Positions 1 through 64,000 of a stretch of DNA of 64,000 bases are shown one piece after another (position 1 is the stretch's first letter; the number at the start of each line of letters is the position of its first letter). The DNA lies in assembly GCF_029962835.1 (NCBI RefSeq), contig NC_080574.1:22604001-22668000 (forward strand), read 5' to 3'. The notes beneath the pieces are model-generated. The model was not told where the DNA came from, did no database searches, and saw only the letters and a list, made by a program, of their open reading frames with translations. Origin of the DNA: Magnolia sinica. Its lineage: Eukaryota; Streptophyta; Magnoliopsida; Magnoliales; Magnoliaceae. A program made the position numbers and the translations under genes.

Positions 1-709
1 ATGGGAGTTAGAACTCTTTAAGTTCTCTGTATATGGGAGTCTCTTCCCCCTTTCACACTAAACTAGCAAAATACAAGCCTCTCATCTGCTATTGCTGCAA
101 GGGATCGAAAAAGTAGGAAGATCACATTCATTGAAACAGTTTTGAGTACCATGAATCCAGGTATGTCTTTGCTCGAAATTCTGTGTCGATTAATTCATAT
201 GATCCGATGGACTCGAGGTTCTCCATCAATTAAGTCAGATGATCATGTGGGAATATCATCAATCACTAACGAGATCTTTAGATGTTACACGAAAATGTAC
301 TAACTTCTCCAAGGTCTACTGGTGCTTTGGTTGTGTTTATTGTCATTGATCTCTAACTTGGTCATTTCTGTACTGACATATCAATTGGAATGTTGTGGAC
401 ATGGCAAGACACAGGTACAGCTGCATATCTATCTGGACACGACAATATCTGGATTCCGAATGCATTGTGTAGATTAAGGAATTATTGGGTCTTGATGTTT
501 CTTTATGTGGATAATGGCTCATGTGCCTATTTGGCACAAGCGTGCCCCGCTTTTGGTGATCCTGACCGTTGATCGAAAGAACCCCCATCATGGATTGGGG
601 ATGCACCAAAACTTCTCCAGATTGAAAGATCCTAACCCTGTTGATTGTTATCATATGGATAGTTGAGAACTACAGCGATGGTCTGGATGGCTCGGGTATT
701 CCAATCTCT
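1..709. other. Non-coding or unassigned left edge
   Basis: No exon could be supported here. Short ORFs exist on both strands (for example at 343-654 and 390-572), but they overlap each other, match no family I recognise and lack splice context. The segment ends at the TAA duplication of the neighbouring MITE. It could be a UTR or intergenic sequence of a gene to the left. Confidence 0.4.
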
Positions 710-866
710 TAAGGGGTCCTTTGGCACCATGGATTTGGGGGAGAGTTTGAGGGGATTTCAAATTCCCTAGTATGTTTGGCACATAAATTAACTAGGGGTT
801 TCAAATCCCCTCAAAGAGGGGGTTTCAAATCCAAGGTGAAAGCCCGGATTATATCTAAAATCCTTC

Positions 867-1010
867 ATATCCTTACCCTTGCTCGGGTGGTAGACTCTCA
901 GGAGTTCCAACACCCAGTCAAGGGTTCGAGTATCCATAGGTGGTGAAATTCCACCAGTGTGAGTGTGTGGGGTGTGTATGCGGGTGTAAAATAAATAAAT
1001 AAATAAAAAC
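867..1010 (+). mobile_element. tRNA-related SINE, copy 1 (TSD 14 bp)
   Basis: Flanked by the exact 14-bp duplication ATCTAAAATCCTTC at 853-866 and 1011-1024. The body has a Pol III A-box-like stretch (CGGGTGGTAGACTC) and a B-box-like GGTTCGAGT. It ends in an A-rich (AAAT)n tail. The same family is at 47769-47880, with related members at 56218 and 63876. A tRNA gene was considered, but the sequence does not fold as a cloverleaf and has a retroposon tail and TSD. Confidence 0.8.
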
Positions 1011-1135
1011 ATCTAAAATCCTTCCAAGAGTTGAATGTGTAACATGTGTGTCACTAGGCTAGGCTATTAATCTATTGGACACATGGCCCATTAATGATAT
1101 CCCAAAACAATCAGATTACTTTAATACGATGATCT

Positions 1136-1391
1136 GCGCCATCCAAACATTGTCCATGTAAATCAACGGTTAAAAACCGTTGGTTAGTCGCTCGGATGTG
1201 ATCTTGTGCTTGTGGCCCATCCAAACATTGTCCATGTAAATCAACGGTTAAAAACCGTTGGTTAGTCGCTCGGATGTGATCTTGTGCTTGTGGCGCATCT
1301 GAGACTTCAAATTTCATCATTTTCGAGCAAAGTAGATCTTGTGCTTGTGGCGCATCTGAGACTTCAAATTTCATCATTTTCGAGCAAAGTA
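1136..1391. repeat. Two successive tandem duplications inside the MITE
   Basis: A 78-bp unit beginning ATCCAAACATTGTCC is repeated at 1141 and 1219. A 57-bp unit beginning GATCTTGTGCTTGTGG is repeated at 1278 and 1335. The copies are almost identical, so the duplications look recent compared with the aged element ends. A 106-codon minus-strand ORF across them is a by-product of the repeats. Confidence 0.8.
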
Positions 1392-1607
1392 TATATTTCG
1401 ACGAGCTTATTACAACCATCATGCCAAACATTACATACTTACATTAATTAAAGATATTAAAATTGATTTAGTAATTAAATTCAAACCCTTGTAAATACAC
1501 TATACATAGCTACTTTTGGATTACAAGGGATTCTAAATCCAGTCAAACACAACAAGAGGATTTCAAATCCAGGGGGTTCCAAATCCACGCTCCCAAACAG
1601 GCCATAA

Positions 1608-2341
1608 GGCTTTCCGGCGTCCTGTTATTGCTTTGAGCTTTGGCTGTTTCTTCAGGTGGGGATGTTGGTTGCCACAGTAGATTGCGCCATGACATCTCCT
1701 TGAGTTCCTCTTACTTGATTACCTCATAGCTCTAGGGCTAGGGCCCATCAGATCAACAGTCTGGATCAATGAGATTGGGATTTTGACGAGGCCCGATTAG
1801 TAAGCGGGTCAACCACTGCCCGACCCGCTGAACCCGAGCCCAACCAGTTCAAAGGCTGAGCCGAATACAGCCCCAGGCCCGGCCCGTTCACAGCCGTACA
1901 TTTTGCTGGTGATTAATGCATTAATGTCTACTGTCCAACTAAAGTTGTGATGTTCATCCACTGTACGTTATCATACACACGTCAATCCAGACCATACAAA
2001 ACATAGGGTCCACCCTAGATTGAGTATAATCTGAATGTCACGCTGAGGAGACGATCCTCACCATCCATCAGTTACAATAAGATAAATGAAAAGGTATGCG
2101 GTACATTTCAATCAATGTAATTCATGTGGGTGAAAATGGTCTGCAGGATCAAAATCAGATGGTTGAAATTGTTTGATCAGTGTGAATCTTTGGAAATGGT
2201 CCATCGAGAGTGGGGTCCACAATTCGTATAGTCTGGTCGCCTATGTGTATGCATATGTACACGTGCTGGGTGGATGAGACGCAACAACTTAGAATTTGGG
2301 GAAAGAAGTAAAAAAGAAAGTAGAAGAAGAATGAATGGTGA
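1608..2341. other. Intergenic sequence downstream of the Hsp40 gene
   Basis: No gene was recognised. About 1780-1900 is rich in GCCCGACCC and GGCCCGGCCC words like those in non-autonomous hAT ends elsewhere in the window, but no clean TIR/TSD pair was found. The last few hundred bases should hold the 3' UTR of the minus-strand Hsp40 gene ending at 2342. Confidence 0.4.
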
Positions 2342-2786
2342 TCAAGAACTATCTTGAAGAATAATAGAAATATCGGACTGTTGATCATCACTCAAGTGTG
2401 TTGGGAAGCTAATATGGAATTTGATTCGCAGGTCCCCTCTCTTTCCATTCTCTTTGGGGACCGGCATCCCCTGGCCGTTGATGATCCTTTCATAGTCAGG
2501 GTAGATGATCTCATCCATTGAACATCTCATTTTTTCCCCACCCAAGAGAGGGATAGAGAGAGTGCAACCTGTGAGGGCCTTCACGAGGGAGATTTCCACT
2601 GCCAACACCAAGTCATTCCCTTCTCTCTTGAACAAGGGGTGCTTCTTCTCTGAGATGGTGAAGATCACGTCAGCTGGAAGAAATCCTGGCCGTTCATCGC
2701 CGACATCTTCGAATGTGATCTTGGTCCCTTTCTTCCATCCAGGCTCTACTTTTATGCGTAGTAACTTATGCTCTTCGATCATCAAC
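2342..2786 (-). CDS. Hsp40 exon 3
   Basis: 445 nt from the acceptor TTTGGCAG to the TGA at 2342-2344. It encodes the rest of C-terminal domain I and all of domain II, with the conserved PGWKKGTKITF and KRGDLRIKF motifs. The splice restores the glycine codon G|GG split over the intron. Confidence 0.9.
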
Positions 2787-4270
2787 CTGCCAAAGAGAGA
2801 GAAAAGGAAAAAAAAAAAAACCAACGATCATTAGCCATGCTAACAGCAGTACTGGACTGTTACGGGCCCCACATGATATCCGGATGGCATCCAAACCGTC
2901 CAAAAACTACCCCCACCTCTTAGTAAAATGTGGTAAATTAATACCCCCTCGAGTCCTGTAATTGTTAACAAGCATCCCAAATGAACCGGGCTGGGCTGGG
3001 CTGGCCTGATCTAGCCCGCTATGGTCGGCCTTTGGGCTGAGGGTGGAGCCCTTGAGCGTTATGCCCAACAATTCAATGGATGGATAGTGGGCCCGGCCCT
3101 AACACTCGCTATCCTACCCATCATGCATACACATCTAGAGAAAATTTCCCTGGGAACCGATTCTCATTAGAACCTATCCTGATGATTTTCGTGGGGCATC
3201 CAATCCGTCCAATAAACACGTCACCTCGTGAAATCTCTAACGCCGAGAAATTAGTCTGATCCAAAACTCAGGTGGGCCACAGCAAAGGAAACAAAGTGAG
3301 AAGGGAGGTGCACCCTTAATTTTCACCAGGGCCGCATGAGTTGCAAAACAGCCTATTTTTCGCCTTGAGGGTCTTTGGTGTGTCCAATTCATATTAAATA
3401 CACCTAAAATGCCTTTTTTTCCTAATTATAATAAAATCAGGTGATATTATTTCACATGGATTCACACTCTCTTTCAGCAATGAATTTAAAACACACGCTG
3501 CCATACACAGTTTACTAAACTAGATTGATTTTGAGCCCAGTGATCTCATGATGAGGCCCATCTTAATAACATCAAGAGGTTGTAAGTAATCATTCCTTCC
3601 CATCCCATGAGAGATGGTGCAATGAATAAAGTATCTAGAAAGGAGTGGCATGGGAAAAACGCACCCATTGCTAGCAAGAACCTTCCTCGTGTACTCAACC
3701 TTCTTAACACAACCATAGCAAAGTTCCTCAAGTGTACACTCCAGCATCTTCTCGACGGGCACCGGTTTCTTCGGAATAACAGTGCAGGTGAACATGATGG
3801 GCTTCTCATCCTTTCTGCGGGGGCTATGCATGACTTTGTGCTTTGAGGGACCACCCTCCTTCTGTGCACCCTCTCTTTTCTCTGTAGAGGACCCAACACC
3901 GGGCATGTTTCCGTGCACCTTGTCATTAAGAGCCTGAAATGAAGAAGAGCCCACCAATCAGAACTGCCCAAATAGTATATGGTGATCACCATCAAGTGGG
4001 CCAAAAGGAGAATCGTCAGTGGTCCAAATTTTACACGGTCAAGATCATCTACTATTCATACTGGATCCATGTGGGGCCCATGTTTTGCCCGGTACGGTTG
4101 GGACCCGTGTGCGTGCGAGACGTGTTAGGTGGAGAGTTAAAACATGGGATGGCCGTACACCGATATATGTATGCATGCATGTCTGTACGTACCTCGTAAG
4201 CTTGTATGATGCCTTTGAGCTCGGGTCCGGGTTTATGGGAAAATAGGCAGATCCGAGGATGCAATCTCAT
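2342..4270 (-). CDS. J-less class B Hsp40 / DnaJ peptide-binding protein (3 exons)
   Basis: Joining 4193-4270, 3665-3933 and 2342-2786 gives 792 nt, or 263 codons plus stop, in one open frame with GT-AG introns. Residues from about 90 on match the two C-terminal beta-barrel domains of class B (DnaJB1-type) Hsp40: LECTLEELCYGC, PGWKKGTKITF, ADVIFTISEKKHPLFKR, ALTGCTLSIPLLGG and KRGDLRIKF, ending ILQDSS. There is no zinc finger. The J domain is missing: only a relic of its end (HP, then LKGIIQAYEALND) remains, without helices I-II or the HPD triad. Such proteins can bind clients and dimerise but should not activate Hsp70. Arabidopsis has comparable J-less proteins (At1g44160-like, from memory). 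Residues 27-65 are a basic, low-complexity linker. A real J-domain exon upstream is not excluded. Confidence 0.85.
3665..3933 (-). CDS. Hsp40 exon 2
   Basis: 269 nt. The acceptor is TTCATTTCAG before GCTCTTAATGAC, and the donor is GTGCGT after AATGG (phase 2). It encodes the basic linker and the start of C-terminal domain I (ECTLEELCYGCVKKVEYTRK). Confidence 0.85.
4193..4270 (-). CDS. Hsp40 exon 1
   Basis: Twenty-six codons start at the ATG at 4270 and end in phase 0 at a GTACGT donor. The ATG follows a pyrimidine-rich (CT)n tract, and a TATA-like TTAAAATA lies about 70 bases upstream, so this can be the true start. The same tract followed by ATGAG could also act as a splice acceptor for a more distal exon. 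Confidence 0.65.
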
Positions 4271-4276
4271 GGAGAG

Positions 4277-4300
4277 ATAGAGAGAGAGAGAGAGAGAGAG
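4277..4300. repeat. (AG)n microsatellite in the Hsp40 5' leader
   Basis: An uninterrupted AG dinucleotide run lies just upstream of the Hsp40 ATG. On the gene's own strand it reads (CT)n, a common feature of plant 5' leaders that could influence transcription or act as a splice polypyrimidine tract. Confidence 0.85.
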
Positions 4301-4329
4301 GAGAAGGATAGCATGCGGGCTAAGGCTCT

Positions 4330-4350
4330 TCTTATGTATTTTAATAAGAA
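4330..4350 (-). promoter_or_regulatory. Possible TATA element of the Hsp40 gene
   Basis: On the minus strand the sequence reads CTTATTAAAATACATAAG, an AT-rich island about 60-80 bases upstream of the ATG at 4270 and upstream of the (CT)n leader. Position and composition suit a TATA box, but no transcription start was determined. Confidence 0.3.
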
Positions 4351-5690
4351 GGAAGCTTGATACTGTGATAGGGTTTGATGGTTGACACGTAGGAAGAGGG
4401 AAAATGTACACGTGGCATGTCATGCAAATCCATCCGTCCAAAATTGCAGGCTCAGATTTAAATGGATCATTTATATTTAAAAATTGCGTTGATTTGATAT
4501 CCAATAAGCGGATTGGTGGATGCGTGATGGACGGTTGAAATGAAAAACCGACAACGGCTCGAAACCAACCAATCATTCATCAATCCTGGTGTTGGGATGA
4601 TGAAATATCTAATTTGAGTTGAGGTATTCCACGTGTAATACGATTGCCACCTATTGAACCTGAATGTATGATCATAGCCATTCAAATCAGGACCTGGAAA
4701 ATGGACGGTGAGACCATTTTCAGCTCCTGTCTATTTAGTATTCCTGTGATTATCCCCTCATGGTTTGTTTTGGGTATCTAAATCCGGCGGATTCTTCTAT
4801 CAAAAGGCGTTTGTTGATGATAGATGGCCCACTCGGGCACCAGTTTCAATTGTGCACTAAGAAGGTTCACGGAGCACACGCGTATAAATTCCAGACCGTT
4901 CATATGTATATAGGATGTGCTTTAAAAATCATGATGGTCTGGATGATCTTATACACTGATTAGATGATCTCTGTGATTAAAGCCTTCCAGCTAGTGGCTA
5001 GATTCATCATATATGTGTAACTGCTGCAGTATAGCCCACCCATCTGATAAGCGGTTGTGATCTAATGCAAGTGTGCCACGTCCACGAAGATGAGAGCTTG
5101 ACGGCCAACCTAGATACATGCGTCCAACATGGATACTCCCTCATGAACACATTGTAAATCGCATGGGCTCGAGTTGCGCAGGTCCAACGATGTTTGAATG
5201 ACATCTAACCCGTTCATTAGATGTGGCTCCACATTTTAATCGTAGATCCAAAAACCCAACCTGATAAATAACTCAGGTGGGTGACATTAAGGGAACAAGA
5301 GGGTCCCAAGTATATACTTTCGTAAGGAATTTTGGATCCACCTTGTTTGGTATATCATACGATCCAGTCATTAGGTGCAACCCACTGGGACGTAAGGACA
5401 ACTGAAAATCAATTCATTAAAAAATTTAGGAGGGCCACAACAAGTGAATAAATAGGTTTAGGCATAATGGCACATTGGTCTCCGCGTGGTGTCCCACCAG
5501 AGTTTTTTATGGGGATTATACTTGGGATGAACGGCTTGCATTTCACATACACATCACGGTGGGCCTCACACAACCTAAAGGTATACAGTAGTTACCAAAA
5601 GTTCCATCACATGTGATGTAAAAGCCAGACAAGGGCGTTACCATATATGAGTGCCGTTATTAGAAAACGAGGGTGATTGTCATTTTTTTA
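4351..5690. other. Upstream intergenic region with decayed TIR-repeat pieces
   Basis: No coding exon was recognised. From about 5200 the sequence shows fragments of the same GGCCCAC-rich repeat family described at 5702 (for example AACTCAGGTGGG and GTGGGCCTCACACAACC), too degraded to delimit. Nothing resembling a J-domain exon for the Hsp40 gene was seen. Confidence 0.4.
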
Positions 5691-5701
5691 GCCGGCCAAA
5701 C

Positions 5702-6229
5702 GGGAAGCGGATTGCGTCCTACCCCCGCCCGGACGATAATCCGTCCGGGCAGCGAGCTGTGGGGGCCACAGTGATTTAAATACTTTATCCACGCCGTTTA
5801 TCCCTTTTTTCAGATCATTTTACAGCATGATCATAAAAATGAAGCATGTACACAGTTCAGGTGAACCACACCAAAGGAAGCAGCATTGATAATGAAACCA
5901 CCGTTGAAACCTTTCTAAGGGTCACAGTGATGTTTTTTTACCATCCAACCTATTCATAAGGTCATGTATACCGACCTGTATGAAGTGAAAAAAAGAAAAA
6001 AATCAGCTTAATCCGAAACTTCTGCAGCTCCCAAGACGTTTTTAATGGTGAGCGTTCAACCCTCACTTTGTGGTCCACTTAAACAGTTGTTCCACCTAAT
6101 TTTTTTTTTCACATACTAAAATGATCTATAAATATGGATGGCTGGCATGGATAAAACCCTTACATCAAGGTGAGGCCCACAGCTCTCTGCCCATACGGAT
6201 TACCGTCCGGGGGTAGGACGCAATCCGCT
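5702..6229. mobile_element. Mutator-like TIR element, copy A (11-bp TSD)
   Basis: It starts GGGAAGCGGATTGCGTCC and ends GGACGCAATCCGCT, with inverted homology running further inward (CGTCCGGGCAG and CCGTCCGGG). It is flanked by the exact 11-bp duplication GCCGGCCAAAC at 5691-5701 and 6230-6240. The length of 528 bp without an ORF, long TIRs and the TSD size suit a non-autonomous Mutator-like element. The interior has the GTGGACCACACC, ATCCAACCTGTTCAT and TTTTTAATGGTG words that mark this high-copy family through the window. The exact edge could shift by 3 bp, because GGG belongs to either TSD or TIR. Confidence 0.75.
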
Positions 6230-6250
6230 GCCGGCCAAACGGGTCAAAAT

Positions 6251-6771
6251 GGGAAGCAGATTGCGTCCTGCCGCCGTTGGATGATAATCCGTCCAGGCAG
6301 GAGCTCTGTGGGGCCACCTTGATGTATGGGTATTATCTAGGCCGTCTATCCATTTTTTTCAGATCATTTTAGGATACAATTTCAATATGAGCAGATCGAA
6401 ATCTCAAGTGGACCACACCATAGGAACCAGTGGTGATAATGACACCCACAGTTGAAAATTTCCCAAGGGCCACTGTGATGGTTACTTGCCATCCAACCTG
6501 TTCATAATGTAATATAGACGCGGATGAAGGTAAACACAAATATCAACTTGATCAAAACTTCCACGGCCCCAAGAAGTTTTTAATGGTGGGAGTTCAATCC
6601 ACTGTGTGGTCCACTTGAGTCTTGGGTCTGCCTTAATTTTTGGGTCATAGCCAGAGATGATCTTAAAAAATAGATGTACGGCGTGGATAAAAATCCATAC
6701 ATCACAATGGGCCCCACAGAACCCTACCTGTACCGATTATCGCTGTGCGGGGGCAGGACGCAATCCGCTTC
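6251..6771. mobile_element. Mutator-like TIR element, copy B
   Basis: A second member starts GGGAAGCAGATTGCGTCC and ends GGACGCAATCCGCTTC only 21 bp after copy A. The flanks GGTCAAAAT and ACTCAAAGT match at 6 of 9 positions and may be an old TSD. The interior matches copy A along its length but is clearly diverged, so this is not a simple recent tandem duplication. Confidence 0.65.
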
Positions 6772-6789
6772 ACTCAAAGTGGCATTCTT

Positions 6790-7235
6790 CCTAACGAGGA
6801 TATCTTATGTCCACTTCCACCATCGAGTTTGACAGATCATTTTTTGCCGTTAGCCCGAAAATAAGGCAGCTCCAGGGGTCAATTGGACCACACCATATGA
6901 AGCAGTGATGATAATAACACCCACCGTCGAAACCTTCCTTCCTAGGCCCTATAGTCATGTTTATTTTTCATCCAACCTGTTCATAATGTCACGTAAACCT
7001 GGATGAAGCGAAAACACAAATATCATCCTGAGGCTCCTTAGGCTCCCAAGAAGTTTTTAACGGTGACCCTATAATCTCCATTGTGTGGTCCACTTGAGCC
7101 TTTCATCTACCTAATTTTTTAACCGATTCTCTCAAATGACCTTTAAAAATGGATGGACGGCGTGGATAAAACAAATACATGACATTGGGCTGCACAGAGC
7201 CCCTGCCTGGACCCAGTCCGTCTGTCAGTCCCCAG
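6790..7235. repeat. TIR-repeat family copy C (degraded)
   Basis: Carries the family words in order: a GACAGATCATTTTT motif, GGACCACACCATATG, CACCCACCGTCGAAACC, TTCATCCAACCTGTTCATAA, AGAAGTTTTTAA and GGATGGACGGCGTGGATAAA. Ends are not clear. Confidence 0.6.
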
Positions 7236-7307
7236 ACGCAATCTTCTCTCTTTTCAGGAAAGCACAGACTCCACTCCGTGGACCGGAATCCTCTGCCGCA
7301 CCTCTTG

Positions 7308-7800
7308 GTAAAACGCAGAAGACCACCATGTTATGTATGTAGAATCCACTTCGTCCATCGGGCTCTATCTGCAATCCCATGCCTGGGGTCCAAAAAAAAT
7401 CAGCAATATACACAACTCGGGTGGGCCCCACCAAAGGGACCAATGAGGCGGTGATGGCAACTATAGGTTTGTGCGTGGGGCCACCAAGGTGTGTATCTTT
7501 CATCAAGCCCGTTAATCACATGTAACTAACTAGGATGAAGTGAAAACAAAAACAAAAAAAAAAACAAAAAAAAAGCTGATTCAAATATTAGGTGGGCCAC
7601 ACCGTCTCAACTTAGAGGTTTCATGATCAGTTTTACCGTGTTCCATTCGTCTGGCCCATCAGAGATTTTATAGAGCTGATATTTTACATATACAGTTCTA
7701 GTAACGATTCTCACCTGATGGACGGAGTGGATGCACATATAAAACATAGTGGGCCCCACCGAACTTGGGTGTTTTACCCAGCTGCGTAAAACAGGCGCCC
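7308..7800. repeat. TIR-repeat family copy D
   Basis: Similar interior words (GGTGGGCCCCACCAAAGG, GGTGGGCCACACCGTC). The apparent ends are GGTAAAACGCAGAAG and CAGCTGCGTAAAAC, so this copy has a different terminal subtype from copies A and B. Confidence 0.5.
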
Positions 7801-8296
7801 CAGACGATTCCTGTCCGTTCCTGCGTATATTTTAGCAAAGCTTTCGTAGATTGGGTTGATCTCATCTCGTCCTTGTGTGGTAGATTTTTAAGAGAAACGC
7901 CGTCTTCTACGTGGAGCGTATGGACCTGGGCCACAAGAACGTGACACGTGTCATTTGTTTATCCTCTTGACTGATTTGTCATTCGTTTCTAGTTGTCACG
8001 CGAGGAAGACTAGTTTTGGCAGATCTCGAATTCCAAGCGACATTCTCGTGCTCTGGCCACATGATTGGACGCTCTGATCGGAACCCTTACCCAATCAGTT
8101 TGTATATGGAAGATTCGATTACGACAGACGAGAGGTTCTGATTTCGATACTGTGGATTGAAAAGGGACACGTTGAAGCGGATCTGGACCGTCCCTATTGT
8201 GGTTCGGTTCCTATCCGTGTATGCCTCTTGGGTGATTATCCTGACCCTACGAGTGAGGCCTTCGAATGGGGGCTAAAACTGAAGGTGGCTAACGTA
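7801..8296. other. Intergenic flank of the hAT insertion
   Basis: No gene or repeat with definable ends was seen. The 8-bp hAT target duplication begins at 8297. Confidence 0.4.
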
Positions 8297-8729
8297 CGGT
8301 TAACTATAGCTGTACACGGGTCGAGTACAAGTCGATCTAGGCCTAGCTCCACTCGGCTCAGACCCCACCGTGACCCGAGCTTGAGTTTAGGGCGACTCGG
8401 TCTTCGAGCTCACCCCTTAGGTTCAATTTGGCTTGTCGGTTCGAGTCAAGTCAAGCTGGGATCAAGTCAAGTCAAGTCAACCAAGCTATTCGAGTCCAAT
8501 TGAGTTAATATTATTTTACAATAATAAAAAATAAAAATTATTGGAATGGAGACAAATACAATGGCAGTGCATAACAAGTTAATACAAAGCTAAAGCTAAC
8601 AAATAAAAATATGAAAATGTTATGAGAAAACCATAAACTCACTTAAACATATGAAAGTGCAGTATCAACTTCATCTAGACTCTTGGTCTCATCATCTTCA
8701 TCATTTTCTTCGTCAAATGAACTGTCACC

Positions 8730-10722
8730 TTAAGTTGGACGTAACCAATCTTACATACAAACGAACACTTCAATTGTTTTGGGTGCAAGAGAGATTCTAT
8801 ACTTGTTCACCACTCTACTACAAGTACTAAATGCAGACTCTGATGTCATTATTGTTATCGGAATTGATAAAATATCTTGAGCGATCAACAATAATGTAGG
8901 GTATTTTCCTTCAAAGCTTTAGTCTTCCACCAGTCTAAAACGTTGAAGTCTTGGCAGGAGACCTTCACAACTGGCTCCTTGAGATATATTTCTAATTCTG
9001 ACTCATTTGTTTGCTAACTCACTTCATCTTGTTCTAAGGTTGATAAGTACTCATCGAGAAATTTGTCATCAGCTATCGCCAAACTGGAGCCACGTTCATT
9101 CATAACTTGAGTGCCCTGACTTCTGTAAGAATTACCTACATAAGAAGAGTACAATTCTTCAATTGCACATGAACATTAGATGTTTCAATGACAGCGTTGT
9201 CACGCAGATAAATCTTCTTATAAACATAACTAATTATTATTCCCATTTTGCAGCGAGGATCAAATACAATAGCTAAAGTCATCAATAAGTGAGTCATAAA
9301 TAAGTGACATTTGCTCCAGTACTTTTCAAATTTCACCTATATGCTTAGCGTCATGTTCTGAATATAATTTGGACCTATTGTAAAACCTCTCTAAAGAACA
9401 TCCTTAATCTTCCAAAGCTTTGGAAGAAATAGATTTGTCATTGGATATTTATTTCCGGAAAATAGCTTCGTGCAATCGTAGTAAACTCGAAGAAAACTAC
9501 GAACATCTTCAACTCTTCTCCAATCATCTTCACTTGGTAACCAAGCATATGTCTTATCACAAACTGCAAATTCTGGGAATGCATTTTTCAACTCCACTGC
9601 CGCATCCAACATTTCATATGTTGAATTCAAACGAGTGCACACATCTAACTTCAATGTTTTTTGAGTTCTTACATTTAAACGTTAGAGAATGTCGTTCCAT
9701 ATGCTAAGTCTTGATGGTGACCCTGTATATACTTCACGCTTTCTCTTATGTTCATAATTGTGCTTTCAATTATTTTTAGCCCCTCTTGCACAATTATATT
9801 CAGAATGTGAGCACAATATCTCACTTGAAAAAATTTCCTCCAAAATAAAGATTCCCGACTGTCTTAAATTGGCTCCACAAAAAAGAAATCACAACATCAT
9901 TTGTATAAGCATTATTTAGCATCATTGGAGATATTCTACTCTCGATACCCCACTCCTGAAGACAATTGTATACGCAGTCTGAAATAATCAAACCAATATG
10001 AGGGGGAGGAATGTGACGAAAGTTTAATATAGTTTTACGTAAATTCCAATCTGCGTCCACATAGTGTGCAGTTAGCGACATGTAATCCTTCCTTTGGTTC
10101 AATGCCGTCTACAAGTCTGAAGTAAGACTTATACACGAGACTGGTGATAGAATGGCTTTCAACTTTGTCTTCTCATTCATATACATCTTCATACATTCTC
10201 TTTTCACTGTGATCTGCGAACACTTCTCAAATCTTGGATTCAGGTATCTGTTATATTTGCTTAAAATTTTACTTTTTATAAACTTAAATGGTTTCTCCTC
10301 AACAATAACTATTATAGTAAATCACTCTTTTAGTTTGTCTTCTTCAATTTTATGAGTGATGAGAGCAGCTTGCGCGTCGGAGTCGCTTCCTCATATGATG
10401 CAAATGAGAGCAGTTATTAGCCTAAACGTGGGATTTTTGGACTCTTAACACAATTAATCGTGTGTCTACGATAATTTGAAGTTGATCCCCTAGAATATTT
10501 TGCGAATGTTGACTTGCTTACATCCAACTTTCATAACACAGTTAGAACCTTCTTTCACTTCAACCTCTTCAAAATCGTCCCAAACTGCTGATCTTTTTTT
10601 CCTTTATTCGACGCATCTGAGACTGAATTTAAGTTTCTTTCATCCCGTTCAACATCAAAAACTAGAAGAGATGCAGTAGATGCACCAACACCAGGGGTAG
10701 TAAAGACAGCCTTACTAGCCAT
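8730..10722 (-). pseudogene. hAT transposase (RICESLEEPER/ZBED-type), disabled
   Basis: The reading starts at the ATG at 10722 (MASKAVFTTPGV) and runs to the TAA near 8730. Family blocks occur in order across several frames: SLTAHYVDADWNLRKTILNF (10.0-10.1 kb), then a Lys-, Trp- and Phe-rich core. The C-terminal hAT dimerisation region follows, with SELEIYLKEP, FNVLDWWK and SESAFSTCSRVVNKYR, at about 8760-9010. At least several frameshifts and stops (for example a TAG after LEQDEVS) show it is dead. No clean BED zinc finger could be read near the N-terminus. It sits alone in its element. Confidence 0.8.
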
Positions 10723-11499
10723 CTTTAAATATAAAAATAAGAAAACATGTAAGATATGTGAAGTTTGAAGATGTGATTGTAATATGTAATTAGTAAGTAC
10801 GCATTTTCTAACGTCGATCTCCTAACTTTTAATTTCACTTTTTATCTCATTCAATAATATATCATGTACTCTATTCACGCAATTTATATGCGATTCGCAA
10901 ATTGAACAGCATCTCCTCATAATTCTCCAAATATATGTAAAAATTCTCTACTGTTTGAGTGTTATTACCATTATCTGTTATGCACAGTCACAAATGGGAG
11001 GCAGTCAACCAGTTGAGAACCATATATTTAGAGAATAAATTGGGTTGATGCAACAAATCTTGAATTTCATGTAAATTGTGTAAGCAACATAAAGGTACAT
11101 GATATATTACCAAACTGTCCAACATTGATAATTTAAGAATTCACACACACACACATAAAATATCAAACCAATAATTGATTTGAATATAATTTATTGTATA
11201 TGAATTCTTAAACAGGTAGATAGATTGTTGTTAAGTGTGTCAAAATGTCAAGTGAAGTCGCTTTAAAACTAATTGATTTCTCAATAATTGAAGTATATAA
11301 CTATAAATCATATATTAAATATATAATTTTTAGTTAAATACTTGAATTAAGCATAAATTAATTTCAAGTAATCAAAATATTCAATTTCAAGTAATCTAAC
11401 TAATTGAATATTAAATTCAACTATTCAAGTAGTCAAAATAAAATATCAATAAATCAAATCATTAAATCATATCAAAATATTCAACTATTCAAAATACTC

Positions 11500-11690
11500 A
11501 GCCTTAACCCAACCCTGACCCAACCCAACCCGATGCTGACCCAACCCAACCCAACCGACACTGACCCGATGCTGACCCAACCTAACGCCGACCTAACCCC
11601 ACCCTGGCCCAAGCCGACGCTGACCAAACCCTGACGCAACCCGACAGTGACCCCACCACCCGACCCAAACACACACTCTGATAGGCTGAC
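11500..11690. repeat. CTGACCCAACCC-type short tandem array
   Basis: Degenerate units around CTGACCCAACCC / GATGCTGACCC repeat over about 190 bp within the hAT element, 5' of the transposase. Both strands are open here only because of the simple periodicity. The array may be a subterminal or promoter-proximal repeat of the transposon. Confidence 0.65.
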
Positions 11691-12269
11691 CCAGCTTGAT
11701 TTGCATTTTAAAAAAAAAAAAAGAGTACCTGGAGCTTGAAGGAGAGAGAGACAGAGATTGAGAGAGAATGAGAGGTGAGGCTACTACCGGGTTTCCTGCT
11801 CGAAGGCTCAGCTTGTCATCCGACCACTGGTGTTGTCGGATCTCTGCTTGGAGGTGGGCCTAGCAAGGTTTGGGTTGCCCAACTTGCTTGTCCGCTGCTC
11901 AGCTCAGCTCACCGCTCAGGTGGTGGTGCTCGGAAGTCGGACGACTGCTCACATGCACGCTCGCTTAGTTGGTTGGGGGAAGTGAAAAGGGTAGAAAGAG
12001 AGAGAGGGAAAGTGAAAAGGTTTTTCCTTAGGGTTTTAACTTTTAATGTTATATATATATATAAAACGAGTCGAGCCAAGTTGAGTTGAGTTTAAGTCGG
12101 GTTCGAGCTTTGTTTCGAACACGACTCGTTTTTAATTGAGCTGGAGTTACTTGTGTTTGGCCTGATCCGAACCTACATGCGAGTTGAGTCGGAACGAGTT
12201 CAAACAAGTCGAGTTGAGTAGAGCGAGTTTATTGAACTAGCTCGACTCACGTACAGCTCAACGGTTAAC

Positions 12270-14560
12270 ATTCAACTAAAAAAAATAAAATGATGGTTGC
12301 GATTGTCACTTCAGTGTGAATAGGATACGACGAATTCCATGACAAGTAATACGCTGAGAGTATGATATACGACATGTGTAAAATGCACGTGTGACGGACT
12401 AGGATGGACTGGGATGGGGTACTGCCCGCTACCATGTTCGTTGAGCTTATCTCTTACATCTCTTCCAACAGCATATCATTCGATCAAATTTCATTATATT
12501 TTAACTGTTGACTTTAAATAGGCCAGACAGTATCCAATCACCCGTAAAAGAAAAAAAAAATTGTCATTTGATTTTATTGGCCCACATGCCTTGTCAAAGA
12601 TGAGCCCAAACGAGTACCACTAGACCCAATAACTTTTAAAGATGCTTTGCTTTGGGCCTTCTCTAAAAGGAGCCTTTGGGCCATTAACATACCACTACAT
12701 CATTTCCATCACATGCTCCATGAAAGGGATGACTAAATCTACGTCCATTTAAATAGCCCACTCGGCCACCATATCACAGCCTTCCAAAGTGGATCTCACG
12801 AGATGATGATTGAAATCTGTTGGTTTTGTGTATGAAATTTCTCACAATGGTCACAATTATCTTATTCAAGCCAATCATCAGGACCTTCACGATTGGGTTG
12901 CACCCCCATAATTTTTTTAATTGGAAAAAAATTACTCATACAAAAGATTGTGGGCATTTCATCCCCTATAAATGCGGCATATGTGTAAATCATTATGTAC
13001 CTTTAAATCATGGGACTTGTTTGCCATTCAATCAAACACAATGGCACTCATAATAATGAAGGCTTGCATTCAATCAAATATCTGCAATTAGGATAGCGAA
13101 GGCATGATAATATTATACTTGACTCAATTTTAATTGAACACTTACAATCCCAAGCATTAAGATAGACCAATTAAAACCATATCTGTGAAGATCAGCTGCC
13201 TTCCCCAGCCCACTGGTTGTTATGTCGATCGAGTGATTTAGAAAATGAGGGTTAGTCTTTCTGAATGAAAAAATTTTGTTATTGTACTAAGGATTTTTCT
13301 TTCAATGATATTCGCAAGCCTTATGCTTCTCAAAACACAATAATAAATGAAAAAAAGATAAAAACTAAAGGTTGATAATGCCAATTTTATTGACTTATGA
13401 TGAAAGCTCGTTACAATCAATAAATAAACTAAATAAGTATAAAAATAAAAATAAAAGACAAATACATGTGATTGCTTGTATGAACAAACAATTAAAGTGG
13501 ATGGTCAGAAGGATGTGATCAAGGTGTGATCTTTCAATAACTCAGTTGATCAGGGATCCAACGACAGTCAATCATGGATATTTATACTTCTTATATGCAT
13601 ACTACATACACCAATGACATTGGACAACAACAATCTAAAACTATCCTAAGCTTTGGAGGTTCTGCAACGTGGCTAGACAAAAGTAGAGGAATCTAAAGCT
13701 AGACTAAGATAAGTAACATTATGTTGTATAAAGAAATTATATTTGGTGTGGGCCCCGAGCTTCTCATCACGTGCTCGTTATATATCTCAAGAGGTGACAA
13801 ACTCTTTCGGGTTTGCTTGTTGGTTCATGATCCTTAACGATTATGGGACGAAACCATTTTTAGATCTTCTCATTAGCATAGCTGCAGAGATCTCCGAATA
13901 TTACAGGACTAGTCTCGCTAGACGCAGATTTCTCACTAATTTCCTTACATTTTAAGAGGAATTCGCTTCTCGAGTCTTCATAATCGTCACCAAGGCACCT
14001 ATCATTGTTGGGAAGTCTTCTCATTTTGATAGGAATGTGTGAGACTGACTTACTGAGCATATCAAGTTTGTGATAGGATCTCTATCTCAGTATATCTTTA
14101 TGAACTTATCGAGTACACTACCTTAACCACACATGTCACTTGTGCTAGGGCTATGCATTCCTCGTTGAAGTGCCTTGTCTTATCCGCATACATGTATATT
14201 GCCCTCGTTATGATTTTAGCAAGTGGCGTGCCACTAAAAGATACGATGTAAAAGATATCCTCAGTACACAAATAGAATTCCATCCATCATTCACGAGTAA
14301 TACTAATCCATGTGGACACACCAGAACATGTGTAAACAAGTCCAAGTTATAATCATTCAAATGGTTATCAAATGGATGGTCAAGGTGAAGTATTTAGTGG
14401 TCCAATCTCAATATCAATGGACAAACCAGACAGTTAAGATCATCGGATTAGGTCGTTTATTGAGTTATGACACTACTTCTCCAATGGAGACCGTGTTTTG
14501 GTGGGACGCATAATAAGGACGTGAATCAGGTGGTGTGAAGTATTTATATAATGCCTAAGT
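12270..14560. other. AT-rich intergenic stretch with no identified gene
   Basis: No exon was recognised. Minus-strand ORFs at 13860-14060 and 14098-14283 lie close together and could be fragments of one decayed coding sequence, but I recognise no family. The rest is AT-rich and lacks TE ends that I can define. Confidence 0.4.
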
Positions 14561-14564
14561 GCAA

Positions 14565-14800
14565 TCTTAGACACTACTGGCCCAACATATATGCTTTATA
14601 ACCACACTGTCCATCCATTTTGCCCCCTTATTTTAAGGCATAAATAAAAATAAGCAGATATGAAGCTCAAGTGGACCACGCATCATGAAAATAGTGGTAA
14701 TTGAACACCCACCATTAAAAACTTATCAGGGGCTGTAAAAGTTTTGCATCAGGCTGATATTTGTGTTTTCCCCATCACCCAGGTCTAGGTGACCTTTTCA
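14565..14800. repeat. TIR-repeat family fragment
   Basis: Carries the words CTGTCCATCCATTTTG, AAGCTCAAGTGGACCACG, CACCCACCATTAAAAACTT and CCAGGTCTAGGTGACC in the order seen in other copies. Both ends are missing. Confidence 0.6.
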
Positions 14801-16094
14801 ACTGTTAGCTACCCCCACTAAAGAATGGATACCAAGACCTCAATGTTGAAGCGAATGCATCTTTGCTCGATCTACCACTTGAGGTATGGATCAGGTGTCT
14901 GCAGAGTAGCTGATTCCCATACGTGCAGGCCAGTTGCTATTTGTATGAGTTATATGATACTCTGGTTGAGTGCGGTGGATTATACTCGTGCACATCAACC
15001 GCCTGTAGTACACGTGTAGACAGCAATAAGATCCAATTCGTGGGTCCAACTCAGGATGGTATGTGGTTTAAAAAATCACATTGGATGGAAGATCCTAACT
15101 TCTACTAAATAAAACACGTATGAATAAAAGAACCAGTCAAGGGCCTAAATTCAACGATCAGGTTTCCATTAATTCGATGGTTTGGATTTAAATATACATA
15201 TGCAATGGTGAATGTCACCAGCACAACTCTCAACAGATGGTACCGTGGAGTTCCTCTTTCAAAGGAAAAGACTTTGATACTCTGACAAAGTGTGATGTTC
15301 ATGGTCACGCACTGACAAACTGTGCCCATGGTAGACCAAACATGCCATTTACATGGAAGCGGATCGTGTCTCCTCCAGCCACGAACGGGCAGTTTTGTGG
15401 GCGGGCCCACAATGGTGTATCCCTTCTTACAGATTATTTTAAAGTATGTGCTCAAAAAATGAGGCAGATGCAACGATCAAGTGGACCAAACCAACTAATA
15501 AGCTTGGGTTGCAGTAAATGCACAAATTACTAAATGCAATTAACAATAAATGCAAGAGTCGTCTGTGTGTTGAGCAGCGAGACTCACTACTGAAGTGATG
15601 TTACCAAGTTCTGTGGGCCCCATGATGATGAATGTTTTGTATCCATGCCGTTTGTCCATTTTTAGAGATCATTTTATAACAATAGACAAATAATGAGTAA
15701 AATCAAAATCTCCACCGGACCACACCATAGAAAACAGTGGGGAGAGTGACACCCACCATTAAAAACTTCTAAGGCCTGTATAAGTTTTCGATCAAGCTGA
15801 TACTTGTGTTTTCCCTTATTTCATGTCTGTGTTAACTTGTGAACAGTTTGGATTTCAAATAAACATCATGGTGGGCCTTAGGAGGGTTACAATGGTGGGA
15901 ATCACTCTTCCCACCGTTTTCTATGGTGGGGTCTACTAAAGCTTTGGATATGTCTAATTATTTTTCTCATGCCCTAAAATTATATCTCCAAATGGTGATT
16001 AACCATTAAAAAAATTTTGTGGACCACAAAAGCTTCAGATCAAGATGATATATTTTGTGCAATTTATTCATCTAGGTGCTTGTGACCTTATCAA

Positions 16095-17296
16095 TGGGGT
16101 TGGGCAATCTTGACCCGATCCAGTAGATCCGACCCGATCCGAACCAATCCGATGGCCTGGACCAATGCGAATTGAGTAAGGTAATCTAGATCCAAAAGTT
16201 TTTTGGATCAAGTTCGGATCCATACCAATCCAAACCAATCCAATCCGATTGGATCCGATCCAGACTTTGCTGCTTTAACATAAGCAACCCATTCCAACAC
16301 TACGCACTTAATTTTACAAATACTGTCTTCAACAGTGGACATCCCAACAATGAGAGCCGTACCCTGCTCTTTAACAACAAAAACAAACATGCAACAAGAA
16401 GTCACATGCTCAAGCAATTAAATTTCTCCATTTAACAGTAACTCGAAAGTTTGACATAAAATGAAAACAACTGTGAACTAAAAAAAATGTAAGATGATGA
16501 CAGTAAGAGAAAGCTTACTTTGTCATAGAACCCAGCTTCCTGACACTAGTGAGCAGCTTCAAACAAAAATTGTTGTTGCGTTGTCCTGTCAGTGAAGAAT
16601 CTTCTCAATGCACCTTCTTCTCCAGCACCTCTTGAACCAAGCAAAAGGGAAATATCACCATCCCTTAACAAAATCTTAGTGAGTTGTTTCAACATCAAGC
16701 TTCTCTGTCTTTGTTGATCGATGCTCCATCTTTCAATCCATGACAAGTGCCCACTGCCCATTGCAGTAGCGGCTTGGGCAAAATATTCCAGTGCCAGAAA
16801 AAGATTACCTAGACACAAGTACACAGAACCATACTGCCGAATCATACTAGTGGCTTCACCAAATGCATCCATTGTCCCTAGCTTCTGTCCAACCCCACTG
16901 CCTTCAGAGAGGACTACATGGTCTGCTAACATGACTGCAAGGCTTGCAAGAAGGTTTTCAGCTCACACCAGGCGTTGGGCAGGCATAGAGCTAGTCACAA
17001 GAAGGTTAAAGGGTGTTTTGCAGCGAAGCTTGATGACCGTGATGAGAGTTTGATTGAAGAGGACGTGATCGCCCACGACGAATTCTCGATCCGAACCGTG
17101 CCAAACCTGATCCGACTCGATTTTCTTGACCGAGTTGGACTCGGATCGGATCAGGCCATGTACATTTCGGATCAGTTCAAGTCAGGTGACCCAAACTCAG
17201 TCCCGAATCGGATCTAGTTCTAGTCAGGCCATTGAGATTTCGGATCGGATTGAGTTGGACCCAATCCGATCTAACTCAGACCGATGCCCAGCTCTA
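16095..17296. mobile_element. Non-autonomous hAT carrying a captured gene fragment
   Basis: 1202 bp. The left end TGGGGTTGGGCAATC and reversed right end TAGAGCTGGGCATCGG form short TIRs. The flanks CTTATCAA (16087-16094) and CTTGTCAA (17297-17304) match 7 of 8, an aged 8-bp TSD. Subterminal regions are dense in GATCC/GGATC and ACCCGATCC words. No transposase is present. The centre (about 16519-16935, minus strand) encodes a NUP93-like segment, so this fits a Pack-type (gene-capturing) hAT. It interrupts a copy of the TIR repeat whose pre-insertion sequence can be inferred from other copies. Confidence 0.75.
16519..16960 (-). pseudogene. Captured fragment of a nuclear pore NUP93-like gene
   Basis: The minus strand reads LADHVVLSEGSGVGQKLG, IRQYGSVYL, QAATAMGSGHLSW, DQQRQRSLMLKQL, GDISLLLGSRGAGEEG and QQFLFEAAH. 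This order resembles the helical mid-region of plant NUP93 (Nic96 family), as I remember it. NUP93 is a scaffold nucleoporin of the inner pore ring. One TAG follows EAAH and another stop lies upstream of AENLLASLA, so it cannot make a full protein. It ends at an intact splice-donor-like AAA|GTAAGC (intron side 16513-16518), followed by intron-like sequence, so capture was probably from genomic DNA rather than mRNA. Sequence upstream (16960-17100) stays partly open and may be a second captured piece. Confidence 0.6.
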
Positions 17297-17425
17297 CTTG
17301 TCAACAGGTTGGATGGAAAATAAACGTTCTGATGGAATCCACAAAGTTTTAATGGTAGGGATTCAATCACAACTGCTTGTTGTGGAATGGTCCACTTAAT
17401 ATATGAGTTAGCTTCATTTTTAGGG

Positions 17426-18152
17426 CCTATTTGGGAGCATGGATTTGGAACTCCCTGAATTCGGAACCCCCGGGATTAGAAACCCCTGGATTTGCAATCC
17501 TCCCGGTGTGTTTGGCACCCTAGAGTGTGAACCAACTTTAATCCAAAAGTATCTATCCATGGTATATTTATAGGGGTTTGAATTTAATTGCTAAATCAAC
17601 TTTAATATCTCTAATTATGACATTTGTAATTTTTAACACAATGGTTGTGATAAGTCCGCTAAAACATATGCTTTGCCCAACAATGATGAAATTCCAAGCC
17701 GTAGATGGGCCACAAGCACAATATTATATCTGAGTGACTAACTAATGTTTTTAAATCGTTGATTTACATTAACAATATTTGGACAATGTTGGACATTGTT
17801 TAGACTGTACTGATTTACATAGACAATGTTTGGATGGTGTTGATCATCATTAGTGGGCCATGTGCCCAATAGAACGATAGTGTATAGTGACACACATGTT
17901 ACATCTACAACTATTGAAATGACTTTAAGTGTGATTTCTCACCGTGGATTACAAACCCCCTCAAAGAGGGGGTTACAAACCCCCTAGATTTGAAACCCGG
18001 GTTACTTTATGCTGTCACACAGTCAGGGATTTGAGCCCCCTCAGAGAGGAGATAGGAAACTCCCTGAAACCCCCAGTTACCTTATGCCGCCAAACAACCC
18101 GGGGATTTGAAACCCCTTCAAATCCCCTCCAATCCTGTGCCAAATGACCCCT
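17426..18152. mobile_element. Harbinger-like MITE, copy 2
   Basis: The left end GGGCCTATTTGGGAGCATGG and reversed right end GGGGTCATTTGGCACAGG match the ends of the 713-1604 element in opposite orientation. Subterminal GATTTGAAACCCC/TTTGGAACTCC words are repeated. The interior shares ATTCCAAGCCGTAGATGGGCC and GATTTACATTGACAATGTTTGG-like stretches with copy 1. Exact edges are uncertain by a few bases because the flanks do not show an unambiguous TTA/TAA. Confidence 0.55.
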
Positions 18153-18240
18153 GTCCTAAAATAAGTTGACAAAGCGGTCCAACGGTGTGGATTTAAGGCA
18201 CGTACATCATTGTGAGCCCCACATCGGGGGTCTCACTTAA

Positions 18241-19134
18241 TCCGTTACCTTTAAATTAAAGGTAAAAGCCGTGGGGCCCACTTTAAATGAGACGGAGAAC
18301 AAAAAACTACACTGAAGTTATGCCCTGCCTAGCTGATTTCTGGATATCCAACGAATGGTTCAGATTAAAAATGACCCGAAGTTAACAAACCAATGTCGAT
18401 CAATCCAAATTTTGGTTTATTACCTGTACAAAGTGGGCCCCACAATTTGGACGGTTTACCTGCATTGCATGCATGCATTGTGTGCAGTCACCGAACGCAT
18501 TTGCCTGACTTTCGTAGTGTCCCGTGTGCCAGATAACTACCTTTCTAAAAGATGTCTGCCTTTCCCATGGCCATGTCCATGCTCGAGTCAGTGTGTGATG
18601 CCTTTTCAGGTGGGGACCAGTATGGGTTAGGACCACGAGTTGCTGAGTCGTCCGAGTCGACTCCAACTTGTGGGGTCGGTATAGGTCGTATCACATGTCG
18701 TTCTCCAATTCCACCATGACTTGGGCGAGTCAGGCTGATTTACCTTTTACTCGGGCGAGTCACCGAGAGAATGAAGATGAGTCACCGACAAATAAATAAT
18801 CATTCCACTTTAGTAAGTCTCTTCAAGTGAGTTGTTTAATTCCCAAAGGTACAAGTGAGAGTGTATGCTGAGATCCATGCATTCAAATTTCGTTCCCGCC
18901 AACTTTTCCAAAGTGGGTGATAAATGTGCACGTGTATCCAGGGCACAAATCAATGCTGGTGGTTTGTACACTTAATACCATCGGTACCCACGGTATCTTT
19001 TTCCTGTCTTTCCAGCCGGACCTTGTAAACGGGTTGTTAGTGGCCTGGGCCGGGACAAGTAAAATCAGATTTTTTAAAAGCCCTGGTCCAAATAGTTCAA
19101 AATCTGGGCTAAAAGCTCGGTTCCTTTAGAAAAT
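18241..19134. other. Intergenic stretch
   Basis: No gene was recognised. About 18630-18790 contains repeated GACTTGGGCGAGTCA / CTCGGGCGAGTCACCGAG words that resemble stretches near 23540 and 57880, suggesting another dispersed repeat whose ends I cannot set. Confidence 0.35.
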
Positions 19135-19142
19135 AGTGTATT

Positions 19143-20743
19143 TAGAGGTGGGGCACCGAGTTGAGTTGGATTGAATTGGGTCCAACTCAACTTGATTCGA
19201 ATTTTTCAAGTAACTCGTGCGAACTCGATCCGATCCGGGACCGAGTCTGGATCAGCTGACTCGATCGGATCCGATGCACTGTTACCTTGACCCGAATCGA
19301 GTCTGATTCGGTCAAGAAAACTGAAGCGGATCAGGTTGGGTCTATGGGTCAAACTATGAGGTGTCTATTATATCCAAACCGTCCATCCATTTGGAGAGCT
19401 CGTCTTAAGGCTTGAGTCAAAAAATAAGACAGATCTAATTATCAATTGGACTACACTACAAAAAATAGTGGGGGATTGAACGTTTACCATTGAAACCCTT
19501 TTGGAGATCACAAAAGTTTCGAATCAATATAAAATTTGTTTTTCCTCTTCATCCATGTATTTTTAACCTTGTTAACAAATTATATGGAAAATAAACGTTA
19601 TAGTAAGCCTTACAAATTTTTTAATGGTGAAAATCATTATCCTCGCTACTATTTTTGGTGTGGTCCATTTGAGCTTTCGATATGATTCATTTTTTTTTCT
19701 AATGCTCTAAAATGATCTCAAAAAATGGATAAACAGTGTTAATATAATAAATACATCATTGTGGGGCCCATGTAACTTTGATCTCATTTGAGTTATTCGG
19801 ACAACTCGGAACTCGAGGCACGTTTACACTCGTCTTTGCACGACATGTATCTACACCAGCTATACAGGTGGTATGTTGTACACGAAATGGGATGCACACC
19901 TCGGCACCTGTGCACGCGCTATCTATACGACTATACAGATTCCAGACGAAGTGGATTACCCTTACTGTGGGGCCCACCTTGATGGTGTGTTGTATATCCA
20001 CGCCGTCCATCCATTTTTCCAGCCCGTTTTAAGGACATGGAACCAGAAAACAAGAGTAGATCCAAATCTCAGGTGGACAACACCACAAGAAACAGTTTTG
20101 TTTGAGTGCCTTACCATTAAAAATTCCAAATGTCCCATCGTAAGGTTTTCGTGATGTTTCTTTTCCATCTAATCTATTGATGGTGTCAATATGACCTGGA
20201 TGAAGGAGAAATCCAAAGATCAGATTGGTCCAAATCTTTGGTGGCCTGCAAAATTTTTTTAATGATCATTCATTACTAATTCTAGTATTGTGGTCCACCT
20301 AAGATTTGGATCTTCTTAAAATTTGGTAACATATCCTAAAATGAGATGAAAAACAAATGGACATTGTGGATATAGAAAAAATTTATCAAGGTAGGCCCCA
20401 CATGGTAAGGGTAACACCACTAAAGTGCTATTCGAGAAACAGCTAATCCACTCCTATAAGACTACACCTGCCCAACATAGGCCTCGTCAATGCGCCACCC
20501 TCACATCACCTTTCTTGGAAAATGGTTTAACCCCAGCCCTTTATTTCTCAATGGTTAAAGATGCAAACGTCCAATGACTTTATTTTAACTTCATATGACC
20601 TGACTTGACCGGATCGGATCAGATCAGTTCAGATTGGCCACTGATCCGAATTCGATCCGATGTACGGTTGGATCTAAGTGGGCTTACTCGATCCTGGCCT
20701 TCGATTCGGATCGGATTGAGTCGGATAATTCTGCTCATCTCTA
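19143..20743. mobile_element. Non-autonomous hAT (1.6 kb) containing TIR-repeat copies
   Basis: The left end TAGAGGTGGGGCACCG and reversed right end TAGAGATGAGCAGAAT are imperfect TIRs. AGTGTATT (19135-19142) and AATGTATT (20744-20751) match 7 of 8, an aged hAT TSD. Subterminal zones are rich in GATCCGATCC/GGATCGGATC words like the 16095 element. Two copies of the Mutator-like family (about 19370-19770 and 19955-20415) fill the interior. No transposase or other protein was recognised. Confidence 0.65.
19370..20415. repeat. Two TIR-repeat family copies nested in the hAT
   Basis: The first (about 19370-19770) runs from AAACCGTCCATCCATTTGG to CATCATTGTGGGGCCCATG. The second (about 19955-20415) runs from TACTGTGGGGCCCACC to AAGGTAGGCCCCACATGG. 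Both retain the TCAAGTGGACC and CATCCAACC-type words in degraded form. Confidence 0.55.
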
Positions 20744-20751
20744 AATGTATT

Positions 20752-22984
20752 AATGTATATCAAGTGACTTTAACACTCTTCATCCGAGGTGGAACTCCGT
20801 ATGAGAACATATTAAGCTAGAGTAGAGAGGCCAACTGACACCCACACACAATACCCAAGTGAAAGAACATTCATAACTCTACTTTCCATTTACATTAAGC
20901 TCTCATCTTGTCTGAGCTCATTTCTACTTTCCATTCCAAATGTTTGACATGAAAAAACTAAAAAAAAAAAAAAATTAAAAAATTAAAAAAAGATTAAGAG
21001 AGAGGAAAAGCTAGTCCAATGTAGCATAAACTTACAGAGCTTGATCGGCATATAGCAAGTGGCCTTGCTTCCATCTAAACAATATATTGGATGGGAATGT
21101 TAGGTTTTTCAATGCACAATATAACTTAAGATTTAAAAAAACAAAAAAAAAATTCTCTAAGAATGTGGTTAGATTTTATGAATCCATGTTTAGATATAAC
21201 CAAAATCCTATAAAGAAAATTTTAAATCCCATAATTAAAATTTATCAAAATCAATGGTGTTATGAAACCATCATTTTGCTGATGCTAGCCTTTTTACTTA
21301 AAAAGTCTCTCCTAAATCTATCGTAAATAAATGAAAGGTGAGAGTAGAATACTTTGGCTTTTGAATAGGACGGTAAAGGCATGAGAGCCATCCACATAAG
21401 TGGACTACGCATGCAGAATGTGTGATGGAAATGAATGAAGAAGAGAGATGAATCTTTTTCTCTTATCTTTTCTCTTTATAATATAGTATATTTATAAGGA
21501 AAAGTCATGGTTTCATTATACCAACTTTATGGGAGTTTGTTTCCAACTACCGAAGCCTATTAAAAAGTACATGAGTTAATCTAAATTTTGGAATAAGTGC
21601 CTCACTACGAGATCTATGTTTAGATATAACCATCTAATGATCGGACGTGCCGATCAATGGATAAAGTCATAATCTAGTTCGATGGTCATCATTGTTAGAT
21701 CGGGGTTGTGGCTATACGGACATGTGTAGGAAAATATCATGAGTCGAAGTCTTAAATTTGATTATAATATAACGGTTCAAAAGTTACAATTTCGATAAAG
21801 AATACAGGGTGATCATTTCATTTAAATTTGGTTATTAAGTAAAGCACTCGCATATTTTATATGCACAACTTATGAGCTAAAGTTGAGCAATCTAAGGCAC
21901 CATCTTAACTCAACATATGCGATGGACAGCAAGTGCGGCAAGACGGTCACTAATCTATATATTTGAGTTTAACGGACTTAGAATGCGCTGGTTAGACCTA
22001 ATTTGGAATTAATTAAAGTATTTATAGAATAATTTAACTTTCGAGACTTCTTGTGGGTGTCAATTGGTGTTGAACTTATGTAGGTTCATGATGCTACCCA
22101 TTCGTGTTTAGCGAAAATGGAACTCATCATTTTTAATATAATTAGGGCACTTAGTTGGACTAGCATAACTATTTAACAGTTCTGTTTGTATACATATTAT
22201 CATATACAAATCGTTCGTTCGTATACATACTCGAGCTCCTGTACGAAATTTGATTGGACATTACGGATTCTGTGGGTCAACTCATCTAGGCTACTCAACA
22301 GTGCACGTTACGGTGGGCCCCAATCGTAGTGTCATGAGGCACTGATCTCAGCGGCGACAGAGTGGATGGTTGCGCGGCTTTTGCCAAAGAGAGTTAAAGT
22401 GCACCTTCTGAAAAGGGGTCACATTCCATCTGTTCTTGCCGCAGAGTACTCAATCCATGGTCACGTGACCTACATAGATAAAATCACAATGATCTGATGT
22501 TCCTATCTGACGGTGGCCATCAAATTGGATGACGAGTGATGAAATATGCAACCATCTACTTTCAACGGACTAAATCGGACGGCCAGGATCATGCCATCGG
22601 TCTGATATCCAGCCCATGCTGCATCCAAAGTTGGCCCCAGGATTTTGACTAGGCTAGTTCCCGTGGAGTGAGTCTAGGACTTCCCTTTGACCTGGAAGCA
22701 CTCAGGAGCTGACTGACGTGCATGTGTGCACATGGAACGCGATTGAGTAGTCAGGACGCTGCTTGAGTAGGACAGCAGCTCGTCTGGACAAGGCCAGATT
22801 GAAGCAAGCCAGGTCCAGCCTGTGAACTATAGGCCCTGAGTACAGGTCCAGCCAATCCCGCGTGCTTGGTTGTTGATCCTTGCTTTGGCTGGCCCACTAG
22901 CTGGCCCATGCCAACCGTGGATTGACGACCAGTCCTAGTTGACTCAGACTCGACCAAGCCCTCGCACAATGACAGTACTGTGTA
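20752..22984. other. AT-rich intergenic sequence, no gene recognised
   Basis: Both strands were read for exons; none was convincing. The minus-strand ORF at 22751-23041 is composed of GC-rich repeated words without a known domain. No TE ends could be fixed. Confidence 0.45.
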
Positions 22985-23450
22985 TATGTGGCAAAACTCT
23001 GTGGGCCCCACCATGATGAAAATGTTATTCATACTGGCCACTCATTTTATGGTATCAGCCAAAAAATGAGGTAGATCCAAAGCTCTAGTGGATCATACCA
23101 TGGGAAGCAGTGGGGACAATAACGCCCACTGTGAAATCTTCCTAGATCCCACTATGATGTTTATTTTCCATCCAACATATTCATAAGGTTACAAAGATAT
23201 AGATAAAGAGAGAGCATAAATTTCAGCCCGATCCAAAACTTCCATGACTCTCAAAAAATTTTCAATGATATGCATTCAATTTCCAATTTTTCCTATGTTA
23301 TTGTCCACTTGAGCTTTTGTGTCTGCCTCATTTCTGGGCTCCTGCCCCAAAATGATCTGGGAAAATGGATGGACGGCATGTATAAAATGCATACATCATG
23401 GTGGGTCCATGAAGTTTTACCACATTCACACATCACGGATGGTGCTGTGT
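22985..23450. repeat. TIR-repeat family copy
   Basis: Bounded approximately by ACTCTGTGGGCCCCACC and ATGGTGGGTCCATGAAG. Interior words in order: GGCAGATCC-like, AGCAGTGGGGACAATAACG, CCATCCAACATATTCATAAGG, AAAGAGAGAGC, GTCCACTTGAGCTTTTGTG and GGATGGACGGCATG. Confidence 0.65.
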
Positions 23451-26320
23451 TCTACACGAAGTAATCCGAGTTCCAATGCAGTTAGACTCAAGATAGTCCA
23501 TCGTGCAGATAAGTCCCACCTGGCCGCTTCAGATGACTTGGGCAAGTTGTAACTCAGCTCGGGAACGAACGAGTCAGTCCAAGTCACCCAACGATCCCCA
23601 AACCTGGCCCAAAGCGGGCTAGATCCGGGCTCGCCCAGCTCGGTTTCTACTCTCCGCACGGGACTGCCGGTGCTAGCTCTTTGAGGTACAGGGCCTGTTT
23701 GGATCCCTGGCGTAAATAACCAAAATACCATTTGCAGTAAAATGGCAGATAATCAGAGCTAACCAATTGATGGACCACTTAAAGGAGTAGATCCTTTCAC
23801 TCTTCCTTTTGAGGTTTGTTGGAGATGCTGCCCTCTTTAAACACGTCGCTGCTGTCGCTCCTCGATTGTCTCCACTCTCAACCGCACATGTGCCACTGGC
23901 ACACACGGTTGCTTTTTCCTAAACTAATTTCACGGTCATCTGCATCAGCACAGCCTTCAGGGAGTAACACAATACTCGGGCAATACATAAACCTTGATGC
24001 ACTGGTACAAAGAAATTGTACGTGGCTTACATTAACTTGAGCCGCCATAATCAGATTGATTGAGCAACCCTGACCTCTTATTCAGTAATGCTTATTTGGG
24101 AAAACATGATGATTTGACATTTTAAAAAAAATGGTCTGTTCAGATGTCACCGATCTGGTAGTCAGATAATCAAGTGTCACTTTTGGTTATATATATAGAT
24201 TGTGACGCATGGTTATTTTGACTTGTGTGCCACCTATGCTATTTTTAATAAATTTCTTACTACCCATGCATAATAAATACATCACGTTATGCTAGAGCAT
24301 TGCAATTCTTATCCTTTTAAGCTGCTTGGATTTGTTGAAATTGAAAAGTGAAAGCTGATTTTCAGCTAATGATTTTACTTCATTTCTTCTCCTTTTGTAT
24401 TTTTAGAACTTGAAGAAGATGAAAAAAAAACTAATTTTGGGCAGATTTATTATTCTTAATTTTTATTTTAATACTTGACAAATGTAATACTACATTTGAT
24501 TGGAAATTCATTTTTTCTAGTCTTTCCCATCTTAATCTTACTATATCTCCCTTGTTGCTTAAACAGTCCCAACAGCTTGGGATTATCCTTACGACTGGTT
24601 CGACAACTTAAATTTATGATGCATTTGTCACCAATTCACAGATATATTGAAATCAAGGTGATATCAAACATTCAACTATGTTTGATTAAAATACACAGGA
24701 ATAAAAATCTTCCACTTGGAATCTTGTATTCGGAATTCTCTATAATATTTTTAGGACTTGTATCTGAAAAACTAAATTAGCTTTTATATTCCAAATTAGA
24801 ATATATGTGTGTATGTGATATTTGATAAAATGGTAGCAAGAAGCTTGATAAAATATATATCTTAGTAACAAATGAGAAAATGTTTAACCTTGGGTGGGTG
24901 GCATATGTAAGGATTGCAACTAAGTGATTTGCTGATGTTTTAACTGGTCATTTATATGTTCAACAATTGAATAGTTTAAATCACTATATTGATGTGTTTA
25001 TGGTGTTACAGCCCATAATTAAATTATTCTGGGGTATTAGCATACCATGTGTACAAAGAATCAATAACTTAGCATGTGTGATTGTATTTGCCATTAAAAT
25101 TGAGCACACAGGAAAAAAAGGGCAATTTCTTTAGATTACAACACAATTAAAACATTTGGTTGGAATTTCAAAACACACCAAAAGACAATATTTAAAACAC
25201 TTCTAATTTCATTTACCACAAAGTACAAGGATGTTAAACTTGGAAACTAACTACTTTGATTTAAAATACATCCATTTACCTCCAAATCCAAGGTGCCAGG
25301 TGATCCATTAGTCTTTCTTGTCTTAACCTTACTCTATCTCATTTGTTGCTTAAATAGTTGTAACCATTATAAAATTGATATTCTTAAATTACATATTTAT
25401 AATTTATGTAAAATAATAAAAAAAACTATAAATATTAAGGACATGTTGAAACATGTGTGAGTACGCTATCCTTAAAGTGTTATTCGCCCATTCTCAAAAT
25501 AATTGAGATTGCTAACAAGTTGCGGGCAAATAGCTTATAAAATATAACGAGCCTATATGTGATTATGCGTTCAACAAGCATGAAGAAATCGTTAATAAAC
25601 TTTATGTATACAGTTTGCTAGTAGATAAAAACATAAAAAAAAATTCCAAATCACGGAGAATATTAGAAAGTAGTTGGCTTAGGCCATTATACTAGTCTAT
25701 TTGTTGGAGCAATTTCTACACAAATTGGTTTGATATTGCATGAGTAGTTACATCACTTCTTAAAAGGCTAGTTCCCGCCTCTATATAAGATGGATGTCTC
25801 TTTTGAATTTCTTACCCACAACATTCCAACTACCTAACCCCATAGTTTTTTTTTTTTGCACTGTGACTGATAGGTACGAAAGTGCAAAGTGTGCCACTGT
25901 TGCTTTTACAACCATACTACCTTACATGCACATGCCCTCACACTAAAATCAAGATTGAGATTGTGACCATGCTTGGGCCCGTGCACATGTATTGCACCGG
26001 AACACACAAGTCTCAACGCTCAACGTTTTCACCTGACAAATCGAAACGTACTCTACACCCTACTTATAAACTCAAGATTTTCTTATCTTTTCTAATATGT
26101 GATTGTTCCCCAAAACACCAAACACAAAAATTTTAACAAACAATATACACACACATATTTATTTAAAATATTTTTTAATCAATTTTTTTCCACAACACTA
26201 ACAACATGGGCTCTTCCTTATTCAATCTTAGCCACACAGAGTCCATTATAAGATGATCTTAATATGGCGGGGCACATCATCGTTGTGCTAAACACAATAT
26301 CCTCACATAAGGGCCCGTGG
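23451..26320. other. AT-rich intergenic sequence with possible retroelement relics
   Basis: A GGGCCTGTTTGGATCC word at about 23695 looks like one Harbinger-type end, but no partner end was found. At about 24890-25020 a frame reading FADVLTGHLYVQQLN faintly resembles the Copia RNase H tail. No host gene was recognised. Confidence 0.35.
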
Positions 26321-26322
26321 TT

Positions 26323-27400
26323 GGTGATCTCAACCACATGTGACCTACTTTTAGTCAATCACAATGGCATGCAATTTCCACCTCGGGCCCTTGTTGGATG
26401 ATCTCAACCATGCGGTTTCCATAGTTGATCATACCCATTTGATTACCATAACGGGCATCTCACAACCATGCGGAGCTCAGTCATAACCACTCCCTTTTAT
26501 TTGTTAGCTCCATCACTTGGATGATCTTAAATACCCTGACCATGTGTGGGGCAATTTGTTGTCTGATCTTTAACCATGCAGGCCTGGTAGTTGACCATAA
26601 GTGAGAGCGGATTAGGTGAGACCCCGGTCTCACCCAAGATGGTGCAGCCCTTACTGGGAGTCCCATCTTGATGTATGTATCATGTATCTATGCCGTCCAT
26701 CCATTTTTTCATATCATTTTAGGTCATTACCTCGAAAATGAAGTAAATCCAATTATAAGGCGAACCATATCATAAGACACATTGGTGGTTGACTATACTA
26801 CCATTAAAAACTTCATTGAGCTCAACTTAATTTTTCAAGTGTGTTTATTTATCATCCAATCTATTGATAAGGTCATATAAGCCTAGATGAAGGGAAAAAA
26901 CAAATATCAGCCTGTTCTAAACCTTTCGTGGCCCATTAATGGTCAACTAACATTGTTTCTTATGATGTGGTTCGTTTGATAATTGGATCTTCTTCATTTT
27001 TTGAATAATGCAGCAAAATGATATGGAAAAACGCATGGACTACATGAATAGATAATACATACATCCAGAAGGCCCCACGGTAAGGGTCTTGGGTGAGGCT
27101 GTGGTCTCACTTAATCCGCCCTCTCCGTGACCGTGTGTAGTTTCAGGTGGGGCCCATTGTTACTTGATCTTAACCATGTGGACCATCACTCATCAATTAT
27201 AAACACGTGCATTGTGCATTTCCGTGTGGGGCCATCACTGGATGATCTTAACCATGCCATAACCATTGTTAGTCAATTTAATCATTTTCATTTCCACGTA
27301 GGCCAACCATGTGCATTTTCACAACCAGATCATTAGATGGCCTTAACTTTCTGGGGCCCACTTTCGATCTATCATAACTAAGCTTGTGTGTTTCTCAAGA
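26323..27400. repeat. Degenerate tandem array (GATCTTAACCATG unit), split by a TIR repeat
   Basis: A short motif near GATGATCTTAACCATG recurs about every 60-85 bases at 26323-26590 and again at 27155-27340, together with GGGGCCATC / GGGCCCTTG spacers. Between the two halves lies a TIR-repeat copy. The units are diverged, so the array is old. Confidence 0.5.
26590..27125. mobile_element. Mutator-like TIR element inside the tandem array
   Basis: The left side GCGGATTAGGTGAGACC and reversed right side GCGGATTAAGTGAGACC are close inverted repeats, then TCACCCAAGA on both. The interior has ATGCCGTCCATCCATTT, CATCCAATCTATTGATAAGG and ATCAGCCTGTTCTAAACC, as in the other copies. It belongs to a TIR subtype different from the 5702 copy. 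The TSD is unclear. Confidence 0.6.
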
Positions 27401-28690
27401 AGAGATGGACCATTGATGTAGATGTTAATATGCAAATCAATCCATATTTTGTCTTTTCGGAAGTGATCTGGGTTGCTAAACAACGAAAGATAGGAGCTTA
27501 AGATAATCTCCTTGGAAAAAAATTCATGAGAAAAAACACTGGAAATAGTGTGAAAGTGGTTTTTTCCCATTTGAATGCTACCATGTGTCTGTTTTCAGTT
27601 TCACTGAATCCAATCAGACCATAATCATTGGTCTTCATCATGTGAAATACGAACCATCCATCCTGTCGGGTCTCACGGGCCAAGCACCATCATCTTCTAA
27701 GCCCTATCTAACTAACTGGCACTTGGGGCCCACACACGGTGCTGAATAACATGGAGGTAGGATTAACCAGCTGGCGCAGTGAACGCAAGAGATCGTTGCA
27801 GCCACAGAGACAGCCCACGTGGATTGGCCACAGCAGGTGGACCTTGATTGCCTTTCAAGCAATCCCCTATTTTACTAAACAGTATATGGCTCATAGGTGG
27901 GAGATCCAGGCCATTCATTCACAGAGAGAAACTCTGAATATGGTCGGCAGAAAAAACCTATGCAGGTCCACTAATCAGGTGGGCCATATATATACATTGA
28001 ATACAAACCATTTCTCCCATTTTTTCTATTGTGGCCCTTAATTTCTCTCATCAGCGTATGGTCCCTCTTACCAGCAAAACGGTCTGAGAGATTAAAAAAT
28101 TATGATAAAAATACTCCCCACTCGAAGAATGGCTCAGATCCCACACTCATCCACCATGCTGGCACGTGTGACGCGAATATTCTTTTTGAAAATTGTCTCG
28201 CGCGAATCCCATCAGCACGTCCACGAATACGAACACAAAAACGGACAGCCATCGAGTCGCTCATCAAGCGATTCGTGCAAAGGGAGGTCGAAGATAAGAA
28301 TGCCGTAACACGTGAAGCGTGGAACATGTGTGAAATATCCGGACCGTGAAGCAGGCGAGATTCTGTGGGAAAATGCTCTATCACAAGATTCAGGCTGGAA
28401 AACTCACCAAACGAATATAAGCCGTTGGAAAGTTTCATCCCATCCGCCAATTCGTATCACAATGACTTGTTACACCTTACTAGTAATCGATACGGAAATT
28501 CCATAGTCTTCTAGATCTAATCAATGGTACGGATCTATCTCAAGAATGCCGATTTGGTACGTGTAACGCGATCCACGCCTTCAATATACCTCAGCGCGAA
28601 TCCCAGCAGCGTGCCAAAATAACAAATGGGTCGGACGTTGGAATCTACAAGGAATCGAGCGCGACCAAATACGGCAGAGAGGCCACTACA
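27401..28690. other. Upstream region of the kinesin gene
   Basis: No coding exon was recognised. Short ORFs on both strands at 28029-28450 overlap and share no family motif. The region from about 28100 becomes less AT-rich and probably holds the kinesin promoter, but no clear TATA box was found. Confidence 0.35.
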
Positions 28691-28843
28691 CATGTGAGTC
28701 CGTCCTTTTCATTTCCCTCCACCTTTTCTTTTCCCTCCCACTCCAGGAAAAAAACCGAAAAAAAGAAAAATAAAAAAGGAAAAACCCTCCGACGCTCGTC
28801 ATCCGTCCGATCGACCGATCGGACCATATAGTCCGTCGGAAAG
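28691..28843 (+). promoter_or_regulatory. Pyrimidine-rich 5' leader of the kinesin gene
   Basis: CT-rich runs (TTTCCCTCCACC, TCTTTTCCCTCCCACTCC) followed by an A-rich run precede the start codon. Y-patches like this are common around plant core promoters and 5' UTRs. The transcription start cannot be fixed. Confidence 0.35.
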
Positions 28844-29219
28844 ATGTCCACCTTCGGCTCCAAATCCCAGCACCGATCATCGGCCAGCATCTCCCCTTTC
28901 CGCTCCAGGAAGATCGCATCTCCTTCTCCGCCCGGGCCCGGGCCCAGGCCTGCCACCGGCAGGCCCACCACTCCATCCTCCTCTCGGCCTCCTCCGCCGT
29001 CCAAACATCCGTACATCTCTCCGTCCAATACCCCCAGTCCGTCCACCCCCACTTCGGACCGTCCCGATTTCTCCAAGTCCAAGGAGAATGTCACAGTCAC
29101 CGTCCGATTCCGGCCCCTCAGCGCTCGGGAGATCAACAAGGGTGACGAGATTGCTTGGTATGCCGACGGGGACTTCACCGTCCGCAACGAGTACAATGCC
29201 TCCATTCAATACGGTTTCG
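28844..29219 (+). CDS. KIN-7 exon 1
   Basis: 376 nt from ATG to TTCG|GTCAGT. It encodes the Ser/Pro-rich leader (many SPSP and PPPP runs) and the first motor strands up to NEYNASIQYGF. GC-rich compared with its surroundings. Antisense ORFs here (28645-29205, 28877-29209) are shadows of its codon use. Confidence 0.93.
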
Positions 29220-32200
29220 GTCAGTATTCGGTTGCTTTCTATTGTAGTTTGGTGATTGTTCCCGATGCTTGAATGTTTTCCGCCACGGATTTTAGTACAT
29301 TGTGCTTGGTTGCTAATTTTTCATTTCCTTCGCTGTCTTTGAAGTTGCTGTTTTGTGCTGATGATGGCTTATTTACTTTGTTATTGGACTGGTCTTTAGT
29401 TGGTCGAGGCGGATATTTCATATTTGAATATGTTAATGGAAGTCTGATGAATGTTGTCACAATATGATCTGGGCCGTTGATCTTATGTGGTGGCAAGTAG
29501 ATCGAACATGGCCAAAAAATTGGATAGTTTGGACAAGTTGGATGCCTGATTGTTACGAGTTTTGCTCGCTGCATGTGGGGACGGGTCATGCCTTTTGTGC
29601 TCAATTCTTTGCTAAACACTTATTTATAGGCCATCGATCGGATGGATGACATAGCCCGGTTGCACTGTCATTTGGGCTACAGCCTATTCTGAGGATGACC
29701 CACCAAGCGAATGGCACTGATCGCTGTACACAGGTTACATGAGGATGGTATGATGGGCTATTTTTTTTTTTGTTGTTGTTGTTGTTGGGTTGCATGTTGT
29801 AGGCTTGGAATAGCATTCCACATTCTTCGTTACGATTGCACAATTGAGATTTTAAAGAAAGGCTCTATAGTCTATGCTGCCTATGAAATATCAAAAAATT
29901 TCCCTCGTGCCCTAATCTGTCGAGAATTGTTGTCTCTATAGTCTAAATTTTCCTGTTCATCCTTTGGTAGGATAGAAACTCTGTTGTTTAATGTTCCCTC
30001 ACTTCTATCTTTCCATAATTATTCCCTCGAGCATGACCTTTCATGCTTGTGCTTGTGCGGATATTTTGTCCTCGTAAGTTTGCACGGAGTCTGTCCCTCC
30101 ATGACCCTATGTGGATGTAGTAGTAGGGTTGGAGGTTAGTATTAGGTGTGGCAATGTTGGCATGTGAATGTTGTCAATATGAGCCTCTATCATGTTCTAT
30201 TCCAACTTCCAAGATCCTGCATAAAAGAGGAAGGTTGATGTCTGATCGGCAGCCTATCATACAACCTTTGCCAATCTGTCATTTAAAAGCCAATCCCAAA
30301 TAGTTGCAAGAAAGGCTAAGGTGATGACGGCGATGACAGTGATGATGATGCCAATCATCGATGGAATTTCATGACAGTGTGTGTACTTTCTGCCATGATT
30401 GTGGTTGTTATAGCTCTAAAGCTTCCAGACATGTTTCTAGATGATCTCCCTGTATGGTTAATAGGAGGCTCCAAGCACAGATAAGGAAAGTCACTGTGGA
30501 ATACCCAAAGAATGCTCAACTCGAAATAGCTCTATGGAAATGGCAATGTGATGCAGGCAAGCAGCGAAATTGAAAATAAATCTGAACATAATCAAGAGAT
30601 GAGAATATCTACCAATTAAATAAATCAATTTAATGGCTACATGTTTGATGAGAAATCCAAGATAGTGGAGTATTTGTAGGAACCAAACAGCCTACTAGTA
30701 AAAACTAGTATCCACATGCATATCCATCCCATAATACGAAGAAGCAACACATGCTAAAAGCGGATGAATGCAACACATGCTAGAAAATAGAAGCAATTAA
30801 TGCTCAAAATAAACTTGACTCGAAATCTTTTTTTTTTTTTTTTCAAATTATTAGTATCTACCTAACCCATACATTTGGCGGCGTAAATTTATGTAGCCTT
30901 TACAATATCTCTAAGTAATGCTGAAAGGCTCGAAAATAAATCCTATTGGTCCAAATACAGTGCTCCATATCAACTCAAACTACTATAAAAGAAGTGTTTT
31001 CAACTTAAAGAAACTAGAAAACTCCAACTAAAATAATCCAATATCTATTAGAACATGGTACATACCAACTGGTTTATGTGTTGTCTAGCACCATATGGAC
31101 TGGTTATGCCATACGGTTTCTCTAGTCTCCAACATAAACCTTATGATGTATCCAATCATTTAATGCTGTCTGTTTGGTATATATAATCATTTAATACTAC
31201 TAGGGAATACAAGTTTGACTTGATTTCTTTATATAAACCGTACAACCTTTGTACATGACTTTATGGCTGTACCTTGCCGTACATGCTATGGTGGTTGCTT
31301 GTGCGAATCTCAAATTGAATAGCTGGTTGACATACAAGACTGAAATCGTCACCTGATTGGACTTGTGAGTCCCACACTCCAATCAGTTCCTTATTGTAGA
31401 CCATCCGATTGGATTTGTGTGCCATATGGTCCAATCTGATGATTTCTTAGCATTGATCTTCAATCAGCCAGCTTGTGTGGCTTGGATGTGTCACAAAGCT
31501 ATCTGGGCAACAAGCCATCAATCCATTTCAGGAGTGAGGACATCTTCCATTAGAACTTCTATAGCTGTCATATATCTTCTCTTCTGATGATTTGTGGGGT
31601 CATATCTGTTTCAATAGAAAGTGAATGTATTATTTCTCTTTTTATGCAGATCGAGTATTTGGGCCGGCAACAACTACACGCCATGTTTATGATGTTGCTG
31701 CTCAGCATGTTGTTAGTGGTGCCATGGAAGGAATTAATGGTAACTCCTTTTTAATTTTTTAATTTTTGGAGTGAAACTACTCTGTTGATGAGTTTTCAAA
31801 TAAAATTGGATAAAATGCATGCTTTTAAGAAGACATGATCAATTTTATAGTTTGTGGCTAGACGTATCAGAAAAAGGCCCAAAACCATAATTTTCTGATA
31901 TTTTCATGCTATAGTATACACATTGATTATACTTCATGAGCCACTACACAACTTCTCTATAATTCTTATAGCTCTCTAGTTCATAGTTGGTCCCAATATG
32001 GAAAGGGTTGGAATAATGCATAGAAAACTGAGACAGAAAATGGCTTTTTAGGAAGAAAAAGTATTTTACTGATGAGTGATGACCTACAAGAAAATCCAAC
32101 TCTTATCTGCTACCATAATGATATTGATGGGATCCTTAAAATCTGAGGTAGACTTATATGTAAAGTTGATGACTGCTCATTAGCAGCTCAAAATTGTATC

Positions 32201-35200
32201 ATCAGTATTCTAGCTATACACATCTTTCTATCCTTTGCAATCTCTATTTAGTAGTAAAGATGCAAACTTATTTATTCGCTAGGTATCTAGTTGCAGAACA
32301 AACATCATGCAGGTAGTTTTTCCAAGCATGGCCAATCAGAAGCTAGCTGATAATTCTTTAGGCCAAACATGGATGTCCATTCATAGATACAGGTAGACAA
32401 GGAAATGGACATACATGCACACATATGCATGTATTGGCAATCATGCAAATAGTTGCCCTCTCAGCATGCTTTGCCATTAGAAGCTTTTTTTTTTTTTTTT
32501 TTTTTTTTGTCATTTTTGTCCTTTCTTCTTCTTCTTCTTCTTCTTTTTTTCTTTCCATTTTTTTGAATGGCCAATCGGAAGCTAGCTGATAAATCCTTAT
32601 GCCAAAGGTACATGTAGTTTTTTTTGAAGGATGGTCTAAGATTCAATTAAAAGAGAGAAACTTACAGAGGGGGAAGTAAATTCCAATCAAAAGAGATTGG
32701 AGACAAGATCCCCTCCGCAGCTCCAAAATTTTCGAAGTGTGAGTTTTTCTTTAATATTGTAAGAAGAAGTTTGATATCGATAAAATTATTTCTCTCTTCA
32801 CTCCATTATTCTTGTGGGTATATCTTCTTTGCGATTTAGGTGTGGAGATCTCATTAACTCGATAATTGGGTTGCACAAGTTTGGTATCTGAGTGGGTCAT
32901 CTTTGGAGATTTTCGACTCTACATCATCTCCTAACAGCATCGAAGGGGTTGACATAGCAAGAGTTTGTGCAAGTGGCTTAATTGATTTGCGCGCTTATAG
33001 AGCAAGTGGATCATCTTACAAATACGGTAGGCAATCTCATTAATCAAGTGGGAGAGCTTTGGCATGGAGGAGATCTAGAGACTGAACTTTGAGCATGTGG
33101 ACATGTAGGGGAATGTTCTCATCAAAGGTCCTACCCAACAATAGGCGGCCTCGGCTTGTGAAGACACCAATGATCAAAATATTCGATTGTTGGAACATGA
33201 CATATAATCTAAAATTAAGGTAGAAATTCCGAAGTTCCATGGTTGGTTGCATGTTGATGATTTCATACATTAGCTATACAAGGTGGAAAGTGTGTTCGAG
33301 TACAAGCAAATTGCGGACAATCGGAAGGTTAAGTTAGTAGCTTTGAGGTTTTTTCGGTCACGCATTAGCATGATGGGATGATCTCCAAGCCGAACGATTC
33401 TGTCAAGATTAGGAAAAAGTAAATTCTTGGGAAAAGATGAAAAAGAAGTTAAAAAGGAAGTTCCTACCCGCAACTTATGCCTGTGACCTCCATCAGGTGT
33501 CACAATCCACTTTTAGGGAACAAATTGGTAAATGAATAATCGAGGAGTTCCATACATTGACATCACGGGTAGGGTTTCATGAGCTTGAAGGCCAAAAGAT
33601 TTCAAGATATCTTAATGGTCTTAATATGGACATCAGAAATGAATTGACTTTCAGAGATGTATTTAAGATGTCTAATGGATGCATGTTTGCATTAAAAGTC
33701 AAAAAGATTGTTAATTGGGAACTTGGGAGACGATTTGGTGCCCCATGAGGACTGTCATCAATGATGGGGCCGCATGCCAACTTCTCACGAGACCATAGGA
33801 CCTCCTATAGGTGGAGGGATGAAGGGCCAATGTCCACTAATGAAGCCAAATCCCAACTCAAGGGAAGGTGGTTATGGATGGGGGGCTAGTACACCCAAGA
33901 TAAGGCAATATGACACTCCTTCTGCATGCTTTAAGTGTTGGCAGTTGGGACATCGCTCTTTTTCACTACACTGAACATTAGTCCACAATTAAAGTAAATT
34001 TGGCTAAGGTACTAGAATGTATTGAAGACACTCCTGATCGCATGCAAATGAAAGCTGAAGATTACACAAATATGAAGATCGTGCATATGAGGATGGTGCA
34101 CAATGTTGGGGAAAATGTAGCAGATGTGTATGATGATAGGGGAGAGTTATTGGTTGTCCAATGGGCTATGCTATCGCCGCTTTAAGTGATTGATGAGGGG
34201 CGATGGTTGAAGGTGTGAGAACACTGTCTCACAAGAAATGGTGAAGGAGTGAGATCACTGTCTAACAGATGAAGACCATTGGCACTCAACAAGGCTAATA
34301 CAAACAATACTTGGTGAAATGAAGAATAGTTTCTATTCTAAATGCATATGGATCACGGGCGACAAATTGAAAAGATTGGATTTGGACCTCTACTAGTATG
34401 AAGTGTCAAACTCGTCGGAGTCAAGTTCTTTTCAACCCGAGGGAAATGAAGTAGGCCCATGGCCCATCATAGGGCCCAACGTGTGGTGATTTTGGACTAC
34501 TTATTTATAAATTTGGGGCCTAAATATCAAGAACTATAATTTGCTATTTATGGGAATATGGGAGGATGTGATTGAAAATATGAGGGCTGATTTAAAAATA
34601 AGATTGAAGATGTGAATGTAGATTTTGATGCTCATATTTTTGTCCCAATTCAAGGGGAAAGCCTAGCCCATGAATTAGGTTAAAACTTGAAAATTCAGCT
34701 CATGATTTCCGGCCCAATTGTATTTAAGGGTCCTTACGATGCATCATGCATGACTTCGGGACCATGTTGCATGTATGGAAAATTTAAAAAAAACAATGAA
34801 ATTCAACTACATATCTTGGGATTTTTTGAGATAACTGCAATTTATTAAGAAGAGACCGCCACAAGGCGGAAAAAAATACAACCCAAAGCTACAACAACCA
34901 ATATGAAAATTCAGTAGACGCAACTACTGTAACATAGGGGGCCCAATCCAAATCAGCGCTTTTCACTAAGAAAATAATATATTTAATAGAAGGATCCTTA
35001 TGTTGAAAGCATCTACTGTTTTGGTCTTTCCAGATAATCCAGATAATCTAGACAAACATCTTGGGATTATTTTGCATGGCTTAGAAACTTGTATTTGGGT
35101 CGTAGAAAGATGTTATATACATTGGGAACCCATGATTATTATTTGTGTATTTATGAGAGGTTGTTGTAATTGTCTATAATATATAAAGACCCATTTGCAA

Positions 35201-38200
35201 TGAGAAAGAAATCCACTTATGAGTTCTAAAAAAAATTACTTCTTGCAAATTTCCTGTAGAAGAAAGAGCTAAGTGATTCCCCTTTGGTTGTGAGTGAGTC
35301 TAACCCATATTGGTTGAGTGATTCTTGGTTCATCGCTGCCGCTTTGCGATTGTAGAAAATTTCAGTTTTGACAGGTTTGTTGCTTGCAACGTTTTTGGCA
35401 CTTCTAATCAATGAATGATTTCTTAATTTTTCTGGTAACTCATCATCAAGTATATTTCTATCTTGCAAAATCTAATTTCATTCTGAGTTCCAAAAAAATT
35501 ATTAAAATTCTAGTAGTACCAACTGCCTAAAACTGATGATTTTTTGGACAGTTTCAAAATGTCCTAAAATCAGTCTCATTTGAGGTTGGGTTTTATTTTC
35601 TATTTATTTATTTATTACTGAAACTAGACTCATCAAGGTTCATTTTGGCTTTTGAATCACCTTAATTGGGGTTGCATCATATTTGCTTGCTTTTATGAAG
35701 TCAACAATGATTTATATGGAATCAATCTCTTAGTGGGGGTTACTCTAATTAGAGATTCATTTAGTGTCTATAGGAGGGGGAGGGGTGGTTTAGGAGGTGG
35801 GCATTCAAATTTATTCTAAGTGTGAGTTTTATTTTCCATAAATATTGTGAGAAGTTTGATATCAATAAAATTATTTCTCCCCCACATCTCCATTATTCTT
35901 GTGGGTGTACCTTTATCCATTTCTTTGCGATTTGGGTGTCGAGTTCTCATTGACTTGATAACTGGGTTGCACTAAATAAGCTCAACTTCTCTCATACATC
36001 CCTGCCATGCCTTAAAGTCCCTGACAATTGCGGCATTGCCCAATCATTTTAAAGCGAAAGGAAATTTCGCCAGATGTAAGAATAGAAAGGGTAATGAATG
36101 AATAGATGGTTGGCCAATTCTGCATCCTTGAGGCATACGCTACATGCATTCGTAATAAGCATGTTCCTTTTCTGGAGATTATCTATCGAATTCACTTTGT
36201 TCTTCTCCACCAACTGAGTGAAAGTAAGGACCTTAGGAGGGCCTTTGTACTTCCAAATGAAAGAGATAGGGTCTAGGCTTCTAAGAATATAGTTCCTTGC
36301 AAAAGTCAACTGGGACTTCACCAAGAACCTGCCCCACTTGTCTTGCCCTGAAATTCGGGTATCCAAATAGAGTGATCCGGACCCGAATCCCAAGCCCTTG
36401 AAATACAAGGTTCACTTTTATTTAAGTCTATATAACTATTTTCATTCCCAATATACCAAGATTCCTCATAACATCATTTATATCAACTAAGCACAAATAA
36501 AAATCTTGGGTAGAGCACCTGTGCAGAGCACCTATGCATGTATCTTTTAGGCAATTGCTTAGGGTAGAGCACCTGTGCCGATCTTTTGGGAATGACCCCG
36601 GGCAGAGCACCCGTATAATGATATTTTAGCCATACACTCTACAATTTCAGAATTTCTGTATACTAAATATAATTAATTACAGCTACATTATATCAATAAT
36701 GTATTCTCCCAAAAATTGACACATCACGTATATAACAATTTAGATTTTTATGGAGAAACAAATACAAAAACAATAGCATGAAATTTTGAATAAAATAATA
36801 ACCCATTGATGGTAACTTAAAGAAGGCATACGCTTTAAGGGAAAAACAGACATAATTTATTTGCGTATAAGTAATCATCAATTTAATGTGTACCTTATTT
36901 AATAACACAAAAAGAATTCATGAATTAATAACTATTTAATGGTAATTCAAGAAGGCATATACTAGGAAGGAAGAATAAACATAATATATTCAAGATTTTT
37001 ATGCACAAGTAGTCATCAATATAATGTGTACATTATTCAACACATCAACACAAAAGGATTCCATGCCTATGATATTTACGTATAAATCTCGGTGTGGGGT
37101 ATGGGTTAGATCACCTACCTGATGCGTGACCTGTGTCAAGAGACGACTATAACACAAAGTAATGGTTGATGATCTTGTCGAGGAAGATGGTACCTTTTCT
37201 AATGGTGACTTGTTGATCGATGGCTTTTCAACGATTTTCCTTCTTTAGGATGATGGAGTTTAATGTCAGAAGCTTGGGAGGTGAGCGATTAAGGATTTAA
37301 TGGAGATTTGTCAGTGGTTTTGGAGGTTCGTGGCTTCGTGGTTGAGGCGGCACTGATTAATATCATTATTATCAACATTATTTTCTTCCTTTTTTCTTCT
37401 TTTCGTAAGATGAATGGTTCGGATGGCTTTGGGTGCGGATTCGTTCCGTTGTCGAGCGGAAAAAATGGGAGAAGTGGGAGAGAGGTTCGGGATATTGGTT
37501 TGGTAGTGACGCATGTTTTACATTATGTGTGTGTGTGTGTGTTTTTCATCTCTCTTTTTTGTCTAAGATAGGTTAAAATGACAAGATCCACCGAATGAAC
37601 GATTCAGATCATGACTCTGGGCCCACTTTCCCAGTGGTTTGGAGGTAAAAGATGGGTTCGGGAGCCTTTTGTTGTGAGCGGAGAAAACGGAAAATGAGAG
37701 AAAAGCTCGAGAAGATTGGTAATGCACATCACTTGAAATATATTTTATTTATTTATTTTTTGTGGCGTTGCAAGGAATTCATTCCGTTCATCTGTTTTGC
37801 CTAGTCATGCTAGGGCATGTGTCCAAAAATGAAGGCGATCTAAAGTTACTATGGGCCACACCAAAGGGATCAGTGGGGTTTGGAATACCTACCATTAAAA
37901 AAAATGGGATGTTACACCACTTGTCTCCTAACCACACTCTACTATCCTGATTTGAGGGGACTAGCTCCGATTGTTGGATAAGGGACATGACATGAGCTTA
38001 GGGAATTCTACTATCTCGGCGTTCGTTAAGGGCCTGTTTGTTTTCGTGGGGATGTTGTGAATGCATCTTCTCAGTGCATTTATTACAACACTATGTAGTT
38101 TTGGGTGAAATGTCTCCTCCAATCATTACAGATTTTCCTGTTTGGAAAATCTTACTTTTTGTGGAAACCCGTCATCATTACTCTTTTCCATGTTTGAACA

Positions 38201-41200
38201 GTAGCTAGGAAATAGGTCTTGAGTGACGCACGTGCAGGACCACCGAAAGTGCCAGAGACATGCACTTACCAGGGACCCACACAATTCTTCTTTTAGATGC
38301 CGATTCGGTGGATCTAGGGAACCACCTGGCTGGGTTGATCTGTAGCCTTGGGTTCCACCGTGATTGTGTGTTTTATTTTCACTGTCCATCTCTTTAGCTC
38401 ATTTTAGAGCATGAGCCCCAAAAAGAATAAAAAATCCAAACCTCAAGTGAACAACATTATGCCCACCATTAACAGATTATTGTGGGCCATGAAAGGGTTT
38501 GATCAAGCTCATTTTTATATCCAGTCTATCACTTATGAAGATGTTTGATGGCAAATAATGTAATGGACCAATGGCATGCGATTTCGGAAGTTGGTGGATA
38601 CGTTTGATCAACGGCTTATATGAGATGCTCTCTAACAACCACAACACTCATTTAAGTGGACCAACATCTAAGCCCGACAAGGGCAAAGCTGTTGAACCAA
38701 ACTGCATGTGCAACGACTCTTCTCATATAATCCCTTGTAGACCACCGAAACTATTGGTCACCGTTGTTTCTAATGGCGTGGTCAATATCAGATTATGATC
38801 AGCTTCATTTTTACTATCCTGCCATAAAATTAGCATTCAAATTGGATAGACAGCATGGATGTAAGGAATAGTTGTAAAAATGGCCCCACAACATGGGAGG
38901 GAAGTTGTCCAAAACCACGTCCTACAAACAGTAGACAGTTAAACAACAATAGTCATGTGCATCCGCATAAACAAAACCAAAAAACCAAAAAACAAACTTG
39001 TCCAAAATCACAAACGACCCATGGATCTCCATACATCATCAATGATAGAGGACCATTAGCTGAAAAACCATAACCATGACAGCAACACCGAAAACAATAA
39101 ACAAAACCAGCGTCGAGTCACGATCAAAGTCACTACAGCCAATTGAGTTCCCAGGGTTGGCTGTACGTGTCGTTGCTGGTATCATGGGAGCAGGCATATC
39201 AGGTGCGAAGTAGTAACCGGACGCATTGTCAACACCAATGCCTGCCTGATTGGGAACGGCATCACCTATGAATGTGCTCCATGCAATAAAGGCCTCCTCT
39301 GTATACTTGTATGATCTGAACCGAGCATGGTTGTACCCCTCAACTTGGACCTTGCATTCCTCCCATGTGTAATATATTCCTAGCTGTCTCCCTACGAAGA
39401 CAACGTAAAATTTTGCCATCTGTTCAAAAGAAGAAGTCATTAATCATCGTTAGATTATCCATAGTTATAAGCAGTTACATACTAGGTAAAATTTCACTGG
39501 CGCAAGTGTCGCCATGACTTGCGCGTAAGTTAAACTTGCATGTAATTCAAATAAATAACAATACATCCCCATGATTAAACTATACGAGGATCCAACCAAC
39601 TATATATATCAATGCATGTGTTGTGTTCAAATACCAGCGTGTGATTTGTTATCCAAAAGTGCTCCAAAAAATAAGTGTGCTATCCAAACTTACACAAGTC
39701 CAAAAAATATTATAGTTAAATATTGTCCAAAAAGCAAAGCTTACGAATGACTGATTCGACAGTCAAGCTAGGCACAATGTTCCTTCATATGTGGGGTCCA
39801 TCCCCATTTAACAACATCCTTACAAATGAAATTCTCTTCTCTTTGACAAAGTTAAGGAAGGCGGCGCCCCATATGATTCTTCTTTAGATAGCAATTTTGT
39901 CGCCCATAGAACCTCATCAGCCGTGAGTCCCTCCAACTCTTCCAAAACCGGTATAATCTGTGACATCCGACCAAAGTTCTTACCCTTGTCGATTGAAATG
40001 GCAATTGACTTCATGGCTCCCCCAATATCAACCATCCCAGTGCCAATCATATCAACCGGTCGCTCCACTCTCGGTCTCTTTTTAGAATTAACCGTGGAAT
40101 TCGTGTTGCAGGAGGCATTCCCATTCTGCGTCGGACTCGGATAAGGAATATTGTTGCCTCTACGGCTGTCGTAAGGCCAATGGATTTCCGGTGCGGTGTC
40201 GCCAAGATCTTCGGAAGATATAATGTTAATATCATCATTCAGATCGACTGTGTGGTTGGACGAAACCTCAATATCTTTCCATCGAGGAGTGGTAGCGCTG
40301 GGTGGGAAGTTGCCAGTGGCACATGCTTTACCGGTAGCCCCGTCGTTTCCGAATATGTACTCAAGATCATCGTACCTTGGCATCGGTTTCCCACAAAACT
40401 GAGCAGCATCTGGATGGGACTAGACACAATACAAAAAACAACCGATCATTAATATTGCATAAGCATGATGAGATATAATTTAAACTGAATTCTAGTTATT
40501 CCTTAGTGTAGTCCATCCACACTTCATTTAAAGCGACGAAAATTTCTAAGTCTGGGTCCCATCCAAATCTAGACACACTACGCAAATCTTGACGGTGAAG
40601 TACTTTTTCACGGTGCGGATGCGATTTTTAACGTTTCCATTATTGATCTTGAGGCCTAACTTCACCCTCGTGTTCTTAAAGACTCCTAGGGGTGCACACG
40701 GGTCGGTTTGGTCCGGTTCTGGGGTGAAACCGGAACCGAACCGTTCCTAACGGTTCTAAGATATTCGGAACCGGAACCGGACCGTTGGCACCCTAGAACC
40801 GAACCGGAACCGAACCGTTAAAACCGGTTCGGTTCCGGATCGGTTCCACGGTTCTCGGCTTTTTATAATCTAGCCCAATTGCATGTTTAATTCTATTATC
40901 TAGTCCATGTCCATGCATGTTGTGGTCCATTTGATGAATGGTTTAGATATTGTATAAGGTGTGCAAAAATACATTTATGAAAATAATTAAATGGTGCATT
41001 ATAAACCATAAATCATGAGTCAAATATGGAAACAATCAAAGGGTTCTTGGTTCGGTTTTAAGTTCGGTTCTACGGTTCGGTTCTACAGATCGGATGCACG
41101 GTTTGGTTCTACGGATCGGTTCACGGTTCGGTTCGGTTCTACATACCCCCAAACCGAGAACCGAACCAATGTAACCGGTTCTTTGATTTTTTGAACCGGA

Positions 41201-44200
41201 ACCGGAATCGGTGCACTCTAGAACCAGACCAAACCGGACCGTTTGGTCGGTTCCGGTCCGGTTCCACGGTTCTACTGGTTCAATGTGCACCCCTAACGAC
41301 TCCTGTATACGATTCCTTTTTAAAGCCAACACCACTTTTTCTTCTAGCAAGGACCAACTCCATTAGTCCATTGATTAGGATACCGTCCATGTCATCCGTC
41401 CAACGAAGAACACCTCCATAAGACTGGTCCTCAGGTGATTTGTTCATGGTATGCTTTCTGGGAGATCTCCGTGGGGTATTACTTATTAGTAGGTGAACGT
41501 AAGGGATTTTTCGTTGGAGTAGACAGTACGGATCGTCTATTCGGTAAGGTAGACCGAAGCGGTCTACCTTAATCTACAAGAAGATAAATTAGGAATGCAA
41601 GTAGAAAAATTTTCATTATTAAGATGATATATTCTGTCCTTTAAATAAATTAGTAGTGAAGCCTACCCCATTTCAAAAAAGTCGTTATGTTAATTAAACA
41701 AAATATGGAACAACAACATGGGTGATCTAGTGGTGAGATTCCTGAATGCTACTTCAAGAACCACTGAACATGTTCGTCTTATTACAATGTATCTAATTTA
41801 TTTGACTCACTGGATGAGCTTGGTTCCACATTTTGGATGCGATTTCATCGCGTGTTCTTGCCCACTCATCTCTTTCGTGTGGGGGTGACATTCAAATGCA
41901 CACGATCTTCATCGAGGACGGATACTTCTATAGGTGATGGGGTCACACCATCGGCACCACAGTTGGACGACCCCTCAAACTCAACCATGTCATCGTCTCC
42001 TGACATCTTTATGAAGTTGTGTAACACACAACATACTAGCATTATCTTCACTTGAGTTTGTACGGGATATTGTGGAGCAATGTTCAGAATTGGGAACTTG
42101 GCTTTGAAAACTCCAAAACATCTTTCTATTACATTTTGTAGTTGTGCATAGCGATAATTGAATAACTCCCAAGCATTGGATGGTTTCCGACCTGTACGAT
42201 ACTCATTGAGATGGTAACGTACGCCGCGATATGGGGCCATGAAATCGGGAGAGTGCGCATATCCTGCATCTACTATGTAGTATTTACCTACATTTTGAAA
42301 ATAATTTTTGATCAATAGCAATCCTTATTCGTTTGATGTTATGAAGAAATCAGAGTGCTTGATGTCCATGGGTTTACCACAGGGGATTATGAAAGGATCG
42401 CTTGAGTGAGTTAAAGCACTTTGCAAAATGCGTGCATTTAATGCTGAACCTTCCCATCCCGCTAACACGTAAACAAATTTCATGTCAAACTTGCAAGCTG
42501 CCATGACATTTTGAGATATGAATCCTTTCCTATTTCGATAGACAACACTATCCACAGGTGCTACAAAAGCAGGAATGTGTGTCCCATCTATCACACTGAT
42601 ACAATCCTAAGTCAAACTTGTCAAACTTTAGGTGATATTGGCATTTGTATTTTGATGACCAAGGACCCTAATCAACTGTAATAAAATATATGTTATATCA
42701 TACCTGAAAGTATTGAGCCCAATGTGGGTTCGATGAAATCTCGACTGCGGTCTCAAGTGTAGGTAGTGTAACAAAATCTGCATATAAAAAAAGATTGCAT
42801 CAAATACTCGATTAAAGTATCGGCTTATTGTTTCGCCTGACCTTACAAAATGATGTCCAATCACTCGGTTCCGGACATTGTGACTTAATGTATAGAGGAA
42901 CATGACAAGCTACTCTTCTATACTTACATGCTTCGCACCCGCCAATAGACCCTTGTCTCGTAAAATTGAGCAAAGATTGAAGGACGTAGTCTTCTTCATC
43001 CGTATTTACGAAACACAATTAGTCTCCATTGCCCTAATAATCCGGTCGATAATACGGGCATGGTCATAATCAGCAGACCTAGGAGGGTTTCGAAAGAGGT
43101 AAGTACGACAATACTCCCTTGTTGCTATTGCAGCAGATCCCACAACCAATATTACTGCAAAGAATTCCAACTCTTCGTCTGTCCAGTCGCTCCTAGCCAT
43201 ATTGATTCACCTCTCTCTCTATATAGGATGCATGTGAATTTGATTAGAACTAGGACACTATATTTTATGGATGACTAACTATACATCGACCAGACTAACT
43301 GAATGCATCTAATTCAGTGAGGTGGCCGCGCACGGTAACTTTCATTTCATTTTCAACAGGATGTTATTGAGTTTTTCCAATTCCCTGCGCCACGTGCAAA
43401 TATCCTACACGAGTGTAAGATCTGAGCTTTCTATTAGATTGCAAGTAATGCTTAGATTGTATATCTTTCAAAATCAGAGAATTTCACTCTCCAAATCGGG
43501 CACCAACATACAAAGTAAACTGTTGGTTGAAAATAATTTCTCTAGACATTCATATGTTAATTTCTCTCTGTAGTCCATTTTTTATGTCAAAAGATCTTAA
43601 AAAGTTGTATATCCAGATGGAAAGTTCATATTACACACACGTGCCACATTGGAAGCATGGCCCGCTTGTGGATGTGTACCACTGACATGCTACTTGTCGA
43701 ATTAGGTAAACCTCTTGCTGATTCCACACATGTGCCGCATATGTAAGGCCCCACAAAATCCTGAGATTTTTTCCATTTGGATGGAAACAACATTTGAAAA
43801 TCCTCGAGTGGAAATCTAACAAAATCCGAACGCATTCCTTGAATGCGTCGGACTCTCCATTTCATTTGTGCCACGTGGTCCACATGAGGAGTGAAATAGC
43901 ATGAATTTTTTATTTTTTATTTTTCGGAAAATCTAGGTAATGTAGCACACTTGATGGACAAATATGATCAGGAAAATATGTTTTATGTTGGCACATGTCC
44001 CTGGTTTGGATTGGCAGGACGCTTAGACGCGTGTGGAATTAGCAAAGCTCTGAAACACGGTTGTGGTGTCTCGCGGATTGCATGCTGAATCCAACACCAC
44101 GCCATACATCCATTTTTCCATCTTGTGTTCATCCCAAAATTGAAGCTTATCCAAAGCTAGTGTGCACCATACCGTAACAAACAGTTGAAATAATGATTTC

Positions 44201-47200
44201 CACCGTTGAAACCTTTCTAAGGCCCCACAGTGATGTTAATTTATCATCCAAACTGTTCATAACATTTAAAAAAACATAGATGAATGGAAAAAGACAAATA
44301 TAATCGCGACTCAAGACTTTTGTGGCCCCTGTGAAATTTTCAATGGTACAAATTCAATTCACACCGTCTCGTGTGGTGTGGTCCATTGTAGCATTGTATA
44401 TGCTTCGGTTTTGAGCTAAGGGCCTAAAAATATTTTATAAATGGATGGACAGACTAGATAAAATGTGGAAAGCACAGTGGACCCCACCGAGTTTACCCAG
44501 TACGCAATCCGCGACCCCATCATTCTAGCCACGAGCGGCAGTTTTGTGGTGAGAAATTGGATTGTGTATTGAGTCTCTCCTCTCGTCGCTCATATCGTTC
44601 TGAGTTTCAATGGTTGGCCATATACACATGAGTAAAACTCCGCAGGGCCCACTGTGATTTCATGGGGTTTATCCATGCCGTCCATCCGGTTTCGCCGATG
44701 ATTATAGTGGTTGAGCCCAAAACTGAATTCTCAGTTGCAGTCTCAGCATGACAGTACACCCATATCGTACTGAGTATACTTAGTTGCTCCTATCGTGAAT
44801 GTGTATGGGCTATCCACGCTGACCATCCGTTTTTCCCTCTAATTGTAGCAGCTGTTCCAACAGCTAAAGAATGCCAAAAAGCTCAAGTGGGCCACACAAG
44901 CAGAAACTGTGCGAAAATTGACTTCCAACATTTAAACCTTGGTAGGGCCCACAGTATTGTATATTTGTTATCCAACCGGTTTAAGTTCACAGAGACATGG
45001 ATGAAGAAAAAGCACAAACCACAGATTGATCCAAAACCTGTTTGGCCCCAAGAAATTTTCCATTCCACAATATCAAATCACACTGCATCAATGCTGTGGT
45101 GCACCCGAGATTTGAATAATCTTCGTTTTTTGACTGAAGCCATCAGATTATCTGTTGACCCCACGGAGTGGATAACCTATGTATCTCATGACGCTTCTGT
45201 TATCCACGCCGTCCATTAGTCAATTTCATAGTGGTAAGGTGCGTCCAGGAAGATGAGGCAGATTGGATATTCAAGTGGACCACACCAACTAATAATCCTT
45301 CTTCTTGCGGCATATGCAAGAGATGTGATAGACGACATGGATGAAGAACACGTCACGAACGGAGATTACCCACTTAGAGGCGAGCCACGATCCGTTTGTG
45401 GCTATAGACAAACGGAGATTCCCCAAAGAGACACACATACAGAACCCTCCTGTTGGCCTCCAACAGGAAGGGTGCATGCATGTATCGTATTGGTTGTACA
45501 TCATCATATATTACAGTCAAAACGAGGAAGACGAAGGAGTTTGGAAATATGGCCGAGACTACATACCTGTGAACGACTTCTGCCTTCTTTACCCGTCTGA
45601 GCTCCGCAACAATGGCCGAAAATTTTCACCAACAATACCAACGATACTCACCTGTAAGGACAAAGATACTGAATCAGTTATAAGAAACGACTTCTCAGAG
45701 CACAAGACTAGATATTGCGGTTTTTCCCAGGAGCGAAGGAGAGAAATATACCAGTGCCGAAGTTTTTCGCTGGTTGAAGCCATCCAACAGAGAGATTTGA
45801 ATAATATAGGAAGCAAAACGGTGACTCCTCGAAGGTGCTCCAGCGGACCACCGAGTTTGGGTTTTATCTTGTCGACGCCTCGAGCCTTTCGCGGATTTCG
45901 CGCGGGATTTCCCTTGGAAATCGCCGAGCTTACATACTGGGAAATCCCATTTGCAGACCACAGGATATTGGGTGCATTTACACCGCCCGCCAAATGAGAG
46001 ACGGGGTCATGATGACGGGTTTCCCTGTGCTTTCACCTTTCCCCTTGAAAAACAAACAGGTCCTAAATTCCGACGGACAAATAGGAGCCCATGCCACATT
46101 CTTGCAACCAACATCACTTGAGAGATGGATACATCTTCTTTAACCACTAGCTTGTACAACCTAGAGAAAACCTTTATGAGAGGCCTCTCATGCACCATCT
46201 ATCTAGCCAAGAACAAATCCTATTTCCCTTACTTGGTTTGAAGGCTATCTCCCTCATAAAGGAAGGCACAACTTTCAAGACCGCTCTTCATAAGCCTGAA
46301 GATCTATAGATGACAAGCGAGGAAACCCCCACCAACATTTGCTCCATATTTGCCATGAATGACCTGGTTCCAAAGGTGGCCTTTGCTCCCTGAATCTCCA
46401 TAACCATTTACCCAAAAGAGCCACATCCATGAAATTGAGATTTGTGATTCCCAGGCCTTCGTGCTCCTAGTCCTTGGGCTTGTACACATTATCCTATTCC
46501 TACCTTACTAGATGGAACGCTTGCTTGTGCCTTGTGAAAGGAAGTCTTTCCGTATTTTTTTCCTAGCCTATGAATAACACTCATCGCGCACCGAAAGAGC
46601 ATCGCAAAAGAGAAAGCATACTTGCAAAGGCAAACTAGTTGGTTTGGGTGGATTTAGGGAGTGAAAGGAAGAAAAGGAGATAAGGGAATAGAGGGAAAAG
46701 TGTGAGAGGTGAGACAGTTGGGAGAAAAGCTTTCTTGTGTGTTAGTGCTTGAAGCCCGTACACACTTTTTTTTTAATTGCTAGAGAAACAAATACGCACT
46801 CCACAGGAGCACACAACGCTGTGCACATGCATACATAAAAAAGGAACACAAATGAAATACACAATTTGCATTCTATATACTCCCCTTCAAGTTGAAGCAT
46901 AGATTTCGATCATGCCCAACTTGCCAGTGATACGAAGAAGGCACGCTGACTAAGAAACTTGGTAAGAACATCGGCCAACTGGTCTTTAGAGCAAACAAAA
47001 GGAGTTTCAATTTCTTTGTTGGTAACCTTTTCTCGAATGAAATGATAGTCAATCTCAATGTGCTTCATGCGTTCATGAAACGCTGGATTGCTAACAATAT
47101 GAACGACAACTTGATTGTTGCAATGCAAATAAATGGGACTGAAAGGATTATAGCTGAGTTCTTGTAAGAGAGTTTGGAGCTAAATAAGTTAACATGCCGC

Positions 47201-50200
47201 ATGAGCCATCGCCTGATACCCAACCTTGATTGAAGATCATGCCACGGTGGATTGTTTCTTACTTTTCTAGGTGACACGATTGTCACCTACAAATGTACAA
47301 TATCTGGATGTAGAGCTTCGATCATGGAAACTGCATCCAGATAAAAGGTGTGTTAGGGAGTGAAAGGAAGAAAAGGAGAAAAGGGAATAGAAGGAAAAGT
47401 GTGAGAGCCTGAGAGGTGAGAGAGTTTGAGAGAAAAGCTTTCTCGTGTGAAGCCCTAACACACCTTTTATTAAATTGCTAGAGAAACAAGATCATACTTC
47501 ACAGGAGCACACAACACTATGCACATGTAACACCACAAATGAACATAAAGGAAATACACAACTTGTATTCTCTATAAGACTTAGGGCCCGTTTGTTTAAC
47601 CAATTACCATAATAATGTAAAGGAAATATGCAATGAGTACAAATTACCAGTCTCCAGACAATATCCGCATTTGGCCGCCAATTCTTGCCATTGGTTTATT
47701 TGTGGAAAAAATCATAATGATAGCATTTTTACATTACTTTAATGTCAAATCATCTTCAAAATACACTGGATCCTTACTCTTGCTTGGGTGGTAGACTCTC
47801 AGGAGTTTCAACACCCGGTCAAGGGTTCGAGTATCCACAAGTGGTGAAATTCCACTAGCGTGAGTGTGTAAAAAAAAAAAATCTTCAAAATACACTGATG
47901 TCACTGTTTGGATTCAAGATTTTTATGGTCACACCATGAAAAAGTGCAATGATTACATATTTCTTTACTCGTCTCCCGAATACATTTGCATGTTTTTGTT
48001 ATCTTTCAAAAAAAGAATACATTTGCATTTGACCAACGATTTTCACGTTTGGTTTGGCGGTGGTAAAATTGTAATGATGACACATTTCCTTTACCGGGTA
48101 CTTATCGAAAAAAACAAGTCCTTAAGGTAATCCTGCACCCAAGGATAGATGGTCTCTTCCAAGTTGAGAGCTTCTTTTCCGTTCTCTTCACCAATACGTC
48201 CCAAAGATGCTTTGCCGTCTTGGCAATGCATACCAAAAGATGCAGACAAGAATACAGAAGGATGCTGAGAGTGAATGAAGGATGCTCTGATAATCCCCTC
48301 TAGTTCCCTTATTTTCGTCGCGACAATCAGCGTAGATAATTGACAACTATCGGAAGAAACCTTTAAGCATTGTGAGTTGGTCCCTTCATCCATGATGCTG
48401 GTAACTGTTGTCGATGGTAGTTCGTTGGGCAACATAAGATGGTCAACTATCAGAAGACTGGTGAGAGATGAGGTTTCTTGTTGTTCTTTCTTTAGGGCTG
48501 TTGGGAAGTGTCAATTCTAATCGAGTTGAAGCTTTGGTGATAAAATTAGGGAGCAAAAATTTTTCAGATAATTTTGATTGTTAGTTATTGTTGAAGGTGA
48601 CTCCCTTGTTGGAGTGGCATGAGCCTTGAGGAAGGCCTCACCTCCTTGGACAGTTTGACTCTAGTGTTTATCTCAAATGACATTAGAATTTGTTGTCTTT
48701 CTTCATTTCATCGTCTTCTAAATCTTATCCCAACTAACTGGGGTCAGCTTCTTTCATCTATTAGTTCAATCATTTCCCAAGAAAAGCCACTTGTATTGCT
48801 GATTCTTTTGCAAAGGAAGGAGTCCATAGGGCTATTTTTGGTATATGGGACTCTCATCCAATGCCTTAATAGATCGTCTTTCTGTTTCCTTTTGTCTTAA
48901 TAAAATTTTAGTTATCCATAGAAAAATTGTCACAGATGGTGGAGTAAGCCCAATTAATAGCATTGGTGCTAGTTGTCTTCGATAGTGGACCGAGGAACTT
49001 GCAGGTGGATTGACTTCTATCAATCCCCAATCAAAGAGCCCGCAACTCCGCTCACTTGAATCTATAGTCCTGATTAAACTTGCATAGAAGCAAGGGATAC
49101 TCCCTTGATTTTCCCTAATGATTAACCCAATCCCTGCAGGTCTCGGGCTTCCCTTGGAGCTGCTGCCATAGTGAAGCTTCCAAATTCCACTAGGAAGTCT
49201 AGACTCTCTAAGGTATTGAAGGATGGCTAACATCCTCCATTACCTCCAGCCAACCCCTGAGTTACAGAACTTATATCTTGTAGCTGTACTTCTTGATGAA
49301 ATTGACTCATATTGTTTTATAGTAATTTTATGGCTTCACAATTTGATGTTTTGCTTCTATTGTTCATGTAGCCAAAATTTTCTTGTGCTAATGGTGTCTT
49401 GAATTCTGTTTTTAGGCACTGTCTTTGCTTATGGTGTTACTAGCAGTGGAAAGACTCATACAATGCATGTAAGTCTCTTTATTAGTCATTCAAGGAACCA
49501 TTGCATAGTTTTGGTTGATAAAATTGATCTCAATGTATCTTTCAAAAAAATAAAAATAAAAATTCTCAATGCTAGATTTTGCTGCTTTTACACTTCACTA
49601 TTACAACTTGTGTTCTTTCTTGATGTCCAGAAACTCTAGAAATTTGATTTCTTTTTAATGTATACTTATCCTAGATATTTGATAGGACTTCCAACTTTTT
49701 GGGAAAAAGGTGAACTTAATTTAGAAGAAAGCTTGATACATCAATATGTAAGATGCCCAAAGGCCAAAAAAGAGATACTATAAATTAAGAGTTGATGATA
49801 TGCCCAAAGCCTTATTAAGACAATGTAGGAAGTCAAATTTCATGAAGCATCAGATGATGAGGATTTGCCAATTGATTTAACCACCTACTACTTTGAAGTA
49901 GCTCCTTTCTATAGATAAAAGAGATAGCAAGTCCTTGAAGCTAAGATTTGGTTTTTGTTGTCTTTGCCTCCTTCATCGGCCTTAGGAACAGAATCTCAAA
50001 GTACCATGTGACTCTTGAAGTGCCATATCAAAACTGGCTGCATACATGCTGGTGCTAAGGATCCATTAATCTATCCATCTTGCATTCGCATGACAAATGC
50101 CAATTGTGTACTCCTGCCATGACTTGTGATGCTTCCTAGTGACTTCAAAATTATACAAAGATTCACCTCTAACTGGTGTTGCATTGCTTTTCTCTTCATG

Positions 50201-53200
50201 TTCTATGGACTAGAGAAGAAAGCTAGAACAGAGAAATTCTCAACTATTTGTATTCACTCGAGGCATTTCATCTCTCTAGAAGTCCCTTAGTGACATGAGG
50301 ATTCCAATTTGGCTTATTGTATGTGTACGGATTGTTTCCCTGTAATTTCTGCTATCAACCTTAAGGCCTTTACTTTTGAGGAAAAAACTTTCATACTCTG
50401 GCAGAGTGTGATGGGTGATACACAAGCACTTAGAAATTTCCTAGAATCGCATACAGGTAGTCAAATTAAACCTAGAGGTGTACACGAGTCGAACCGAGTT
50501 GAAATTGGCACAGCCCGACTCTGCTCGGCCACTAGCTAACCGCAGCTCGAACTCGGCTCAGCTTGGTCTTCGAGCCTGATTGGCCGGCTCGGCTTGGTTT
50601 GGTTAGCAGCTCGGGCCAGTTCGAGCCAAGATCGAGCCTAGATCGAGCCTATGTGGCATTTTCACAAACACATGGAGTGCACTTTCAATTTCTTACCGTA
50701 CGTAAAACAACAGCAGTTGTTTATAGGTATTTCATCAAACACTTTGTAGGCAACATCAAAATCAAGAAAAAAAGGGTATTTGTTTCATACACATACCTTC
50801 CATGCCACTAGCCGACACTTAGTTGAGTCATTTCATCAAACACTTGGTGAGCAACATCAATATTAAAGTAACCGAGTCACTGAACTGGTTTGATCTGAGT
50901 TCGATTCGAGTTGGGTTCGTTCTGAATCGAGCTGAGCTCGGCCAAGCTCGAACTCTGTTCGAAATTTTTTCGAGCTCAAAAAATCAGCTCGACTCGGCTC
51001 AAACTCAGTTTCGAACCGAGTCGAATTGAGTTTTTTCGAGTCAAGTGAGCTAACCGAGCTAACTCGGTTCGTGTACAACCCTAATTAAATTGTCCAAATT
51101 ATGGTACCTACTGCAAGGTGTTCTGTAACGGTAATGGCGGCCGTAATTGCCACCATTGTTACCTTTACAATATGGGGCATAACGGCTCTTACGGCCCCAT
51201 AACGGCCGTTATGGTCTCTCTTTTTTATTTTTTTATTTATTGAAAAAACCCCCAAAAAATCTTTATCTGCCTCGTAATGTTGATTAAAAAGTATGAAAAA
51301 CCTATATATGTCCCGTAATAGACCATTATGGAGCTATTATGGCCTTTATAGGAGATATAACATGCTGTTAACGGCAAATATGGGTCATTTTTTTTCGATA
51401 ACGGCTGTTACAGCCGTTATGACCCCGTAACGTGTAACGGTTGCCACCGTTACCTTTACGTAATGGCCTTTACGGCCCCGTAACGGCCTTTATGGCACAC
51501 CATGACCTACTGTAGATGTATCATCAATCAAACATTAAGCTTTTGATTATCTGACTATTGGATAGGTGTATTGGATGGTTAAAAGTAAAAAACATCTAAT
51601 CCTATTTCCACAGACAAGCGTCTATGAATCAGAGGTTAGGATTGTTCAGCCAATCTGATATTGGGATCATGACTTGGTGATGGTGTGCTGCAGTCTAGTC
51701 AGTTTTATTGATTTAATATATGAAACATGTGCAATTTCCAATTGCCTGCATATCGAGCGTCACATGCAGCCTGAGTATCATATAACTCCTCTTTACTTCT
51801 ACCGTGTCTTTATTGTCAGTAATTTAGGGTGGGAGGATTTGTTTTTTTGAAAGGTAACTTTAATTTATTAGGAAAGCCCACCAAGCGAAAACTAGGGTGG
51901 GTGGGTAGAAGATTACAATCCATCCATGGTATCTGACCTGACCCTACTGATAACCTCTTCCACTGAGCCGCACCTATTTCAGAAACAATGGTTCTTCCTT
52001 TCCCCTATGGTGGGAGGAATATTTCCATATAGATTTGATGATTATTCATATTTCAAATGCATAAAGGCTCTTCACGTGGCAATTCATGTTGCTTGGTTGA
52101 ATTTTAGGGTGAGCAAAAGTCTCCTGGAATTATTCCACTTGCAGTGAAGGATGTATTTGGGATTATCCAAGAGGTAGTCAAAATTGTTCTAATGTTATTT
52201 TTGACAGTTATCCTTTCATTTGTTCTGTTACTGACTCAGTCACTGTCTCAGACTCCCGGGCGAGAATTTCTTCTTCGCGTTTCATATCTGGAAATATACA
52301 ATGAGGTAATCATGATCTCTCTTATTGATGTATATGGTTGTTTATTAAAGTTGTATTCATTTATTGCTAATGGTAAAGAGTCGTTGTCATCATAATCTTC
52401 ACCTTTTGTGTTTCTCCCAGCAATTTGGGGTCGGGTTTTAGATGGCATATTGGTAAAAGTTCTATGATCTGTTCTACTGCTTTAAAAAAAAAAAGTTTGA
52501 CGATCGGCTCCCTGATGAATATCAACCTTCCCCTTTCACCCATGTGTTATGTGTGTTTGTCATACACATGCGTGTGCCACACAAGGAGAACTACAGAAAT
52601 GCCCTTAATGGTAAAACATCATTGTCATCATGGCTTTATCCCAGCTATTTCGTCTTTAGTTTTGTCATGATTGCTTGGCAGAAGTTCAATGACTGGATGC
52701 CTACCTAATGATGCTTTACACAAGAAATGGACAATGGTGTGGATGGATGGATGTTTTAGATAATCTCGCAAATGTTTTTGAAGGTGATCTCACCCTATAG
52801 TCAATTGTAAGGAGGACAGTCCCCTGACCAAGAAGGATGCCAGGAGAGTAAAAGATGCAGAAGAACTTATAAGCTTGAATTTGGATCTGTCTAAACAAAG
52901 CTGGAGCTGAAATTTCAGCAGAGAACCACAGAAGGGGCTGCAGAAAACAAATATAAAGGACTGGAAGGAGCAATAGCATACCAGCAGCACTGCGAGTACT
53001 GATGTGTAAATAACCCCATCTCTCTTCTACTGAGCAGCAACACATCTAAAAAAAAACTCTCTTATTAGAATTATCATAATGTAAGAGACTTTACATGTAG
53101 TAAGAGGCCTTTTTTTTTTTTTTTTTTGAGAGGTGACGATTTATTAAGAGAGGCTGAAGCCAAAAACAAATTACAACCCAGATCCATTATATGGGAAAAA

Positions 53201-56200
53201 AAGAACAAACACCAAATGTCTTTTAAGGCCAAAACCCAGCATAATACATGTGATTTAGCCCTACTAAAAACTTCGAAGCCCACCCACTATGATTCTGAAA
53301 CACTGATAACTCTTCCCCCTGTATTGACCAAATGCCTGCCAACGTAGAAAGTCTCCAGCTTGTCCTCTCTTTCTTGCCGACTCCTCTACCATGCCAAGAG
53401 AAGCTCTCAATTGAGCCTGGCAACACCCATGACACACTAAACAAATCAAGGAAACTATCCTGAACTTCCTTAGCAAAAGGGCAATGGATGAATAGATGGT
53501 CAACTGACTCCTCGTTTTGCATACACATCAAGCAAACGTTTGGGAGCACCATCCTCCTCTTTTGAAGATTATCGATAGTGAGCATGTTATTCCTACCCAT
53601 GACAGAGCTGCCGCCTTGGGAGGAGTACTATAATGCCAAATGAAAGCGGTGCGGCAAACATGCTCTCCCATCAAATGCCCAAGGATTACTTTGTAGAGGG
53701 AACTAACCACGAGCTGGCCAGACTTCTCTTCATTCTACAACATTGTATCTTTGTCTCTTGTGGAAGGACTAACATTGATAGACTCCTACAACACAAGGGA
53801 GCCCAAAACATTCCATCTCTTGAAACTGGGAAGCATCGAGCAACCGGGATATTTACCCCCAGAGAAAGCCTAGCTAAACTTGGAAATTCTTCTCTAAGAG
53901 CTTTATCACCCAACCAAGCGTCCTTCCCAAAGCGAATCCTCATTCCGTCAGCCAGAGAGAAACCCTCTCCTTAAACTTATACCTCAGCCCAGGCACTGCC
54001 GTCCATAACAATGAAGCCCTGTATAAGCATGTCCCTTGTTCACCATCTGCCTTCCTGAACCCCATACTTCCTGTTATAGCCTCTCTCCAAAAATTACCAT
54101 CCTCAGAACCAAATCTTCAAAGTCATTTATCTAGCCACTAGGAGTTCATTGCCTCCAAATTCCTTAGGCCTACTCCCCCTTCATTGTTTGGCTTGCAAAC
54201 CTCTTCCCATTGATCTTGATTTATGCTATTTTTAGCTGCTAAATATTTTTCTGATCAATATAAGACCTAGACTTTTATTCTAAAAAGGAAACATAACTAC
54301 TAAATACTTTTAACTAATAAAAGGCCTTCCACAAAATAAGCTAAAGAAAAATCTGGAAATCATATCTAAGGCCTCTAAAGCAAATAAACACTTTCCAAAT
54401 CATGGGTAATGGGCTTCTTTCACGACTGTATGGTCTTAGTGGGCTGTACAATTGTTATATGTGCATCAATTATTCATCCAATGCTGGTCATCTGGACGGT
54501 GGACCCATCTGGACCTTTTAAATGCATGTGGACAATCTCATGCGTGGCTGATCCAACACATGTTTGATCAATCAGGGCCTCCTGATTGGATGTGGGCCAC
54601 ACAGTCCAATCGGTCCGGATGGATCATCTTACACTTTATCTGATCCAGATGTTTGATCAGACCAATTTGGATGCAACGTCTTCCAAGTCAGCAAATTGGA
54701 TGGTTGAATGGTTCAGGTCGTTAACGTGGATGATCAGATTGGTCCTATCTTTGAATAGTACTGTTGTACGGGCAGGGTATGAGCCAGGTATGCAATGACT
54801 GCTGGATCTTTCAGAGAGCTCATAGGATCTGTCTGGGACCAACAGATGGACGGGTGCATCAGTAAATATCAAAATTTTGATAAAAAAATGCATTTGACAT
54901 TGAACTCAAGTAACATCCTCTTTCTAGTTACAGAAATATACAAGCAGTGTGCCGGTTCATTATCTGTAGAGTTTATTCCTTGCAGCGTTTTTACTATTTT
55001 GAGGTCAGTAGAGCAACCCATCAACATCATCATTGTTGGTGTAAACGTCGTTACCATCATCTTGGCCCTTTCTCCCAACAATTTGGGGTTGGCTTTAATG
55101 TGGTAGATTGGCAAAAGTTTTATGATTGGCTGCCACCAGATGTTAGTCTAGTTTCGTAGGTTCAATGAAGCAGCTAGTAACACATAATTTTGAAGAGATT
55201 AAGGAAATATAAAACTTGTGTTCAATCTAATAACCTAAAAATACAATCAGATTGTCGAATGAACTGCATGGCATCTTTGTGGCTTTCCATTTGAAAATGC
55301 TTATTCCTAAAGGCATGTTTGCTAAGTTGCATTTGCAGTGTAGACAAGGATTGAAGAAGCAGCAAAGCATGCATCATGTGATTAAACTGGTTTCTTGGGT
55401 CCAAATTTGTGGTCCGTGGAATGAGTAGAGGAGTTTAGGGAGCTGTTGCGGAGATAATCAGGTTGTCTATATGCATGTCGAAAAGGCTGGGGATTCCGAG
55501 GCAGATACCTTAGTCTGTGAGGGGGTCCTTACACCATCCCTCTTTTTTTTTTTTTTTTTTTTTTAAAAACAAAAAGCTCATTCCACCTTTGTAAGAAAAT
55601 ATTATGATTCCAATTCCCTAGTCCCAACCATCAGATACCACCTGGCTGCCCCCCTTGTAAGAGAATCCAGTCCTGAGTTGTCTTCACTAAATATATGTAG
55701 AAAAGAATCCTGAAGATTCCCAACCTCCTTGGATAACTTTTGAAGCTACTTGTCATCTACATGGAGACAGGAAAAAGATACAAACATGGACTGAGTCTTC
55801 GATCTGAAAGTTCTCCAGAAATCAAAGTTTACTGCTGCTTCTCTGCATTGTTTAAGTCTTTCGCTCAGGTTATATTTCCAACTTTGAATGTTTCTTTTTT
55901 TCTTTTTCTTCCTTTTCCTTTTCAGGTTATAAATGATTTACTTGATCCCACGGGCCAGAACCTAAGAATAAGGGAAGATTCTCAGGTACTATTATCAATT
56001 AAGGGAGAGTGACTTATATGAACTTTATTCTCTTAACAATTGTGTATGATTGATGGATCATTGTTGTTGAATCATATGGGCATGTGCATGCATGCTTCTG
56101 CATGTACTTATACAAAAAGAGGAGTGATCAGATGCCGTTGATATATCACCATGTAATCGAGTCATGTGGGGCCCACTGTGGTGTGTATATGGCATTGAAC

Positions 56201-57498
56201 CTGTCCAACAGGTACTGGTCTCCATGGGTTCGAGTGGCTATGTGGTGTGTGTAAAAAAGAAAAAGAAGAAAGAAAAAAGAAAAAAAAAAGGTACTGCCCT
56301 CTGTGAAAAAGGGGCACCCTGAATCAAATTTATCCAACCATTAGGTGGGTGACACCATAGAAACAATGTACATTTTAGTTGCAATCATTTCTCTGTGGAA
56401 ATATACATGTATGCATGCAAATATTTTGTGAGTATCGTTGGTAGGTTGCCCCCTTACACATGCTTAATACATCCAATATGAATGATGGGAAGCTTTGTAA
56501 CCTTCTTGCGGATCTGCTTAGCAATTTTCTGGAATGTCACTATTTCAGAGAGCTCTGCTAAGTCACATGTGTGTACAGCCATGCTCATCTACGTGCTGGC
56601 AAACTTCGATATGGCAATCATGTGCAAGATCCAAGCAGTCCATCAGGCGGGCTGTTCTATGTAGATCCCCGGGCCAAAGGATCAAGATAATTCAGTCAGC
56701 AAGTGGGCCACAGTTTATGAACAAACAGACAGCTTTACTATTTTCTGAAATGCCACTATTTAAGTGAGGTTAGCTCAGCACGTACTCATGTATAGCATGC
56801 CCATGTACATGCTGCCTCATGTGCTAATATGGCACGCATACAAGATATGAGTGGTTGATTAGTTATGCCAAGCCTGAAAGAGTCAGGCTTGTTTGCCCAT
56901 CAGTTAGGCCAAGAGTATGAAACAATTGGCCAGGTAGCAACCTGCAATGGTTGTTTCGATGCTTGTGCGCCTATTCATTAATTTGTTTTGAATGTGATAA
57001 AGTGTTTGTCTTATGCAGGGGACTTATGTGGAGGGTATCAAAGAAGAGGTTGTTTTATCCCCTGCTCATGCCCTTTCTCTGATCGCATCTGGTGAAGGTA
57101 TGTGAAGTTGAAACCTGTAATTAAAATATGAAATGGTGCATGACTTTATGGAATACTCTTTCATTTCTCTGTACAAAAATGATTATATTTTGGTTTGGTC
57201 GTTCACTTGGATGTTTAGTTGTTTCCGTAGCTCTAGTTGCTCTGTTTTAATATTTAATGTGCTGGCCCCAAAAAATTACATTCGTTGAGAGATTGTAGTT
57301 TCCCTTCAATATTTCGTTACTGTTCTGAGCTATTGGACCTTTTCTCCCCATCAATTCTTTAGTCATTGTTATTTCTTGCTTACCCAATTGAGTGCTTATC
57401 GATCTACTTTTGATGGTGACATGATTGCAGAGCACAGGCATGTGGGTTCTAACAATTTTAATTTACTCAGTAGTAGGAGCCACACTATTTTCACCTTG
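28844..57498 (+). CDS. KIN-7 family kinesin, 5' part (exons 1-8, gene continues past window)
   Basis: Eight exons join into 846 nt with no stop: 28844-29219, 31650-31739, 49416-49468, 52108-52173, 52252-52305, 55926-55985, 57019-57097 and 57431-57498. A Ser/Pro-rich N-terminus of about 80 residues precedes the motor domain (VTVTVRFRPLSAREINKGDE). Motor marks are P-loop GVTSSGKTHTMH and switch I NNFNLLSSRSHTIF, with plant KIN-7 signatures SPGIIPLAVKDVFGIIQ, EIYNEVINDLLDP and GTYVEGIKEEVVLSPAHAL. Family members are plus-end-directed microtubule motors with roles in cytokinesis or organelles. The N-terminus resembles those predicted for organelle-associated KIN-7 proteins, but targeting is not shown. 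The exon with DLAGSE (switch II) was not found before 64000. Introns are filled with TEs; all splice sites seen are canonical. Confidence 0.93.
29220..31649 (+). other. KIN-7 intron 1
   Basis: 2430 bp, GT-AG, T-rich 3' end (TTTCTCTTTTTATGCAG). It has simple repeats (TGTTGTTGTTGTTGTTG near 29770, GATGATG near 30345) and a poly(T) at about 30829. No other gene was recognised. Confidence 0.7.
31650..31739 (+). CDS. KIN-7 exon 2
   Basis: 90 nt. The aspartate codon G|AT is split over intron 1. Encodes DRVFGPATTTRHVYDVAAQ and VVSGAMEGING, closing at ATG|GTAACT. Confidence 0.93.
31740..32734. other. Intronic sequence with poly(T), (CTT)n and a LINE-tail-like segment
   Basis: A T run at about 32487-32508 is followed by (CTT)n at about 32523-32545. 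About 32621-32720 (TTTTTTTTGAAGG then ATTCAATTAAAAGAG) resembles the minus-strand 3' tail of a LINE. No gene. Confidence 0.5.
32735..32877 (+). repeat. Gypsy 5' LTR (3' portion)
   Basis: Direct-repeat partner of 35818-35973: both read AAGTGTGAGTTTT, GAAGTTTGATATC, ATAAAATTATTTCTC, TCCATTATTCTTGTGGGT, TTTGCGATTT and GGGTTGCAC. The LTR appears cut at its 5' side by the LINE-tail-like sequence. A primer-binding-site-like TTGGTATCTGAGTGG, similar to the initiator Met-tRNA site TGGTATCAGAGC, begins at 32881. Confidence 0.7.
33100..34185 (+). pseudogene. Ty3/Gypsy gag remnant
   Basis: Separate frames carry gag-like pieces: RYLNGLNMDIRNELTF (33.6 kb), a broken zinc knuckle reading ACFKCWQLGHRSFSL (33.93 kb, last Cys missing) and VYDDRGELLVVQWAML (34.15 kb), which in Gypsy elements precedes the protease. 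No protease, reverse transcriptase or integrase follows before the 3' LTR, so most of pol has been lost. Confidence 0.65.
34830..35060 (-). mobile_element. LINE 3' tail fragment within the Gypsy remnant
   Basis: TTTATTAAGAAGAGACCGCC and ATACAACCCAAAGC resemble the 3' ends of the LINEs at 53110 and 58206, read on the minus strand. It is short and 5'-truncated; no TSD could be determined. Confidence 0.4.
35818..35973 (+). repeat. Gypsy 3' LTR (3' portion)
   Basis: Matches 32735-32877 in the same orientation, with small indels and an extra TTTATCCATT. It ends GGGTTGCAC at the same point as the 5' copy. The upstream part of the LTR was not matched because the 5' partner is truncated. Confidence 0.65.
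36049..36408 (-). pseudogene. LINE reverse-transcriptase tail (zf-RVT) fragment
   Basis: The 119-codon minus ORF carries ISFIWKYKGPPKVLTFTQLV, IDNLQKRNMLITNACSVCLK and ANHLFIHYPF, the zf-RVT pattern (CxxC then HLFxHCP) found after reverse transcriptase in plant L1-type LINEs. The final HCP cysteine is a tyrosine here. Truncated on both sides. Confidence 0.7.
36500..36615. repeat. Short GGTAGAGCACCTGTGC repeats
   Basis: Four degenerate copies of a 12-16-base word (AGAGCACCTGTGC, AGAGCACCTATGC, AGAGCACCTGTGC, AGAGCACCCGTA) with uneven spacing. Confidence 0.6.
36800..37065. repeat. Diverged tandem duplication, period about 130 bp
   Basis: Two successive units share AAGAAGGCATA, ATAATCATCAAT/AGTCATCAAT, ATAATGTGTAC and CACAAAAAGAATTCATG/CACAAAAGGATTCCATG in the same order. 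Divergence shows it is old. Confidence 0.6.
37066..38026. other. Intronic sequence, no feature recognised
   Basis: A GT-dinucleotide run lies at about 37527-37542. A plus-strand ORF at 37308-37571 is low-complexity and lacks homology that I can see. Confidence 0.4.
38350..38870. repeat. TIR-repeat copy nested in the Harbinger element
   Basis: Words ACTGTCCATCTCTTTAGC, GAGCATGAGCCCCAAAAAG, CTCAAGTGAACAACA, CCACCATTAACAGATTATTG, and at the far side AGATTATGATCAGCTTCATTT follow the family order. It lies between the left TIR and the viroplasmin-like ORF. Confidence 0.55.
39039..39440 (-). CDS. Viroplasmin/RNase H N-terminal-like domain with C-terminal membrane segment
   Basis: 133 codons. Residues 8-57 (FYVVFVGRQLGIYYTW, then Cys29, VEGYNHARFRSY and EEAFIAW) fit the small domain shared by RNase H1 N-termini and caulimovirus inclusion-body protein (PF01693-type), which binds nucleic acid hybrids. 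Residues 60-105 are a Pro/Gly/Asn-rich linker, and 111-131 are a strongly hydrophobic stretch that predicts a membrane anchor. No RNase H catalytic domain follows. Met1 or Met8 could start. TTTTGAACAG just before Met8 is a good splice acceptor, so it may instead be a 3' exon. It lies downstream of the Myb/SANT ORF on the same strand of the Harbinger element. Accessory transposon gene or captured host gene are both possible. Confidence 0.6.
   Translation of the reverse strand: MTSSFEQMAKFYVVFVGRQLGIYYTWEECKVQVEGYNHARFRSYKYTEEAFIAWSTFIGDAVPNQAGIGVDNASGYYFAPDMPAPMIPATTRTANPGNSIGCSDFDRDSTLVLFIVFGVAVMVMVFQLMVLYH
39820..40419 (-). CDS. Myb/SANT-like protein, exon 2
   Basis: Open from the acceptor TTGTGTCTAG to the stop: 199 codons with no interruption. 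It contains the conserved HPDAAQF...YDDLEYIFG block, and near the end KGKNFGRMSQIIPVLEELEG followed by LTADEVLWATKLL, a helical C-terminus typical of these proteins. Confidence 0.65.
   Translation of the reverse strand, partial: SHPDAAQFCGKPMPRYDDLEYIFGNDGATGKACATGNFPPSATTPRWKDIEVSSNHTVDLNDDINIISSEDLGDTAPEIHWPYDSRRGNNIPYPSPTQNGNASCNTNSTVNSKKRPRVERPVDMIGTGMVDIGGAMKSIAISIDKGKNFGRMSQIIPVLEELEGLTADEVLWATKLLSKEESYGAPPSLTLSKRREFHL
40687..41295. mobile_element. hAT MITE (609 bp) inside the Myb/SANT exon
   Basis: Ends TAGGGGTGCACACG and reversed TAGGGGTGCACATTG are nearly identical TIRs. Flanks AAGACTCC (40679-40686) and ACGACTCC (41296-41303) match 7 of 8. The interior is built of CCGGTTCGGTTCCGGAACCG-like words on both strands, so the element could form long imperfect hairpins. 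No ORF of its own. Confidence 0.85.
41866..43200 (-). pseudogene. PIF/Harbinger transposase (HARBI1-type DDE nuclease), nearly intact
   Basis: Starts MARSDWTDEELEFFAV at 43200. The helix-turn-helix part reads FNLCSILRDKGLLAGAKHVS in a shifted frame, then MFLYTLSHNVRNRVIGHHF and SGETISRYFNR. The catalytic triad is present: Asp in VIDGTHIPAF, Asp in YYIVDAGYAHS and Glu in NVIERCFGVFKAKFPIL. A likely intron spans 42607-42703 (donor GTATGA, acceptor GACTTAG) and joins NPHWAQYFQ to DCISVIDGTH. Defects are a TAG in place of Gln before MFLYTL, a stop after DFFITSNE, and frame changes. The C-terminus (VLHNFIKMSGDDD) is complete. The family cuts and pastes DNA at TWA targets. Confidence 0.85.
43201..44039. 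other. 5' region of the Harbinger element
   Basis: No coding exon was recognised. It lies upstream of the transposase start (minus strand), so it could hold the promoter. CTCTCTCTCTATATAGG at about 43210 (plus strand) gives, on the minus strand, CCTATATAGAGAGAGAG, a TATA-like box next to the ATG at 43200. Confidence 0.4.
44040..45270. repeat. Two TIR-repeat copies nested in the Harbinger 5' side
   Basis: The first (about 44040-44520) has GCCATACATCCATTTTTCC, CCACCGTTGAAACCTTTCTA, GTGTGGTGTGGTCC and TACGCAATCCGCGAC. The second (about 44640-45270) has GGCCCACTGTGATTTCATGG, AAGCTCAAGTGGGCCACAC, TTATCCAACCGG and TATCCACGCCGTCCATTAG. Both lack clean ends. Confidence 0.55.
45271..46063. other. CpG-rich right terminal region of the Harbinger element
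   Basis: Contains GGGATTTCCC (45904-45913), GGGAAATCCC (45939-45948) and GCGCGGGATTTCC-type words close to the TIR. Long overlapping ORFs on both strands (45341-45997 plus, 45589-45993 minus) reflect low stop density and have no recognisable domain. Confidence 0.4.
46140..46600 (-). pseudogene. LINE reverse-transcriptase C-terminal fragment
   Basis: On the minus strand several short frames read like the region after the L1-type reverse transcriptase, for example GNHKSQFHGCGSFG and WRFREQRPPLEPGHSWQI-like words, with many stops. It is the equivalent of the WEEVCKPNNEGGVGLRNLEA block at 54200. Ends unclear. Confidence 0.45.
46654..46879 (-). repeat. Copia LTR, left copy
   Basis: A direct repeat of 47353-47577: TTAGGGAGTGAAAGGAAG, GAAAAGCTTTCT, AATTGCTAGAGAAACAA, CACAGGAGCACACAAC and AAATACACAA recur in order. 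On the element's own (minus) strand it is the 3' LTR. It is preceded by a purine tract (TTGAAGGGGAG), as expected for plus-strand priming. Confidence 0.7.
46900..47240 (-). pseudogene. Copia RNase H C-terminus
   Basis: Reads MRHVNLFSSKL (equivalent to the AxAAxELIWL block), then in another frame HCNNQVVVHIVSNPAFHERM, KHIEIDYHFIREKV and SKDQLADVLTKFLS, the hallmark end of plant Copia RNase H. It is frameshifted between the two parts and stops soon after. Confidence 0.85.
47353..47577 (-). repeat. Copia LTR, right copy
   Basis: Partner of 46654-46879. The boundary is marked by an 18-bp perfect inverted repeat, ATAAAAGGTGTGTTAGGG at 47341-47358 and its complement at 47453-47470. Confidence 0.7.
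47584..48121. mobile_element. Harbinger-like MITE (TSD TTA) with nested SINE
   Basis: Left end GGGCCCGTTTGTTTAACC; reversed right end GGACTTGTTTTTTTCG. TTA flanks both sides (47581-47583, 48122-48124). The inner parts share repeated CATAATGATAGCA / GTAATGATGACACATTTCC words. The SINE at 47769-47880 lies inside. The ends resemble those of the 8-kb Harbinger element nearby, which could have mobilised it. Confidence 0.65.
47769..47880 (+). mobile_element. tRNA-related SINE, copy 2 (TSD 17 bp)
   Basis: Exact 17-bp duplication ATCTTCAAAATACACTG at 47752-47768 and 47881-47897. The body has CTTGGGTGGTAGACTCTCAG (A-box side), GGTTCGAGT (B box) and a pure A tail. It is about 90% like copy 1 over the shared part but lacks its GTGTGTATGCGGGTG tail segment. 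Confidence 0.88.
48091..48435 (-). pseudogene. Unidentified coding-like fragment next to the MITE
   Basis: A minus-strand frame open for 114 codons reads DEGTNSQCLKVSSDSCQLST, KIRELEGIIRASFIHSQHPS, VFLSASFGMHCQDGK and EETIYPWVQDYL. Composition and lack of simple repeats suggest a former protein-coding exon, but I recognise no family. Its apparent C-terminus runs into the MITE end at 48121, so the MITE may have inserted into it. Confidence 0.3.
48530..49233 (-). pseudogene. LINE RNase H-like fragment
   Basis: Reads IWKLHYGSSSKGSPRPAGIG then LIIRENQGSIPCFYASLI, the start of the RNase H domain found at the C-terminus of plant L1-type LINEs (WKLNxDGSSxGNPGxAGxGG pattern, with the first Asp changed to Tyr). 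Frameshifts follow. A stretch at about 48700-48770 (TCTTATCCCAACTAACTGGG) looks like a separate minus-strand RTE tail. Confidence 0.6.
49416..49468 (+). CDS. KIN-7 exon 3 (P-loop)
   Basis: 53 nt encoding TVFAYGVTSSGKTHTMH, the nucleotide-binding P-loop, followed by the donor GTAAGT. Confidence 0.95.
49469..50464. other. Intronic sequence (KIN-7 intron 3), no gene
   Basis: A stretch at about 49695-49790 (GGGAAAAAGGTGAACTTAATT then AAGATGCCCAAAGGCC) resembles a LINE 3' tail on the minus strand. Nothing else was recognised. Confidence 0.4.
50473..51083. mobile_element. hAT MITE (611 bp)
   Basis: Ends TAGAGGTGTACACGAGTCG and reversed TAGGGTTGTACACGAACCG are clear TIRs. Flanks ATTAAACC (50465-50472) and ATTAAATT (51084-51091) match 6 of 8. 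GAGCTCGGC / TCGAGCC words fill the subterminal regions. It is a relative of the 40687 MITE and of the 8305 hAT, whose ends also carry TGTACACG. Confidence 0.8.
51114..51504. mobile_element. Mutator-type MITE with CCGTTACGG-rich TIRs
   Basis: 391 bp. The terminal parts are dense in GTAACGG / CCGTTA words in inverted arrangement (CAAGGTGTTCTGTAACGG at the left; reversed right end CATGGTGTGCCATAAAGG). The exact 8-bp word ACCTACTG flanks it at 51106-51113 and 51505-51512. It lies 30 bp from the hAT MITE. Confidence 0.7.
51513..52107. other. Rest of KIN-7 intron 3
   Basis: About 51845-51920 (GTTTTTTTGAAAGG, AATTTATTAGGAAAGCCCACC) resembles a very short LINE 3' end in minus orientation. No gene. 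Confidence 0.4.
52108..52173 (+). CDS. KIN-7 exon 4
   Basis: 66 nt between ATTTTAG and GAG|GTAGTC, encoding GEQKSPGIIPLAVKDVFG followed by IIQE. Confidence 0.93.
52252..52305 (+). CDS. KIN-7 exon 5
   Basis: 54 nt between GTCTCAG and GAG|GTAATC, encoding TPGREFLLRVSYLEIYNE. The intron before it is only 78 bp, in contrast to its neighbours. Confidence 0.93.
52400..52700. repeat. Two degraded AATTTGGGGT-type repeat copies (RTE-tail-like)
   Basis: TTTCTCCCAGCAATTTGGGGTCGGG, then TTGGTAAAAGTTCTATGATC, recur in related form at 52630-52700, 55060-55145 and 59550-59650. The ATC-rich lead-in (CATCATCTT) and the CCCAACxAATTTGGGGT core resemble the 3' ends of plant RTE LINEs on the opposite strand. 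Confidence 0.5.
53110..54230 (-). mobile_element. L1-type LINE, 5'-truncated, with poly(A)
   Basis: The poly(T) at 53110-53127 is the poly(A) tail of a minus-strand insertion. Coding pieces in order from the right: WEEVCKPNNEGGVGLRNLEA (about 54.2 kb), MRIRFGKDAWLGDKALREEF (53.94 kb), MGRNNMLTIDNLQKRRMVLP (53.60 kb) and CLMCMQNEESVDHLFIHCPF (zf-RVT). These are the region after reverse transcriptase in ORF2; frameshifts separate them. AGTAAGAGGCC at the tail and AATAAAAGGCC near 54316 may be a diverged TSD, which would extend the element to about 54314. Confidence 0.75.
54240..55019. other. Intronic sequence (KIN-7 intron 5), no gene recognised
   Basis: Several GGATGATC / GATCAGATTGG words recur at 54480-54760 as loose repeats. 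Overlapping ORFs (54452-54798) are without a known domain. Confidence 0.35.
55020..55150. repeat. AATTTGGGGT-type repeat copy
   Basis: CTTTCTCCCAACAATTTGGGG, TTGGCTTTAATGTGGTAGAT, TGGCAAAAGTTTTATGATTG and GCTGCCACCAGATG match the copies at 52400 and 59545 closely. An ATCATC-rich stretch precedes it. Confidence 0.6.
55540..55570. repeat. Poly(T) tract
   Basis: More than 20 T residues followed by AAAAAC and AGCTCATTCC; likely the A tail of a minus-strand retroposon whose body is too short or degraded to classify. Confidence 0.5.
55926..55985 (+). CDS. KIN-7 exon 6
   Basis: 60 nt between CTTTTCAG and CAG|GTACTA, encoding VINDLLDPTGQNLRIREDSQ. Confidence 0.93.
56218..56288 (+). mobile_element. 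5'-truncated SINE, copy 3 (TSD 8 bp)
   Basis: AGGTACTG repeats at 56210-56217 and 56289-56296. The body retains the B-box-like GGGTTCGAGTGG, the GTGGTGTGTGTAAAA end and an A-rich tail. The A-box half is missing. Confidence 0.65.
57019..57097 (+). CDS. KIN-7 exon 7
   Basis: 79 nt between TTATGCAG and GAAG|GTATGT, encoding GTYVEGIKEEVVLSPAHA and LSLIASGE. The next glutamate codon is split G|AG. Confidence 0.93.
57431..57498 (+). CDS. KIN-7 exon 8 (switch I)
   Basis: 68 nt after GATTGCAG, encoding HRHVGSNNFNLLSSRSHTIF plus TL, closing at TTG|GTAACT in phase 0. The NNxxxxSSRSH block is the ATP-sensing switch I. No following exon was found within the remaining 6.5 kb. Confidence 0.93.
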
Positions 57499-58200
57499 GT
57501 AACTATCTTCTACCGTTTTCATGTTATTAAATTTCAAATACAGTGTTACATGCATGCGATGCTTCCGGTTGCATGAGCTCTGATATTCTCTCACGGCCTT
57601 GATGTCGCCATTTGTACAAAGTGTCAGTATTCGTAGGAATTTTAAGCTACTTCTTCCCATATTCATAGCAAGAAAAGTTTGTTCATCTATTTGCCTGATG
57701 TCATGCTGCATTTTCTATTCATTTTGTTTAGAAATAAAATCAAGTTATAGTTTAATGATGAAAAAACTGTCAGAACAGAGTCTTAGGGGGAAACTAGAAA
57801 GGAATCTAACAATTCCACACGTCACTGGTGTGCCCCAAAACCATCCTCTATGAATTCTTGCCGAGTCACACAGGGCGACTTGGTCCAACTCGTCCAAGTC
57901 AGGGATGATTCAGCCCGAGTTGCTCCCCGCTTATAGCACACGTGGATATACTGGAGTATTTTTTGGCGCCAGTGGTTGGTATCTGGTGATGTGTCAAGGA
58001 TTCAGCTGATAATTTAAACCTTAGTACTGCTACTAACAAATGTGCTCCACTGTTTGGGCACGAGAGTTTATCATATTATATTCTCAAGCAACTTGCTTGC
58101 CTTTTGAATTTCCATTATAAATATATCATTGTCATGTCTACCTGTTGTTTCAAATAACCCAACGGTAGAGTCAATAAAAACCCTCACATGAATACTGCAA
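57499..58200. other. KIN-7 intron 8, first part
   Basis: No further kinesin exon (TIESS or DLAGSE coding) was found. About 57850-57930 has GAGTCACACAGGGCGACTTGG-type words similar to 18640-18790 and 23540. Confidence 0.4.
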
Positions 58201-58205
58201 CATAG

Positions 58206-59230
58206 TTTTTTTTTTTTTTTGAAAGATAATGCAGTTTTATTGAGAAAAAAGAGATTTATAGAAGGGACAACATTTTCATAGGATGAGTGGCAAGACGAGT
58301 AAGATGGAATTAGAAATGAATGCATTTGAAGGAAATTTGGAATAGCACCGATAGGTAATGAGATGAGGGGAAGTAAGATGGCTTGGTCATGTGCAACGGA
58401 GACCAAGAATCGTGCCAGTTAGGAGGTGTGAGCTGGTGCAAGGGAAGGATCTAAAAGGGAAAGGGGTGAAGCTAGTAAGAAAAGACTTGGTAACCGATGG
58501 TCTAGCTAATGTTATGGCCCTTGATAGAGTGGAATGGCGGAATGGGACTCATGTAGAGGACCTCAATTTATTAGGATAAGGCTTAGATGATGATGATGAT
58601 AAACAAAGGGGAAAATACGCAAGATCACCTAAGACTACCTATACGCCCTAGGACATGATAATAAGAAATCATCCACTCCCCTAACAACAAAATCTCAAAT
58701 TATTCCCCTTAGAGATACATCTAAGATATCTATTTTCAATAACTTTGACTATTAGACCTAGTGAAATCGTCCACTCTTGCACTCCAATCATACACTCTCC
58801 TATGGCTTTGGAGAAAGACCAACTTTAGTGGCTCGGCTTTATTTGTGATTGTTCAATTATTGCATTCCTTCCAGATTGACCACAATTGCACAAGGAGGGC
58901 TAGGTGCCACAACGATTTTCTTCTAACCCCAAAGAAAACCCGCTCCTAAGCTTCTAGAAGAATTGTAGATGAAGCCATCATCACCCAATCAAGGCCAAAC
59001 GCTGTAGAATTCCTACCATGCTATCGACGTGAATGGGCATTGAATGAACAAGTGGTCTGCTGATTCTTCCTTGAGCAAATGAAATAGACGTCTTTGATGA
59101 TCATCTCTCTGTTTTTGAAATGGTCTACCATTGATACCTTGTCCTTTACAACTAGTTAGCAAAAGGCTGGGTTGTTGGGGCTAATGTGACAATAGAGGTG
59201 GGGACACCCTTCCTACTAGCATCTTATTCA
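58206..59230 (-). mobile_element. L1-type LINE 3' fragment, interrupted by an RTE piece
   Basis: Poly(T) near 58207-58220 followed by AGATAATGCAGTTTTATTGAG is a minus-strand LINE tail. At 58610-59200 minus-strand frames read INGRPFQKQRDDHQRRLFHL and ESADHLFIQCPFTSIAW, the zf-RVT region. Between them (about 58350-58600) lies a plus-strand RTE end. Confidence 0.6.
58350..58600 (+). mobile_element. RTE-type LINE 3' end
   Basis: Plus-strand frame reads RWLGHVQRRPRIVPVRRCEL, then VKLVRKDLVTDGLANVMALD and RVEWRNGTHVEDLNLLG, the conserved C-terminus of plant RTE reverse transcriptases (RWxGHVQRR ... DRxxWRxxIHVADP). It ends with GATGATGATGAT, the short microsatellite tail typical of RTE. It is inserted in the LINE of opposite strand. 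Confidence 0.75.
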
Positions 59231-59544
59231 TCATGCAAAGAAGAATATGAAGCAAAGAGATGCTAAATGTTGGCAAATCAGCAAGCAATATAAAACAAAG
59301 ATATGAGGACTATGATAGTACTGCCTATTGTGATTCTTGGCGCACATTGGTTTTTTACTCCTTAATACTGTTTAAATAACTTCTTTATCCTCATGTATAG
59401 TCATATAATCACTTTCCCCTTATCTGAGTGAAGAAAGATCTTCCAGGGTTTTAGATGGTTGACAAATCCTCATTTGAAATCATGTTCCCTTATTGTAGAG
59501 GAAATTGACTTGTTTAAACCTTTAGTGGCATGTAGGTGCCCATG

Positions 59545-59655
59545 GTGTCTTTCTCCCATTAATTTGGGGTTGGCTGTTAAATGGTAGACCAGCAAAAGTT
59601 TTGATGATCGGCTTTCCACTAGACATCAATCATCCTCTTTTACCTTTGCTTGTGG
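59545..59655. repeat. AATTTGGGGT-type repeat copy
   Basis: TCTCCCATTAATTTGGGGTTG, ATGGTAGACCAGCAAAAGTT, TTGATGATCGGCTTTCCACT and AGACATCAATCATCC match the copies at 52400 and 55020. Confidence 0.55.
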
Positions 59656-60671
59656 AATTTTCCATGGTAGAGGGTCACATTGACACCACTCATGTTAGCA
59701 CAATCTTAATCCAGTTTTGAAACCCCTATGCAATTATTACACATAGGACCCATATGGTGATTGAGCAAAGTAAGGTCATGGTCCTCATGGAGGGGTAGTT
59801 GGTAGACAAACCGTTAGGCATAAAGTGCCCACATAGATTGTTGCAATTTGGTTATCACATAGGTGATATCTTGATTACTTGAATCACAAGAATGGACAAA
59901 GATGTGAAGATGGGGACATACGAGGTAAAGGAAAAGGGAAAGAAATCGATTGAGAAGAGAGAAAAGGAGTTCTTGGCGAAGGGAAAAAATGACTATGGTG
60001 CGAGGCCGTCAAGGGAGGGTATCAGAATTGTTGAGGTGGAAGGCTGAGAATGGATTCCGGTAAGCCAGAAAGGGAAATTGAAGGTAGTGCGAACTAGGGG
60101 AGAAGAAACTCAAGTGTTGCAGGAGCTGCCAACACTATACTATTTCCTGAAGGAATTGTTCAAATTGAAGGGAGCAATAGAAGCTTTGAATGACTCTCGT
60201 TTCAGAGGAAGGACTGGTTCATTGGGTGAAGTACAGTCCATAGGTAGTGATTTGGCCTTATCTGTAGAAGGAGTTGAAAAAGAAAAAGGAGCAAGGGAAG
60301 CCGGAAACTATGATGCCTAGCCTACCTTGAAGGAGACGGAAAAGAAAGTGAAGGAGGGGGGCGAATCATTTCGAGATGTGGTCGCTAGGAACTCAAGCAA
60401 TGAGGTGAAGCTTGCCGAAGCCTCCGAGAAAGATGGTGTCACTCTTCCCTCGTAGAATCGATGGGCATGGAGAAGCTCAGAAGGCAGGGGTCGGGGAGTG
60501 ATTATCCATCCGAATGTGCTGGAGAATGCATGGAGTTCCTTCTGGTGGAGTCTGATCCCGTCTATAAGATCAGATGGTTTAGAGGAGGTGGAAGAGTGCT
60601 ATCGCAAAATTGCAATGCGGAAGGAGACATTCCTCAAACATCTGAGTGATTTTGATGTGGATTCTCTTCGA

Positions 60672-60675
<4 letters not shown>

Positions 60676-60702
<27 letters not shown>

Positions 60703-61883
60703 CTTTTTTATTTTATTTTTATTTTTTTTATTTTTTTTTAAGTTCTCCATATGACTAGGCCTGGAGCATCCAATACCACATTGGTTGAAATTCATAGAAA
60801 AAAGAAAATTGTAGCAGCATCACAACTTCAAATGAGAAAGGAAGCAGGAGTGACATCTTGAGCAGAAAGTTCCTGTAGCTAAGCTCGTATCACTTAACAG
60901 GTTGTGCTTAAGACTAAAGAAGTGGGCATAGAATCCCTGAAAATTTATCAATTAGCACCCACATGTTTTATCTTTTTTTTTTTTTTTTTTTTTTTCCAGC
61001 CAAAAGAACCATATCTTTCATTAATAAACTGAATATACAAAACCTTTGGGTGGGGCCCAACAAAAAGGGCGAGCCCCACCAACCATATGCAACAACAGAC
61101 CGAAACAACCTGCTAATGACGAGCTACTGAGAAAACCGATTCCTGATCGCCCCAAGCCCCACTCTATCGAGGAACAGGCGGCCCCTAACCTCCTGGGGGA
61201 GGTCAGGAAGGGAGAGGAACAGGGACGACCCTTGATTGTTGCTGCCCAAGTTAGCCAAGCTGTTCGCCGGCCCGTTGCCTTCTCTAAAGACTTGACAAAA
61301 CCTTACCTGGCAGTGGGCAAAGAGAGTCCGGATTCTGTCGATCCAATGCCTCCACTTCCACCCCGCTTGAGAAGAGCCCGAAAGGATGTGCACCACTAGG
61401 AGGGAGTCGGATTCGATCATGATGTTCTTCAGCCCCTGGTGGAGACAGAGGGCTAAGCCATCATGGACGGCTCGCAACTCAGCCCTGGTATTAGAGGCAA
61501 TTCCGTAAGTGGTGTGAAAGCGAATCGGAAGTTACCCTTGTCTCCTCTACACACGCCACCTCGCCTAACCATCCCTAGATTGCCACGAGACGAGCCATCA
61601 ACGTTGAGCTTCACCCAACCAGTTGGTGGTTTTTTCCAATACACCACCTGGGTGTGATCATGGAGGCTAGGAACACCGCGGAGCCCCAAAGGAAAGAAAA
61701 TCCTGTTACCACTTTCAGCTTGGGAGGGAACAGCAGGAGCGTTTTCAATCCACTTCACCCACCCAGCAATACGAGCGATGATGGTTTCCGAACTTACTTT
61801 ATAGTTGTCAAACCTGGAAGTGTTCCTCGCCTTCCATAACTCCCACAGAATCAAGCAGGGCATCAGCTTACGTAAACAGCTCT
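60676..61883 (-). mobile_element. LINE B nested in LINE A, 16-bp TSD, apparent 3' transduction
   Basis: The exact 16-bp word GATTCTCTTCGAACTT flanks the insert at 60660-60675 and 61884-61899. Read on the minus strand: truncated 5' end, RNase H coding (61863-61124), 3' UTR, poly(A) (T run at 60973-60995), about 230 bp of unrelated sequence, then a second A-rich tail (60676-60741, with (CTT)n on the plus strand) directly at the TSD. Two tails within one TSD suggest that transcription read through the element's own poly(A) signal. Confidence 0.75.
61124..61863 (-). pseudogene. LINE B RNase H domain
   Basis: Two frames joined by one frameshift near 61460. The first reads LILWELWKARNTSRFDNYKV, then KKPPTGWVKLNVDGSSRGNL. 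The second reads AVHDGLALCLHQGLKNIMIE, then SDSLLVVHILSG and VFREGNGPANSLANLG. This is the plant LINE RNase H domain, with its catalytic Asp in NVDGSS and in IESDS, and His/Asn near the end altered. Only one frameshift suggests a fairly young insertion. Confidence 0.8.
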
Positions 61884-63875
61884 GATTCTCTTCGAACTTA
61901 GGCGAATGTCGACAACTTCATTCTCACCTCCAATTTATTCGAGGATGACACGATTCGTGCGATTTACAAGTGGGAGGAATGGTTATCTTTCAGATGGGAG
62001 TAATCATGGTACCAAATATGGGAGCACCTGTTGGAGATCCAGGTTCATGAGATTTTTGTGGTGGGTTCTTGCATCAATGAAGTGGTTGCTATTGATCTAA
62101 GCTGGGAAGGCTGTCAAATGCTTCGTTTTGCTAGAATTTACGTCAAAATGAAAAAAAGCTCACCTCGTTGCTGGAGAAGAATTTGATCGGTGTTGGGGGT
62201 GGAAGGATCACGATTTGGGTGATAAGGGAATCGATCAATGGCAATGAGATTCAATAACAGAGGCTAGGGAGCTCTGTCTTAGTGGAGTAGGCAGGTTGAG
62301 AGCTTGTGCCGGAAGTTGTTTTAGCGGGAAGATGGAGTTCGTGTCTAGTTCTCCTGCAGACCATCAAAAGAGGCGGCGGTGACATGGAAGCGTCAGATTG
62401 GTTCGGAGGGGGTAGGTGGGGAAGAGTTGCTTGATAGGGAGGTGTGTGTCCTGTCAAATGTCACTCACAGAGGCGAAGAGAAGGAGAAAGGCGACACATT
62501 GCCATCATAGGGGGTATTTGACAGGCTCTCATTTGAGATAGCGACATGTGGTGAAGCTACTGTTGTTGGCAGGAGAGGAAGGGACGAGGTGATGGACAAG
62601 TGTAATGGGTTGTTGGAAGATGCCAAGGCGATCGATGGCAACTTCGCATGTGACTAGTTTTTTGGTGGTAATTAATTTTTTTTTTCACCCGTGTGCTTGA
62701 AGTTGCTTGTGCTGATAACTTCTCCCTTGCAGTATGTGTGGGAGATCACTAAATGGGATGCCTTGCTTTTTCTTTACCAAATCTTGCCTCTTTCGACCTA
62801 GGGGAGTTGTCTGTTGTGCAAAGGGATGTTTGCACGGTAGTAACAGTTTTGACGTCTCTTTTGGATTGTGATTTTGCTCCATCTTCTTCTTTGTTTGGGG
62901 ACCTCTAGGTAGGGGTTGATGTTTAGATCACCATTTGGGGGATGTGAACTATTGGATGAATGGCGAAATAGATGGTGGTTGCCATGGTGTGTTGTTGGAG
63001 GAGACTTTAACCTTGTTAGATTCTCTTTTAAGAAGTCAAGTGGGGGTTGCATATCCGCAAGCACGAAGGAATTTTCTAATTGGATTCTTAGAAATGAGAT
63101 GGTAGATGTTCTTATGGGGGATGTGAAATATACTTGGTCAAACAAGTAATTTAGAGTGGTTAAATATTAGTTGGACCACTTTTTTATTTCCATAGATTGG
63201 GGGAACTTCCCTCTTGTGCGTCAAAGAGGTCTTCTGTGGCCGATTTCTAACCATTGTCTTGTTGTAGGGGTTGATGAGGCTGATTAAGGTTCGTGGCCGT
63301 TTAGGTTTGAACTATCTTGGCTTGAAATTGAGGAATTTCCGAAGTTGGTGAAGGATTTGTGGTCATCTTTTGTGGTTTTTTTGTTGTTCTAAAAAACTCA
63401 GTTACTTAAAGGCAAGATCGATATGTGCAAGAAAGAGTTTCTTTGGAATTGAGAAGCCTAGATAGACTCTTTATTGCAGAATATTTAAGCCCTTGACATA
63501 AAGTAAGAAGGTAAAGATCTATCGGAAGAAGAAAATCATTGGGAGAGACTTATTCTACGGAGTATTGTGCTTGTTTGAAGGAAGTGGAAATCAAATGGTG
63601 GCAACGGTCGAGGGCGACTTGGCTAAAAGAAGGGGACAAGAACACAAAATTCTTTCATGCCATGGCTAGTGCCAATGCTAGATTTGACAAGATTATAAGT
63701 GTTGTGGCGGATGGGGAGAGGTAGAGGGCAGATCAAAAGTGTGCGATGCCATTTTTAAGTTTTATAATGACCTCTTTGGAGAAGAGTAAGGCTGCTACTA
63801 GACAATCTTCTTTTTTATATAGTTTTGAAGTAGGCTTATTCATTGGAATAGCCATTTGTTGAAGATGAAATGAAG

Positions 63876-63975
63876 GCTGGTTCCAACCCATGGGTTAGTG
63901 GTAGATATTGTGTGTTTCAACACTGAGGTCATAGGTTTGAGTGCCCATGTGGGGTGTGTGTTAAAAAAAAGAGAG
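63876..63975 (+). mobile_element. tRNA-related SINE, copy 4, nested in LINE A
   Basis: GAAATGAAG at 63867-63875 and 63976-63984 is the TSD. The body has GGGTTAGTGGTAGATATTG (A-box side), AGGTTTGAGTGCCC (B box) and GTGTGTTAAAAAAAA as tail. Removing it restores a LINE A frame reading VEDEMKSMVE. It is a different subfamily from copies 1 and 2. Confidence 0.75.
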
Positions 63976-64000
63976 GAAATGAAGTCAATGGTAGAGCATT

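Follow-up and report, generated by a model that had tools for sequence, protein, structure and literature searches.

PIF/Harbinger transposons of plants (PIF, Pong/Ping, AndroPIF) share a DDE_Tnp_4 transposase, a Myb/SANT protein, terminal inverted repeats (TIRs) starting with GGGCC and a 3-bp TWA target-site duplication (TSD), and in the available portions of published descriptions they encode two proteins (PMC4482050, PMC11161486, PMC9921582). Here we describe a lineage from one genome, that of Magnolia sinica, which shares these features and adds a third gene, coding for an RNase H1 N-terminal (viroplasmin, PF01693) domain. The lineage thus departs from a two-gene coding capacity, the third gene being common in it, and we read it as a PIF/Harbinger variant with an added gene rather than as a non-member. 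Relative to the two-gene descriptions, a third, selected RNase H1-N gene appears to be new; no published report of this third gene was found in the literature searched, which lay outside Repbase and subscription journals.

The N-terminal domains of RNase H1 (human 3bsu, yeast 1qhk) have the domain sequence in common with the third protein, including the tryptophan and tyrosine positions; in the third protein no RNase H catalytic domain was found, K60 is lost in 24/24 sequences and a hydrophobic C-terminus is added. PF01693 is also common to the caulimovirus P6/TAV protein (viroplasmin), according to the part of PMC7102451 at hand; unlike P6/TAV, the third protein is small, is encoded by a Harbinger element next to the genes for the transposase and the Myb/SANT protein, and ends in a hydrophobic tail, with neither viral context nor full-length P6. 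Another PF01693 gene on a DNA transposon, capE of Pleurotus, is described in the accessible text of PMC4289320 as a gene that a fungal rolling-circle element (Helitron) has captured, while the third gene presented here is standard in its Harbinger lineage.

The element in the window and its third gene

The window, i.e. the whole 64,000-nt stretch of DNA analysed, contains an element bounded by the TIRs GGGCCTGTTTGTTT and GGACCTGTTTGTTT with TAA at both flanks; TIRs with a 3-bp TWA duplication, the PIF/Harbinger pattern, were found both here and in the sister copy L026. A three-ORF PIF/Harbinger element had been proposed at this place by the first-pass annotation, and the TIRs, the duplications and the gene content agree with it, all three ORFs being co-oriented on the minus strand. 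The features are as follows:

38030..46063, genes on -: whole PIF/Harbinger element, 8,034 bp (TIRs, TAA duplications, gene content of its own and of sisters)
38027..38029: left TAA target-site duplication (sequence)
46064..46066: right TAA target-site duplication (sequence)
38030..38043: TIR GGGCCTGTTTGTTT (sequence)
46050..46063: TIR, reverse complement GGACCTGTTTGTTT (sequence)
43006..43200, -: transposase N-terminal piece (78-88% identity to sisters L023-L026; no Pfam match)
42628..42903, -: transposase HTH piece, broken frame (HTH_Tnp_4 12.9 bits, weak, cut-off 27; sisters)
42325..42594, -: DDE domain, part 1 (DDE_Tnp_4 23.7 bits, slightly under the curated cut-off of 24.8)
41866..42321, -: DDE domain, part 2 (DDE_Tnp_4 52.8 bits, curated cut-off 24.8)
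41301..41417, -: Myb/SANT domain, piece 1 (homology to an L024 ORF with PF12776, 61.9 bits)
40687..41295 (alternatively 40688-41294): hAT-like MITE nested within the Myb/SANT gene, TIR TAGGGGTGCAC
40499..40686, -: Myb/SANT domain, further pieces in two frames (sisters, sequence)
39820..40383, -: C-terminal exon of the Myb/SANT protein (sisters; its end is frameshifted relative to them)
39417..39432, -: 3' splice-like site TTCTTCTTTTGAACAG directly ahead of the third-gene start codon (AG in 30/38 copies)
39039..39416, -: third gene, 125 aa + stop: RNase H1-N domain, linker and hydrophobic tail (PF01693, conservation, dN/dS)
39267..39416, -: RNase H1 N-terminal (Cauli_VI) domain, aa 1-50 (Pfam, PDB relatives; dN/dS 0.15)
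39048..39104, -: hydrophobic segment, 19 aa, Kyte-Doolittle 2.82, ending 3 residues short of the C-terminus (tail dN/dS 0.26)

The transposase and Myb/SANT ORFs expected from the first reading are present, but both are broken in the window copy: the transposase gene carries stops and frameshifts, and the Myb/SANT gene the same plus the hAT-like insert (607-609 bp, with an 8-bp duplication containing one mismatch, flanking bases read by eye), so that the copy is not autonomous. Judged by its sequence, the element is a defunct copy from a large PIF/Harbinger lineage whose elements encode three co-oriented genes. Pfam gave no match on the Myb pieces of the window, including the C-terminal Myb ORF, and these were identified by homology to the ORF of sister L024 that matches PF12776; the transposase of the same sister matches DDE_Tnp_4 with 97.4 bits.

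The third ORF, originally delimited as 39039-39440, is intact, with its start moved most likely to the second Met at 39416 (MAKFYVV...), since a CAG|ATG 3' splice-like site lies right before it. Among 38 copies examined, 30 have AG directly ahead of the start-codon position, with ATG there in 27 of these 30. The viroplasmin/RNase H1-N domain is confirmed by a PF01693 match of 53.8 bits (Pfam, cut-off 21, E 2.3e-14) and by matches in all five scanned relatives (41.8-62.0 bits), and its relatives in the PDB are 1qhk and 3bsu, both N-terminal domains of RNase H1. In the window protein and the five relatives Pfam matched the PF01693 part only, and in none of the six did it match the RNase H catalytic domain of an RNase H1 enzyme. 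The host RNase H1 gene was not singled out among the best 150 of 1179 PF00075 candidates.

The hydrophobic tail was likewise recovered, with a Kyte-Doolittle value of 2.82 over 19 aa. Values of 2.39-3.54, with 2-6 residues beyond the segment, were obtained for 34 of 38 third proteins, a count that is not independent because the tail pattern, which missed the four unscored sequences, also guided the search for ORF ends. Over their final 24 residues L010, L021 and L024 share an ungapped identity of only 0.04-0.08 with the window protein, but each of these tails is hydrophobic; when neutral divergence to about 70% was simulated, 57 of 2000 tails were still open and equally hydrophobic. With the membrane tail judged by hydropathy, the third protein is apparently membrane-anchored, its hydrophobic segment lying at the extreme C-terminus as in tail anchors.

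A chance ORF is ruled out by the PF01693 score (53.8 bits) and conservation, a position outside the element by the TIRs and TSDs, and a caulimovirus insertion by the context beside transposase and Myb/SANT genes. Among viral contigs none of 12 pattern matches to the third protein was confirmed; in the genome contigs collection 19 of 105 were, all in bacterial records. Eighteen of these 19 lie within query residues 1-58, L087 (29%) extends to residue 90, and none covers the tail.

Recurrence across the genome

Across the same 1.84-Gb genome, transposase, Myb/SANT and RNase H1-N genes repeatedly follow one another in this order. Since the whole-genome lists hold the best 150 of 1159, 1063, 1087 and 1504 candidates, the counts given here are lower bounds; the Myb list holds 150 of 151 matches. 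At 84 of the 150 listed Myb/SANT matches, the lists give an RNase H1-N match on the same strand and no more than 5 kb downstream, the median gap being about 513 bp; within the same distance there was none upstream and none on the opposite strand. A third gene is present at 43 of the 46 listed Myb matches closest to the window, so that sister copies do keep the ORF adjoining Myb/SANT, as was to be checked; the three other sites (L057, L058, L061) hold none or a fragment. Listed third genes accompany 54/150 listed transposase matches, against a mean of 0.085 neighbours when the RNase H1-N coordinates were shifted. Among the 96 transposase matches that have no third gene in the lists, twelve loci were picked by hand, ten of which rank 37-54 in the transposase list: eight do carry one, four do not, and two of these four are also without Myb.

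Of 20 regions hand-picked from the best 150 of 1159 with long open frames favoured, 15 contain all three genes in order, three Myb and the third gene (L017, L019, L027), L020 the transposase and the third gene, and L028 the third gene alone. The third gene also occurs in lineages whose transposase has an identity of 0.44-0.60 to that of the window (15/21 loci, transposase stretch >90 aa). It lies inside the TIRs and matching TSDs both in the window and in L026, the two copies with both ends and a matching duplication, in line with its proposed location within the element; L024 has TIR-like ends and no matching duplication. The sister loci rule out a gene peculiar to the window copy, and the third gene is general to a large lineage and no quirk of one copy.

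Selection and exchange of the third gene

For 19 of 24 window-type sequences (L026, L042, L046, L047 and L048, which have broken frames or lack a motif, were excluded) the dN/dS of the third gene was 0.345 (bootstrap 0.236-0.467), well under 1, which answers the check proposed for this ORF and rules out a gene without selection. By part it was 0.150 in the domain (15 of 171 pairs dropped), 0.707 in the linker and 0.258 in the tail; the pairwise values are not independent of one another. The third gene is under purifying selection.

Three dissimilar types of the third gene occur within the subfamily to which the window element belongs. Of the 46 listed Myb sites nearest to the window, 25 are window-type (by listing), seven listed as non-window-type are taken as type K (L024 and L023 were read), to which L050 and L051 are added, eight are type D (L049, L052-L056, L059 and L060, with L052 and L053 decayed), one is unclear and three have none or a fragment. 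The eight type-D sites are 76-80% identical to the window in Myb and 74-80% in the transposase. At seven of them the third gene instead resembles that of L021/L022, with 65-71% identity over 121-140 aa; the Myb of L021/L022 has 27-28% identity to the window Myb. The eighth, the decayed L052, gives 50% over 58 aa. The similarity of type D to the window stops 18 nt ahead of the ATG, and that to L022 takes over there, starting 12-27 nt ahead of its ATG.

Because the types are unlike and one resembles that of a lineage with a distant Myb, the third gene, which selection keeps, seems at times to have been swapped from lineage to lineage as a coding unit. Such a pattern could also arise by rapid local divergence and flank decay with no recombination: the linker evolves fast, the 3' breakpoints are not resolved, and the L022 similarity is limited to the coding exon, as flank decay alone would leave it. 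We consider this improbable, as type-D Myb and transposase stay near the window while seven of eight third genes are near those of L021/L022, and as the one similarity begins where the other ends. Exchange between lineages would point to a pressure other than transposition chemistry.

The same data bear on a passenger host gene fragment, captured once and carried without function, for which capE on the fungal Helitron (PMC4289320, as far as its available part goes) is a precedent. This reading is already disfavoured and appears very unlikely: the upper bootstrap bound of dN/dS is 0.467, the gene is retained at 43/46 closest listed Myb sites and in lineages with transposase identity of 0.44-0.60, and it is replaced rather than lost.

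Possible role of the third protein

The best overall explanation, to which we assign a probability of about 0.6, is a selected and exchangeable third gene whose product would be a tail-anchored duplex binder shielding or docking element nucleic acid. The specific role is put forward more tentatively, as one possibility below even odds. The protein would be anchored by its tail in the ER or outer nuclear membrane with the domain toward the cytosol, where it would bind dsRNA or RNA:DNA hybrids; such binding could shield element transcripts from RNA silencing or dock element nucleic acid at the membrane. Transposase and Myb/SANT protein alone would handle the cut-and-paste chemistry. Since ORF1 and TPase are the requirements named for PIF/Harbinger elements in the consulted part of PMC9921582, the third protein is most likely accessory.

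If this is true, an accessory function at a membrane is part of the equipment of some cut-and-paste DNA transposons, and a genome of this kind would owe many small 'RNase H1 N-terminal' genes to transposons. As an anti-silencing or docking protein encoded by a transposon, the third protein is a concrete candidate that can be tested. A stronger version, somewhat speculative, would make the gene a required yet exchangeable module of counter-defence: its product, tail-anchored and binding duplex RNA, would block host silencing of element transcripts, and Harbinger lineages would swap the gene in an arms race, as happens with viral silencing suppressors.

Residues contacting the hybrid are partly conserved in the 24 third proteins. 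The W43-equivalent is kept in all, the Y29-equivalent in 23, and the K59-equivalent is basic in 20; at the K60-equivalent position all 24 have Ser, Gly or Ala and none has Lys, and the F58-equivalent is His in 10/24. In the human domain W43A or KK59/60AA are reported to compromise binding (PMC10639055, in the portion available). Given the replaced K60- and F58-equivalents, hybrid binding by the third protein may be weak.

The loss of K60 in 24/24 also weighs against a nuclear protein anchored in the inner nuclear membrane, which would bind R-loops at the element or target and bring transposition complexes to the nuclear edge. A tail anchor, moreover, by default leaves the protein facing the cytosol. 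The other two element proteins do act on DNA, and a tandem human hybrid-binding domain images R-loops in living cells, as the accessible part of PMC10639055 states, so we hold the nuclear placement to be unlikely rather than implausible.

A shielding or docking role is likewise preferred to that of a translation helper favouring expression of the element's other genes, which looks doubtful at best. TAV, with the same Pfam domain, is described as a translational reinitiation factor (PMC7102451, available part), and three co-oriented genes with a median Myb-to-third-gene gap of about 513 bp among listed matches would suit it. Against it, the third gene matches the PF01693 part only, and the 3' splice-like site right before its start codon (30/38) suggests an exon structure of its own.

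The three genes of the element and a probable revised start for the third

The window carries a PIF/Harbinger element bounded by the terminal sequences GGGCCTGTTTGTTT and GGACCTGTTTGTTT, the second as written on the opposite strand, with TAA at both flanks (TTA on the gene strand). Its features are as follows.

Features of the element in the window
38030-46063: PIF/Harbinger element, 8,034 bp, with TIRs and flanking duplication; all three genes on the − strand
41866-43200, − strand: DDE_Tnp_4 transposase pieces, Pfam 52.8 and 23.7 bits, the latter slightly under the cut-off
~41417 to 39820, − strand: Myb/SANT gene, frame broken by frameshifts and a nested hAT-like MITE
40687-41295: the nested hAT-like MITE, 607-609 bp, within the Myb/SANT gene, TIR TAGGGGTGCAC
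39039-39440, − strand: third ORF, Pfam match PF01693 (53.8 bits; cut-off 21)

A Pfam scan of the intact C-terminal Myb/SANT ORF of this copy gave no match; the corresponding ORF of the sister copy L024 matches PF12776 (61.9 bits), and the transposase ORF of that sister matches PF13359 (97.4 bits). The third ORF had been ascribed an RNase H1-N/viroplasmin-type domain in the first-pass annotation, and the PF01693 score, together with PDB matches to 1qhk and 3bsu, both N-terminal domains of RNase H1, bears this out.

The first Met of the listed third ORF is probably intronic, because TTCTTCTTTTGAACAG directly precedes the second Met (39416) and AG is widespread at that site in other copies. Of 38 copies, drawn from several lineages, 30 have AG directly before the start-codon position, 27 of these with ATG at the position; eight have lost it, including the close relatives L029 and L032. 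A start at the second Met gives a protein of 125 aa, composed of the domain (MAKFYVV...), a linker and a hydrophobic end. In another third-gene type a tail-like ORF is separate from the domain ORF at six of eight loci (L001-L004, L007, L008), as if it were placed on a second exon.

Several smaller structures were also seen. The hAT-like MITE has an 8-bp duplication whose two copies, AAGACTCC and ACGACTCC, differ at one position, and many GGTTC/GAACC repeats. A 19-nt subterminal inverted repeat (38163-38181 and 46006-46024, 95% complementary) lies at unequal distances from the element ends, and the 5' part of the element holds an interspersed repeat (44129-44465) that is 66-79% similar to 5835-5998, 15837-15950 (inverted), 23055-23389 and 26838-26907.

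Spread of the gene trio in the genome

The third gene is a standard gene of this lineage and not a local accident of the window copy. In this genome of 1.84 Gb (127 contigs), PF01693 matches number at least 150, from 1159 candidates. Transposase, Myb/SANT and third gene occur in the same order in 15 of 20 regions fetched around such matches, and at least one partner gene in 19, the regions being hand-chosen and biased to long frames. Independently of these regions, 84 of 150 listed Myb/SANT matches are followed on their own strand, no more than 5 kb downstream, by a listed third-gene match, with none upstream and none on the opposite strand among the third-gene matches listed; the median distance is 513.5 bp (union of two third-gene lists, among matches listed). 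Similarly, 54 of 150 listed transposase matches have a listed third-gene neighbour, none upstream or on the opposite strand, against a mean of 0.085 after shifting the third-gene coordinates.

Since absence among the matches listed is not absence from the genome, the sequence was read directly at those of the 46 closest Myb sites, 13 in all, for which no third gene was listed. Ten carry it, L061 retains a fragment of at most 14 aa, and in L057 and L058 direct reading found none. The ORF is thus kept beside Myb/SANT, as the first-pass annotation had proposed to check, at 43 of the 46 closest sites among the Myb matches listed. Out of 12 transposase loci hand-picked from 96 without a listed third gene, eight carry one; in L062 and L067 Myb was present and no third gene was found, and in L065 and L071 neither was found.

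At L062 a second transposase follows the Myb gene at the position expected for the third gene, and at L010 a transposase-Myb pair with no third gene detected lies upstream of a complete trio. The sister L026 contains a nested 413-bp MITE (3489-3901, reverse-oriented coordinates) with a TIR of the same type (GGGCCTATTTGTTT) and a TAA duplication, probably a non-autonomous relative.

Constraint, tail and possible function of the third protein

For the third gene of 19 window-type copies out of 24, dN/dS averages 0.345 (codon bootstrap 0.236-0.467), with 0.150 in the domain, 0.707 in the linker and 0.258 in the tail, so that the selection check suggested in the first pass came out in favour of constraint. 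The ratio is 0.475 in the quartile of closest pairs and drops to 0.298 in the most distant one, the pattern to be expected if dead copies decay and their ancestors were constrained. A second lineage gave 0.402 (domain 0.190, linker 0.591, tail 0.480; 11 copies). For comparison, the transposase stretch gave 0.218 (7 second-lineage copies) and 0.394 (5 window-lineage copies), and the Myb C-part 0.368 (6 copies).

The hydrophobic tail noted at first reading recurs in four lineages despite dissimilar sequence: tails of L010, L024 and L021, each from another lineage, share 0.04-0.08 ungapped identity with that of the window, and those of all four are hydrophobic to the end (34 of 38 tails scored, a count that is not independent, as ORF ends were located by the tail pattern). 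Neutral simulation to ~70% divergence left open and equally hydrophobic tails in 57 of 2000 runs. The bacterial loci L074-L092 match the RNase H1-N domain only, without the tail.

In RNase H1 this domain holds the RNA:DNA hybrid, and one study describes W43A or KK59/60AA as compromising this grip (PMC10639055). Among 24 aligned third-gene proteins the W43 equivalent is Trp in all and the Y29 equivalent Tyr in 23; position 59 is Arg/Lys in 20 and Gln in four, position 58 is split between Phe (14) and His (10), and position 60 is never Lys. Hybrid binding is therefore plausible, not assured, as judged from these residues. A nuclear R-loop role would be an unlikely use of such a domain. We prefer, with a probability of roughly one in three, a tail-anchored protein whose duplex-binding domain would face the cytosol at the ER or nuclear envelope and would shield or dock element RNA. 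siRNA pathways operate at ER and nuclear-envelope membranes.

The same Pfam domain is found in the caulimovirus reinitiation factor TAV (PMC7102451), which speaks for a translation helper, a role we consider quite improbable. Myb/SANT is given as the additional ORF of PIF/Harbinger in an 836-genome survey (PMC4482050), Medicago elements carry TPase and orf1 in either order (PMC2213677), and two proteins are described as needed for transposition of published elements (PMC9921582, PMC11161486). Since the reported need is for two proteins, the third, PF01693-bearing gene added in the window's lineage most likely encodes an accessory protein. A literature search, with Repbase and closed journals outside its scope, found no three-gene Harbinger with an RNase H1-N domain and no transposon-borne PF01693 gene other than capE of a fungal Helitron (PMC4289320).

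Probable exchange of the third gene

Transposase and domain distances correlate (Mantel r 0.766, 0/5000 permutations, 15 loci), therefore the genes travelled together on the large scale. Within the window's own subfamily there are three unlike third-gene types. Similarity to the window is unbroken through the third gene in L025-L027; it stops 216 bp before the third-gene start in L023, L024 and L050 (223 bp in L051), and L023 and L024 are 50% identical to the window in the domain versus 81% in the transposase. At eight further sites (L049, L052-L056, L059, L060; type D) it stops 18 nt upstream of the ATG; identity to the window at these sites is 76-80% for Myb and 74-80% for the transposase. 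In seven of them, all except the decayed L052, the third gene shares 65-71% identity over 121-140 aa with that of L021/L022, a lineage whose Myb is 27-28% and transposase 58% (full stretch, L022) identical to that of the window.

DNA similarity of the type-D sites to L022 runs from 12-27 nt before the L022 ATG to the stop codon. The likely explanation is that another lineage supplied a replacement for the coding exon and its 3' splice site; quicker decay of the flanks could also explain why similarity ends at the stop codon. Mean dS is 0.591 among the window-type third genes of the window, L025 and L027 (three pairs only); in sets of copies that overlap with these and are not identical to them, it is 0.175 for the transposase and 0.267 for the Myb part. 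This is a hint of additional exchange or of a rate that differs locally.
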